Part shown: positions 1 through 51,731 of the stretch, piece by piece
Layout: each line of letters starts with the position of its first letter
Position numbering within the stretch: the first letter of the stretch is position 1
From: Deltaproteobacteria bacterium HGW-Deltaproteobacteria-22
GTDB taxonomy: Bacteria > Myxococcota_A > Polyangia > HGW-17
DNA: 51,731 nucleotides
Direction: 5' to 3'
Assembly (NCBI GenBank): GCA_002841825.1
Contig: PHAZ01000002.1
Span: 1-51,731, forward strand
Notes under the pieces: model-generated
The model's database searches: none
What the model saw: the letters and a program-made list of their open reading frames with translations, nothing else
Told to the model about the DNA's origin: nothing
Translations under genes and position numbers: made by a program

Positions 1-159
1 ACCATGTAAATTCCCGGATGATAAAACCAATGGGCCGGGGAGTGTGGCCAGTGTTGTTCCGGACATGGCTGATACTTGGGTGACATGTCGTTATTGTCGG
101 GGGATTTTTCCGGAAGTTGCCGGAAAACAGCGGTGCCCAGCAATGAGAAGAAAAGAGAA

Positions 160-351
160 GAAAAGAAAAGAGAAGATGCGGCCCCAAGTGGCCGCAGTCC
201 CAGAGTGGGAGGGGACCGCTCTCTCCGTTTTAGAAGTGCGGCCACTCTCTTTGGAGTGCGGCCACAGCTTTGGAGTGCGGGCACAGTTTTGGAGTGCGGC
301 CACTCACTATGGAGTGCGGCCACTCGGGGCCGCATCTTCTCCTTTCCTCTC
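160..351. repeat. MITE-like/modular repeat: imperfect ~37-bp inverted arms (160-196 / 315-351) enclosing five 19-20 bp tandem units (GGAGTGCGGCCAC...)
   Basis: GAGAAGATGCGGCCCCAAGTGGCCGCA (170-196) matches the reverse complement of 315-341 at 26/27 positions; units start at 233, 253, 272, 291, 311. Confidence 0.85.
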
Positions 352-406
352 CCAGAGTGGCAGGCGGGAATTTGCGTCGCGCGGCGCCGTGGTGCACAAT
401 GCGCCC

Positions 407-1312
407 ATGCGCACGCTGGCCTCCTACATCCCGGAGTTTCTGGCCGATCAGGCCCGTCAGGGGCACGACTCGGCCAACACCCAGCGGGCCTACGCCCAGG
501 ACCTGAACGCCTTCGTGGACCACACCCGCACCCTGCTGGAACGTGAGCCCGCGGTCGCCGACTTCACGCGTAACCGGGTGAGGCGTCATCTGGGCGATCA
601 CTTCGGCTCCCTGTCGCCGCGCAGCCTCACCCGGCGCATCTCCGCCCTGCACAGTTTCGCCCGCTTTCTGGCGGGGCTGGGACTCCTCGATGCGGCCCCG
701 ATCCTGCGGGTGAAGAACCTCACCCTGCCGCGGCTGCTGCCCCATCCCCTGCCCGTCGAGGAGGTGTTCGGCCTCCTCGACGCGCCCGACGCGCTGTCGC
801 CCGACGGGCTGCGCGACCGCGCCATCCTCGAGGTGCTCTACGGCGCCGGCCTGCGCCGCTCCGAGGTCGTGGCCCTGGACCTGCCCAACGTTCGCACCAC
901 AGATCAGGGCGTGATCCTGCACGTGGAGCACGGCAAGGGCAAGAAGCAGCGCATGGTCCCCGCGGGGATGCCGGCCCGGCGCGCCATCGAGGCGTATCTG
1001 GCCGTGCGCGGCACCTTCGGCAAGCGCCAGGATCCCGACGCGCTGTTTCTGAACCACAGCGGGCGGCGCCTGTCGGATCGCTCCCTGGGCAACCTGCTGG
1101 TCCGCGTGCGCCGGGCCTGCGGCCTGGGTGAGGGCACCACCTGCCACAGCCTGCGCCACTCGTTCGCGACCCACATGCTCGACTCGGGCGCGGACATCCG
1201 CATGATCCAGGAGATGCTGGGCCACGAGAGCCTCTCCACCACGCAGATCTACACCGAGGTCAGCCTCTCCCACCTGATGGAAGTCTACGACCGCACCCAT
1301 CCCCTGGCGTGA
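407..1312 (+). CDS. xerC: Tyrosine recombinase, XerC/XerD-like
   Basis: Catalytic motifs GAGLRRSE, GKGKKQR, HSLRHSFATH, LGHESLSTTQIYT; start trimmed to the ATG at 407. Confidence 0.9.
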   Translation: MRTLASYIPEFLADQARQGHDSANTQRAYAQDLNAFVDHTRTLLEREPAVADFTRNRVRRHLGDHFGSLSPRSLTRRISALHSFARFLAGLGLLDAAPILRVKNLTLPRLLPHPLPVEEVFGLLDAPDALSPDGLRDRAILEVLYGAGLRRSEVVALDLPNVRTTDQGVILHVEHGKGKKQRMVPAGMPARRAIEAYLAVRGTFGKRQDPDALFLNHSGRRLSDRSLGNLLVRVRRACGLGEGTTCHSLRHSFATHMLDSGADIRMIQEMLGHESLSTTQIYTEVSLSHLMEVYDRTHPLA

Positions 1313-1322
1313 AAAAAACCGC

Positions 1323-1351
1323 TTGACAACCGTTTTCAACTTTTTTATTTC
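1323..1351 (+). promoter_or_regulatory. sigma70-like promoter TTGACA-N17-TATTTC
   Basis: Consensus -35 and partial -10 upstream of the 1437 CDS. Confidence 0.5.
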
Positions 1352-1362
1352 TCGGGAAACCA

Positions 1363-1380
1363 TGATGCATGGATGCATCA
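1363..1380. promoter_or_regulatory. Operator-like palindrome TGATGCAT-GG-ATGCATCA
   Basis: Perfect 8-bp arms just downstream of the putative promoter. Confidence 0.55.
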
Positions 1381-1436
1381 CATCAACGATGGCCAGGAGC
1401 GGCCGAACACAACCTTGTGACCACAGGAGAAGGAAC

Positions 1437-2150
1437 ATGCACAAGCTCGAGGAACTGACCAGCGAAGACTTTGTTGATATCGGCCGCAACGTGGGAAGCG
1501 ATCCCATTCACCGGGAAAGCCAGGACGCCATCGGGCAGTGGGAGCGCGACCTCGATGAACTGGAGAAGTACGGGTTCACCCGTGAGGAGCTGGCCCAGTT
1601 CAAGGAGCAGTTCCGGGTCCATCATGATCTGATGATCCGGCGTTCCGAGTCGGTGGCCCGCAAGAAGGGCGCCGTCGAGCAGCGGGATCAGATCATCCAC
1701 GCCGCGTGGACGTGGGTCGAGCAGGTACTCTCCATCATCGGGCGCCGGGTCGCCGGCAACCCCGAGCTGGTCCAGCGCTTCAACGAGGTGTATCCGGCCA
1801 ATGACGCGGGCCTGTGGCGCGCCATCGAGCCCATCGCGACCCTGCTGCGCGAGCACCAGGGCGCCTTCCCGGCGGCCGTGCCCGTGCAGGCGCTCCTCGA
1901 CGAGGCGCCCGTGCTGCGCGAGCGCATGTCGGAGATCTTCGGCAGGACCGACCTGGTCAAGGCCGAGCCGATCCAGGACACCCGCGAGATCGACGAGCTC
2001 GACGGGCGCCTGTACGTGACCATCCGCGAGCTCAACGCCGCGGGCCGTCGCGCCATCCGGGCAGGCCGCCTGACCCGCCAGCCGCCGTATTATCGCTTCA
2101 ACCACCTCCGCAAGGCGCCCCGTCCCACCCCGACCCCCGCCGAAGGGTGA
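1437..2150 (+). CDS. Hypothetical helical protein
   Basis: ORF with AGGAGAAGG upstream of the ATG at 1437; no recognised domain. Confidence 0.75.
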   Translation: MHKLEELTSEDFVDIGRNVGSDPIHRESQDAIGQWERDLDELEKYGFTREELAQFKEQFRVHHDLMIRRSESVARKKGAVEQRDQIIHAAWTWVEQVLSIIGRRVAGNPELVQRFNEVYPANDAGLWRAIEPIATLLREHQGAFPAAVPVQALLDEAPVLRERMSEIFGRTDLVKAEPIQDTREIDELDGRLYVTIRELNAAGRRAIRAGRLTRQPPYYRFNHLRKAPRPTPTPAEG

Positions 2151-2198
2151 TTTTACGCAGCCGGGGTTTTTCCGCCGCCGCCGGGCGCCCGGCTTCGT

Positions 2199-2340
2199 CT
2201 GCTGGGATTTTTCCATGGGCCCTGATCTCCCTGGGCAGTGCTGCGGGGATTTTTTCTGTTCCTGCGGAGACTGCGCAGGCCCCTGCGGCGATCACTCAGG
2301 CTCTGCGGTGATCCCACGACGCCCTGCGGACTTTCCTTCC
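2199..2340. repeat. Degenerate ~21-bp tandem repeat, consensus CTGCGGNGAT...
   Basis: CTGCGG at 2241, 2262, 2283, 2303, 2324 (spacing 21/21/20/21), with degenerate units at 2199 and 2222. Confidence 0.6.
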
Positions 2341-2630
2341 AATGAAAAAGACATGAAAAATCGGTTGCGCGTATCCCGGACACGCTTGCGATAACACGGG
2401 CGAAGTTGCGGAACCCGTGAGGACTCCTGAGCGCATCTGCGAAGTCCTGCGCGGCGCCGCAAAGATGCTGCTGCGTTTCTCCGATGCGCTCGCCCTAGTA
2501 CCGGTGAAATTCTGGAATTCGGCAAACGAGTGTCGCTAACTATTGGATATCCTTGTGGAAATCAGAACGATGCGCACATCCTGAATTCGGGTTCCGGCAG
2601 AAATGGAAGATTCGCTATGGGCCGGCTCAT

Positions 2631-2672
2631 GCGTTCGGAAAAAATATTCCTTTTTCGGACGCAGGATTTTTT
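2631..2672 (+). terminator. Hairpin GCGTTCGGAAAAA/CTTTTTCGGACGC followed by a T-rich tract
   Basis: About 12-bp stem with wobble pairs, then AGGATTTTTTG. Confidence 0.4.
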
Positions 2673-2847
2673 GATTGTTGAAAAAACAATTCAAAAACAG
2701 CTTGTATGAATTGACAAATATTTGATATGGCATGTTTTAGCTATGTTTGCAGACGTGTTCTTCCCGACCGATGATCGTGCGGGAAGAATCCGATCGGCGG
2801 ACCCGCTGTTTGGCGCAGGCGCGGAAAGGAGGTGACCGATGGACAGC

Positions 2848-2884
2848 AAAAAAAAAGGCCAGACTTAGTGACCTAAGCCTGGCC
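2848..2884 (-). terminator. Rho-independent terminator on the minus strand
   Basis: Minus strand: GGCCAGGCTTAG-GTCA-CTAAGTCTGGCC followed by nine Ts (A-run 2848-2856 on plus). Confidence 0.7.
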
Positions 2885-2940
2885 CGAAGTCGATCCGGTA
2901 AAGGAACGACCCGCAATCTCATCTTAGCCGGATCGATCGG
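2848..2940 (-). ncRNA. Candidate small structured RNA ending at the minus-strand terminator
   Basis: Second inverted repeat TCGATCCGG (2890-2898) / CCGGATCGA (2928-2936) immediately 5' of the terminator hairpin on the minus strand; no minus-strand CDS upstream. Confidence 0.35.
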
Positions 2941-3012
2941 GTTTACAAGAGAAGAATCGAATCAGGGGGGAGAATCATTATTGTCTAACTGTATTCAAAT
3001 CAAGGAGTTCAA

Positions 3013-4431
3013 ATGAAGACCCTTTTTTGTTGCATGAGTTTGTTTTTATTCCTGTTCACGTCCTGTGTTGACGATCAATCCATGCCCAACGACGTCGACC
3101 CGAACCTGGCCATGGCCCCCGCCCCTGGCATCGTCGAACCTTCACCGGAGTTTCGCCCGGACCAACTGCAGGCGGATCTCCCGGAGAATCTGGCGATGAT
3201 CGGCACTTTCGGTGAGAACATCGGCACGTCATCCTATGATGAAATGACTGATGCAGTGCGCGATTCCGACGGAAACATTTTTGTGACTGGATACACGTAT
3301 GGATCTTTGCCAGGCTATACCAATGCAGGGAACACGGACGCATTTGTTGCCAAATACAACTCGAGCATGGAACTCATTTGGGTCAGGCAGATCGGTACTA
3401 GTTCGAGTGATATTGGACGTGCAATAGCTTTGGATGATACGGAATCTTATCTATATATTGCGGGACACACGAATGGTTCACTGTACGGAACCAATGCTGG
3501 TGGGTCAGATATATTTTATTTGAAAATGACAATAAATAATTCAATTAGCGTAACAAGGCAATTTGGAACCAGCAGCAGTGAATACGTGACGGATGCATCT
3601 TATGGACTCTCTTCATCAACGCCTTCTGCATACATCTATACTTTTTTAATTACAGGCTATACCTATGGGGCATTTAGTGGGTACTCAAATGCCGGGTCAT
3701 ACGACGGATTTTGGGCAAAGTGTCAAGAAAATGTTGGGAAGACTTTCCCGCCGATGATCACTTACTCAACAACGGTTTATCAATTTGGTTCTACTGGAGC
3801 CGATTACCCGATGGCACTCTATTTTGATGGTTCTTCATACGTTTTCACTGGCGGCTATACTGGTGGGGCCCTGGAAGGTTCGAATGAGGGTGGATATGAC
3901 TCCTTCATGAGGAAAGCCGCCTACTCCAATGGAGCACAAAGTGCCATTAATCAATGGGGTACGGTCAGAAACGATTATCTAAAAACGATGACTGTAAATT
4001 CCGACGGAACTGCACTTTTCTTCTCCGGAAATGAAACTGGAAATGGCATTATAATGGGACAGTGTGCCATGTCCAATCTTTATACGACATGGGTTAATCA
4101 CGTTCCTTCAGCGACTTATTATAATGTTAGAGATATTACCACCAATGGTTTGTATTACTATATTACCGGAGAATACTTCGGAGGAACTTTCTTTTCACTG
4201 CCATATACCTCGGATAGAGATGTATTTGTCTTGGCGACGACAGGAGGAAGTCGGGTGGATGAGTGGTGCATTAGGTATTGGGATGGAGATAATGCAGCTG
4301 ACGACGCTGGAGTAAAAATATTTATTGACGGGACAGATTTCATTTCCGTTGTAAATTCCTATGGTGATGTGGGAGCAGATGAGAACAAAGGCAGTCTTGA
4401 TGGTTTTGTCCGGGAGTGGACGTTGTATTGA
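3013..4431 (+). CDS. Beta-propeller (SBBP-like repeat) lipoprotein
   Basis: Lipobox LFLFTSC; repeated GxxxxDxxxxxDxxGNIFVTGYTYG motifs; SD AAGGAG; markedly low GC. Confidence 0.8.
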   Translation: MKTLFCCMSLFLFLFTSCVDDQSMPNDVDPNLAMAPAPGIVEPSPEFRPDQLQADLPENLAMIGTFGENIGTSSYDEMTDAVRDSDGNIFVTGYTYGSLPGYTNAGNTDAFVAKYNSSMELIWVRQIGTSSSDIGRAIALDDTESYLYIAGHTNGSLYGTNAGGSDIFYLKMTINNSISVTRQFGTSSSEYVTDASYGLSSSTPSAYIYTFLITGYTYGAFSGYSNAGSYDGFWAKCQENVGKTFPPMITYSTTVYQFGSTGADYPMALYFDGSSYVFTGGYTGGALEGSNEGGYDSFMRKAAYSNGAQSAINQWGTVRNDYLKTMTVNSDGTALFFSGNETGNGIIMGQCAMSNLYTTWVNHVPSATYYNVRDITTNGLYYYITGEYFGGTFFSLPYTSDRDVFVLATTGGSRVDEWCIRYWDGDNAADDAGVKIFIDGTDFISVVNSYGDVGADENKGSLDGFVREWTLY

Positions 4432-4559
4432 TTTAAAGATTAAAGAGTAATTTAATGGTTTCGTAACCATCCTTTCAATGTCCCTTGCTGGAGAGTCATT
4501 GGCTTAACAAATCAAGGGAATATGGCTGACCCCGTTTTTTCGGGATCACCGAAATTTGA

Positions 4560-4720
4560 TCAGGCGGCGGCGGTGAGGGGCTTATAGTTGTGTGGCCGCA
4601 GATACGCGATTTGTTCCGGCGTGGTTGCGTTGCTCACACGCACCAGCACTTCCTTGAGATAATCCTCCGGGTTCACGCCGTCTAGCTCGCACGTGGAGAC
4701 CAGCGTCATCAAGGTGTAGC
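4560..4720 (-). pseudogene. IS66-family transposase C-terminal remnant
   Basis: Minus-strand translation ...YTLMTLVSTCELDGVNPEDYLKEVLVRVSNATTPEQIAYLRPHNYKPLTAAA* resembles the IS66 C-terminal domain; truncated at ~4720. Confidence 0.75.
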
Positions 4721-4742
4721 ATCTCTGGCCCGACTCCGGATT

Positions 4743-4824
4743 GTCTCCGCATTACGGACATCGTGGACAGTCATTCCGGTCCATCGTAGACAGCGTTACG
4801 GTCCATCGTGGACAGATTGGGCGC
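4743..4824. mobile_element. IS21-family terminal region with three ~22-bp repeats
   Basis: Three tandem copies related to CTGTCCACGATGGACCGTAA (minus strand) next to an istB fragment. Confidence 0.7.
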
Positions 4825-4900
4825 TCACTCGAGGCGATGCCTTTTTCATATTGAGAAATACTTCCTCATTGTCTAAAACAATTTATTCATCCAAATTCCT

Positions 4901-5200
4901 TTACTTCTTGCTGGGGCACATGGAGGCGCCCTTGAGGTCGAGGCGTTGCGATGTGTGGGTGAGCAGATCCTGGATAGAGTTAGCCAGCGTCGGATCACCG
5001 ACCAGTTCGTGCGAGTGCTCCATCTCCAGTTGGCTGGCGATGATCAGCGAGCGGCGCGCTTGGCGGTGCTCGACGAACTCAAACAGATCCGGTCGTTCCG
5101 TGTCGGTCAGCGGCGCAATGCAGAAGTTGTCGTGCACGAGCATGTAGGGCACCACAAGGCGGTCCATGGTCTTGGCATAGAAGCCGTCGGCGCGTGTCAC
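4901..5200 (-). pseudogene. istB: IstB-like ATPase C-terminal fragment (IS21 family)
   Basis: ...LTDTERPDLFEFVEHRQARRSLIIASQLEMEHSHELVGDPTLANSIQDLLTHTSQRLDLKGASM; N-terminal Walker region absent. Confidence 0.85.
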
Positions 5201-5231
5201 GTTTAGGGAAAAGGATACCGAAATCAGCGGA

Positions 5232-7049
5232 CTACAGGCAGTCGGGGTCGGCCATGTCGATGTTGCCGTCGGAGTCGTTGTCGACGCCGTCGAAGCAGAG
5301 CTTCTCGGTCAGCGGCAGACCTGCGCAGGCGATCTTGGCCTTGGTGCCTACCGTGGCGGTCGTACGGCGGGAGATGATGATCTCGGCGCCGCGGGACGGG
5401 GCGTACCAGGGGCTGTTGGTGGGGTGGCAGCCCAGGGCAAGGGACGTCTCATCAGGACAGGGGACCGCGCAGTCGGCGTTGTAGGTGACGTGGTAGCACT
5501 TGGCCACCGGCAGGCTCTGGTCGAGCTTGGGGGGATGGCCGCCGAGGTAGGTGGCAGCGCACAGGGGGATCTCGGTGACGTTGCCGTCAATGTCGATGTC
5601 CTGGACCGAGCACAGGGGTTCGCAGACGGCGGCCTCGGCGTCGGGCAGGTCGGTCAACTTGGCCTCGCCGTTGGCAAAGGCCGGATCGGGGCAGCCGTTC
5701 AGCGGCGTGGTGATGCACTGGACCTCGACGAGACCTTTGATTTTGTTGCCCAGGCCCTCAAGGGCCACGGAGAAGTCGGTGGCGCAGATGGACGTGAAGG
5801 CCCACTGCATGTCTTCTTCTTCCTGAATGAACGAGGTGACCAGGGCCTTCAGGCGGACGGCCGGGTCAGCACCCTCGGTGGGGATGCCGCAGGAGGGCTG
5901 CAGTTTGGGGTTCTGGTTGTTGTCCAGGCCGACGGTGAGCTGGTTGGCGTAGGGGCCGGTGATGGCGCCCACGATGATCATGCTGGAGTCCTTCAACTGC
6001 GAGAGGTAGTTGGTGTACACGGAGATCGGGAACAGCATGTTCTTGGGATCGGTCGCTTCGCGGGGCTTGCAGTTGGTGTAGGTCAACTGGCCCTGGGGCA
6101 TCACGCGCTGCCATTCCTGGTCGCATTTCACACCGAACTCGGTGCAGCGGAAGGACGTCAGCGTGCCCAGGGTGTCGTTGATGTTGCCCGCGGGATTGAA
6201 CAACTCGGGCTGCTTGGCGGAGCAGTCGTCCTCGTCGGAGATGATGAAGATGGCCAGGTAGGCGTTGTCGCGCCAAAAGCCTGTGTTGGCGCCGGTCCGG
6301 GTCTCGAGGGCGCGCTTGACGGCCTCGAGGGGCTGCTCCATGCCGCAGCCGCTGGTTCCCACGGACGCCATGCATTTGAAGACAGCTTCGAGGGTCGGAA
6401 GCTCTCCAGTTTGTGGATCGATAACCGTATAGTTGATGCATCTCGGACAGTCGTTGGCGTCAGTAGTAAGGGCCAATCCGGCGGGCTCGGTGGGAATGCC
6501 GTCGAGGCCCGTGAAGGCCGCCACGTCGCAGTTGGCCTGGGAGCAGTCGTGGCTGATGCACTGGGTGGCCTGGCCCTCGACCACGTTCTTCTCGATGGTG
6601 CAGCCCCGGGGTTCCACGTCGACGACGTAGTTCTGGTTCACGGGGTTGGTGCAGGCGTTGCCGGCACCCTTCATGAACAGCCCGTTGTCGCCATTGGCCT
6701 CATCATTGCATCCGGGGATGTTGTAGGGCAGCGAGCCCAGATCCGGGGTGATGATGCCCAGGTGCAGGTTGGGCAGACCGCCGGAGATGTCCTTGAGGAC
6801 CTGCATGAGGTTGGCGAAGTTCCCCTGCAGGATGACCTGCTCGTCGGCCATGGACAGGGACGAGTCGACCAGGAAGATCAGATCGACGTCGCGGGTGGCG
6901 GCCTGGGCTGCGGAGAAGTCCGAGATCACGTTGGGCGCGGGATCGGCGACCTTCATGGGGCGCTCGATGCAGGCCCAGGAGAAGGCGACGGCCGCGATAA
7001 TCAAGGACAGTGAAGCGAAACGCAGGAACATTCTAGTGGGTGTCTTCAT
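5232..7049 (-). CDS. VWA-domain lipoprotein with C-terminal MopE-like Asp-rich motif
   Basis: MIDAS-like FLVDSSLSMADEQ; lipobox AFSWAC; C-terminus CFDGVDNDSDGNIDMADPDCL. Confidence 0.85.
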   Translation of the reverse strand: MKTPTRMFLRFASLSLIIAAVAFSWACIERPMKVADPAPNVISDFSAAQAATRDVDLIFLVDSSLSMADEQVILQGNFANLMQVLKDISGGLPNLHLGIITPDLGSLPYNIPGCNDEANGDNGLFMKGAGNACTNPVNQNYVVDVEPRGCTIEKNVVEGQATQCISHDCSQANCDVAAFTGLDGIPTEPAGLALTTDANDCPRCINYTVIDPQTGELPTLEAVFKCMASVGTSGCGMEQPLEAVKRALETRTGANTGFWRDNAYLAIFIISDEDDCSAKQPELFNPAGNINDTLGTLTSFRCTEFGVKCDQEWQRVMPQGQLTYTNCKPREATDPKNMLFPISVYTNYLSQLKDSSMIIVGAITGPYANQLTVGLDNNQNPKLQPSCGIPTEGADPAVRLKALVTSFIQEEEDMQWAFTSICATDFSVALEGLGNKIKGLVEVQCITTPLNGCPDPAFANGEAKLTDLPDAEAAVCEPLCSVQDIDIDGNVTEIPLCAATYLGGHPPKLDQSLPVAKCYHVTYNADCAVPCPDETSLALGCHPTNSPWYAPSRGAEIIISRRTTATVGTKAKIACAGLPLTEKLCFDGVDNDSDGNIDMADPDCL

Positions 7050-7220
7050 GATCTACCTCCGTGCGAAGAACCTTCAGGCACTGTACTTATACCCGTAAAT
7101 GGGCAACCGGACAAGCCACTATTTTGAGGAAAAAACTTTTTTATAAAGCACCAAATCACCCGACGTACGGACGTTTCTTTCATTTTGCATACAGACACGC
7201 TCCTCCGGTGCGATCACGGA

Positions 7221-7335
7221 GGCAGTCCCAGAGTGGGAGGGGCCGCAGTCCCAGAGTTGGAGGGGAATTGCGGCCCCGAGTGGCCGCACTCCAAAGAGAG
7301 TGGCTGCACTCCAAAGCTGTGGCCGCACTCCAAAT
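7221..7335. repeat. Second copy of the modular repeat (inverted GTGGCCGCACTCC units plus two 23-bp GCAGTCCCAGAGTKGGAGGGG units)
   Basis: CCGCACTCC-type cores at 7284, 7304, 7323; modules shared with 160-351. Confidence 0.8.
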
Positions 7336-7339
7336 AGCC

Positions 7340-9127
7340 TCACTGGCAGTCCGGGTCGTCGGCGTCGATGCGGCCGTCGACGTCGTCGTCGAGGCCGTTG
7401 AAGCAGAGTCTCTCGGTCAGGGGCACCGCCGGACACGAGACGGTCGGGGGGGGGCCCTGGTCCAGGTAGGGCCTTCGGGATATGACGATCTCGGCACCGC
7501 GCGAGGGTCCGTACCAGGGATGGGTGTCGGGTTCACACCCCTGGAACAGGGTATCCAGTGTGCAGGCGAGAGCACACTGCGGATTGTACTGGACGTGCCA
7601 GCATCGATAGAGCGGCAGGTCTGGATCCACGCGGGGCGGATGGCCGCCGGCATAATTTCCGGGACAGTGCTGCACCAAAACCTCCACCCCATTGGAATCG
7701 CGCTCCGAAACGGTGCAACCGGGCACGCAGCGCTCGGCGATCTCCGTCGGCAGGTCCGTTGTAGATCCCTCCCCGAACGCAAACGCGGGGTCCGGGCAGC
7801 CACGCAGGGGTTTGGAGAGGCAGGTGACGTCCTCGGCCAGCGTCCGCACGCGGTCAGCCAGACCCAGAAGGGCCGGGGTGAAATCCATCGCGCACAGGGA
7901 TGTGTACATCCAGAGGGTGTCTTCGGGTCGGTGCTCGAAAGACTCCACGAATGATTTCAGTCGCACCGCGGGCACGGCGCCCTGGCCGTCGTCGGGACTG
8001 ACGCTGCCGCAGGACGGCAGCAGCCTAGGGTTGTCATTGTCGTCGGTGCCGACGATCAGGGAATCTTCGTAAGGTCCGGCGATGGCGCCCACGATGATCA
8101 TGCTGGATTCCTTCAACTGGGACAAAGTGTTGGTGTACTCGGAGATCGGGTGCAGCATGTTCTTGGGATCGTTGGACTCGCGGGGGCGGCAGTGGGTGTA
8201 GGTCAGCTGGCCCTGGGGCATCACGCGCTGCCAGGGCTGGTCGCATTTCACACCGAACTCGGTGCAGCGGAAGGAGGTCAGCGGGCCCAGGGTGGAGTTG
8301 ATGTCGCCTTGGGGGTTGAACAGTTCAGCCTGCTTGGCGGAGCAGTCGTCCTCGTCGGAGAGGATGAAGATCGCCAGCATCGCGTCGTTGCGCATGAAGC
8401 CGCGATTTTCCGACGGGAGGCCGGTCAGCGCCTGCTTCAGTGCCTCCAGCGGCTGCTCCATGCCGCAGCCGTTGATGCCCGGCGCGGCCATGCACTGGAA
8501 GACTTCCTCGAGGGTCTGGTTGGTGTAGTTGCGGCAGCGCGGGCAGCCGCTTGGGTCGGTGGCGAACACCAGGTCGGCGGGCTCGGTGGCGACGCCGTCG
8601 AGGCCCGTGAAGGCGGCCACGTCGCAGTTGGCCTGTGTGCAGTCATGGCTGTCGCAGGTGGTGCCGGCATCTCCTGCGTTGGTCTTCCGGATCGTGCAGC
8701 CGCGGGGTTCCACGTCGACGACGTACTTCTGGTTGATCGGGTTCATACAGGAATCGTTGATGCCCTTCAGGAAGCGGCCGCCGTCGCCGCCGGGACGCTC
8801 GCAGCCCGGAATGTTGTAGGGCGAGGTGCCCAGATCCGGCGTGATGACGCCCATGTGCAAGTTGGGCAGGCCCCCGGAGATTTTGCGGAGGGCGCCAATC
8901 ATGGCAGGAAAATTGCGCTGCAGTTGGACCTGCTCGTCGGCCATGGACAGGGAGGTGTCGATCAAGAAGACGAGGTCGACGTTCCGCAGGAAGGGCCCCG
9001 GGATGGCACAGGCGTCCTCAATGGCATCCGGCGTTTCGTCCACGTGCACTAGCAGATCCGGTACGTTCATGCATCCGAACGCCAGCGCCGCGATCGCCAC
9101 TGCGAATGATAAATGTACGCCTTTCAT
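7340..9127 (-). CDS. VWA-domain lipoprotein, paralogue of the 5232-7049 product
   Basis: FLIDTSLSMADEQ; lipobox ALAFGC; C-terminus CFNGLDDDVDGRIDADDPDCQ; start set at the ATG after GGAGGG. Confidence 0.85.
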   Translation of the reverse strand: MKGVHLSFAVAIAALAFGCMNVPDLLVHVDETPDAIEDACAIPGPFLRNVDLVFLIDTSLSMADEQVQLQRNFPAMIGALRKISGGLPNLHMGVITPDLGTSPYNIPGCERPGGDGGRFLKGINDSCMNPINQKYVVDVEPRGCTIRKTNAGDAGTTCDSHDCTQANCDVAAFTGLDGVATEPADLVFATDPSGCPRCRNYTNQTLEEVFQCMAAPGINGCGMEQPLEALKQALTGLPSENRGFMRNDAMLAIFILSDEDDCSAKQAELFNPQGDINSTLGPLTSFRCTEFGVKCDQPWQRVMPQGQLTYTHCRPRESNDPKNMLHPISEYTNTLSQLKESSMIIVGAIAGPYEDSLIVGTDDNDNPRLLPSCGSVSPDDGQGAVPAVRLKSFVESFEHRPEDTLWMYTSLCAMDFTPALLGLADRVRTLAEDVTCLSKPLRGCPDPAFAFGEGSTTDLPTEIAERCVPGCTVSERDSNGVEVLVQHCPGNYAGGHPPRVDPDLPLYRCWHVQYNPQCALACTLDTLFQGCEPDTHPWYGPSRGAEIVISRRPYLDQGPPPTVSCPAVPLTERLCFNGLDDDVDGRIDADDPDCQ

Positions 9128-9251
9128 GACCGCCCTCCGATTCTGGTGTTGAAACTGCGCCATCTTTCCGACCCTGGAAAGATGTGGCTATTGTTAATAT
9201 ACTGTAACCAACAACAAATTCAAGCCAGTGTTTTCATTTTTTTCTTCTCAA

Positions 9252-9280
9252 CACCACCCAGGGTGCTACCCGGGGTGGTG
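9252..9280. promoter_or_regulatory. Nested hairpin CACCACCC-a-GGGT-gct-ACCC-g-GGGTGGTG in a divergent intergenic region
   Basis: 8-bp plus 4-bp perfect arms, followed by TATACT (9290-9295). Confidence 0.5.
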
Positions 9281-9335
9281 GAGGTGGTGTATACTGAATC
9301 GTTCGCCCTGATGCACCGGCGGCAAGGAGGTTCTC

Positions 9336-11111
9336 ATGATGAGGAACTGGATAGGAACTGGACTGTTGGTTTTGATATTTATTTTTTCGACCGGTTGTGA
9401 CGAGAAGGCGAAGAAAAAATACACCTCCTGCGACCCGGCCGAGGCCGGCGCCTGTGGGGACACAGGTGCTTGCGTCGCCATCGAGGGCGGTAGCCACGTC
9501 TGCCTGGACATCTGTGATCCGGCCGTGGCCGGCGCCTGCGGCGAGGATCTGACGTGCCTGCCGGCCAAGGACACGTTCGTGTGCTATCCGGCCTGCGATC
9601 CGACCGACGCCGCGGCCTGCGGCGACGGGTGGACCTGCGTCGCCTACGCGACCGACGCGGGCAAGTGCCAGCAGGAATGCGACATGGAGGCGCCCGCCTG
9701 TGACCCGCCCGAGGCCGTGTGCGTGCCCTACGGGGACGGCGCGGTGTGCTCGGCGCCCTGCGATCCCGTGAACCAGGACGCGTGCCCGGCGGGCCTGACC
9801 TGCGAGCTGCGCACCGATGACCTGTACGCCTGCTATGAGCCGGTGTGGTTCGACGGCCGGGTGTCCGACGCCAGCGACGACGAGGACATCGAGGGCGCGC
9901 GCGTGCTGGCTGCCGATTCCACGGGCGCCGCGGCCACCTCGGTTGCCCTGTCCGGCATCGACGGCCGCTACAGCCTGCAGGTGCCCGTCAAGCGCAACGC
10001 CGACGGCACCCTGGCCGAGGGCGTCTTCACCCTGCGCGCCGCGGCCCAGGACTACCAGCAGTTCCCGGCCGGGATCCGGCCCTCGCTGCCCGTCGACGCC
10101 AGCGACGCCGTGCCGTCCGCCGATGGCTGGCACCTGGCCTCGGCGCTGACCAACATCACCCTGATCCCGCTGCCCGTCGAGGAGCAGGGGCTGTCCTCGG
10201 TGAGCGGCCGGGTCGTGATCACCACCGGCGAGGTCACCGGCGGCGGCGTGCTGCTGGTGCTCGAGACCGACGCCAACGCCGGCGAGGCGCCCTTCGGCTT
10301 CTCGGACCGCGAAGGCTGGTTCACCCTGTTCAACGTCCCCGACGACACCTATGTGTTGCGCGGCTACAAGGCCGACCTGCAGTTGAACTCGCTGGACGTG
10401 ACCATGGCCGCGGCCCCGGTCGTCGACCTGGAGGTCACCCAGAGCGACACGCCGCTCAGCTCGGTCAGCGGCTCGGTGCAGATCGTCAACGCGCCGGGCG
10501 GCTCGCTGACCACCGTGGTGCTGGTGCCCGAGTCCACCTTCAGTGACACGTTCGTCAAGGGCGAGGTGCCCGCGGGCCTGCGCGCGCCGAAACCCCCCGC
10601 AGCGCCCTCGATTGCGGGCGGGTTCACCATCACCGGCGTCCCCGATGGTCGCTACGTGGTGCTGGCCGCCTTCGAGAACGACGGGCTCGTGCGCGATCCC
10701 GATCCGAACATCGCCGGCACCCAGATCGTGCACATCGTGGTCGACGGCGCCACTGCCACCGAGGTGACCCTGGACGACTCCTTCAAGGTGACCGAGGCCC
10801 TCGAGATCATCTATCCGGGCGCGCTGGGCCCCGAGTTGGTGGACCCCGTGGGCCTGGAGTTCACCTGGGTTGACGACTCCTCCGAGGACGGCTACCACAT
10901 CGTGGTCTACAACGCCTACGGCGAGCTGGTCTGGGAGGACGACGCGGTGCCGAGCGTGTCGTCGGGCGACGTGGTCGTGCCCTATGCCGGTCCCGAGCTG
11001 GTGCCTGGCATGTACTACCAGTTCCGCGCCTGGTCGATGCGCAACGGCGGCGCGATCTCCACCACCGAGGACCTGCTCGGGGTGTTCTACACCGAGCCCC
11101 TGGTGCAGTAG
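9336..11111 (+). CDS. Cys-rich lipoprotein with carboxypeptidase-regulatory-like beta-sandwich repeats
   Basis: Lipobox FSTGC; repeated CDPxxxxACG motifs; GRYSLQV, GWFTLFNVPDDTYVL, GRYVVLA motifs. Confidence 0.8.
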   Translation: MMRNWIGTGLLVLIFIFSTGCDEKAKKKYTSCDPAEAGACGDTGACVAIEGGSHVCLDICDPAVAGACGEDLTCLPAKDTFVCYPACDPTDAAACGDGWTCVAYATDAGKCQQECDMEAPACDPPEAVCVPYGDGAVCSAPCDPVNQDACPAGLTCELRTDDLYACYEPVWFDGRVSDASDDEDIEGARVLAADSTGAAATSVALSGIDGRYSLQVPVKRNADGTLAEGVFTLRAAAQDYQQFPAGIRPSLPVDASDAVPSADGWHLASALTNITLIPLPVEEQGLSSVSGRVVITTGEVTGGGVLLVLETDANAGEAPFGFSDREGWFTLFNVPDDTYVLRGYKADLQLNSLDVTMAAAPVVDLEVTQSDTPLSSVSGSVQIVNAPGGSLTTVVLVPESTFSDTFVKGEVPAGLRAPKPPAAPSIAGGFTITGVPDGRYVVLAAFENDGLVRDPDPNIAGTQIVHIVVDGATATEVTLDDSFKVTEALEIIYPGALGPELVDPVGLEFTWVDDSSEDGYHIVVYNAYGELVWEDDAVPSVSSGDVVVPYAGPELVPGMYYQFRAWSMRNGGAISTTEDLLGVFYTEPLVQ

Positions 11112-11135
11112 CCCTCTTCCGCGGTGCTTCTCTTT

Positions 11136-11696
11136 CTAGTCACAGGGGTACAGGACGTTGCGACGGACCGTCTCGACGACGTTGTCGCCCTGCAGCCGGG
11201 CCAGGATCGCCGCCGAGAACTCGAAGGCCGTGCCCGGCGCGCGGCTCGTGATCACCGGCCCCGACACCACCACGCGATCCTGCGAGTACTTGCGCGCCAA
11301 CCGGGCGTGGAAGCGCTCCTCCACCCCCGGATGGGAGGTGAACGCGGTCACGTCCTCGAGGATCCCGGCCTGTTCGAGCACCAGGGGTGCGGCGCAGATC
11401 GCGCAGACCCACGCGCCCTTCTCGTAGTGGCGCTTCACCAGCCTGAGCACCAGCTCGTTGCGCAGGAAGTGCTCCACGCCGGGCAGGCCGCCGGGCAGGA
11501 TCAGCGCATCGGCGGTCATGCTCTCGTCGAGGACCGCGTCGGGCTGCAGCACGATCGATCGCGCGCCGCGGATCATGCCCGGCGCGAGGCTGGCCAGGGT
11601 CACCTCCACACCGCCGCGGCGCAGCAGGTTCAGGGGGATGACGATCTCCATCTCTTCGGATCCATCGGCGCACAGGATCAGGGCTCTGGGTTTCAT
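11136..11696 (-). CDS. DJ-1/PfpI family protein
   Basis: MKPRALILCADGSEEMEIVIP; nucleophile region VCAICAAPLVLEQAG. Confidence 0.9.
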   Translation of the reverse strand: MKPRALILCADGSEEMEIVIPLNLLRRGGVEVTLASLAPGMIRGARSIVLQPDAVLDESMTADALILPGGLPGVEHFLRNELVLRLVKRHYEKGAWVCAICAAPLVLEQAGILEDVTAFTSHPGVEERFHARLARKYSQDRVVVSGPVITSRAPGTAFEFSAAILARLQGDNVVETVRRNVLYPCD

Positions 11697-11734
11697 GGCA
11701 GGACCTCCCTTTGGAAATGTGGTCAACAGAAGTA

Positions 11735-12097
11735 TTACCGCAGATTGGCGTCGGAGGACAGCTCCACGATCGCCTTGAGCATCCGGTCGGGCATGGAGAG
11801 GAATTTCAGGCCGCAGGCGGTGGCGTCGGTGTTGCGCGGCACGAACCAGCGGACCTCCACGGGGACCGGGGACGGCTCGACCCCCGGCAGGGAGAGCAGG
11901 CACTCGAACTGATCCCCGAGGCCGGCCTGCCCGGGAAACACCACGAACATGCCGCCGAGGCTGAGGTTGTGGATCTCCCCGGCGGTGTCGTTCCCGCCCG
12001 AGCGCACGACCACCGGCAGTTTCACGGCGAAGCGCTTGTGGGCGCGGCGGCTCTTCTGCAGAAAGGAAATCGCGTTGTCGAGTTCGCGCGTGCTCAT
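11735..12097 (-). CDS. PilZ-domain protein
   Basis: RxxxR (RRAHKR) and NxSxxG (NLSLGG); ATGA overlap with the upstream CDS. Confidence 0.85.
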   Translation of the reverse strand: MSTRELDNAISFLQKSRRAHKRFAVKLPVVVRSGGNDTAGEIHNLSLGGMFVVFPGQAGLGDQFECLLSLPGVEPSPVPVEVRWFVPRNTDATACGLKFLSMPDRMLKAIVELSSDANLR

Positions 12098-13794
12098 TTG
12101 CGCACCTCTTTCTCCAGGACGGTGATCTTCAGGTTGCCCAGGCTCTCGAGCCATTCCATGTCGTCGGTGGCGCCCATCATCAGGTGGGTGACGTCGGCGG
12201 GCATCTGCTTCCAGGTCGGATCCACGTCGATCCAGCGCCCCACCCATACCTGGGTCCAGGCGTGGTAGCCCAGCCCCTCCAGGCAGGAGTCGGTGCCGCA
12301 CATGCGGACGTAGCCGACGCCGCCGACCTGGCGTGCGGGGAAGCCCAGGGCGCGGAACAGCGCCGTGGCCAGGATCGAGTGCTCGGTGCAGTCGCCCTTC
12401 CTGAGCTGGACCACCATCCGGGCGCTCTCCACGTCGGAGCGCAGCGTGTCCTCGACGTAGTCGCCCACGAACAGCGTGACCGCGCGCAGGATCTCCACCG
12501 GCGTTTTGGCGCCGCCGACGGCCTGCCCGGCCAGCTTGATCACGCCCGGGTCGTCGCTCTCGACGTTGGGCTCGGACTTCAGGTACTTCTTCACGTCCGC
12601 CGGGAGCGTCGCGGGATCGGGCTTCTGGAGGTTGTCGATGGTGTCCACGCTGAGGGTCAGTTTCTTCCCCTTGGCGGTGTCGAGTTGATAGCGGTGGGTG
12701 TTGAGGAAATCGGGATTGGGGAAGGGGCCGTTGAGCTCGAGGACCAGCTTGGTGATCGACGCAGCGGGCGTGCCTCCCAGCGGCAGCGGGATCACCGCGG
12801 ACAGGCCGGTGTCGATCTCCGCGCCCATGCCGGCGGCGGCCTTGTCCTTGTCCTCGCGGCGCATCTCGATGGCGCCGATCTTGCTCACCTCGATGAAGCC
12901 CAGCTCGTTGAACACGGAGACCACGCGGGACTTGGGGTTGTCGGAGACCGTCTCGACGACGGTGAAGGGACGGGTCTTGCCGTCGACCCTGCGCTCGGAG
13001 CGGCTCACGACGCGCCCGACCTCGTGGGCGACGGTGACCTCGGTGCTCATGAACTTGCGCGCCCGCCAGGAGCGGGTGGCGTTCCAGGTCTTCGGATCCC
13101 GCGAGATGGTCAGGGAGAAGGCCAGGTCGCTCTCGGACAGGCCGCCCAGGGGGCGGTCGGGGGTGTAGGTCTGCAGCGGCGCAGGGGTCTGGCCGGCCGC
13201 GACGCTCTCGACGGTGGCCTGGTGGGAACCATCGGGCTGGCGCCGCAGCGTGACCGTCCGCTTGACGTGATCGGCCGTCTGGAGGGTGACGTGCTCGAGG
13301 AGCGCGCCCTCGCCGGCACCGTCATAGGTGGAGGTGGTGCTGATGACCATGGTCTTTTTTCCGCCCAGCACGTTCATCTCCATGTGGAACTGCTGCACCT
13401 GGAGGACGCGGGGCCCTTCAGGCGTGTCCTTGACGGACCAGGCGTTGCTCATGTAGCCGACCTTCTGGTTCATCACGTAGACGCCGTACCAGGTCTCGGT
13501 GCCCAGGAGCGGAACGGCCGCCTTCACGTCGGCCACCGGGACGGCCAGCAGCGGGACCTCCGGGATCTTCGCGAAGTCCAGCGGTGCGGTTCCTTCGGGC
13601 AGGGCAGGCACGGGCAGGCCCTCGGCCGCATCCCCGCCCGGAGCTGGCGGCTGTGCGCCCATGTCCGGTGTCATCTCGGTGCCCATGGGGTTGGGCGTTT
13701 CACCCGCCGGATCCTTTTTGGTCCGGACCGGGCTGCAGTGGTTGAAGAGAATCAGGAGAAGGAACGTCAGCGGGAGGAGGCGGGGGGAGATCAT
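12094..13794 (-). CDS. Transglutaminase-like lipoprotein
   Basis: Lipobox LFNHC; GDCTEHS, YHAWTQVW, DVDPTW catalytic motifs. Confidence 0.85.
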   Translation of the reverse strand: MISPRLLPLTFLLLILFNHCSPVRTKKDPAGETPNPMGTEMTPDMGAQPPAPGGDAAEGLPVPALPEGTAPLDFAKIPEVPLLAVPVADVKAAVPLLGTETWYGVYVMNQKVGYMSNAWSVKDTPEGPRVLQVQQFHMEMNVLGGKKTMVISTTSTYDGAGEGALLEHVTLQTADHVKRTVTLRRQPDGSHQATVESVAAGQTPAPLQTYTPDRPLGGLSESDLAFSLTISRDPKTWNATRSWRARKFMSTEVTVAHEVGRVVSRSERRVDGKTRPFTVVETVSDNPKSRVVSVFNELGFIEVSKIGAIEMRREDKDKAAAGMGAEIDTGLSAVIPLPLGGTPAASITKLVLELNGPFPNPDFLNTHRYQLDTAKGKKLTLSVDTIDNLQKPDPATLPADVKKYLKSEPNVESDDPGVIKLAGQAVGGAKTPVEILRAVTLFVGDYVEDTLRSDVESARMVVQLRKGDCTEHSILATALFRALGFPARQVGGVGYVRMCGTDSCLEGLGYHAWTQVWVGRWIDVDPTWKQMPADVTHLMMGATDDMEWLESLGNLKITVLEKEVRK

Positions 13795-15068
13795 TTTTTC
13801 GCCGCAATCGCGTTGAGCTGGGCTTCAAGATCCACATTGAAAGCCTTCTTGGCGGCTTCCAGCGAGGCCTTGAGCTCGGCCTGAACGGCGGAGACCTCGC
13901 CGGCCTTGCCCTGATCGTACAGTTCCAGGATCTTCCAGACCTTGGGCATCGCGTCGCACATGGCGCGACCGGCCTTCTCGGCGGCATCCAGGTATTCCTT
14001 CAGTTGCTTGGAGTCCTTGAACTCCTCGAGGTCGTCGTGCTTGTCGATCATCTCCTGCGCGATCTTGCGGAACTGCTCGGTCACGTCGGTGTTGCAGCCG
14101 GTGCCCCAGTCACGAAGCTCCTTGGACATGGCTTCGCCGAACCAGGCCGGCACCACGGCCTCGAACTTGCCGTACTGCTTGTTGCCGCCCTGGGGATCGG
14201 TCTGCGCCATCTTGGTGCCGTGCATCATGATGTGCGTGTCGCTGCTGCGCAGGCTGTACTGCTTGAAGCGTCCGTTGATGGCCTTGATGGGCTCGGGAGC
14301 CTTGCTCAGAAAACTCATGTAGATGAGGAAGACATCCTTGGCCTCGCCCCAGTTCTCGATGAGCGTCTCCGAGGTGGGGAAGGAGAAGTCCGTCAGGGCC
14401 TTCATCGACTGGCCCTCGATGGCGACCCTGCCGAAGTTGCGGGCGCTGCCGAACAGGCCGCCGCTCTGGAAGCGGGTCTCGAGCTTGATCTTCATGTCCG
14501 CCTTCGAGGCCAGGTCGACGATCTGCAGGGGGCACAGGTACCAGTCCTCGCCCGTGGTGGGGGAGCCCGAGCCGGGTTCGATCAGGGACTTCCAGTTGTC
14601 GCCCTTGAGCACGATCGAGGTCAGGAAGTTGTAACCGACCTCCTGGTAGGGTTTGCAGGTCTTCTGGAAGAAGTTCTCGGCCTTGGCGACCACCGCCTTG
14701 TTGAGGTTCTTCAGCGCGGGGACCAGCTTCGGGCTGATGCCGCCCTTGGTCTTGTCGTCGGCACCGCCGCCACCGCCGCCGCCGCGCCCGAACAGGAAGA
14801 AGGCGCCGCCGCCGAGCAACAAGAGGACCACCACGACGATGGCCACCGTGTGGTGGGTCTTCTTCACCGGAGCCGCCGCCGCCGCCTGGGCGCTCTGCAT
14901 CGCGGCGATGGTCGGGTCGACATAGACGTAGTCCTGGGGAAGCGCTTCGGGTTCAGGCGCCGGGGTTTCTTCGGGCTCGGGCAGGACGTGGAAGCAGAAC
15001 GGGCAGGTTTCGACCGCCCTGCGGTTTGCCTTCGAGACCAATTCGTAACAATGTGAGCAAGTAACCAT
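13791..15068 (-). CDS. Zinc-ribbon, single-TM protein with unknown C-terminal domain
   Basis: N-terminal CSHC...CPFC; TM VAIVVVVLLLLGGGAFFLF; ATGA overlap with the downstream CDS. Confidence 0.75.
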   Translation of the reverse strand: MVTCSHCYELVSKANRRAVETCPFCFHVLPEPEETPAPEPEALPQDYVYVDPTIAAMQSAQAAAAAPVKKTHHTVAIVVVVLLLLGGGAFFLFGRGGGGGGGADDKTKGGISPKLVPALKNLNKAVVAKAENFFQKTCKPYQEVGYNFLTSIVLKGDNWKSLIEPGSGSPTTGEDWYLCPLQIVDLASKADMKIKLETRFQSGGLFGSARNFGRVAIEGQSMKALTDFSFPTSETLIENWGEAKDVFLIYMSFLSKAPEPIKAINGRFKQYSLRSSDTHIMMHGTKMAQTDPQGGNKQYGKFEAVVPAWFGEAMSKELRDWGTGCNTDVTEQFRKIAQEMIDKHDDLEEFKDSKQLKEYLDAAEKAGRAMCDAMPKVWKILELYDQGKAGEVSAVQAELKASLEAAKKAFNVDLEAQLNAIAAKK

Positions 15069-15200
15069 AGGACAAGACCTCCAGAAAGACGGCCACGTAT
15101 ATACCACAGGCGGGCCGCGACTTTCCAGCAAAAACACAGGCTGCCGGGGATGGGCGATAATATGATTGATTTCAGTCACCTTCAAGAATTCGATCCCCCT

Positions 15201-15228
15201 TTGAAACGGGAATCAACTCTGCTATATA
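15201..15228 (+). promoter_or_regulatory. Putative metK promoter TTGAAA-N16-TATATA
   Basis: Near-consensus boxes placing the TSS at ~15235. Confidence 0.5.
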
Positions 15229-15242
15229 TGCATCAGCTTGGC

Positions 15243-15303
15243 GCCGGGAATTTTGGTTGAACCCGGCTCTTAACCGCTTTTACCTTCTTTTCAACCAATG
15301 GAG
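15243..15303 (+). ncRNA. Candidate H-type pseudoknot leader (riboswitch-like) of metK
   Basis: S1 GCCGGG (15243-15248)/CCCGGC (15262-15267); S2 TTGGTTGAA (15253-15261)/TTCAACCAA (15290-15298); SD GGAG 15300-15303. Confidence 0.6.
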
Positions 15304-15309
15304 ATCCCG

Positions 15310-16476
15310 ATGAGTTCCTATCTGTTCACTTCCGAATCCGTCACCGAAGGACATCCCGACAAGGTGTGCGACGCCGTCTCCGATTCCATCCTGGATCATA
15401 TCCTGGAGAACGATCCGACGGCCCGCGTCGCCTGCGAGGCCATCACCAAGACCGGCGTGGTCTTCATCGCCGGTGAAATCACCACTTCCTGCTATGTGCA
15501 CTTCCCCGATCTCGTGCGCGAGACCGTGAAGAACATCGGTTACACCGACGCGAAGATGGGCTTCGACTACGAGACCTGCGCCGTGATCTCGGCCATCGAG
15601 CAGCAGAGCCCGGACATTGCCCAGGGTGTCGAGGGCCATGGAGCCTACGAGACCGACGACCAGGGCGCCGGCGACCAGGGCATGATGTTCGGCTACGCCT
15701 CCGACGAGACGCCCGAGCTGATGCCGCTGCCGATCATGACCGCCCACCATCTGGCCAAGCGCCTGGCCGAGGTCCGCAAGAGCGGCCTGCTGCCCTTCCT
15801 GCGTCCCGACGGCAAGACCCAGGTGTCGGTCAACTACGTGGACGACCGGCCCGTGGACATCGCCACCATCGTGGTGTCCTCCCAGCACGATCCCGACGTG
15901 TCGCACAAGCAGCTCGAGGAGGCCATCATCGAGGAGGTCGTCCGCAAGGTGATCCCGGCCGACCGGCTGGCCCGTGACGTGCGCTTCCTGATCAACCCGA
16001 CGGGCCGCTTCGTCATCGGCGGACCCATGGGCGATTCGGGCCTGACCGGCCGCAAGATCATCGTCGACACCTATGGCGGCATGGCCCGTCACGGCGGCGG
16101 CGCGTTCTCGGGCAAGGATCCGTCCAAGGTCGACCGTTCCGCCTGCTACTATGCCCGTTACATCGCCAAGAACCTCGTGGCCGCGGGCCTGGCCAGCCGC
16201 TGCGAGGTGCAGGTGGCGTACGCCATCGGCGTGGCGCACCCCGTGTCCCTGATGGTGCAGACCTTCGGCACCGGCCGCCTCCCCGACGAGAAGATCTCGC
16301 AGATCGTCGGCCAGGTCTTCGACTGCCGGCCCGCCGCCATCATCAAGCAGCTGGACCTGCTGAAGCCCCGCTACATGGCCACCTCCGCGTATGGTCACTT
16401 CGGCCGCAACGAGCCCTCCTTCACCTGGGAGAAGACCGACCGCGTCGAGGCGATCAAGGCCGCGGCCGGCCTGTAG
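15310..16476 (+). CDS. metK: S-adenosylmethionine synthetase
   Basis: [51 protein letters not shown]. Confidence 0.98.
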
Positions 16477-16483
16477 GAACGGG

Positions 16484-16993
16484 ATGCGCTTCCTGTCGCT
16501 GCTCGCGGCGCTGTGGATGCTGCAGTCCTGCGCAGGTTCCACGCCGCTTCAACAACGCTGCGCCGAGGGGCACAGGCACCTCGACGACCAGCAGTGGGAT
16601 CGCGCCGAGCGCTCCTATGATCGCGCCCTGAAGCTCTCACCCGGGTACGGACCCGCGCTGGTCGGCCGGGCCTCGGCCCGCATCGGGCTGAACCGCTATG
16701 CCGAAGCGCTGTCGGACGTCGACGCGGCGCTGGCGGGCTCTCCCGACCGGCTGGAGTGGCGGTCCCGCCGGGGCGTGCTGCTGCATGCCCTGGGACGGTA
16801 TGAGGAGGCCCTCGTGGAGCTCGACCGGGTGCTCGCCAGGTCGCCAAACCACGCCGCGTCCTTGACCGGCAGGGCCATGACCTATCTCCGGCTGAAGCGC
16901 TGTCCCGAGGCCATGCGCGACCTCAGGCGGGCCCGCCGGCTGGGGGTTCCCATTCCGGATTCCTGGCTGCAGACCTGCCCTGACCTGAAGTAA
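16484..16993 (+). CDS. TPR-repeat lipoprotein
   Basis: Lipobox MLQSC; TPR motifs. Confidence 0.75.
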   Translation: MRFLSLLAALWMLQSCAGSTPLQQRCAEGHRHLDDQQWDRAERSYDRALKLSPGYGPALVGRASARIGLNRYAEALSDVDAALAGSPDRLEWRSRRGVLLHALGRYEEALVELDRVLARSPNHAASLTGRAMTYLRLKRCPEAMRDLRRARRLGVPIPDSWLQTCPDLK

Positions 16994-17036
16994 CGAAACC
17001 GGATCCTGCAAGCCGGGATCCACTGGAGTTGTACCC

Positions 17037-17240
17037 ATGATCCACGTCGATTTGGAGCAGATCAAGTCCCGGGTGCTGGTGCGCGCGCTCGATGTCGTCA
17101 ACGATCCCCGCGTCATGAAGGTGCTCAGCCATCCCCGCGTGATGCAGGCCGTCTCCAAGGGCATCGAGCTCAAGGAGAAGGTCGACGCCACGATCCGCAT
17201 CTGGAAGGATGGCGCCGATTCCCAGGATCCCAACGAATAG
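17037..17240 (+). CDS. Small hypothetical protein (67 aa)
   Basis: Compact ORF; stop codon immediately abuts the stop of the convergent CDS. Confidence 0.55.
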   Translation: MIHVDLEQIKSRVLVRALDVVNDPRVMKVLSHPRVMQAVSKGIELKEKVDATIRIWKDGADSQDPNE

Positions 17241-18551
17241 TTATTTCCGAACGGCCAACTGAAGGTTCGAGCGGCCCGGCCAGACCTTGTAGCCGATGCC
17301 GAACGGCAGCGTGCGGATTTTCTTGCGTTCCGCATAGCGCCGGGCCAGCTCCGGCTGCGTGTACTTCAGGAACAACTGGATGGGGACGTCGTAGTGGCCG
17401 TAGAGCCTGAGGCTCCATTTCTTTTCGTCGAAATACTGCAGGGGGATGCCGGAGTCGTCCTGCAGGTACGAGGGCGAGTGCTCGAGGATGAAGCTGCGGA
17501 TCCAGTGGAAGTTGCCCTCGTGCATCAGGTACGAGGCCGCCTTGGTGTAGGTGGTGGAGATCTCGAGCTTGCCCAGGTACTTCTGCAGATCCGGTCGTGC
17601 CAGGATCCCGTCGACCTCGCGGTAGGTCTCGTTGGCGAGGTTGCACGAGAAATACGTCAGGGTGCGCGGCGTGGTCTCCCCGGGGGCCAGGTAGGTGTAT
17701 TTCAGCCCGGAGTAAGGTATCCATACCTTCTTCGGTTTTTTCTTGACTTTTCGCCCCGGTTTGGCAGGGGGTTCGGGCAGGTCTGGCAGCGGCGCGCCGG
17801 TCCACGGCACCACCTTGCCGTCCCAGTCCAGCTGGACGCGCCCGATGGAGGTCAACTTCTGTCCGGTGCGGGCCATCATGAACAGGATCGGGGGCAGCGT
17901 GCCATCGATCTCGGGGACCTCCTTGCCGAACAGATCATCCTTCATGCTCTTGGTGCGGAAGAACGAAAGGGTGAGGATGTGCGTCAGCGAGGCCTCCATC
18001 TTGGCGAAGAACTTCTCGGGCTTGTCCAGGATCTTCGAAAGCTCCGGCAGCGAGCCGGCCGGCTCGAGCCCGATCATGACGATGTCGCGGCAGCCCGGAA
18101 ACAGCAGGTGCACGTGCAGGAAGTCGGGACCGGAGAACGGATAGAACAGGGTCTTGCAGTCGCGGTTCTGGGTTTCGAGCTCGGTCTTGACCCATTTCTC
18201 GATGATGCTCTTCTTCTGCTCGACGGGCTTCCACATCTTCTCGATGCGCTCGGCATAGGTCTTGAAGGCCGGCAGGTCCCGCACGACGGAGAAGTTCTCC
18301 GGAAGATCGGTCGAGAAACCGCCCAGCACCCGGGCCAGGGAGTTCCAGTCGTCCCCGGTGGCCGGTTTCCGGACCGGCTCCACGGGCGGCGGATCGGGCT
18401 GCATCGCCGCCGGCGGGTCGGGCTGCATCGGCGGGGTCAGGGCCGGAGCGTCGGGCTGGTCGGGGACTGCCGGGGGTGTGTCGCCGGCTCCGCCTGCGCA
18501 GCCGGCAGCAACCATCGAAACCAGGATCATGAGGGAAATCAAAGTATTCAT
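17241..18551 (-). CDS. Lipoprotein of unknown function with Pro-rich linker
   Basis: MNTLISLMILVSMVAAGC lipobox. Confidence 0.75.
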   Translation of the reverse strand: MNTLISLMILVSMVAAGCAGGAGDTPPAVPDQPDAPALTPPMQPDPPAAMQPDPPPVEPVRKPATGDDWNSLARVLGGFSTDLPENFSVVRDLPAFKTYAERIEKMWKPVEQKKSIIEKWVKTELETQNRDCKTLFYPFSGPDFLHVHLLFPGCRDIVMIGLEPAGSLPELSKILDKPEKFFAKMEASLTHILTLSFFRTKSMKDDLFGKEVPEIDGTLPPILFMMARTGQKLTSIGRVQLDWDGKVVPWTGAPLPDLPEPPAKPGRKVKKKPKKVWIPYSGLKYTYLAPGETTPRTLTYFSCNLANETYREVDGILARPDLQKYLGKLEISTTYTKAASYLMHEGNFHWIRSFILEHSPSYLQDDSGIPLQYFDEKKWSLRLYGHYDVPIQLFLKYTQPELARRYAERKKIRTLPFGIGYKVWPGRSNLQLAVRK

Positions 18552-19006
18552 GTAAGGTCCTCGCTGGGGCGGTCCCAGATCATTTTCAAATGGGGGATGT
18601 TGGCGTCCAGAAAGGGCTCGCCGGTCACATGGAAGCCGAACTTCTCGTAGATGCGCACGGCGTGCAGCTGGGCGCCGAGGGTGATCCGCGGGGTCCCCAG
18701 GGATTTGGCGCGCTCGAACAAAAACGAGAAGAGGCGCGTGCCCACACCGCGGTTCCGGTGCGCGGCCAGCACGCACAGGCGCCCGATCTTGCCCTCGGGC
18801 AGGACGCGGCCCGTGGCGACCGCCTCCCCGCCGCAGAGCACGACCGCGTGCAGCGACTCCGGGTCGCGGCCGTCCTCGTCCTCGAGGGCGTCGACGTTCT
18901 GCTCGAGGGTGAAGACCGTGTGCCGCACGCGCAGCAGCGCCTCGCGTTCGGTGCTCCAGTGGGCTTCCCGGATGGTGTAGTCGCCCTGGGAAAATGGATG
19001 GTCCAT
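18548..19006 (-). CDS. GNAT-family N-acetyltransferase
   Basis: IGRLCVLAAHRNRGVGTRLFSFLFERA...YEKFGF. Confidence 0.9.
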   Translation of the reverse strand: MDHPFSQGDYTIREAHWSTEREALLRVRHTVFTLEQNVDALEDEDGRDPESLHAVVLCGGEAVATGRVLPEGKIGRLCVLAAHRNRGVGTRLFSFLFERAKSLGTPRITLGAQLHAVRIYEKFGFHVTGEPFLDANIPHLKMIWDRPSEDLT

Positions 19007-19197
19007 GAAGTCCGGGCCTCCGTCGCCCGTGTTCGCCTTTGAAAGTATAGAAAATCACGGCGCTTTTCAAGCTGAGCGCCGGTGAAGGGCCGGAAACCGT
19101 CATTTTCTATCCTTGACCTTCTTCGGCAGGGCATGGTAACGAGGCGGGACACCGGGATCCAAGCGGACACCGGCACCCTGCCGCCAGGAGCCTTTTC

Positions 19198-19623
19198 ATG
19201 AAGTACGTCCTTTGCCTGCTGTTGTGCATCGGCTGCACCCGCCCCGGGCCCTCCTGCCGGGACACCCTGGCGCCGTCGGCCAATGGGGGCGTGCACCCGG
19301 TGGCCGGCCAACTGGCCGCGTACAACGATCGTCACATCGACCTGTTCGTCTCCTACTTCCATCCGGAGGTGGAACTGTTCGTCCACGGTGAGCCGGCGCC
19401 CTTCGTGAAGGGGTCGGCGGCGCTGCGCGAGAGTTATTCCAAAATGTTCAAGGCTTCCCCGCTGTTGCACTGCGAGCTGGAACGGCGGATCGCGGTCGGC
19501 GACTTCGTCATCGACGAGGAGCGCGTCTCCGGGCTGCGTGGCGGTCCGCCCGTGCACGCGGTGGCGATCTATGAGGTGAAGGGTGGAAAGATCGTGAAGG
19601 CCTGGTTCCTCCGGGGACGGTGA
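19198..19623 (+). CDS. SnoaL/NTF2-like lipoprotein
   Basis: LLLCIGC lipobox; NTF2-like fold signatures. Confidence 0.65.
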   Translation: MKYVLCLLLCIGCTRPGPSCRDTLAPSANGGVHPVAGQLAAYNDRHIDLFVSYFHPEVELFVHGEPAPFVKGSAALRESYSKMFKASPLLHCELERRIAVGDFVIDEERVSGLRGGPPVHAVAIYEVKGGKIVKAWFLRGR

Positions 19624-19634
19624 CGGCCGCGCGG

Positions 19635-22250
19635 TCAGTGACGTCGTCTCGATAACAGCAGGAAAGCGGCAAGCAGCAGCAGCGGGAAGAGGACCGAACG
19701 TGTCCGGGGGGACCCGGTGACACAGCCGCAGCCGTTGCCCGTCGCCCTGGGCCCGGTGTCGTCGAGCACGCAGGCTCCGTCCTCGACGTGGGTGCCCTGC
19801 GGACAGCAGCCGGTGGCGGGAAGGCAGCCGCGCTCGCCGCACTCGAGGGGATCGACGGCGATGCAGATGCCCTGCTCCGGATCGCAGGACTCCAGGCCGT
19901 TGCAGCGGTCACCGTCGTCGCAATAATCGTTGTCCGGATCACACGAGACCGCGGTCTCACAGGCTCCGTCCTGCAGGGTCGTGCCCGTCGGGCAGCAGCC
20001 TGACTCCGGCAGGCAGCCGCGGCCGCCGCAGTCGGGGGGCGTCCCGGGCAGGCAGCCTCCGCCGTCGCAGGACTCCAGGCCGTTGCAGGCGTCGTCGTCG
20101 TCGCAGATCGCGACGGCGTCCTCGTCGACGGCGCCGTCGCAGTCGTCGTCCAGGCCGTCACAGGTCGCGTCGTCTTCGGCCACGGCCTCGCAGGTGGAGA
20201 TCGGGACGTTGCCGCCGAACCGGATGGTGGAAAAATACGGATAGGCGGCCCAGCCCGAGGCGTCGGTGAGGGCGGGGCCGGTGATCTCGGGGCCGAAGGC
20301 GTCACCGCTGGACAGGTGACAGCGCACGCCGTCGGCGCTGCGGCCGCAGAGATCGGCCAGCCCGTCGTGATTGAGATCCCCGAAGTGGATCGAGGTGTAC
20401 AGCCGGAAATCGTCCCAGCCGGAGGCCTCGTCCCAGGCGGGGCCGTCGACCTGGTTCCCCCAGGCGGCGCCGTCGAAGCGCCAGCAGCGGATCCCGGCGT
20501 TGGCCCGCGCGCACAGATCGAGATCCCCGTCGCCGTCGATGTCGGCGAACCGGATCGTCGAGGTGTTGTCCATGTCCTTCCATCCGGTGGCGTCTGAGAG
20601 CTGGGGGCCCGGGATCGCGGGTCCGAAGGCGTTGCCCCCGGCATAGCGGTAGCACTCGACGCCCGCGGAGGTCCGCGCGCACAACTCGGCCGCGCCGTCG
20701 GCGTCGATGTCCACCATGCGGATGGTGGTCCAGTACGCGACATCGTTGAACCCGGCCGCGTCGCTCCAGGCGGGTCCGGCGAACGTCGGCGAGAAGGCGG
20801 TGCCCGTGGACAGCGCGCACCACATGCCTGCGGCGCCGCGACCGCACATGTCGTGCAGGCCGTCGCCGTCGAGATCGCCGGTGCGGATGGTGCCGAAATA
20901 GTACGGCTGGTGCCAGCCGTTGGCGCCGATCCAGGCAGGTCCCGCGATGGAGGCGCCGATGCCCGAGCCCGTGGAGGGATAGCAGATCCAGCCCGCGGCG
21001 GCCAGCGCGCAGAAGTCGTCGAGGCCGTCGCCGTTGATGTCGGAGAGCCGGAAGGTGGAGGCGTGCTGCAGGGCGGCCCAGCCGCTGCCGTCGGTCCAGT
21101 TCGGTCCGGGGATGGCAGCCCCGAACGACGTGCCCGTGGAGGGCCAGCATCGGACACCCTCCGGGGAGCGGGCGCAGACGTCCATGAGGCCGTCTCCGTT
21201 GATGTCCCCGGTGCGGATGGTGGAGTAGGTCGGCTCCGTGTCGAAGCCGGCCGCGTCGGAGAGCTCGGCGATGATCCAGGGCTCGGTGGAGAAGCCGGTT
21301 CCCGTCGACAGGTAGCAGCGGAGGCCGGCCGCGCCGCGGGCGCAGAAGTCGGACTGGCCGTCGCCGTTGAGGTCAGTGCTCCGATCCTGGTTGAGCACGC
21401 CGGAGTCGACGATCAGTTCATCAATCCACAAATCGCAGGACCCCGGGGCGCCGGTGCCGTCGGCGAAGACCGCCCAGTGGTTGGATACGACGCGCTCGGA
21501 CCCGTCGGAGGGATCGTTGACCGTGCCGAGGCCAGCGACCGTCATCGCCGTGGAGCCGCCGCCGTCGAGGTTCATCGCCGTCCAGGCACCGAGGTTGACC
21601 ATGAGATCGGCCAGTTCGTCACAGGTCATGCCGCGGCTGGCCGTGGAACGACCATCGACGACCACCAGATACAGGTACTGCCGGTCCTTGGACAGGCCGA
21701 CGACCGTGCGTGGGTGACGCTCCGGACAGTGCGACGGGCTGGTGGCGCCGTACTGGGCCACACCGTCGCGCACCAGCGTGGGAAAGCCCCCCACGGCGTT
21801 GCGCATCCAACTGTCGAGGGTGGAGACCACGGCCTCGGTCGGGGAGAGGAAGAGGTGATCCGCGCCGGACACGAGAAACCCCATCGAGGAACTGTCGTCG
21901 TGCCACTTCGTGCCGTCGCCCACGGCCATTCCGATGGGAATGTAGCCGGTGTAGTTGAAAAAGTCGCCGTTGATCACCGCCTGGGCGCCGATGAGGTTTC
22001 GAAACGACGTCGGTGTACGCTGGCGCTCGTCCTCCCTGGTGGCCCGGTGGCTCACGCCGCGGGCGCAGGCGTCCACCTGCAGGGACCAGATCTGCAGCGG
22101 GTCCGAGGTCGTGCGATGCAGCAGGCGCAGCCCGGGGTGCGGTGTCGACCAGGTGTCGGCGGCAGAAGCCGGCGAGACGACGACCAGCGCGAGCGTAACG
22201 GCGATCAAGTTGAGGAAAAATCGCGTAAGCGGAACATGAAAATGCAACAT
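19635..22250 (-). CDS. Secreted phosphodiester glycosidase (NAGPA-like) + FG-GAP/VCBS repeats + MopE motif + MYXO-CTERM-like tail
   Basis: AVINGDFFNYTG, AMNLDGGGSTAM; repeated DINGDGLxDxCAR; CDGLDDDCDGAVDE; C-terminal GCGC...LLLLAAFLLLSRRRH. Confidence 0.85.
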   Translation of the reverse strand: MLHFHVPLTRFFLNLIAVTLALVVVSPASAADTWSTPHPGLRLLHRTTSDPLQIWSLQVDACARGVSHRATREDERQRTPTSFRNLIGAQAVINGDFFNYTGYIPIGMAVGDGTKWHDDSSSMGFLVSGADHLFLSPTEAVVSTLDSWMRNAVGGFPTLVRDGVAQYGATSPSHCPERHPRTVVGLSKDRQYLYLVVVDGRSTASRGMTCDELADLMVNLGAWTAMNLDGGGSTAMTVAGLGTVNDPSDGSERVVSNHWAVFADGTGAPGSCDLWIDELIVDSGVLNQDRSTDLNGDGQSDFCARGAAGLRCYLSTGTGFSTEPWIIAELSDAAGFDTEPTYSTIRTGDINGDGLMDVCARSPEGVRCWPSTGTSFGAAIPGPNWTDGSGWAALQHASTFRLSDINGDGLDDFCALAAAGWICYPSTGSGIGASIAGPAWIGANGWHQPYYFGTIRTGDLDGDGLHDMCGRGAAGMWCALSTGTAFSPTFAGPAWSDAAGFNDVAYWTTIRMVDIDADGAAELCARTSAGVECYRYAGGNAFGPAIPGPQLSDATGWKDMDNTSTIRFADIDGDGDLDLCARANAGIRCWRFDGAAWGNQVDGPAWDEASGWDDFRLYTSIHFGDLNHDGLADLCGRSADGVRCHLSSGDAFGPEITGPALTDASGWAAYPYFSTIRFGGNVPISTCEAVAEDDATCDGLDDDCDGAVDEDAVAICDDDDACNGLESCDGGGCLPGTPPDCGGRGCLPESGCCPTGTTLQDGACETAVSCDPDNDYCDDGDRCNGLESCDPEQGICIAVDPLECGERGCLPATGCCPQGTHVEDGACVLDDTGPRATGNGCGCVTGSPRTRSVLFPLLLLAAFLLLSRRRH

Positions 22251-22277
22251 GAACGTCCTCCCGGGAGAAGTCTGACA

Positions 22278-22304
22278 CAGTCCGACCAGTCTGACCAGTC
22301 CGAC
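22278..22304. repeat. Three tandem 9-bp units CAGTCYGAC
   Basis: CAGTCCGAC CAGTCTGAC CAGTCCGAC in a divergent intergenic region. Confidence 0.6.
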
Positions 22305-22381
22305 TTCTTTTGGGACGCTTGACATTCAGGTGGTCCCGGGCCACTCTTGGTCCGGTCGCAATCATCACCGGGAGAGGAAAC

Positions 22382-25300
22382 ATGAAAACCATCGTCCTTT
22401 GCATCATCATGGCGCTGTTGGCGTCCTCCGCCTGCGGAAAGAAGGAAAAGAAGAAGGGCCCGGACAAGACCCCGGCGCCCGTCGCCGCGAAGGTCACCGT
22501 CGCGTCGCTGGCGCAGTTGATCACCGCCGGTCAGACCGCCGAGTTTGTGAAGCAACTGGAGCAGTTGACCGCCATACTGGTCAACGACCCCGTCGACGCA
22601 TCGGGCCTGACGCTCGCGATGCTGGCCGCGAAGAAGGGCGACCTCGAGGCCCTCAAGGCCCTCGTCGGGAAGGCGGCCCGGCTGGGTCTGGCGGACAAGT
22701 CCGGCGCGACGCTGCTGCACCACGGGGCCGCCCATCTGGCGGTGGTTGCGTTCCTGCTGGAGAAGAAGGTCGACCCGGACAAGGTCGATCTGGAGGGCCG
22801 CACGCCCGTGCACGCGGCCATCGCCTTGGGCCGTTGCGACGTGATGAATGCGCTGCTGGCCGCCGGCGCGAACAAGAACGCCCGCGACAAAAAGGGGTTC
22901 AGCCTCCTGCACCTGGCCGCCGTGCAGAATGACGCCGCCTGTCTGGAGGGCCTGCTCGAACGCAAGGCCAACGTCAACGCCGCCGACCAGGCAGGACTGA
23001 CGCCGGTGCTCTCGGCTGCCAGGGCGGGCAACCTCGCGGCCCTGGAACGCCTGGCGAAGGCAGGCTCCTCCTTGTTGAAGAAGACGAAGCGCGGTGATTC
23101 GGCGCTGCACCTGGCCGTCGAGGCGAAGACGCTCGACGTGCTGAAGTTCCTCGTCGAGAAGAAGAAGCAGTACCCCGACGCGAAGAACACGCAGGGACAG
23201 ACCCCGCTTCATGCAGCCGCCCTCGCCGGCGCCGGAGAGGCCGTGAATTACCTGCTGTCGAAGAAGGCCTATCCCGGCGCCAAGGACAAGGACGGCCGGA
23301 TCCCGCTGCACGCGGCGGCCGGGCGGGGCCAGCTGGCCGTCGTGAAGCTGCTGCTGGAGAAGAAGTCCTGGCTCGACAACACCGACTACAAGAAGCGCAC
23401 ACCGCTGTTTCTGGCCATCATGAACGGACGGATCGAGGTGGCCACGTTCCTCGTCGCCCAGGGCGCCTCCCTCACGCTGGCCGACTCGGAGGGCTTCTCG
23501 GCGCTGCATCATGCCATCATCGCCGGAAACGAGGCGCTGACCACCGCGATCATCGAGAAGTCGGGCAAGATCGACGTGCCCACGAAGAGCGGCTGGACGG
23601 CGCTTCACCTGGCGGCCTCGCGGGGCCAGGAGAAGATGGTGAAGCTGCTCGTGGACAAGGGCGCCAACATCAAGGCGAAGGACCGCAAGGGCAACCATCC
23701 CTACCATCTGGCGCTGGACGACACGCCGCCGATGTTCCCCACCGAGCTCGACGAACTCAAAGCCGGGCTGACGGTCCTGCCGGCGACCGAGGACGGATCA
23801 CACCTGAAGGCGGCCATCGCGTGGCTCGAGGAACAGAAGAAGGAGGACGAGGCCCTGCGAAGCGGCCGGATCCTCTGCGCGAAGCTGCTCCTCGAGAAGG
23901 ACAGCGACCTCACCGCGCGGGATCACTCGGGCCGCGATGCCCTGCAGTTGGCGGCGGCCTCGGGGATGAAGGAACTCTTCGACCTGCTCAAGGGCAAGGG
24001 GCTCAAGGGGGACAAGCCGGACTACCGCTCGCGCACGCTACTGTATCACGCGGCCATGGGTGGCAACCTCGAGATCGTGAAGACGGCCATGGACATGGGC
24101 TTTTCCGAGGTGGCCTTCAAGTACAATCGCGAGACGCCGCTGCACGTGGCGGCCCAGTTCAACCGCGTCGAGGTCATCCGTTTTCTCATCGGCCGTGGCG
24201 CCTTGGTGAAACAGAAGGCGACCAACGGGGACACCGTCCTGATGTACGCGGCCAGGAGCCTCGCGGTGCAGGCGGCGGCGGCCCTGTTCGAGGCCGGCGC
24301 CGAGGCTGTGGCACCCGCCCCCGGTGAGGCCACGGCCGACGGACCGCGCGTGCGCGACGCCGAGGAGGATTTCCGTCCGCCCTCGGGGGACGATGGGGAG
24401 TATGCTCCCGAGGACGAACCCCCGCCGGCGGAGGAACCGGAGGTGGCCGCCCCGGCGGAGGATGGCAAGAAGCCTTTCGACGGCACGAATTACTTCGAAA
24501 ACCACCTCAAGATGCTGTCGAAGATGGATGGCACCCCGCTCGCCGTCGTGTTCCTGGCGGCATTGGAGAATCAGCCCGGCCCCAAAGGCCGCTCCCCGCG
24601 CGCGACCGTGCTGCTGCGCCGCCAGTTGGCATTTCTGGAGCTGCTGTTCGGCAAGGGAACGCCCACCGAGGTGTTGGTGGAGGGCACGGCGCTGATGGTC
24701 AACGCGGTGCTTAGCGGACACCTGGAGGTGTGCCAACTGCTCTTGAAGCACAAGGACGCATGGAAGGTGGTCCGGCCGATGGACATGCCCCGGCTGGCCA
24801 TCGAGCAGATGCACTACGCGCTGGCGAAGTACCTGATGGATCAAGGTTTCCTGCCGGAAAAGGGCCCAGGAAACATGGTTCCGCTCAGGGCCATTCTCAA
24901 GGCGGATCCACTTTCAGAACGTGCGGCTGCGCTGGATGTCTTCACCCGGCTTCTGCCCCTGGTGCAGGACCTCGACGAGGCCGATGATGACGGAGATACC
25001 CTGCTGCACACTGCGGTGCAGAGCAGTGGCGCCGACTTCCTGCAGGCGCTGCTGAGCGCGAAGCCGTCGGTCTCCAAGACCAACAAGAACGGCGAGACGC
25101 CAGCGCATGTGGCTGTCCGTCAGGGACGGTTGAAGATGGTCGAACTGTTCCTGGGGCCGGGCACGACGAAGGTCCCCGAGGGCGAGCTGGCGCTGGTCCC
25201 GCTGGCCGCCGGAAGCGGCAGCGTTGAGGTGCTGCAGTGGCTGCTGAAGAACGGGTACAAGGATGTGGAGACCGCCAACGGCAAGGTCAGCGGCCTCTTC

Positions 25301-25636
25301 GCCGCGGCAAAGGCCGGGAACTACAACGCCTTCCAGTTGCTGGCCGCGGGCCGCGCCGACGCGCTCAAGGCGGTGGACGCCGAGGGGGCCACCATCGTCC
25401 ACTACGCGGCCACCGGCGGCAGCGAGAAGATCCTGAACGCCCTGCTCAAGGCGGGCATCCCGCTGGCCGTCGCGGACACGGCCAAGAACACCCCGCTGCA
25501 CCTGGCGGTGAAGGCCGGCAAGGAGGGCGCCGTCGCCTGGCTGCTCAAGAACGGCGCTGACGCCGCCGCCTTGGACGGCGCGGGAAAGAAGCCCGCCGAC
25601 TACGCCGACGAGGCGATCAAGGCGCTGCTTCCCTAG
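22382..25636 (+). CDS. Giant ankyrin-repeat lipoprotein
   Basis: Lipobox LASSAC; many G.TPLHxAAxxG repeats. Confidence 0.9.
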   Translation: MKTIVLCIIMALLASSACGKKEKKKGPDKTPAPVAAKVTVASLAQLITAGQTAEFVKQLEQLTAILVNDPVDASGLTLAMLAAKKGDLEALKALVGKAARLGLADKSGATLLHHGAAHLAVVAFLLEKKVDPDKVDLEGRTPVHAAIALGRCDVMNALLAAGANKNARDKKGFSLLHLAAVQNDAACLEGLLERKANVNAADQAGLTPVLSAARAGNLAALERLAKAGSSLLKKTKRGDSALHLAVEAKTLDVLKFLVEKKKQYPDAKNTQGQTPLHAAALAGAGEAVNYLLSKKAYPGAKDKDGRIPLHAAAGRGQLAVVKLLLEKKSWLDNTDYKKRTPLFLAIMNGRIEVATFLVAQGASLTLADSEGFSALHHAIIAGNEALTTAIIEKSGKIDVPTKSGWTALHLAASRGQEKMVKLLVDKGANIKAKDRKGNHPYHLALDDTPPMFPTELDELKAGLTVLPATEDGSHLKAAIAWLEEQKKEDEALRSGRILCAKLLLEKDSDLTARDHSGRDALQLAAASGMKELFDLLKGKGLKGDKPDYRSRTLLYHAAMGGNLEIVKTAMDMGFSEVAFKYNRETPLHVAAQFNRVEVIRFLIGRGALVKQKATNGDTVLMYAARSLAVQAAAALFEAGAEAVAPAPGEATADGPRVRDAEEDFRPPSGDDGEYAPEDEPPPAEEPEVAAPAEDGKKPFDGTNYFENHLKMLSKMDGTPLAVVFLAALENQPGPKGRSPRATVLLRRQLAFLELLFGKGTPTEVLVEGTALMVNAVLSGHLEVCQLLLKHKDAWKVVRPMDMPRLAIEQMHYALAKYLMDQGFLPEKGPGNMVPLRAILKADPLSERAAALDVFTRLLPLVQDLDEADDDGDTLLHTAVQSSGADFLQALLSAKPSVSKTNKNGETPAHVAVRQGRLKMVELFLGPGTTKVPEGELALVPLAAGSGSVEVLQWLLKNGYKDVETANGKVSGLFAAAKAGNYNAFQLLAAGRADALKAVDAEGATIVHYAATGGSEKILNALLKAGIPLAVADTAKNTPLHLAVKAGKEGAVAWLLKNGADAAALDGAGKKPADYADEAIKALLP

Positions 25637-25745
25637 GTGCCGGCCGGGGATTTCCTTTTGAAAATGACGGTCTTGACTTACCCGAAACTGCCGTGGTACC
25701 CAATGATCTTGAGGTTTGAACACCCCGATGGCGACCCACAAATGA

Positions 25746-28025
<2,280 letters not shown>

Positions 28026-28064
28026 CCTGATAGCACTCCGATTTCTTTTCGCCGCCCGGGCATC

Positions 28065-28093
28065 TTGACATCCACAACGACCGCATGGATACT
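28065..28093 (+). promoter_or_regulatory. sigma70-like promoter TTGACA-N17-GATACT
   Basis: Near-consensus boxes ~70 bp upstream of the MFS CDS. Confidence 0.55.
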
Positions 28094-28163
28094 CCGTCCG
28101 TAGTACCATTTCCCTTTCAACCGACCGGTCCCCCTCACCGTTCGACACAGCAAGGACACGACG

Positions 28164-29591
28164 ATGACTGAAAACGTACGAAAAATCCTGAGTGACTCGA
28201 AGGCGGCCCGCTGGACCGCGCTGCTGATCGTCTCGTTCACCATGTTCGCCGGCTATTATCTGGCCGACGTCATGGCGCCGCTGCAGGGCCTGGTCCAGAA
28301 CCAGCTCTCGTGGTCGGCCACCGAGTACGGCTTCTTCACCAGCGCCTACGGCTGGTTCAACGTGTTCCTGTTCCTGCTGATCATCGGCGGCATCATCCTC
28401 GACAAGTTCGGCATCCGCGTCACCGGTATTGGAGCGGCCCTCATCATGGTGGCCGGCACGTCCCTGAAGTACTACGCCATCTCCACGAGCAGCCTCGACG
28501 GCATCGACGTGACCCTGCCGATCCTGGGGACCTGGAAGGCACAGGTCATGCTGGCCGCCCTGGGCTATGCCATCTTCGGCGTCGGCGTCGAGATCACGGG
28601 CATCACGGCCTCCAAGGCCATCGTCAAGTGGTTCAAGGGCAGGGAGATGGCCCTGGCCATGGGCATGCAACTGTCCGTGGCCCGCCTGGGCACGGCGCTG
28701 GCGCTGTCCACGTCGCTGCCCATCGCCCGCATGTCGGGCCACGTCTCCACGCCGCTTTTGTTCTGCCTGATCATGCTGTGCATCGGCGTCCTGGCGTTCT
28801 CCGTCTACGCCATGATGGACCGCAAGCTCGACGCCTCCATCGTGGCGGCCCGCGCCCAGAGCGACGATCAGACCCCCGAAGACGAGAAGTTCAAGCTCAG
28901 CGACATCTTCAACATCCTGGGCAACCGCGGCTGGTGGTATATCGCCCTGCTGTGCGTCCTGTTCTACTCGGCGGTCTTCCCGTTCCTGAAGTACGCCACC
29001 GACCTGATGATCCAGAAGTTCGGCGTCAACGCCAACTGGGCGGGATCCCTTCCGGGCCTGCTGCCCTTCGGCACCATCTTCTTCACCCCGCTGTTCGGCG
29101 GCATCTATGACAAGATCGGCAAGGGCGCCACCATCATGATCATCGGTGCCACGATCATCACCGCGGTCCACCTGCTGTTCGCGGTGCCGCTGCTGAACCA
29201 CTGGTCCATCGCCATCGTGCTGATGATGCTGCTGGGCATCGGCTTCTCCCTGGTGCCGTCGGCGATGTGGCCGTCGGTGCCCAAGATCATCCCGGACCGC
29301 CAGCTCGGCACGGCGTTCTCGCTGATCTTCTGGGTCCAGAACTGGGGTCTGATGGGCGTGCCCGCGCTCATCGGCTGGGTCCTCGACAAGTACTGCATCA
29401 CCGGCACGAAGATCGTCGACGGCCAGCCGGTGCACACCTACAATTATACGATTCCGATGCTCATATTCATGAGCTTCGGCCTGCTGGCGATCGGGCTGGG
29501 CTTCCTGCTCAAGCTCGAGGACAAGAAGAAGGGCTACGGCCTGCAGTTGCCCAACATCAAGAAGGCTCCGACCGAAAATGCGCAAGCGTAA
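28164..29591 (+). CDS. MFS transporter
   Basis: 12-TM pattern, GGIILDKFGIR, GGIYDKIGKG. Confidence 0.85.
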   Translation: MTENVRKILSDSKAARWTALLIVSFTMFAGYYLADVMAPLQGLVQNQLSWSATEYGFFTSAYGWFNVFLFLLIIGGIILDKFGIRVTGIGAALIMVAGTSLKYYAISTSSLDGIDVTLPILGTWKAQVMLAALGYAIFGVGVEITGITASKAIVKWFKGREMALAMGMQLSVARLGTALALSTSLPIARMSGHVSTPLLFCLIMLCIGVLAFSVYAMMDRKLDASIVAARAQSDDQTPEDEKFKLSDIFNILGNRGWWYIALLCVLFYSAVFPFLKYATDLMIQKFGVNANWAGSLPGLLPFGTIFFTPLFGGIYDKIGKGATIMIIGATIITAVHLLFAVPLLNHWSIAIVLMMLLGIGFSLVPSAMWPSVPKIIPDRQLGTAFSLIFWVQNWGLMGVPALIGWVLDKYCITGTKIVDGQPVHTYNYTIPMLIFMSFGLLAIGLGFLLKLEDKKKGYGLQLPNIKKAPTENAQA

Positions 29592-30348
29592 TCTTCTCCT
29601 GTTCCTGCTCCTGGCGGCCTTCGCCTGGGTGAGCGCCTGCGACGACGGCGGCGATCCGGCCAACAACGGAAACACGGACTGCACCACGCCCGAGGTGTAC
29701 TTCCCGGAGTACGGCTGCCTTTCCGATGGCTTCGCCGACAACGACCGGGAGTACGACTGGTACCTGACCCAGATGGGCACCGGACCCGCGGAGGGCTCCA
29801 ACTGCGGCCCCACCTCGGTGGCCATGGCGCTGCGCTGGTTCGACCAGGGACAGACCGTCAGCGTCGGGACGATCCGGGACACGATCACGCCGGGTGAGAC
29901 CGGCTGGTGGTACACGAACAACATCGAGGCCGCCCTGACCAACTGGGGCACGCCGTATGCCATGCGGGCCGCCTCGGAGCAGGCGGTCCTCGACGCGCTG
30001 GATCGCGGCAGCGTCCTGCTGATCTGCATCACCATGGGCGAAATCACGCAGGCGACGGATCCCCGCGAGACCCACTTCGACCGCTTCTACGGCTACGACT
30101 CGGGACACTTCCTGATCGTCAAGGGGCATATTGACAATGCGCGATGGTTGATCGTCCATGATCCGAACAACTGGCAGTTTGACTACTACGACGACGCCCT
30201 GACGCAGCCGCTGGGCGAGAGCCGCTATTACCGCACCTCCGAGGTGCTGACCTCCATGGGTGTCTGGTGGCCGTATTTCTTCGAGATCGGTGTATCCGAC
30301 GCCACCAAATCCCTGCGCAACGTGCCTGTGGGCCGCTCGGGTCCCTGA
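29578..30348 (+). CDS. C39-like cysteine peptidase lipoprotein
   Basis: Lipobox WVSAC; NCGPTSVAMAL, SGHFLIVKG, VHDPN. Confidence 0.75.
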   Translation: MRKRNLLLFLLLAAFAWVSACDDGGDPANNGNTDCTTPEVYFPEYGCLSDGFADNDREYDWYLTQMGTGPAEGSNCGPTSVAMALRWFDQGQTVSVGTIRDTITPGETGWWYTNNIEAALTNWGTPYAMRAASEQAVLDALDRGSVLLICITMGEITQATDPRETHFDRFYGYDSGHFLIVKGHIDNARWLIVHDPNNWQFDYYDDALTQPLGESRYYRTSEVLTSMGVWWPYFFEIGVSDATKSLRNVPVGRSGP

Positions 30349-30369
30349 GATAGTTTAGAAATACTGCAA

Positions 30370-32529
30370 CTACGATCGCGAGGGGCGGCCGAAGGCATGA
30401 AGGGCCGCGGGCAGGATCACCAGGTTCGCCAGCAGGGAGAAGAACGAGGCGAGCACCATCAGGGTGCCCAGCCCGGAGATGGCCCGGAACTGCGAGAACA
30501 TCAGGCCTGCGAAGCCGCCGGAGATGATCACCGACGACAGCAGCACGGAGACGCCGGCGGTGGACAGGGCCGTGCCGACCTGATCGGCGGCGGGCAGGCC
30601 CTCGCGGCGGGCCTGCATGATGCGGCCGAACAGGTGGATCGAGTTGTCCACGATCAGGCCCAGCGCGACCGAGAACACCAGCACCACCGAGGGCGTCAGG
30701 CGCCAGCCGAGACGTCCGGCCACGAACAGGCAGGCCAGCAGGGGCAGCAGGCTCGGGATCAGCAGCAGCAGGGACACGAGCGGTCGCCTGGAAACCAGCA
30801 GCAGCACAAGTAGAATCAGACCCAGCGCCAGGACCAGCGAGCGCCAGAAGCCCGAAGTGAACGCCGCGAACGAGCGGTTGGCCACCACCAGGGTGCCGGT
30901 GAGGGCCACCTCGAACGGGGGCGGATTTTTGGAGATCCACGTCTCCAGCACGCCAAGCAGCGCATCGGTGTGCCGGGTGCCCAGGTCGCCGGTGAACAGC
31001 AGCATCTGACCGGCCTTCGCGTCGACGTTGTGGAATCCGTCAAGGGCCTTCTTTCCCGTCTGCGTCTGCAGCAGCGGTTCCCAGTCCTCGACGGGCACCG
31101 GGATAGAAGCCTGCATCCGGGCGAGGATGTCCTCGGGACCGAGGACCTTCCGGATCCCGTCCCGGGTCACGGCGAACTTCGAAAAGGCGCGCATCCAGGC
31201 CCGCCCGGCGGGGGTATACAGCGACGCCCCTCCCGCCTTCATGACCAGGTTGATCTGGAACAGGCCGAAGCCCTTCTGATCGATGCCGCGCATCGATCGG
31301 GCGACGGGGTGATCCGTGTCGAGGTCGTCGACCATGTAGACGGTGGAGTCCATCGGGCGGTACATGACCGCGCCCAGAACCACGGCCGCCAGGGTGAGCG
31401 CGAGAATCCACCGGTGACGCCGGCGGGTGAACGTATGCAGACCGGTCATGGCTGCGATGGCGCAGGTGGCCGCGCGGGAGGTCCGGCCCGGAGGAGAGAA
31501 TGACAGCAGCACCGGGAAGAGGGTCATCGAGAAGCACCAGGTGATCAGGATGCCCGCGGCCGTGACCCACGCGAACTCCACGACGATCGGGATGCGCGTG
31601 ATCATCAGGCTGGCGAACCCCAGCGCCGTGGTCAGCGACGTCAGCAGGCACGGGAACCAAAGGCGCGAGAAGGTCGCAGCGATGGCAGGCCCGGGCTCGC
31701 CGTCAGTGCGGGTCAGGGGGGACAGCAGGTGGATCGAGTCGGACACCCCGACGATGACGAGGATCACCGGAAGGACGCTCAGCAGCGAGGATATTCGGAC
31801 GTCCAGCAGGGCCATGAGGCCCAGCGTGACGATCCAGGCAGGAAGCACCGACAGGAAAAACAGGATCGTCCCCGGAAGGGTCCCGGAGAGAAAGAAAAGC
31901 AGCAGGAACATCAGGCCCAGCGCCACCGGCAGGAACCGGAACTGGTCGCGCTCCATGGCTTCGAGGTAGCGCGCGGTGATCACGGGCGTGCCCGAGGCCT
32001 CGACGCGGCGTCCGTCGATCCGGTGTCTGGCGGCGACGCCGTCGAGCTTCCGTCCGAAGCCGCGTAAAAATGCGTGGTGATTGTCGGCAGGTGCGATCGA
32101 GCCCGCGATGACGAAGGTGTCGCGTGCGTGGTTCCACAGCAGCATCTCGAAGAGCGGATTCTCCGTCAGCAGGCGGGGAAGCTCGCCGGGTCGCCCGCAG
32201 TCGGCGCCGGGCACGACGGTGCCGTACCACAGGATGCGGGTCAGGCCGATGGACTCCAGGTCGCGCGCGATGGCCTCGAGGGCCAGGCACCCCGGTCCGT
32301 CAAGGCCGATGCCCTGGACGAACAGGCTCACCTGCTCGTCCTGCCGGGAAAAGGCGCCCTTGAAGAAGCGGTAGTCGCGTTGCGTGGCACCGGAGACGAC
32401 GTAGAAGCTCTCCAGCGAAAAGTCCGCCCGAAGCCGGGGCAGAAACGGGACAAAGAGCGCCATGACCAGGAGCGCGGCCAGCAGGACGGTTTTTCTGCGC
32501 GCCAGCAGCAGCGGGAACGGCGTGTTCAT
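30370..32529 (-). CDS. MMPL/RND-family exporter
   Basis: Two sets of TM blocks, DSIHLL and DNSIHLFGRIMQAR RND motifs. Confidence 0.85.
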   Translation of the reverse strand: MNTPFPLLLARRKTVLLAALLVMALFVPFLPRLRADFSLESFYVVSGATQRDYRFFKGAFSRQDEQVSLFVQGIGLDGPGCLALEAIARDLESIGLTRILWYGTVVPGADCGRPGELPRLLTENPLFEMLLWNHARDTFVIAGSIAPADNHHAFLRGFGRKLDGVAARHRIDGRRVEASGTPVITARYLEAMERDQFRFLPVALGLMFLLLFFLSGTLPGTILFFLSVLPAWIVTLGLMALLDVRISSLLSVLPVILVIVGVSDSIHLLSPLTRTDGEPGPAIAATFSRLWFPCLLTSLTTALGFASLMITRIPIVVEFAWVTAAGILITWCFSMTLFPVLLSFSPPGRTSRAATCAIAAMTGLHTFTRRRHRWILALTLAAVVLGAVMYRPMDSTVYMVDDLDTDHPVARSMRGIDQKGFGLFQINLVMKAGGASLYTPAGRAWMRAFSKFAVTRDGIRKVLGPEDILARMQASIPVPVEDWEPLLQTQTGKKALDGFHNVDAKAGQMLLFTGDLGTRHTDALLGVLETWISKNPPPFEVALTGTLVVANRSFAAFTSGFWRSLVLALGLILLVLLLVSRRPLVSLLLLIPSLLPLLACLFVAGRLGWRLTPSVVLVFSVALGLIVDNSIHLFGRIMQARREGLPAADQVGTALSTAGVSVLLSSVIISGGFAGLMFSQFRAISGLGTLMVLASFFSLLANLVILPAALHAFGRPSRS

Positions 32530-33713
32530 CGGCGGCGTCCGGTCCCCAGGGCCTCGGTGAGCATCCGGTGCCCGGCGCAGACCTCGGCGTCGGGATCCTG
32601 CTGCATTTTGTCAATGATATTCGCAATATTCCCGTCACGGATGTTGCCGTAGGCCCGCTGCAGGAACGGACACCGGCGCACGTCCCCGGCGGGATCGACG
32701 TACAGGAAGCTGCGGCCGCCCTGGCATCCGCGGACCGCCTCCCAGAGGTCCGGCGTGTAGGCCAGCGGGCCGGGCACGGACGAGGCGTTGCACCGGTGGC
32801 ACAGGCGATCCAGGGTCCGGTGCTCGGCGATGGAGAAGGGCGCAAGCTCCGGCGGCAGGGACTGATCCTGCACCCGGGGCGCGTAGCAGTTCACGAACGA
32901 GGCCCCGAGTCCGCCCACCGTTTCGATGAAGCCGTAGAAGGCAGCCTCCTCAAGGAGCGGACGGCCAATCACGGCGTTGACGGCCACGAGGAGGCCGGCT
33001 TCACGGGCCTGGCGCATCGTGCACGCCGCGGTGTCCCAGGCGGTGTCGCCGCCCTTGACGCGGTTGACATGGGCGAGGTCGTGGGAGTCCATCGAGACCA
33101 TCACGCCCGAAAGGCCGGCACCGGCGAGGCGCGCGAGGTGTCCGGCCTCCAGCCCTGTCCCGGTGGTGAGCATCCAGAAGTGGCGCTCAGGCCGCACGCA
33201 GCGCCCAAGAAGTGCCACGAGATCGTCGGCGCGCAGGGCGGGTTCGCCCCCGGAGAAGTGGAAGGTGAAAACACCGGCGGTGGCCAGCCCTGCGATGGTC
33301 GCCTCGAGCAAATCGACGGAGGGCTCGGTCGCCTGGCGTCGGGTCGCGTCGACGTAGCAGTACGGACAGTGGTGGGGGCAGCGTCCGGTGATCGAGACGA
33401 TGGCCGTCACGGGGGCAGGGGTTCCGTGACCGGTCGCTGAGGCGACCTCACGCTCCATGCACTCGAGGAAGGCGACGGTGTCCAGCGGTGGAAGGTCGGG
33501 CACGGCCCAGACGTGACCCCGGTGCCGCACCAGCCGCCCGGGCATGGAGGCGGACAGGCGGCTCTCGCGAAGCCAGTAACGCCACAGGCGCACCGTGGCC
33601 GGACCGGCGCCCGCTCCACGCACGAGCCTGCGGGCCAGGCGGATCCAGAGGCCCACGGTGAACGCCGCCCGGCCGGGGCCCGTGAGATAGGAGGTCGAAA
33701 TGGGTGAATGCAA
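32526..33713 (-). CDS. Radical SAM protein with SPASM-like Cys-rich C-terminus
   Basis: CPHHCPYC (CxxxCxxC); C-terminal CQGGRSFLYVDPAGDVRRCPF; TTG start with GGAG; ATGA overlap with the exporter CDS. Confidence 0.85.
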   Translation of the reverse strand: MHSPISTSYLTGPGRAAFTVGLWIRLARRLVRGAGAGPATVRLWRYWLRESRLSASMPGRLVRHRGHVWAVPDLPPLDTVAFLECMEREVASATGHGTPAPVTAIVSITGRCPHHCPYCYVDATRRQATEPSVDLLEATIAGLATAGVFTFHFSGGEPALRADDLVALLGRCVRPERHFWMLTTGTGLEAGHLARLAGAGLSGVMVSMDSHDLAHVNRVKGGDTAWDTAACTMRQAREAGLLVAVNAVIGRPLLEEAAFYGFIETVGGLGASFVNCYAPRVQDQSLPPELAPFSIAEHRTLDRLCHRCNASSVPGPLAYTPDLWEAVRGCQGGRSFLYVDPAGDVRRCPFLQRAYGNIRDGNIANIIDKMQQDPDAEVCAGHRMLTEALGTGRRR

Positions 33714-33877
33714 GGGTTACTCCGTGGGCATGGCCCGGCCTCCAGGGGGCCGGGCGGGATCCCAGCAGTATACACAATGGCGATCCGGGTGCATGCCTCC
33801 AAACACCGTTTGTCCTCCTTTTCCGGGTGCTCGGCGCTCCGGACGGTTGATGTATGTATGTGAACTATGACAAGGAT

Positions 33878-35011
33878 TTAGTGACGGATGAGGCGGCGGC
33901 GGATCAGCACAAAGGTGAACAGCAACGGCAGCAGCAACGGCAGTCCGCCGGGATTCCGCCGGCCGCCGACGGTGCAGGAGCAGCCATCATCGGCCGTGGT
34001 GTCGCCGGGCTCGCCGGGATCGTCGGTGTTGCAGGTGTCGTCGGGCCAGGTGGTGCCCGGTGTGACGCAGCGCACGGCGCCGTCGAGGCAGGCCGAGACG
34101 CCCTCGCCGCACCGGTTGATGCAGGCGTAGCCCTCGCCCAGGGTCACGGTTGTGCCGTTATCAACCAGGCCGTCGCAGTCGTTGTCCTGTCCGTCGCAGA
34201 CCTCGGTGCCCGGGCTGTTGGGCGAGCACGTCAGCCAGCCGGCCACGCACAGTTGCCTCCCTTGTGCACAGACTCCCAGGGCGCCCTCGCCGACGGTGCA
34301 GTCGGCCGCCTCGCCTTCGGGATCGGACCCGTCGCATGCCGACCAGCCCGTCCACATGCAGCCGGTGCAGGAGCGGGTGCGGGTGCCGCAGTCGCCGCAG
34401 TTTTCGGACTCGGTGCTGCCCTCGTCGCACTCGCAGGTGGTGAGGTTGATCCGCCGGGCACCCGAGTACACCGAGGAGAATGTGCGGCTGTTGCGGACGA
34501 TGCCGTAGGAGCAGCCCTTGGCCTCGACGCAGTCGTGCTCGCCGAAGGCGTCCTCGGAGCCGATGACCAGGATGACGTGGCTGTCGCTGGCCACCGCGTC
34601 AGCCGGACGAAGGTCGTTCATGGGAACGACGTTCCAGTACTCGTTATCGGCCGTGAAGCTCGAGGCCACGTAGCGGGCGGTGTTGCAGGCGTTGGTGGCC
34701 AGGGGATCGGGCACCTGCCAGGCGCGGGACACGAAACCCGAGCAGTCGGCTCCGTAGGTGCCCGTGTGGGTGCACTCCGGGCAGCCTGTGGACCCATCGT
34801 TGGGCGTGCAGACGCCGGGGGCGCAGCCCACCAGATCCGGGGCGCAGCCGTTGGAACACCAACATTCCCCACCCCACCAATAGGAAAATCCGACGGCCGA
34901 CAGGCCGCGGCAGACGATGGCGTCGGGCGGCTCGGAGGGTGGCGCCGCCTGGGAAACACCAGACGGGAGCGCGATCAAGCAGAACATCAGGCACGCGAAG
35001 AGGTTTTTCAT
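33878..35011 (-). CDS. NlpC/P60-like secreted protein with MopE motif and MYXO-CTERM-like tail
   Basis: GADCSGFVSRAW, SHVILVIG; CDGQDNDCDGLVDNG; C-terminus CSCTVGGRRNPGGLPLLLPLLFTFVLIRRR. Confidence 0.75.
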   Translation of the reverse strand: MKNLFACLMFCLIALPSGVSQAAPPSEPPDAIVCRGLSAVGFSYWWGGECWCSNGCAPDLVGCAPGVCTPNDGSTGCPECTHTGTYGADCSGFVSRAWQVPDPLATNACNTARYVASSFTADNEYWNVVPMNDLRPADAVASDSHVILVIGSEDAFGEHDCVEAKGCSYGIVRNSRTFSSVYSGARRINLTTCECDEGSTESENCGDCGTRTRSCTGCMWTGWSACDGSDPEGEAADCTVGEGALGVCAQGRQLCVAGWLTCSPNSPGTEVCDGQDNDCDGLVDNGTTVTLGEGYACINRCGEGVSACLDGAVRCVTPGTTWPDDTCNTDDPGEPGDTTADDGCSCTVGGRRNPGGLPLLLPLLFTFVLIRRRLIRH

Positions 35012-35991
35012 GGCGTCCTCCCATCCCAGCGCACAACAAAGACGCCCTCCCAGGTGAAGAACATCTGCCATACCCCGCCGTCGGGGCCGAGGCGGACCTC
35101 CTGACGCTGGTCCAGCTCCGTGAGCACCCAGGGGCTGCGGGCCGACCAGAGCTCGGCGAAACGGTTGTCGAGGCGGATCAGGCGGTACCGCTCGTCGAGC
35201 ACTCCAAAGGGGGTCGTGCCCCCGAAGAGCGCCTCATGCACGACCGCCAGCACCCGTCCCTTCGCGTCGGCGTCGAGGGCGACGATGCGCCGGATCGGGA
35301 GCTCCCCCGGGATCGTGATGGTCGCGTCTGGCTTCGCGGCGTTGCGCGGGCCGATGGAGATCCTGGCACCGCCGGCGGGGCGGTCCAGCGTGCCGATCAG
35401 ACTCCTGCCGCCCTCGATGGGGCGTCCGAGGACGATGCGCCGCTCACAGGGCCCCATGGCCGCGTCGAGCACCCGCACGCTGTGGCGGTGGGAGACCTCG
35501 AGCCAGACGCCGTCGGTGCGGGCGAACATGGCCGTGATCAGGCCCGCGTGCTCGATGCCGTGTCCGACCAGGTCGAGCTCGGTGACGATGGAGCCGTCGA
35601 GGTCGTAGACCAGCAGGGTGCGCGTGACCAGGCGGTCCAGGGCCAGCACGAAGCGTCCGGCCGCCTCGCCCACGTCGTCGAAGGCGGGGCCCGGCAGCGC
35701 ATAGGCGGGCAGCTCCCGGCCCGCGGGGTCGAAGTCGAGGATGCGCAGGTTCACCTGGTCCAGGATCAGGAGGCCGCCGTCGGCCTTCGTTGCGAAGCTC
35801 TTGGGTCCCTCGCTGTCGGCCTCGTCACCCAGGAAGCGCCCGACGTCGGCGTCCCAGGCCAAAAACAAGAACGGCTCGGGCAGGTCATCGGCCGCCACCG
35901 CGTGGGAGATCCGGGGGAAACCGGCCAGGCCGAGCAGCAGCAGCAGGGGACACGCGACCAGCAGGGTTTTCCGGGTGTTTCGTGTGTTCAT
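35008..35991 (-). CDS. Secreted beta-propeller-like hypothetical protein
   Basis: Signal peptide; repeated blade-like strands; overlaps the downstream start codon. Confidence 0.65.
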   Translation of the reverse strand: MNTRNTRKTLLVACPLLLLLGLAGFPRISHAVAADDLPEPFLFLAWDADVGRFLGDEADSEGPKSFATKADGGLLILDQVNLRILDFDPAGRELPAYALPGPAFDDVGEAAGRFVLALDRLVTRTLLVYDLDGSIVTELDLVGHGIEHAGLITAMFARTDGVWLEVSHRHSVRVLDAAMGPCERRIVLGRPIEGGRSLIGTLDRPAGGARISIGPRNAAKPDATITIPGELPIRRIVALDADAKGRVLAVVHEALFGGTTPFGVLDERYRLIRLDNRFAELWSARSPWVLTELDQRQEVRLGPDGGVWQMFFTWEGVFVVRWDGRTP

Positions 35992-36034
35992 GCGTCACCT
36001 CCCATTGCAAACCGACTTCACGCGGGTCGCCGGA

Positions 36035-37450
36035 TCACTGGTCTCCGAACAGGATCATCTCCGCGGGCGCGCCGCCCACGGTCGTGGTCAGTTCATACCG
36101 TACCCGCGTGCGGTCCGCACAAGCCTCGGACGTTCCGACGTAGATCTCCACCGTGTAGAGCCCGCCTGAAGCGGCGGAAAACGTGTACGACGGACAGGAC
36201 CACTGGGGCGGCGGGAACGTGCAGTCGAAGTCGTCGTCGGCCTCGTGCAGTTCGGTGCCGTCGGGGGCGCGAACGCGCAGGCGCAGGTCGGCCGCGGTCT
36301 GGGCATCCACGGTGTCGGTGGCCAGGAGCACCTCGGCTCCCGCGGGCGCGAAGAACGCGTAGCGGTCGATGAATCCGGTGTGGCTGCAGCCGAGCAGGTC
36401 GGCTGTGGCGGGGCTGTCGGCGGCCAGGCCCACGGTGAGCGTGGCAGCGCCCGAGGCAGTGTCCGCGCCATCGACGAACAGGTCGTAGAAGAGGCCATCG
36501 ATCGCGTCGAAGCGCATCCAGGAGGCGGGCGCGAACGGCCCGGCGCCGTCGTCGCAGGCGATCTCGGCCTCGGAGGAGGCGCAGAAGCTGGCACCGTCGG
36601 TGCCGCCTTCGCGCAGGTGCAGCAGCGTGTCGAAGGTCGTGGCCGGATGCGCGGTCGTGGCGATCCATTCAGCCGTGACCGGGGCGACGAAGGTCACACG
36701 GGCTTCTGCCGCCGCGCCGCCGCCGCAGGTGCCCGCCACCGATCCGGCGCCGCCGGTGGTGTCCAAGGCGAAGGTCTGGCCGGTCAGCAGCCGGGAAGTG
36801 AGGTCGGTGACGGTCCCGAGGCCGTCGCACACCCCGCGGTGCGAGAGCGACAGAGCGAACACATCGTCTTCCCCGCCCGCGGCGTCCCCGCCGCCGGTTT
36901 CCACCATCACCACGTAGGCGCGCAGGGCCTGCACCTGAACGGTCAGCGCGGTACCGCCGGACGCAGATGCGATGCAGCCGACCGGGCTGCCGTCGCAGGT
37001 GTCCTCGCGGACCTCGATGATCGTGGTGGTGTTGGTCGCCGGATGCAGCGTCGAGATGACCAGCTCGCCGGTGAAGTCGGGCGTGAAACTGACGTAGACC
37101 TCCCGGCCACTGGCAAAGGAGCCACATGAAGGCGAGTCTGCGTCCATGCCCAGAGCAGGGTAACCGTAGAACAGTTCACCCGAGGCGATGTTGGGTGAGA
37201 GATCGGTGGCCGTGCCGCATGCCACGAGGCAGTCCGCGGCGCAGCTCTCCCGCGTCTCGGCCGGGGCGGTGCACCAGCCGTCGCCGCAGGTGACGGGGCA
37301 GTCCACGGCGCAGTTGCCTGGATTTTCGCCGGACGCACAGGTGCCGTCGCCGCAGGTGGCTTCGCTCTTTTTCTCATCGTCGCAGGCGACCGCCTGCAAA
37401 AGCGTCAGGATCAGGAAGAGGCGGACAGGAACGATGAAAGAACGTGGCAT
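36035..37450 (-). CDS. Cys-rich lipoprotein with PPC-like beta domains
   Basis: LLQAVAC lipobox; CGDGTCASGENPGNCAVDC repeats. Confidence 0.75.
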   Translation of the reverse strand: MPRSFIVPVRLFLILTLLQAVACDDEKKSEATCGDGTCASGENPGNCAVDCPVTCGDGWCTAPAETRESCAADCLVACGTATDLSPNIASGELFYGYPALGMDADSPSCGSFASGREVYVSFTPDFTGELVISTLHPATNTTTIIEVREDTCDGSPVGCIASASGGTALTVQVQALRAYVVMVETGGGDAAGGEDDVFALSLSHRGVCDGLGTVTDLTSRLLTGQTFALDTTGGAGSVAGTCGGGAAAEARVTFVAPVTAEWIATTAHPATTFDTLLHLREGGTDGASFCASSEAEIACDDGAGPFAPASWMRFDAIDGLFYDLFVDGADTASGAATLTVGLAADSPATADLLGCSHTGFIDRYAFFAPAGAEVLLATDTVDAQTAADLRLRVRAPDGTELHEADDDFDCTFPPPQWSCPSYTFSAASGGLYTVEIYVGTSEACADRTRVRYELTTTVGGAPAEMILFGDQ

Positions 37451-37547
37451 GCACGAACTGTCCCGCGAATAAGGATGACTGTCAAGCGGACCTCTTTGAT
37501 TTTTTGAACAGGACTATTTTGCTCGACCGAGCGGGGAATTCGCTTTT

Positions 37548-38990
37548 CTACGGCTTTTGGCCCTTGAAGAACTTGGCCAGGGAGACGACCAGCTCGTCCT
37601 GCAGGGTGCGGGCGCCCTTGAGGTCGCCGCCGATGCCGTCCTGCATGATCGCGAACAGGATGGTCCGGTTCCCCTTGCTGATGTAGCCGGCCAGGCAGGA
37701 GGCGTCCCCGAGGGTGCCGGTCTTTGCGTAGACCACATCCTCGGCGGCGGTGCCGGTGAAGCGCTTGTAGAGCGTGCCGTCGCGGCCCGGGCGCGGCAGG
37801 GAGTCGATCATCAGCGCCTGCAGCCAGGGCAGCGTGGCGTACTGTTCCATGGCTGAGGCCAGCGCCCGCGCCGAGATCTTCGAGTTGCCGAACAGGCCCG
37901 ACCCGTTGGCGAGCACGACCTGGTTGCGCTTCACTCCTGCGCGCGTGAGGAAGGCGTAGACCGCGTCGAGCCCCTTCTGGGTGGTGCCCGGCTGGCCGGT
38001 GATCTGGGCGCCCAGCGCCTTGAGCAGGTTCTCGGCGTAGAAGTTGTTGCTGTGGCGGTTGGTGGCGCGTACCAGCGCCGCGAGCGTGTCACTGGAGTGT
38101 GAGACGATCACGGGCACCTTGGCCGGGGTCGCGCCGCGGGCGAAGGTCTCGTCCACGGTGATCCCGTTCTCCTTGAGCACCTGCAGCAGGATGCCGTGGG
38201 CATAGCGGGAGGAGTCGAAGGATCGGACGCGGTTGACCACCTTGGGATCGGCCGCGGTGATGGTCCCCTTGGCCTTGATCTGGAGGACGTCGCCGCGGGT
38301 ATCGGTGGTGAAGCGGACGTCCTCCTTGGTGCCCACGGTCACCTCGCTGCTGCATGTGTGGTACGGGCTCGCAGGCAGGCAGGTGATGGCCACCTCGGCG
38401 TCCTTGATCTCCAGGGTGACGGTGATGGCGTTGCCCTCGACGGTGGTGGGCGTGGGCAGCGCCAGGAAGCCCTCGTTTCCTCGCGAGAACTGGAACCCCG
38501 CGGGCTTCTGGCGGTCGAAGTAGGTGTCGTCGATCACGACGCCCTTCGGGATCTTGCGGACGCCCTTGGCCTTGAGCTGGCGCACCAGGGCGGTGAGGTT
38601 GTCGAGGGTCATCGACGGATCGCCGTTGCCACGCCAGTACAGCGGGGTCGTGAGCGCGTCGCCCTTGATCTCCCCGAGCAGGCTGGAGGTGAACTTGTAG
38701 GAGGCACCCATGTGGCGCAGCACCACGCCCGTGGAGAGGATCTTCAGACAGGAGGCCGGCACCATGGGCTGGTCGAGGTTATGGCCGTAGATGCGCTTGT
38801 TCACGCCGCTCCAGCGTGCGTAGGCAGCCTTGCGCCCGGCGGTGCGGTCGTTTTTGATGAGGCGGTCCCATTTCTTCTTGAGTTCGGCCTCCTGCGCCCG
38901 TACGGGGCGGGGAACCGACAGAAGAAGGAGAATCGTGGCGGGGAAGATCCATGTCTTGACGATCCGGAGGCGATCCATTACTTTGCGCAT
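37548..38990 (-). CDS. dacB: D-alanyl-D-alanine carboxypeptidase/endopeptidase, PBP4 (S13)
   Basis: SxxK (ASCLK), SxN (HSNNF), KTG (AKTGTLGDASCLAGY). Confidence 0.9.
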   Translation of the reverse strand: MRKVMDRLRIVKTWIFPATILLLLSVPRPVRAQEAELKKKWDRLIKNDRTAGRKAAYARWSGVNKRIYGHNLDQPMVPASCLKILSTGVVLRHMGASYKFTSSLLGEIKGDALTTPLYWRGNGDPSMTLDNLTALVRQLKAKGVRKIPKGVVIDDTYFDRQKPAGFQFSRGNEGFLALPTPTTVEGNAITVTLEIKDAEVAITCLPASPYHTCSSEVTVGTKEDVRFTTDTRGDVLQIKAKGTITAADPKVVNRVRSFDSSRYAHGILLQVLKENGITVDETFARGATPAKVPVIVSHSSDTLAALVRATNRHSNNFYAENLLKALGAQITGQPGTTQKGLDAVYAFLTRAGVKRNQVVLANGSGLFGNSKISARALASAMEQYATLPWLQALMIDSLPRPGRDGTLYKRFTGTAAEDVVYAKTGTLGDASCLAGYISKGNRTILFAIMQDGIGGDLKGARTLQDELVVSLAKFFKGQKP

Positions 38991-39015
38991 GATTTTTCCT
39001 GAAGGCGGTGTGTGC

Positions 39016-40296
39016 ATGTCATCAATCCGTAAAGCCTACAAAACCATCCTGAAGGACCCATTCCCGGAAGAACTGGTCCTCGAGATCCAGGGCCAGCGCC
39101 TGCGCTTCTCCAAGCGCCAGTGGACGCTGCCGGCCGAGGACGGCACGCCGCGGACCGAAGGTCTGCGTTACGGCGACAACCCGGACCAGCCCGCGGCGCT
39201 ATACCGATGGGATGCGGGCGACCTGACCGTCGGCGGAAACACACTGGCTCCGGGCGGCGCCCTGGTGACAGGACTCTCGGAGGCCCATTTTATTCAGTTC
39301 GGCAAGCACCCGGGCAAGACGAACCTCACAGATCTGGACGCGGGCATCCGCATCCTGACGCCGCTTTACGCCTCGCCCGCGGCGGTGATCATCAAGCACA
39401 ACAACCCGTGTGGCGTTGCGTGCGCGGACACTATACAACAGGCGTACGAAAATGCCTATTTTGCCGACCGGATCGCCGCCATGGGCGGATGCATCGTGCT
39501 CAACCGGACCCTGGACGTTGGTTGCGCGCGGGCCATCGCCGACCAGTACGCCGAGGTCGTGGCGGCGCCCGAATACGAGGAAGGCGCCGTGGAGATCCTG
39601 CGGGCCCGCGAGAACCTGCGCATCATCCGCCTGCCGGAGCTGGGAGACCTCGAGAGCCGTGGCCAGGACCTTCAGTTGCAGGTGTCCTCGACGTCCGACG
39701 GCGGGCTGGTCCTGCAGATGTCCCAGGTGTCGATGGTGCGGTCGGTCCAGGACTTCGTTCTGGCCCAGCACCTTCACAAGGGCACCACCCACCGCATCGA
39801 CCGCGCGCCCACGGCCGCAGAGCTCGAGGACCTGTACATGGCCTGGCACATCTGCGCCAACGTGACCTCCAACGCCATCGTCATGGTGCGGGACCGCGTC
39901 ACCACGGCCATCGGCACGGGCGAACAGGATCGCGTCGGCGCGGTCCGGCTCGCCATCGAGAAGGCCTTCACCAAGCGCGCTGACCAGCTGGCCTTCGAGG
40001 GGCACAAGATGTCCATCTTCGAACTGGAGCAGGCCGTCGCCAAGGGTAAGATCGAGGCCTCTGTGCTTTCTGACCTGCACAGGCAGGTGCGGGAAGAAAA
40101 AGGCGGCCTGGCCGGTTCGGTGATGGCATCCGACGGCTTTTTCCCGTTCCGCGACGCCGTGGACACGGCCTGCGCGCTGGGCGTGACGGCGTTTGCCGAG
40201 CCGGGAGGGGCCATGCGGGATCATGAGGTGATCGGCGCATGCAACGAGCACCGGGCCGCGCTGGTGTTCACCAATCAGAGAGTGTTCCGCCATTGA
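39016..40296 (+). CDS. purH: Stand-alone AICAR transformylase (PurH C-terminal domain only)
   Basis: LRYGDNPDQPAALY, KTNLTDLDAGIRIL, IKHNNPCGVA, ALVFTNQRVFRH; no N-terminal IMP cyclohydrolase domain. Confidence 0.9.
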   Translation: MSSIRKAYKTILKDPFPEELVLEIQGQRLRFSKRQWTLPAEDGTPRTEGLRYGDNPDQPAALYRWDAGDLTVGGNTLAPGGALVTGLSEAHFIQFGKHPGKTNLTDLDAGIRILTPLYASPAAVIIKHNNPCGVACADTIQQAYENAYFADRIAAMGGCIVLNRTLDVGCARAIADQYAEVVAAPEYEEGAVEILRARENLRIIRLPELGDLESRGQDLQLQVSSTSDGGLVLQMSQVSMVRSVQDFVLAQHLHKGTTHRIDRAPTAAELEDLYMAWHICANVTSNAIVMVRDRVTTAIGTGEQDRVGAVRLAIEKAFTKRADQLAFEGHKMSIFELEQAVAKGKIEASVLSDLHRQVREEKGGLAGSVMASDGFFPFRDAVDTACALGVTAFAEPGGAMRDHEVIGACNEHRAALVFTNQRVFRH

Positions 40297-40742
40297 TCTA
40301 CCTTCTGCTCTTCATCGGCATACCGATTGCCGAAATCTATCTGCTGGTGCAGGTGGCAGGCCGGATCGGCTTCGGTCTGACGCTGGGCCTCGTCATCCTC
40401 ACCGGCGTGGTGGGGATGGCCTGCGTCAGGCATCAGGGCGCGCGTGTGCTGTCGCGACTCAACCAGGACCTGCAGGGCGGCCGCATGCCCGCGGGGGCCC
40501 TCACCGAGGGGGTTCTGCTGCTGGCTGCGGGCCTGCTGCTGATCACGCCCGGTGTCATCACCGACGCGGTCGGTCTGCTGCTGCTGGTTCCGCCGATCCG
40601 GAAGGCTGTGGCGTGGGGGTTCGGAAAACACTTTGCGAAAAAGATCCGCTTTGTGCAATATCCGGGAGCACCGGATGCCTTTGGAGGCAGCGGTGATGGG
40701 GTGATCGAAGGTGACTGGGAAGAAGAAGACTCCGAAAAGTGA
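40293..40742 (+). CDS. fxsA: FxsA family membrane protein
   Basis: LIYLLLFIGIPIAEIYLLVQVAGRIG...PGVITDAVGLLLLVPPIR; TTG start overlapping the purH stop (TTGA). Confidence 0.85.
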   Translation: MIYLLLFIGIPIAEIYLLVQVAGRIGFGLTLGLVILTGVVGMACVRHQGARVLSRLNQDLQGGRMPAGALTEGVLLLAAGLLLITPGVITDAVGLLLLVPPIRKAVAWGFGKHFAKKIRFVQYPGAPDAFGGSGDGVIEGDWEEEDSEK

Positions 40743-41823
40743 AAAGCAAAAGGCCCCCCGGAAGGCTGAAAGCGCCTCCCTGGTGCCGGTGAGCGCTCCG
40801 CTGGAGATCGACGACCGGGAGGTCGAGTTCGAGGCGGAGGCCGAGACCGAGGAGGAGATCACCGTCAGTCCGGAGGACATCCTCTCGTCTGCACCGGAGA
40901 CCACCGAACTCGACGAGGTCGCGATCCTGCCCGCGGTGGACGATGACGAGGTCGCCGGCCTGGTCCGCTACGATCCGGTGCGCGCCTACATCCAGCAGAT
41001 CCGTCGCTACCCGCTGCTGACGCCCGACGAGGAGCACGACGTGGCCACGCGGTATGTCCGCACGCGTGACCCGCACCTGGGACGGCGCCTGGTGACGTCG
41101 AACCTTCGCCTGGTGGTCAAGATCGCCCACGAGTACAGCCGGGTGCACCAGAACCTGATGGATCTGGTCCAGGAGGGCAACATCGGCCTGATCCAGGCCG
41201 TTGAGAAGTTCGATCCCGAGCGTGGCGTCAAGTTGAGCACCTATTCGTCCTGGTGGATCCGCGCGTACATCCTCAAGTATCTGCTGAATTCATGGCGCCT
41301 GGTCAAGGTTGGGACCACGCAGGCGCAGCGCAAACTGTTCTTCAACCTGCACAAGCAGCAGGAGTTGTTGCGCGAGCGCGGCATCCTGCCCACGCCCCAG
41401 CTGCTGGCCGAGGCCCTGGACGTTTCCGAGCGCGAGGTCAGCGAGATGCAGAAGCGCATGGCGGCCTCCGATCTGAGCCTGTCGACGCCGCTGCGCTCCG
41501 ACGAGGACGACGGCCGCACCCTGATGGACACCATGAGCGACGGCCAGGGCATCCCTGACGAGGTCGTCGCGGCCGAAGAGCTGCGCGCCCTGGTCTCCGA
41601 GAAGCTGCATGCCTACGCGGCCCGCCTCAAGGGCCGGGACCTGGTCATCATGCGCGAGCGCCTGCTCTCCGACGAACCGATGACCCTCAAGGACATCGGC
41701 GACCGCTACGGCATCAGCCGGGAGCGCGCCCGTCAGCTGGAGAAGCGCCTGATGAACCAGTTGCGCGAGTATCTGACCACGGAGCTTGGCGACAACGTGG
41801 TCGTCGCATTGGGGTTCGAATGA
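40711..41823 (+). CDS. rpoH: RNA polymerase sigma-32-type factor with acidic N-terminal extension
   Basis: QRKLFFNLHK RpoH box; region 2 NLMDLVQEGNIGLIQAVEKFDP; GTG start. Confidence 0.9.
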   Translation: MTGKKKTPKSEKQKAPRKAESASLVPVSAPLEIDDREVEFEAEAETEEEITVSPEDILSSAPETTELDEVAILPAVDDDEVAGLVRYDPVRAYIQQIRRYPLLTPDEEHDVATRYVRTRDPHLGRRLVTSNLRLVVKIAHEYSRVHQNLMDLVQEGNIGLIQAVEKFDPERGVKLSTYSSWWIRAYILKYLLNSWRLVKVGTTQAQRKLFFNLHKQQELLRERGILPTPQLLAEALDVSEREVSEMQKRMAASDLSLSTPLRSDEDDGRTLMDTMSDGQGIPDEVVAAEELRALVSEKLHAYAARLKGRDLVIMRERLLSDEPMTLKDIGDRYGISRERARQLEKRLMNQLREYLTTELGDNVVVALGFE

Positions 41824-42689
41824 AGTTCGTGCACGAACCCCATCCCGAGGGCGTCCTGTATGTGGTCGCCACGCCCCTCGGGAACCTCGACGACCTCTCG
41901 CCGCGGGCCCGCGCCGTGCTCGAGTGCGTGGACCTGATCGCCGCCGAGGACACCCGCGTGGCCCGTCACCTGCTCCAGGCCCTGGGCCTGCCCAAGGTGC
42001 CCGTCATCTCCTCCTTCGAGGGGAACGAGGCGCGCCGGGCCGAGGAGATCGCCCGCAGGCTCTCCGAGGGAGCCGCGGTGGCGCTGGTGACCGACGCGGG
42101 CACCCCGTGCATCTCCGACCCCGGGGACCGCACCGTGGCCGCGGCCCGCGAAGCCGGCGCCCATGTCATACCCATCCCGGGTCCGAGCGCGGTCACCTGT
42201 GCCCTCTCGGTCTCGGGTTTCCCCGGTTCGCGCTTCCACTTCGAGGGCTTCCTGCCGGTCAAGGGTCGCGACAGAAATAAACGTCTGACGGAAATTTCCA
42301 CCCTGGATGTAACGGTCGTGCTCTACGAGAGTCCCCACCGCATCCGTGAAACACTGCACGATCTGGCCCTGATTCTCGGAAACGACAGGGAATGCGTGCT
42401 CTGCCGGGAGATCACCAAAAAGTTTGAAACGATCACCCGGGGGACCCTCGGAGATCTGGATGCAAATTCCAGTGAGAGTGAAATCAGGGGTGAATTCACG
42501 TTGGTGCTCGGACCGGGTCGCCGCACCGGTGAAAAACCTGAATTTCCGGCTTTGGAAAACGAAATTACGCGGCTCCGGTCCCTGGATCTTCCGGTGAAAA
42601 CAGTCGCAACCATCCTGGCTCCATATGCAGGTATGTCGAAATCGGAAGTCTATGAAATCATTCTGAAATTCGAAAAAGAACACCCATAA
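41820..42689 (+). CDS. rsmI: 16S rRNA (cytidine1402-2'-O)-methyltransferase
   Basis: LYVVATPLGNLDDLSPRA, AAEDTRVARHLL, VTDAGTPCISDPG; ATGA overlap with rpoH. Confidence 0.95.
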   Translation: MKFVHEPHPEGVLYVVATPLGNLDDLSPRARAVLECVDLIAAEDTRVARHLLQALGLPKVPVISSFEGNEARRAEEIARRLSEGAAVALVTDAGTPCISDPGDRTVAAAREAGAHVIPIPGPSAVTCALSVSGFPGSRFHFEGFLPVKGRDRNKRLTEISTLDVTVVLYESPHRIRETLHDLALILGNDRECVLCREITKKFETITRGTLGDLDANSSESEIRGEFTLVLGPGRRTGEKPEFPALENEITRLRSLDLPVKTVATILAPYAGMSKSEVYEIILKFEKEHP

Positions 42690-42722
42690 TTACAGGGACA
42701 ATAAAATTTTTCGGAAAAATAC

Positions 42723-42751
42723 TTGACGGGGCGGTGGGACTGGACTATAAA
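42723..42751 (+). promoter_or_regulatory. Strong sigma70-like promoter TTGACG-N17-TATAAA
   Basis: One mismatch in each hexamer, 17-bp spacer. Confidence 0.75.
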
Positions 42752-42757
42752 ACCATC

Positions 42758-42975
42758 ATTGGGAGCGAGAAAGAACCTCTTGGAGAAGAGGTTGCTACCA
42801 CGAGGCTGTTACTTCAGAGGAGATTTTGACATATCTCTGGGTTGCGTGAGCAACCTATCCCGAACTTACCCCGGCCCGGTTAGCCCTTTCCCGCCAACAT
42901 TCACATCACCGTTTCCACTCTCCTCTGAAGCGGTAAATTCTTTTGAAGGGCTGGGCCGGGGTTGCCTTTCTTTTA
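42758..42975 (+). ncRNA. Candidate structured ncRNA / attenuator with pseudoknot topology
   Basis: AACCTCTT-GGAG-AAGAGGTT (42774-42793); CTTCAGAGGAGA (42812-42823)/TCTCCTCTGAAG (42919-42930); GGTTGC-GTGA-GCAACC (42840-42855); CCCCGGCCC..AGCCCTT (42869-42888)/AAGGGCTGGGCCGGGG (42946-42961); ends in CCTTTCTTTT. Confidence 0.65.
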
Positions 42976-42982
42976 GACGGTG

Positions 42983-43933
42983 ATGACGCAACAACGCTGC
43001 ATGGTGACCGAACCGATGGCCGGATGGCGGGTCGAAAAGATCTGTTCCGGTCTGTTTCCGGGTCGAACTCGTCCCCAATGGCAGATCCTGATCGACAATG
43101 GAATGGTCAAGGTGGACGGTCGTCGGGCCCGACGCGGCGACAGGCCTGCGGCCGGTGCGGTGCTCGAGATCCTCGAACTCCCGCCCGAGGCAGACGTCTG
43201 GACGCCCGCCTACACTGACCCGGAGATGATCCGGGTGATCCTGCGCACGCCGCGGGTCATGGTCGTGGACAAGCCGCCGCAGCTTCCCACGTTGCCGCTC
43301 ACCCCCGGGGATGCTCCCACCGTCGCCGGCGCGCTGTTGGCCGCCGAGCCCGGGATCATCGGGGCGCCGCCGCGGGAGGCCGGCATCGTCAACCGGCTCG
43401 ACAACGACACCTCCGGCCTGATCGTCGCGGGCATGGACCCGGGTGCACAGGAGCGGCTGCGGCAGCGGTTCGCCTCACACCGCATCGAGAAGACCTACCG
43501 GGCGCTGGTGCACGGATGTTTCCCGGAGAAACCCGTGTGGCTGACAGGCCGGGTCTTCACCCTGGGCACGCAGCGCGTGCGCTACGAGCCCGGCGAGGGT
43601 CACGACGGTCAGATGGCGATCTCACTGGCCACCCGCCTGTGGGAGGGCGGAGGTCTCTCGCTGGTGGAGGTCGTCACGCGATTCGGACGGCGGCACCAGG
43701 TTCGCGTCCAACTGGGGCACGCCGGTCATCCGATCCTCAACGACGGACTCTATTCGTCTGCACCGACTCTCCCGTTCGAAGGTCATTTTCTGTGGGCCTG
43801 CCGCATCGCCTTCGCCGATCCCGAGAACGACCTGCCCCAGGTTGTCGGGTCGCGTTTTCTGCCTGCGTCCTGGCTCGGGTTCGCCCAAACCATCGGCTGC
43901 GGCGACTTCTTTGAGGGTGTGGAAGCGTTTTAG
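42983..43933 (+). CDS. RluA-family pseudouridine synthase (S4 + catalytic domain)
   Basis: IVNRLDNDTSGLIVAG; GRRHQVRVQLGHAGHPILND. Confidence 0.9.
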   Translation: MTQQRCMVTEPMAGWRVEKICSGLFPGRTRPQWQILIDNGMVKVDGRRARRGDRPAAGAVLEILELPPEADVWTPAYTDPEMIRVILRTPRVMVVDKPPQLPTLPLTPGDAPTVAGALLAAEPGIIGAPPREAGIVNRLDNDTSGLIVAGMDPGAQERLRQRFASHRIEKTYRALVHGCFPEKPVWLTGRVFTLGTQRVRYEPGEGHDGQMAISLATRLWEGGGLSLVEVVTRFGRRHQVRVQLGHAGHPILNDGLYSSAPTLPFEGHFLWACRIAFADPENDLPQVVGSRFLPASWLGFAQTIGCGDFFEGVEAF

Positions 43934-44026
43934 CGGCGACCTGGTTGGTCCGTTCGACCCTCTCTTTCATTTTTTACGCAACCCAAGCCGCGTGCCTCCG
44001 ATAATGATGGTCATCCGGAGGTTGTC

Positions 44027-44626
44027 ATGCGGAAACTCTTCATTTTCATTTTTTCGGTGCTCCACCTTCCCGCCTGCCGAGGGGCTCACGATAATCCCCA
44101 CACGGCCCGGCATGTGAGGCTCGGGGCCCAGGCCCTGCGGGAGCAGGAGCCCGAGCTCGCGCAGCGGCACTTCGAACTGGCGCTGCAGTATGACAACGGG
44201 GACCCCTCCGCCCTGGTGGGGATGGGGGTCGTGCATTATCTCGAAGGAGAATACCGGCAGGCACGATGGTTCTTCGAGGAGGCCATCCGTCAGAAGCCGG
44301 ACAACCCCGAGGCGCACGCGAACCTGGGTGCGCTGCTGTGGACTAAGGATCAGTTGGAGCCGGCCATGCGGCACCTGAAGACGGCGCTGTACCTGGATCC
44401 CGGCAACGACGCGGCGCGGTGGAACCTGGCCATGATCCTCATGCAGCGTCGGGAATATTCCGCCGCCGCCGTTCACCTGGGCTGGTACTGCGCCCGGAAG
44501 AACCATCCCCCCGAAGGGCTGCTGCAGTGGGCGCGTGCCCTGCGTGCGGCGGGGCAGACCGTGCGTGCCCGCCGGGTGCTGGCCATGCTGGAGGAAAACC
44601 GGAATCCTGTCACCCCGGGTCGGTAG
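44027..44626 (+). CDS. TPR-repeat lipoprotein
   Basis: LHLPAC lipobox; TPR motifs. Confidence 0.75.
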   Translation: MRKLFIFIFSVLHLPACRGAHDNPHTARHVRLGAQALREQEPELAQRHFELALQYDNGDPSALVGMGVVHYLEGEYRQARWFFEEAIRQKPDNPEAHANLGALLWTKDQLEPAMRHLKTALYLDPGNDAARWNLAMILMQRREYSAAAVHLGWYCARKNHPPEGLLQWARALRAAGQTVRARRVLAMLEENRNPVTPGR

Positions 44627-44723
44627 CCGAATTTTCCTTTTTGTACGCTGGCTTTTTGTGGCATAGTGGCCTCACCGGAGAAAACGTGATTACCCCTGCA
44701 GTTTTTCCGGTCACCGGTGGTGC

Positions 44724-47700
44724 ATGGACGTTTTCTATTTCGCTTTGTGCGCGTGCTATGCGGCGTTCGTCGCGGTTCAACTGGAGCTGGACTCCACGTA
44801 TTTTTCCCCAGGTCACCGGAAGTTGTCGATCGGCCTCTCGTTCGGGGGCCTGATCTTCCTGGCCCATTCGATATTGTCGGTTCACTCGCAGGCGAATTTC
44901 GCGCTGCCCGGGATGGTCCTGGCCCTGATCCTGATGGCGGTCGCGCTGGGGTTCGGCGTCTTTACCGTGGTGCGCCCGGTCCACAGCGGAACCGCCGACG
45001 AGAGGCTGTTCGCCCTGCTGGCGCTGGCGACCGGCCTGATCCACTGGTTCCCGGTCGTGGCCTTCGCGGCGCTCGGGCTGTTTTCGGTCCTGTTCATCGG
45101 GCTGTTCCTGCGGAACCGTGCCCGCGTGCTCTCGCGGGAGGTCCGCAGACACTGGCTGTTTCCCCTTCTGGCGGTATTGGTCATCCTCATCCTGACCTCC
45201 CTGGCGGCCGTCTCGCAGCAGCGCGAGAAGGATCGGCAGATGCGCGAGGGCCTGTTGCTGCAGACACGCCTGGTGGCCAACGCGATCACACCCGCGGATT
45301 TCGATCGTCTCGAGTACACGCAGGCCGATGAGGGCAACGTCGTCTACCGGCGGATCTGCCGACAGATGGCCGCGTTCGCCCAGGTCATGGGGCACCGATC
45401 CATCTATTCCCAGGTGGTCCGCAACGGGCAGATCCTGTTCGGTCCCGAGAGTCTTGAACCCGCCGATCCGATGGCCTCCCGTCCGGGCACCGTCTACGAG
45501 CAGCCGACTTTCTCGAATTATCTGGTCTTCTGGACCGCCCAGCCGCTCACCGTGGGCCCGTACCGGGATGAATACGGGACGTTCGTCTCCGCGTTCGTTC
45601 CGGTGCTGGACCGGACCACGCGCAAGATCCGTTTCGTGATCGGCATGGACATCGAGACGCCGACCTGGGAGAAGACGCTGGGCTGGGCCAGGCTTCAGCC
45701 TCTGCTGTTCGGCTTCCTGGGCCTGCTGCTGGTCTTTTTCTCGCAGCGGGCGCTGTCACACGCCGCCCGGAGGGAGGGTCCGGGGCCGCTCTGGATACGC
45801 CATGCCCATGCCTTCTTTGCCTTCCTGCTGGGGGTGCTGTTGACGGTGTATCTGGCCCGGTCCGCCGTCATGGAGGAGGAACACACCCAGCGCGTGACCT
45901 TCTGGCAGCTGGCGCTTTCCCAGTCGACGCGGATCCAGGAGGCCTTCAACGGCATTGAGGAAAAGGAGCTGCAGTCGCTGGTCCGGTTCTTCGAGAGCAG
46001 CGAGTTGGTGAAACGGAGCGAGTTCGAGGACTTCACCCGCGAGATGAACCAGCTGCCCTACGTGCTGGCCTGGTCGTACGCGCCGCGGGTGCCGGTGGGC
46101 CAGTTGAACGCCCACCAGGCGAAGGTTCAGGCCATGGGGCGTCCGCACTACACCGTGTACCGGCTGCCCAGCCCGGCGGGGACCACGCTGTACCCGGTGA
46201 TGTATGTTGAACCGTTCCAGTCCAACATCGTGATGCAGGGGCTGGACCTCCTGTCCGAACCCGTGATCGCCGAGGCCATCCTTCACGCCGAGACCACAGG
46301 TCAGAGCGCCATCTCCGATTCCTTTCCTATCCTGCACGAGATGGGATCCGACCTCGGCGCCGCGATCGTGCACCCGATCATTTCACCGTCGACGATGGAT
46401 TCAGACCCTCCCGCCGGCATGGTTGCGGCCACGATCCGGTTTGACGTGTTCCTTCGGAGCATCGTGCACTGGATGAACCCGCTGGGCCATGCCCGGATGC
46501 AGGTTTTTTCCGTGGATCTCTACCAACTGAAGAGCGGGCAGAGTCCGACGTTCCTTTCCACGACACGCCGCGTCGAACCCCGTTTTTTCGAGCGCTTCTT
46601 CGGCCAGCAGGAAAAGATGACGGCCGCGGTGCCGATCTTCGTCCTGGGCAAGGCCTACCTGCTGGTGTTCCGTCCCAACCAGGTGTTCTCGCAGATCTAT
46701 CCTGAGCGGGCCGGCTGGCTGACGCTGCTGCTGGGGCTGATCCTGACGTTCGCGCTGACGCTGCTGATCGGAATCATTCTCTCCTGGCAGCGCAGGCTGC
46801 GACATGAGCTGGATCGGCAGAGCTCCGGAAGACGCCGCAGTGAGAAGAAGTTCCACACGCTCGTGGAGAAGGCGCCGGTGGCAGTGGTGGTGGTGATCAA
46901 CAACACGATCCAGTACGCGAACTCCGCCGCGCTCCAATTGCTGGAGTCTTCGGACACGGAGTCGATCCTGGGCCGGGATTTCTGCGACTTTCTCGCCGAC
47001 CAGAGCCGCCAGCGGGTCAGTGACCTGCTCGAGGACGTCGATACAGCAGCCTCGACGACGCTGGACGTGGTCATCCACGGTGCCGGAGGGGAGACACCCT
47101 GCGAGGTCAGCACGGTACGGATCACGGTGGAGGAGACCCGGGGTTTTCTTCTGTTCATCCGGAACCTGACGGCCCAGATCCTGGCTCAGGTGGAGAACGA
47201 AAGGCTTCAGTCCCAGCTGGCCCAGTCGCAGAAGATGGAGACGATCTCCCGCCTCGCCGGTGGCGTGGCCCATGATTTCAACAACATGCTGGGCGTCATC
47301 CTGGGCTCGGCCGACATCCTCATCGATCACATGGAGTCCCAGGATCCGAACCGCCGCGACGTGCTGGAGATCCAGGTGGCAGCCTCCCGTGCGTCGGACA
47401 TGATGAGACGGCTGCTGGCGTTTGCTCGGCGGCAGGAGAGCCAGCCGGTGATCATGGACCTCAACAAGCGGATCAAGGGGCAGTTGGGCAAACTGTCGAG
47501 CCTGATCGGGGAGCAGGTAGAGCTTCGGTGGGAGCCGGCCGAGACCCTGTGGCTCGTGAGCCTGGATCCTTCCCAGCTGGATCAGATGCTCTCGATCGCG
47601 CTTTCCAACGCCTCCGAGGCCGTGGAGGGCGGCGGGACGATCACCCTCAGGACGTTCAACATCGTTCGGTCGCGCCCGGAGACGGGGCAGACGAACGAAT

Positions 47701-48359
47701 ATGTCGTGATGTCGATCGCCGACACCGGTGCGGGCATGGACACGGCCACGCTGGGGCATCTGTTCGAGCCGTTTTTCTCCACCAAGCAGCCCGGAGAGCA
47801 CACCGGACTGGGGCTGGCCATGCTGCACGGCATTGTGAGCCAGAACGGAGGCTTCATCGAGGTGAGGAGCCGTCCTGGCGAGGGCTCCACGTTTGAGATC
47901 CACCTGCCCAAGGCCTTCTCCACCGGGCGCACGTCCCGTCCGATCAGCGTGGCGTCGCCGTCGGGCGGAGATCAGGCCCCGTCGCAGCCGAACGGCGTCG
48001 AATTGATCCTGTTTGTCGAGGACGAGGAGGCCAATCTGCGCATCGGACAGCGCATCCTGGAGCGTGCAGGCTACACGGTGCTGCCTGCCGCTGGCGCGTC
48101 TCAGGCGCTGGAGATCCTGGAGAAGACGGACCGGACCCTGCACGCGATGATCTGCGACGTGGCCCTCCAGAAAATGAGCGCCCGCGAGCTGGTCGAGGCT
48201 GTCCGGCGACGTTTCCCCGAGCTTGGCGTGCTGTACGTCTCCGGCTATCCGGAGGACATGGTGCTCGACCGCGGCTGGATCCAGGAAGGCCAGCGTTTCC
48301 TGTCCAAGCCCTTCACCGGCGCCCAGTTGCTTGAAGCTGTGCGGTCATTGCACAGGTAG
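44724..48359 (+). CDS. Hybrid sensor histidine kinase (TM sensor, CHASE-like, PAS, HisKA, HATPase, REC)
   Basis: GGVAHDFNNMLGVILG; DTGAGMD...GLGLAMLHGIV; ILFVEDEEANLRI...CDVALQKM...LSKPF. Confidence 0.9.
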   Translation: MDVFYFALCACYAAFVAVQLELDSTYFSPGHRKLSIGLSFGGLIFLAHSILSVHSQANFALPGMVLALILMAVALGFGVFTVVRPVHSGTADERLFALLALATGLIHWFPVVAFAALGLFSVLFIGLFLRNRARVLSREVRRHWLFPLLAVLVILILTSLAAVSQQREKDRQMREGLLLQTRLVANAITPADFDRLEYTQADEGNVVYRRICRQMAAFAQVMGHRSIYSQVVRNGQILFGPESLEPADPMASRPGTVYEQPTFSNYLVFWTAQPLTVGPYRDEYGTFVSAFVPVLDRTTRKIRFVIGMDIETPTWEKTLGWARLQPLLFGFLGLLLVFFSQRALSHAARREGPGPLWIRHAHAFFAFLLGVLLTVYLARSAVMEEEHTQRVTFWQLALSQSTRIQEAFNGIEEKELQSLVRFFESSELVKRSEFEDFTREMNQLPYVLAWSYAPRVPVGQLNAHQAKVQAMGRPHYTVYRLPSPAGTTLYPVMYVEPFQSNIVMQGLDLLSEPVIAEAILHAETTGQSAISDSFPILHEMGSDLGAAIVHPIISPSTMDSDPPAGMVAATIRFDVFLRSIVHWMNPLGHARMQVFSVDLYQLKSGQSPTFLSTTRRVEPRFFERFFGQQEKMTAAVPIFVLGKAYLLVFRPNQVFSQIYPERAGWLTLLLGLILTFALTLLIGIILSWQRRLRHELDRQSSGRRRSEKKFHTLVEKAPVAVVVVINNTIQYANSAALQLLESSDTESILGRDFCDFLADQSRQRVSDLLEDVDTAASTTLDVVIHGAGGETPCEVSTVRITVEETRGFLLFIRNLTAQILAQVENERLQSQLAQSQKMETISRLAGGVAHDFNNMLGVILGSADILIDHMESQDPNRRDVLEIQVAASRASDMMRRLLAFARRQESQPVIMDLNKRIKGQLGKLSSLIGEQVELRWEPAETLWLVSLDPSQLDQMLSIALSNASEAVEGGGTITLRTFNIVRSRPETGQTNEYVVMSIADTGAGMDTATLGHLFEPFFSTKQPGEHTGLGLAMLHGIVSQNGGFIEVRSRPGEGSTFEIHLPKAFSTGRTSRPISVASPSGGDQAPSQPNGVELILFVEDEEANLRIGQRILERAGYTVLPAAGASQALEILEKTDRTLHAMICDVALQKMSARELVEAVRRRFPELGVLYVSGYPEDMVLDRGWIQEGQRFLSKPFTGAQLLEAVRSLHR

Positions 48360-49223
48360 AGGTCGCAGGGCGACGATGTGATCGATCCGGAGCGACCAGA
48401 TCCTCCCCCGCTGCCGGTGGTCCCGAAGTTCCACATAGTTGTGCTGGCCATGACGGTATCCGCACTCCAGCGTGCCCGGAAAGATCGAGGTGCGCCCGTC
48501 CTTGCGGTAATGGATCTCCACGTCGGAGTGCGACAGCAGCGCAGGACGCAGCAGGATCAGGTGTGGTGGCAGGCCCTGCAGGGGACGCGCAGAGGTTCCC
48601 ATCCGCGACAGGTTCGACACGCGGCAGAGGTCGCCGAAGCGTCCGGTGCCGGCGCGCCGCAGGCGCTCGACGAGCAGCAGGAACAGTTCAGCTGTCGACA
48701 GCACGTCGGACAGGGCCCGGTGGGCGCGCATCTGGGGAATATTCAGAATTTTGCAGAGCGCTTCGAGACTGTTGCTGTGCTGGGGCTCCAGCACCTGACG
48801 GGACAACTGGAGCGTGTCCAGGATGGGCAGCGGCGGGATCCACATGTTGCTGCGGGCCGCCTCGGTTGACAGGATGCTCTCGTCGTACACCGCCGAATGC
48901 GCGACCATCACGGCGTTCTCCCACTTCGCGAACAGGTCCGGCAGCACGCGCTCGGCGGTGGGTTGCTCCCTGACCATGGCGTCATTGATGCCGTGCACCT
49001 CCGTGGCGTCCGGCGGAATCGCGCATTTCGGAAAGACGAGCTGGTCGTACTGTGCCCCGATCCTGCCGCCCTTCACCTCGACCGTGGCCACCTCCACCAT
49101 GCGTGACATGGGTCTCGTTCCCAGGGTCTCCGTGTCGACGACCACGAAGCGGACGTCCTCGATGGGGGTGTCGTCCAAGGGCAGGGTTGGCAGGGTTTTC
49201 GGGGGCAGCACATAACGGTTCAT
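48345..49223 (-). CDS. DEDDh exonuclease (DnaQ/PolC-like) with WYL-like C-terminal domain
   Basis: VVVDTETLGTRP, VAHSAVYDESIL, AHRALSDVLST; C-terminal VEIHYRKDGRTSIFPGTLECGYRHGQHNYVEL...WSLRIDHIVAL; upstream GTG at 49280 is an alternative start. Confidence 0.8.
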   Translation of the reverse strand: MNRYVLPPKTLPTLPLDDTPIEDVRFVVVDTETLGTRPMSRMVEVATVEVKGGRIGAQYDQLVFPKCAIPPDATEVHGINDAMVREQPTAERVLPDLFAKWENAVMVAHSAVYDESILSTEAARSNMWIPPLPILDTLQLSRQVLEPQHSNSLEALCKILNIPQMRAHRALSDVLSTAELFLLLVERLRRAGTGRFGDLCRVSNLSRMGTSARPLQGLPPHLILLRPALLSHSDVEIHYRKDGRTSIFPGTLECGYRHGQHNYVELRDHRQRGRIWSLRIDHIVALRPLPVQ

Positions 49224-49280
49224 GACAACATTTACCATAGCCGCAAACAGCCGGCGGCGCAATCGATCATCTTTTTTCAC

Positions 49281-49302
49281 AAACTGTCAGCACCCACAGT
49301 TT
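49281..49302. promoter_or_regulatory. Inverted repeat AAACTGT-N8-ACAGTTT
   Basis: Perfect 7-bp arms in the divergent intergenic region. Confidence 0.5.
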
Positions 49303-49307
49303 GAGCC

Positions 49308-49336
49308 TTGCACCCGCCGGAATCATCCGGTAATGT
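49308..49336 (+). promoter_or_regulatory. Promoter TTGCAC-N17-TAATGT with palindrome CCGGA-ATCA-TCCGG in the spacer
   Basis: Boxes at 49308-49313 and 49331-49336; palindrome 49317-49330. Confidence 0.5.
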
Positions 49337-49371
49337 GTGGCCGGAGTATTGTATTAAGTGAAGGTACGCGT

Positions 49372-50883
49372 ATGACCACCTCCCGAGTAGATCCGCTGAT
49401 TGGAACCCGACTGGGTGAACGGATGACCCTCATCCAGGAAATCGGCCGGGGGGGCATGGGGACGGTCTACCGGGCCCGGCACGAGATTCTGGAGCGGGAT
49501 TTCGCGGTCAAGATCCTTCGATCGGACATGCGCCGTGACCCCGTGGTGGTGGAGCGGTTCAAGCGGGAAGCGCGCGCGGCCAGCCGGCTTGAGCACCCCA
49601 ATGTCGTGTTCATCTCCGACTTCGACCAGTTGCCCGATCGCCGGTTCTACATCGTCATGGAGTTCATCTCCGGAAAGAGCCTTCGCGACCTGCTCAACAC
49701 CGAGGGGCCGATGGCGGTCAACCGTGTGTGCCAGATTCTTACCCAGATTGCAGACGCGCTCGATTACGCCCATGAGCAGGGTGTCATCCACCGCGACCTC
49801 AAGAGCGAGAATATCATCCTGACCAACTCCCGGGGCCGGGAGGTCGCCAAGATCCTCGACTTTGGCCTGGCCAAGCTCGTCTCCGACGCCGTGGACATGC
49901 AGAGCATCACCAACCAGGGCCAGATCTTCGGCACTCCCGAGACCATGGCTCCCGAGCAGATCACCGGTGGACCCATCGACAACCGCGTGGACATCTATGC
50001 CATGGGGGTGCTCACCTACGAGCTGCTCGTCGGCAAGCCACCCTTCTCCGGCCATATGCTGCAAGTGCTCATGGCCCACAAGAAGCAGGCGCCCCCCAAG
50101 CCGTCGGCCGATCGCAAGGATGTTCCGCCGGAGCTCGACGATCTCGTGCTCAAATGCATGGCCAAGGAGCCCTCCGGCCGGTACTCCCGTGCCTCCGAGC
50201 TGGTGACGGTCTATCAGAACATCCTGCAACAGTCGGCGGTGGTGGCCAACAGGAAGACGTCTCCTCCGATGGCTCCCCTGCGTCAGGGGGTGTCCTCGGT
50301 GCGCATGGAGGCCGCCCTCGACGAGAAGGGCGTGCTTGAGCTTCGCCTGCACGAGAGCGTGCTCGAGGTGGCCGAGCACCTGCGCGACCGCAATCTCGGT
50401 TCTGCACGCATCACCCAGGTCCTGGCGACCATCCTCGAGCAGGAGGAGAAGTTGGTGGACCTGCGCAACCAGAAACACCTGCTCCAGACCCAGCTCGACT
50501 CCATCGAAGTCTCGGGCCGCGAACGGGCGGCGCGGCTTCGCCACGCCATCATCTCCCTCACCCTCGAGACCAAGGGCAAGATGGAGTCCGGGGAGGCTCC
50601 GGCCAAGCTGGCCGAGGATGTCCGGTACCAGATCGTGGAACTGGAGAGGCGTCTGTCCGAGGTCATCACGGATCAGGAACGCTCCGAGAAGGAGCTGGAG
50701 AAGCAGCTGGCCCGGCTGGTGCAGGAACTGCAGTCGATTGAGCACGAGATCCGGAAGAACCAGGACGCGCTGTTCGAGTTGATCCAGTCCGCTCGCGGTT
50801 CGATCGGCAACTCATCGACGCTGCGCAACGCCTTCGGACAGATCGATGAACTGAGACAGAAAATGGCCCGGTTCCCCAGTTAG
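49372..50883 (+). CDS. Ser/Thr protein kinase with C-terminal coiled coil
   Basis: IGRGGMGTVYRARHE, VIHRDLKSENIIL, DFGLAKL; no TM segment seen. Confidence 0.95.
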   Translation: MTTSRVDPLIGTRLGERMTLIQEIGRGGMGTVYRARHEILERDFAVKILRSDMRRDPVVVERFKREARAASRLEHPNVVFISDFDQLPDRRFYIVMEFISGKSLRDLLNTEGPMAVNRVCQILTQIADALDYAHEQGVIHRDLKSENIILTNSRGREVAKILDFGLAKLVSDAVDMQSITNQGQIFGTPETMAPEQITGGPIDNRVDIYAMGVLTYELLVGKPPFSGHMLQVLMAHKKQAPPKPSADRKDVPPELDDLVLKCMAKEPSGRYSRASELVTVYQNILQQSAVVANRKTSPPMAPLRQGVSSVRMEAALDEKGVLELRLHESVLEVAEHLRDRNLGSARITQVLATILEQEEKLVDLRNQKHLLQTQLDSIEVSGRERAARLRHAIISLTLETKGKMESGEAPAKLAEDVRYQIVELERRLSEVITDQERSEKELEKQLARLVQELQSIEHEIRKNQDALFELIQSARGSIGNSSTLRNAFGQIDELRQKMARFPS

Positions 50884-50904
50884 CGGACCGGATCGGGAGC
50901 CCAA

Positions 50905-51276
50905 ATGCGGTATTGGCGGATCGGCAGCCTGATTTTCTTGACTTTTTTCCTTTTCAGTTGCATGGGAGATCCCCGGCGAGAGGGGGCGTCCAAGGCGTCC
51001 GAACCCGTGGATCTGAACGTGCCGGCCCCCACGACCTATTGTGAGAAGACCTGGTCCTGCAGTTATGAGAATCTCGTGCAGGACGAGGCCCGGCGGGCGA
51101 TGGTGCAGAAGCGCAAGGCCTTCGTCACGGCCTGCGAAGATGCGCTGCGCCGGATGCCCGCTGATCTGGTGAAGAAGTACGAGGGCTGCACCCGCGTTTC
51201 CTGCGGGGATGAGCTGCGCAGTTGTCTGCTGCAGAAGGGGCCTGAGCAGGCGCCTGCTGCAGTGAAACCGGAATAA
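50905..51276 (+). CDS. Small Cys-containing lipoprotein
   Basis: FFLFSC lipobox, four further Cys. Confidence 0.65.
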   Translation: MRYWRIGSLIFLTFFLFSCMGDPRREGASKASEPVDLNVPAPTTYCEKTWSCSYENLVQDEARRAMVQKRKAFVTACEDALRRMPADLVKKYEGCTRVSCGDELRSCLLQKGPEQAPAAVKPE

Positions 51277-51296
51277 ACCCGAACGAGGATTGCTCC

Positions 51297-51731
51297 ATGC
51301 GGATTTCCACTCACGGCATCGTTTTCACGGCGGCGTGCGTGTGGCTTGCTCTGCTGCCGCTGACCGGCTGCAAGAAGAAGCACAAGCCCGATTACTCGAC
51401 GCCCCTGGGCATTGTCAAAAGCTACATCTGGGCCATCGATCACCACGACTGCCCGGTGCTTGAAAAGGTCGTGGCCGGCCGCTTCAAGAGACACCTCGAG
51501 AAGCGGGGCAAGGAAGGCTGCTACCGCATCATGAAGGCCTACGGCAAGAGTCGCGGGAAGACCAGGCTTTCGGACGTGCGGGTCGAGAAGGCCGGAGAGC
51601 CCACCATCTTCTTCGAGGAGGAGGGCCGCGTCATCGTGGCCATGCCGATTCATCGGCAGGACCGCGAGGAGACAGCCTATTTTGATCTGGAACGCACCGA
51701 TCGGGGCTGGCAGGGCGTGGGCGAGGATGCC
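51297..51731 (+). CDS. Lipoprotein, partial (runs off the window)
   Basis: MRISTHGIVFTAACVWLALLPLTGC; open reading frame to the window end. Confidence 0.7.
   Translation, partial: MRISTHGIVFTAACVWLALLPLTGCKKKHKPDYSTPLGIVKSYIWAIDHHDCPVLEKVVAGRFKRHLEKRGKEGCYRIMKAYGKSRGKTRLSDVRVEKAGEPTIFFEEEGRVIVAMPIHRQDREETAYFDLERTDRGWQGVGEDA

Follow-up and report, generated by a model that had tools for sequence, protein, structure and literature searches.

A new structured RNA family with two interlocked long helices, probably an independent small RNA gene, between rsmI and an RluA-family gene

Analysis of the 290-bp gap between rsmI and a gene for an RluA-family pseudouridine synthase revealed that it houses a structured RNA and its promoter, and that this RNA represents a new family that is not in Rfam. 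The RNA occupies the 42753..42972 region on the (+) strand of the window (the whole 51,731-nt stretch of DNA analyzed here, from the genome designated G000), and comparison with its relatives indicates that it is very probably an independent new RNA gene. Copies were identified in eight genomes, which represent five genera and two families of a single order and include G001, the MAG HGW-Deltaproteobacteria-17 (matching contig PHBF01000206.1). The preliminary description had proposed a structured RNA of unassigned family that has its own promoter and helices that interlock, a proposal now supported by the lack of an Rfam match and by conservation and covariation in relatives. The features of the locus are as follows.

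41820..42689, + strand: rsmI (16S rRNA C1402 2'-O-methyltransferase; TIGR00096, 244 bits), the upstream neighbor, outside the RNA
42700..42722, + strand: UP-element-like AT-rich stretch AATAAAATTTTTCGGAAAAATAC, 5' of the -35 box, identical in G001
42723..42728, + strand: -35 box TTGACG, with TTGAC invariant in 8/8 copies
42746..42751, + strand: -10 box TATAAA, after a 17-nt spacer; hexamers the same in G001
42753..42972, + strand: RNA gene, the longest run identical to G001 in 4.6 kb; predicted transcript ~42757-42974
42774..42793, + strand: hairpin 1, AACCTCTT(GGAG)AAGAGGTT, 8 bp; variable, being weak in G004 and absent in G005/G007
42812..42823, + strand: strand A, CTTCAGAGGAGA; a contiguous A/A' helix of 12-14 bp in 7/7 distinct homologs
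42819..42838, + strand: local hairpin P2 (42819-42824/42833-42838), which competes with A/A' over strand A
42840..42855, + strand: hairpin 3, GGTTGC(GTGA)GCAACC, within the A-to-B loop; a hairpin with covarying pairs occurs there in homologs
42869..42888, + strand: strand B, CCCCGGCCC-[GGTT]-AGCCCTT, with a 4-nt bulge
42889..42918, + strand: G-poor, C/U-rich linker from B to A', 28-35 nt across all homologs
42919..42930, + strand: strand A', TCTCCTCTGAAG, pairing with A
42946..42961, + strand: strand B', AAGGGCTGGGCCGGGG, pairing with B
42962..42974, + strand: tail TTGCCTTTCTTTT, conserved, with a CCYUYCUUUU-like make-up in all homologs
42980..43933, + strand: RluA-family pseudouridine synthase gene (PF00849; TIGR00005 under cut-off), the downstream neighbor, outside the RNA

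Most of the elements proposed earlier were recovered in the window sequence. The claimed promoter, TTGACG-N17-TATAAA, is present at 42723-42751, is conserved in relatives and is by its sequence of the sigma-70 type; the UP-element-like stretch ahead of it is recognizable in G003, G004, G006 and G005/G007 and not in G009. Likewise, the perfect 8-bp hairpin with a GGAG loop corresponds to hairpin 1, the ~8-bp hairpin with a GNRA-type GTGA loop to hairpin 3, the 12-bp A/A' helix to 12 perfect pairs (42812-42823/42919-42930), and the ~16-bp B/B' helix with its 4-nt bulge to 9+7 pairs (42869-42888/42946-42961). The observation that the downstream rluA-like ORF lacks a Shine-Dalgarno sequence was also borne out, and this ORF starts ~18-21 nt past B'. 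The suggested pairing of a 5' AGAAAGAACC with a 3' GGTTgcCTTTCT fared worse and was not seen in G003, G005, G006, G007 and G009. The tail at 42962-42974 is a probable intrinsic-terminator U-tract, although a terminator scan did not flag it, the U-tract lying 5-9 nt past the stem. The predicted fold of 42752-42982 has an energy of -81.1 kcal/mol (z = -2.85; 0/200 shuffles as good), as given by a nested prediction in which A/A' and B/B' cannot appear together. We also considered a four-way-junction helix, P0 (TTGGGA 42759-42764/TCCCGA 42858-42863), and rejected it, an equivalent being clear only in the 5'-domain folds of G000 and G006.

The boundaries of the gene are outlined by the comparison of G000 with G001. 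Over the 4.6 kb aligned, the two genomes are identical for 220 nt, 42753-42972, from just past the -10 box to the U-tract; the flanking rsmI and rluA genes are 92.4% and 86.9% identical, with differences mostly at third codon positions, and the promoter carries four differences, all of them in the spacer, leaving the hexamers untouched. The identical block fits the expected transcript from its start to the U-tract and has the appearance expected of a strongly constrained RNA gene. Recent local recombination is another reading of the same block, but it would need an accidental agreement with the transcript ends. The second-longest identical run of the alignment (124 nt, 40623-40746) spans the end of an fxsA-like gene and the start of a sigma-32-like gene, and possibly reflects a regulatory element or overlapping coding constraints. 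This sigma-32-like (RpoH-type) sigma factor gene (40711-41823) directly overlaps the start of rsmI, an adjacency seen also in several relatives.

The Rfam comparison and the comparison of homologous regions both favored a novel RNA. At the gathering threshold, Rfam 15 gave no match over the whole window, and at a relaxed threshold (E up to 10) the Infernal scan of the locus returned chance matches only. In the homologs no match covered the RNA, a fragment matching RNase P at 21 bits in L008 being located away from it, and literature searches found no description of the RNA. The homologous rsmI-rluA regions, in turn, preserve the helices with covariation. The arrangement of rsmI, promoter, RNA and rluA-like gene is also found in G001, G004, G006 and G007, and in G003 the RNA and the rluA-like gene come after an apparent rsmI end located at the edge of a contig. 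Using covariance model R1, built from six copies with the B/B' helix only, we found two copies outside its training set, at G005:C551:1885-2043 (E 3.5e-14) and at G009:C140:4466-4633 (E 0.0018), the latter in a genome that belongs to another family of the same order. Model R2, in which these two copies were added to the R1 set, revealed no further convincing copy in the order's other genomes, in 322 genomes of the class or in 386 genomes of the phylum, the large searches having used strict filters under which distant relatives could be missed. A match in G012 C169 (E 0.35) fell in what inspection by eye suggested to be coding sequence and was dismissed, and a contig scan with the rluA-like protein identified one close named relative only. 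Sequence conservation among the homologs is confined to the tail and to short purine/pyrimidine motifs.

The architecture itself is shared by all copies. Each displays the order A-B-A'-B' with an A/A' helix of 12-14 bp, a B/B' helix of ~15-17 bp and near-constant spacing: the start of A precedes B by 49-61 nt and that of A' follows B by 28-35 nt, and the loops measure 37-48 nt (A-B), 28-35 nt (B-A') and 8-16 nt (A'-B'). For A/A', the probability of the contiguous helix is ~0.0015 in the window sequence and 0.0005-0.0025 per copy (dinucleotide shuffles), giving a Fisher P of ~6e-13 over six copies that are not fully independent because G004 and G006 share a genus. This contiguous-helix test was run after, and in place of, a total-duplex shuffle test, which adds up many small helices and for that reason gave weak values in some homologs (P 0.003-0.17). 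Two-sided changes occur at 9/11 A/A' pairs, a count that leans towards structure because the alignment was fitted by hand. For B/B', compensatory changes were found at 7/16 pairs; 90.6% of the cells are paired, and 15 cells carry two-sided changes vs 5.6 expected from shuffles (0/500), counts that lean towards the model because the alignment was fitted to its structure. The structure-free MAFFT alignment A2 gave the same picture for this helix. In its outer nine pairs, 100% of cells are paired and five pairs covary, and sliding the partner strand by one column lowers the pairing to ~60%. Duplex predictions place a bulge of 2-5 nt on the 5' strand of B/B' in all copies. When strands were swapped between copies, own partners usually formed the strongest duplex, with exceptions within one genus. 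Taken together, comparative analysis supports both helices, and the gene that carries them, well.

The interlocked order raises the question of whether A/A' and B/B' coexist. By our estimate the loop lengths sterically permit coexistence, and we somewhat favor a pseudoknot over mutually exclusive folds. Every homolog also permits a local hairpin that takes up strand A in part or entirely, and freeing A from P2 is calculated to cost 4-14 kcal/mol, whereas A/A' returns 17-24 kcal/mol before any pseudoknot penalty; the RNA may therefore be poised between two states. Our working model, for which we consider the case about evenly balanced, describes an Hfq-independent sRNA of ~215 nt that forms a long-stem pseudoknot with its own terminator as the closing element, acts in trans and probably offers A' and the linker as its contact surface. 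Transcription from its own sigma-70-type promoter would yield the structured RNA, in which hairpin 1, P2 (with part of A) and hairpin 3 would fold first, during transcription. The emerging A' would then invade P2 to form the 12-14 bp A/A' helix, after which B' would pair with B and, together with the CCUUUCUUUU tail, terminate transcription. The expected end product is a pseudoknot of two long helices and a G-poor, pyrimidine-rich linker. In the P2 state, the CUCCUC-like A' and the linker would be exposed, free to bind a protein or to base-pair with mRNAs at purine-rich sites resembling Shine-Dalgarno sequences; formation of A/A' would hide them. The CUCCUC-like sequence that A' has in most copies makes such sites a plausible guess, and since the linker sequence varies between genera, no fixed seed is evident. 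We propose only tentatively that the RNA is a trans-acting regulator working through A' and the linker. The fuller picture of an order-confined sRNA family, in which the terminator doubles as a stem of a long-stem pseudoknot and P2 vs A/A' acts as a bistable, Hfq-free switch in trans, is likewise possible and rather doubtful.

The Hfq-free aspect of the model draws on the genomes themselves. An Hfq-dependent sRNA would have Hfq in the same genome, and Hfq (TIGR02383) was found in 0/13 genomes of the order, with positive controls; its absence has been reported for myxobacteria too (PMC5684412). The RNA might instead serve as a protein scaffold or sponge, titrating an RNA-binding protein such as CsrA via its hairpins. 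Hairpin 1 carries a GGAG loop in G000/G001, GGA motifs recur, and CsrA is encoded in G000, G001, G002, G004, G006 and G009. However, hairpin 1 and its GGAG loop are not conserved, and CsrA was not found in the RNA carriers G003, G005 and G007, so titration of CsrA cannot be the general function. A sponge of the CsrB/RsmZ kind would combine repeated loop GGA motifs with the presence of CsrA, a combination that the family does not display. These observations bear on CsrA; the scaffold or sponge reading as a whole, other proteins included, we regard as unlikely. Across the order CsrA is patchy, being not found in G003, G005, G007, G008, G010, G011 and G012.

A cis-acting leader of rluA is slightly less probable still. 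Here, B/B' would serve as a terminator or mask the start codon, and P2 vs A/A' would set readthrough, perhaps under the control of the pseudouridine synthase. The position of the RNA agrees with such a role: rluA lies 18-142 nt downstream in G000, G001, G003, G004, G006 and G007, it starts ~18 nt past B' in G000/G001 without a Shine-Dalgarno sequence, and the RNA stays before rluA in all family members found to carry it, except G005. Moreover, complementarity between the linker and the rluA start is found in G000/G001 (-20.8/-21.2 kcal/mol, 0/500 shuffles) and in G006 (P 0.002), yet G003, G004 and G007 lack it, and we rejected the pairing as a general feature, strong as it is only in G000/G001 and G006. 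In the window it involves 42904-42912 (CATCACCGT, in the linker) and 42977-42985 (ACGGTGATG, at the rluA-like start), and it extends to 11 nt in G001.

Two genomes argue against the leader. In G009, the RNA with its promoter (TTGACA-17-TAAAAA) lies between a vWA-type ORF, which ends just upstream, and a convergent gene on the opposite strand, and no same-strand gene follows closely 3' of it. In G005, promoter and RNA are both intact and lie ~1 kb past rsmI, with a truncated rluA start behind them; the intact copy of rluA is on a separate contig, where it retains only A', B' and the tail and has lost the promoter, A and B. The G005 contigs come from a MAG in which misassembly is possible, and the G009 case is independent of it. 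The 3' part of the RNA and the rluA start are duplicated in G005 (L072 on G005:C551 and L073 on G005:C596), both near ankyrin-repeat genes, which suggests recombination or misassembly. With the RNA standing alone in G009 and uncoupled in G005, it is therefore best viewed as an independent gene and not as an rluA leader. The earlier suggestion of a leader for the downstream gene, in which B/B' would terminate and A/A' antiterminate, is accordingly left unsupported. A cis-leader or riboswitch would always lie upstream of, and co-oriented with, the gene that it regulates, as the RNA in G009 and G005 does not; its own promoter, conserved boundaries and survival apart from its neighbors are those of an independent small RNA gene.

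The remaining explanations are very improbable. A degenerate housekeeping RNA could be imagined, in that the helix order P2-P4-P2'-P4' of RNase P RNA is formally the same as A-B-A'-B'; against it stand the missing Rfam match, the canonical RNase P RNA found elsewhere in 6/8 family genomes (not found in G000, an incomplete assembly, or in G005), the canonical 6S RNA of the same genome at G000:C305, with no RF00013 match at this locus, and the lack of any tRNA or tmRNA in the window by ARAGORN. The earlier remark that no conserved motifs of RNase P RNA, tmRNA or 6S RNA were seen agrees with these results (no RF00010/RF00013 match). Two 6S RNA matches each were observed in the relatives G010 (C108) and G012 (C11, C669). 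Equally implausible is a chance arrangement, pseudogene or small coding gene: an ORF (42723-42983, 86 aa) covers the region, but the homolog alignments are rich in indels that are not multiples of three, the helices covary, and the 220 nt identical between G000 and G001 are without the third-position differences of the flanking genes.

With its covariance model and defined boundaries, the family of this independent RNA gene enlarges the RNA repertoire of a lineage with few characterized small RNAs and no Hfq found. Its interlocked helices of 12-14 bp and 15-17 bp raise the question of whether an intrinsic terminator can form part of a pseudoknot or be controlled by an upstream helix. Among known systems, Pxr of Myxococcus xanthus (PMC5684412) is alike in being a structured sRNA with its own gene in a deltaproteobacterium that lacks an Hfq homolog; it has been described as a series of three stem-loops, SL1-SL3, with no mention of a pseudoknot (PMC5684412), and is set apart by this description from the two long interlocked helices found here. 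The 6S RNA (RF00013) resembles our RNA in size and in having its own promoter, but it forms a single long hairpin with a central bubble, which the RNA here lacks, as it lacks an RF00013 match. Bacterial RNase P RNA (RF00010) shares, through P2/P4, the A-B-A'-B' order but its model gives no match here. Pseudoknot-like folds ahead of genes also occur in the E. coli alpha-operon leader and in other attenuator leaders. Most members of the family described here are similar to these leaders in placing a pseudoknot-like fold before a gene for an RNA-acting protein; unlike them, the RNA stands in G009 without that gene and in G005 is separated from it, contexts which indicate that an apparent 5' leader may prove to be a separate gene.
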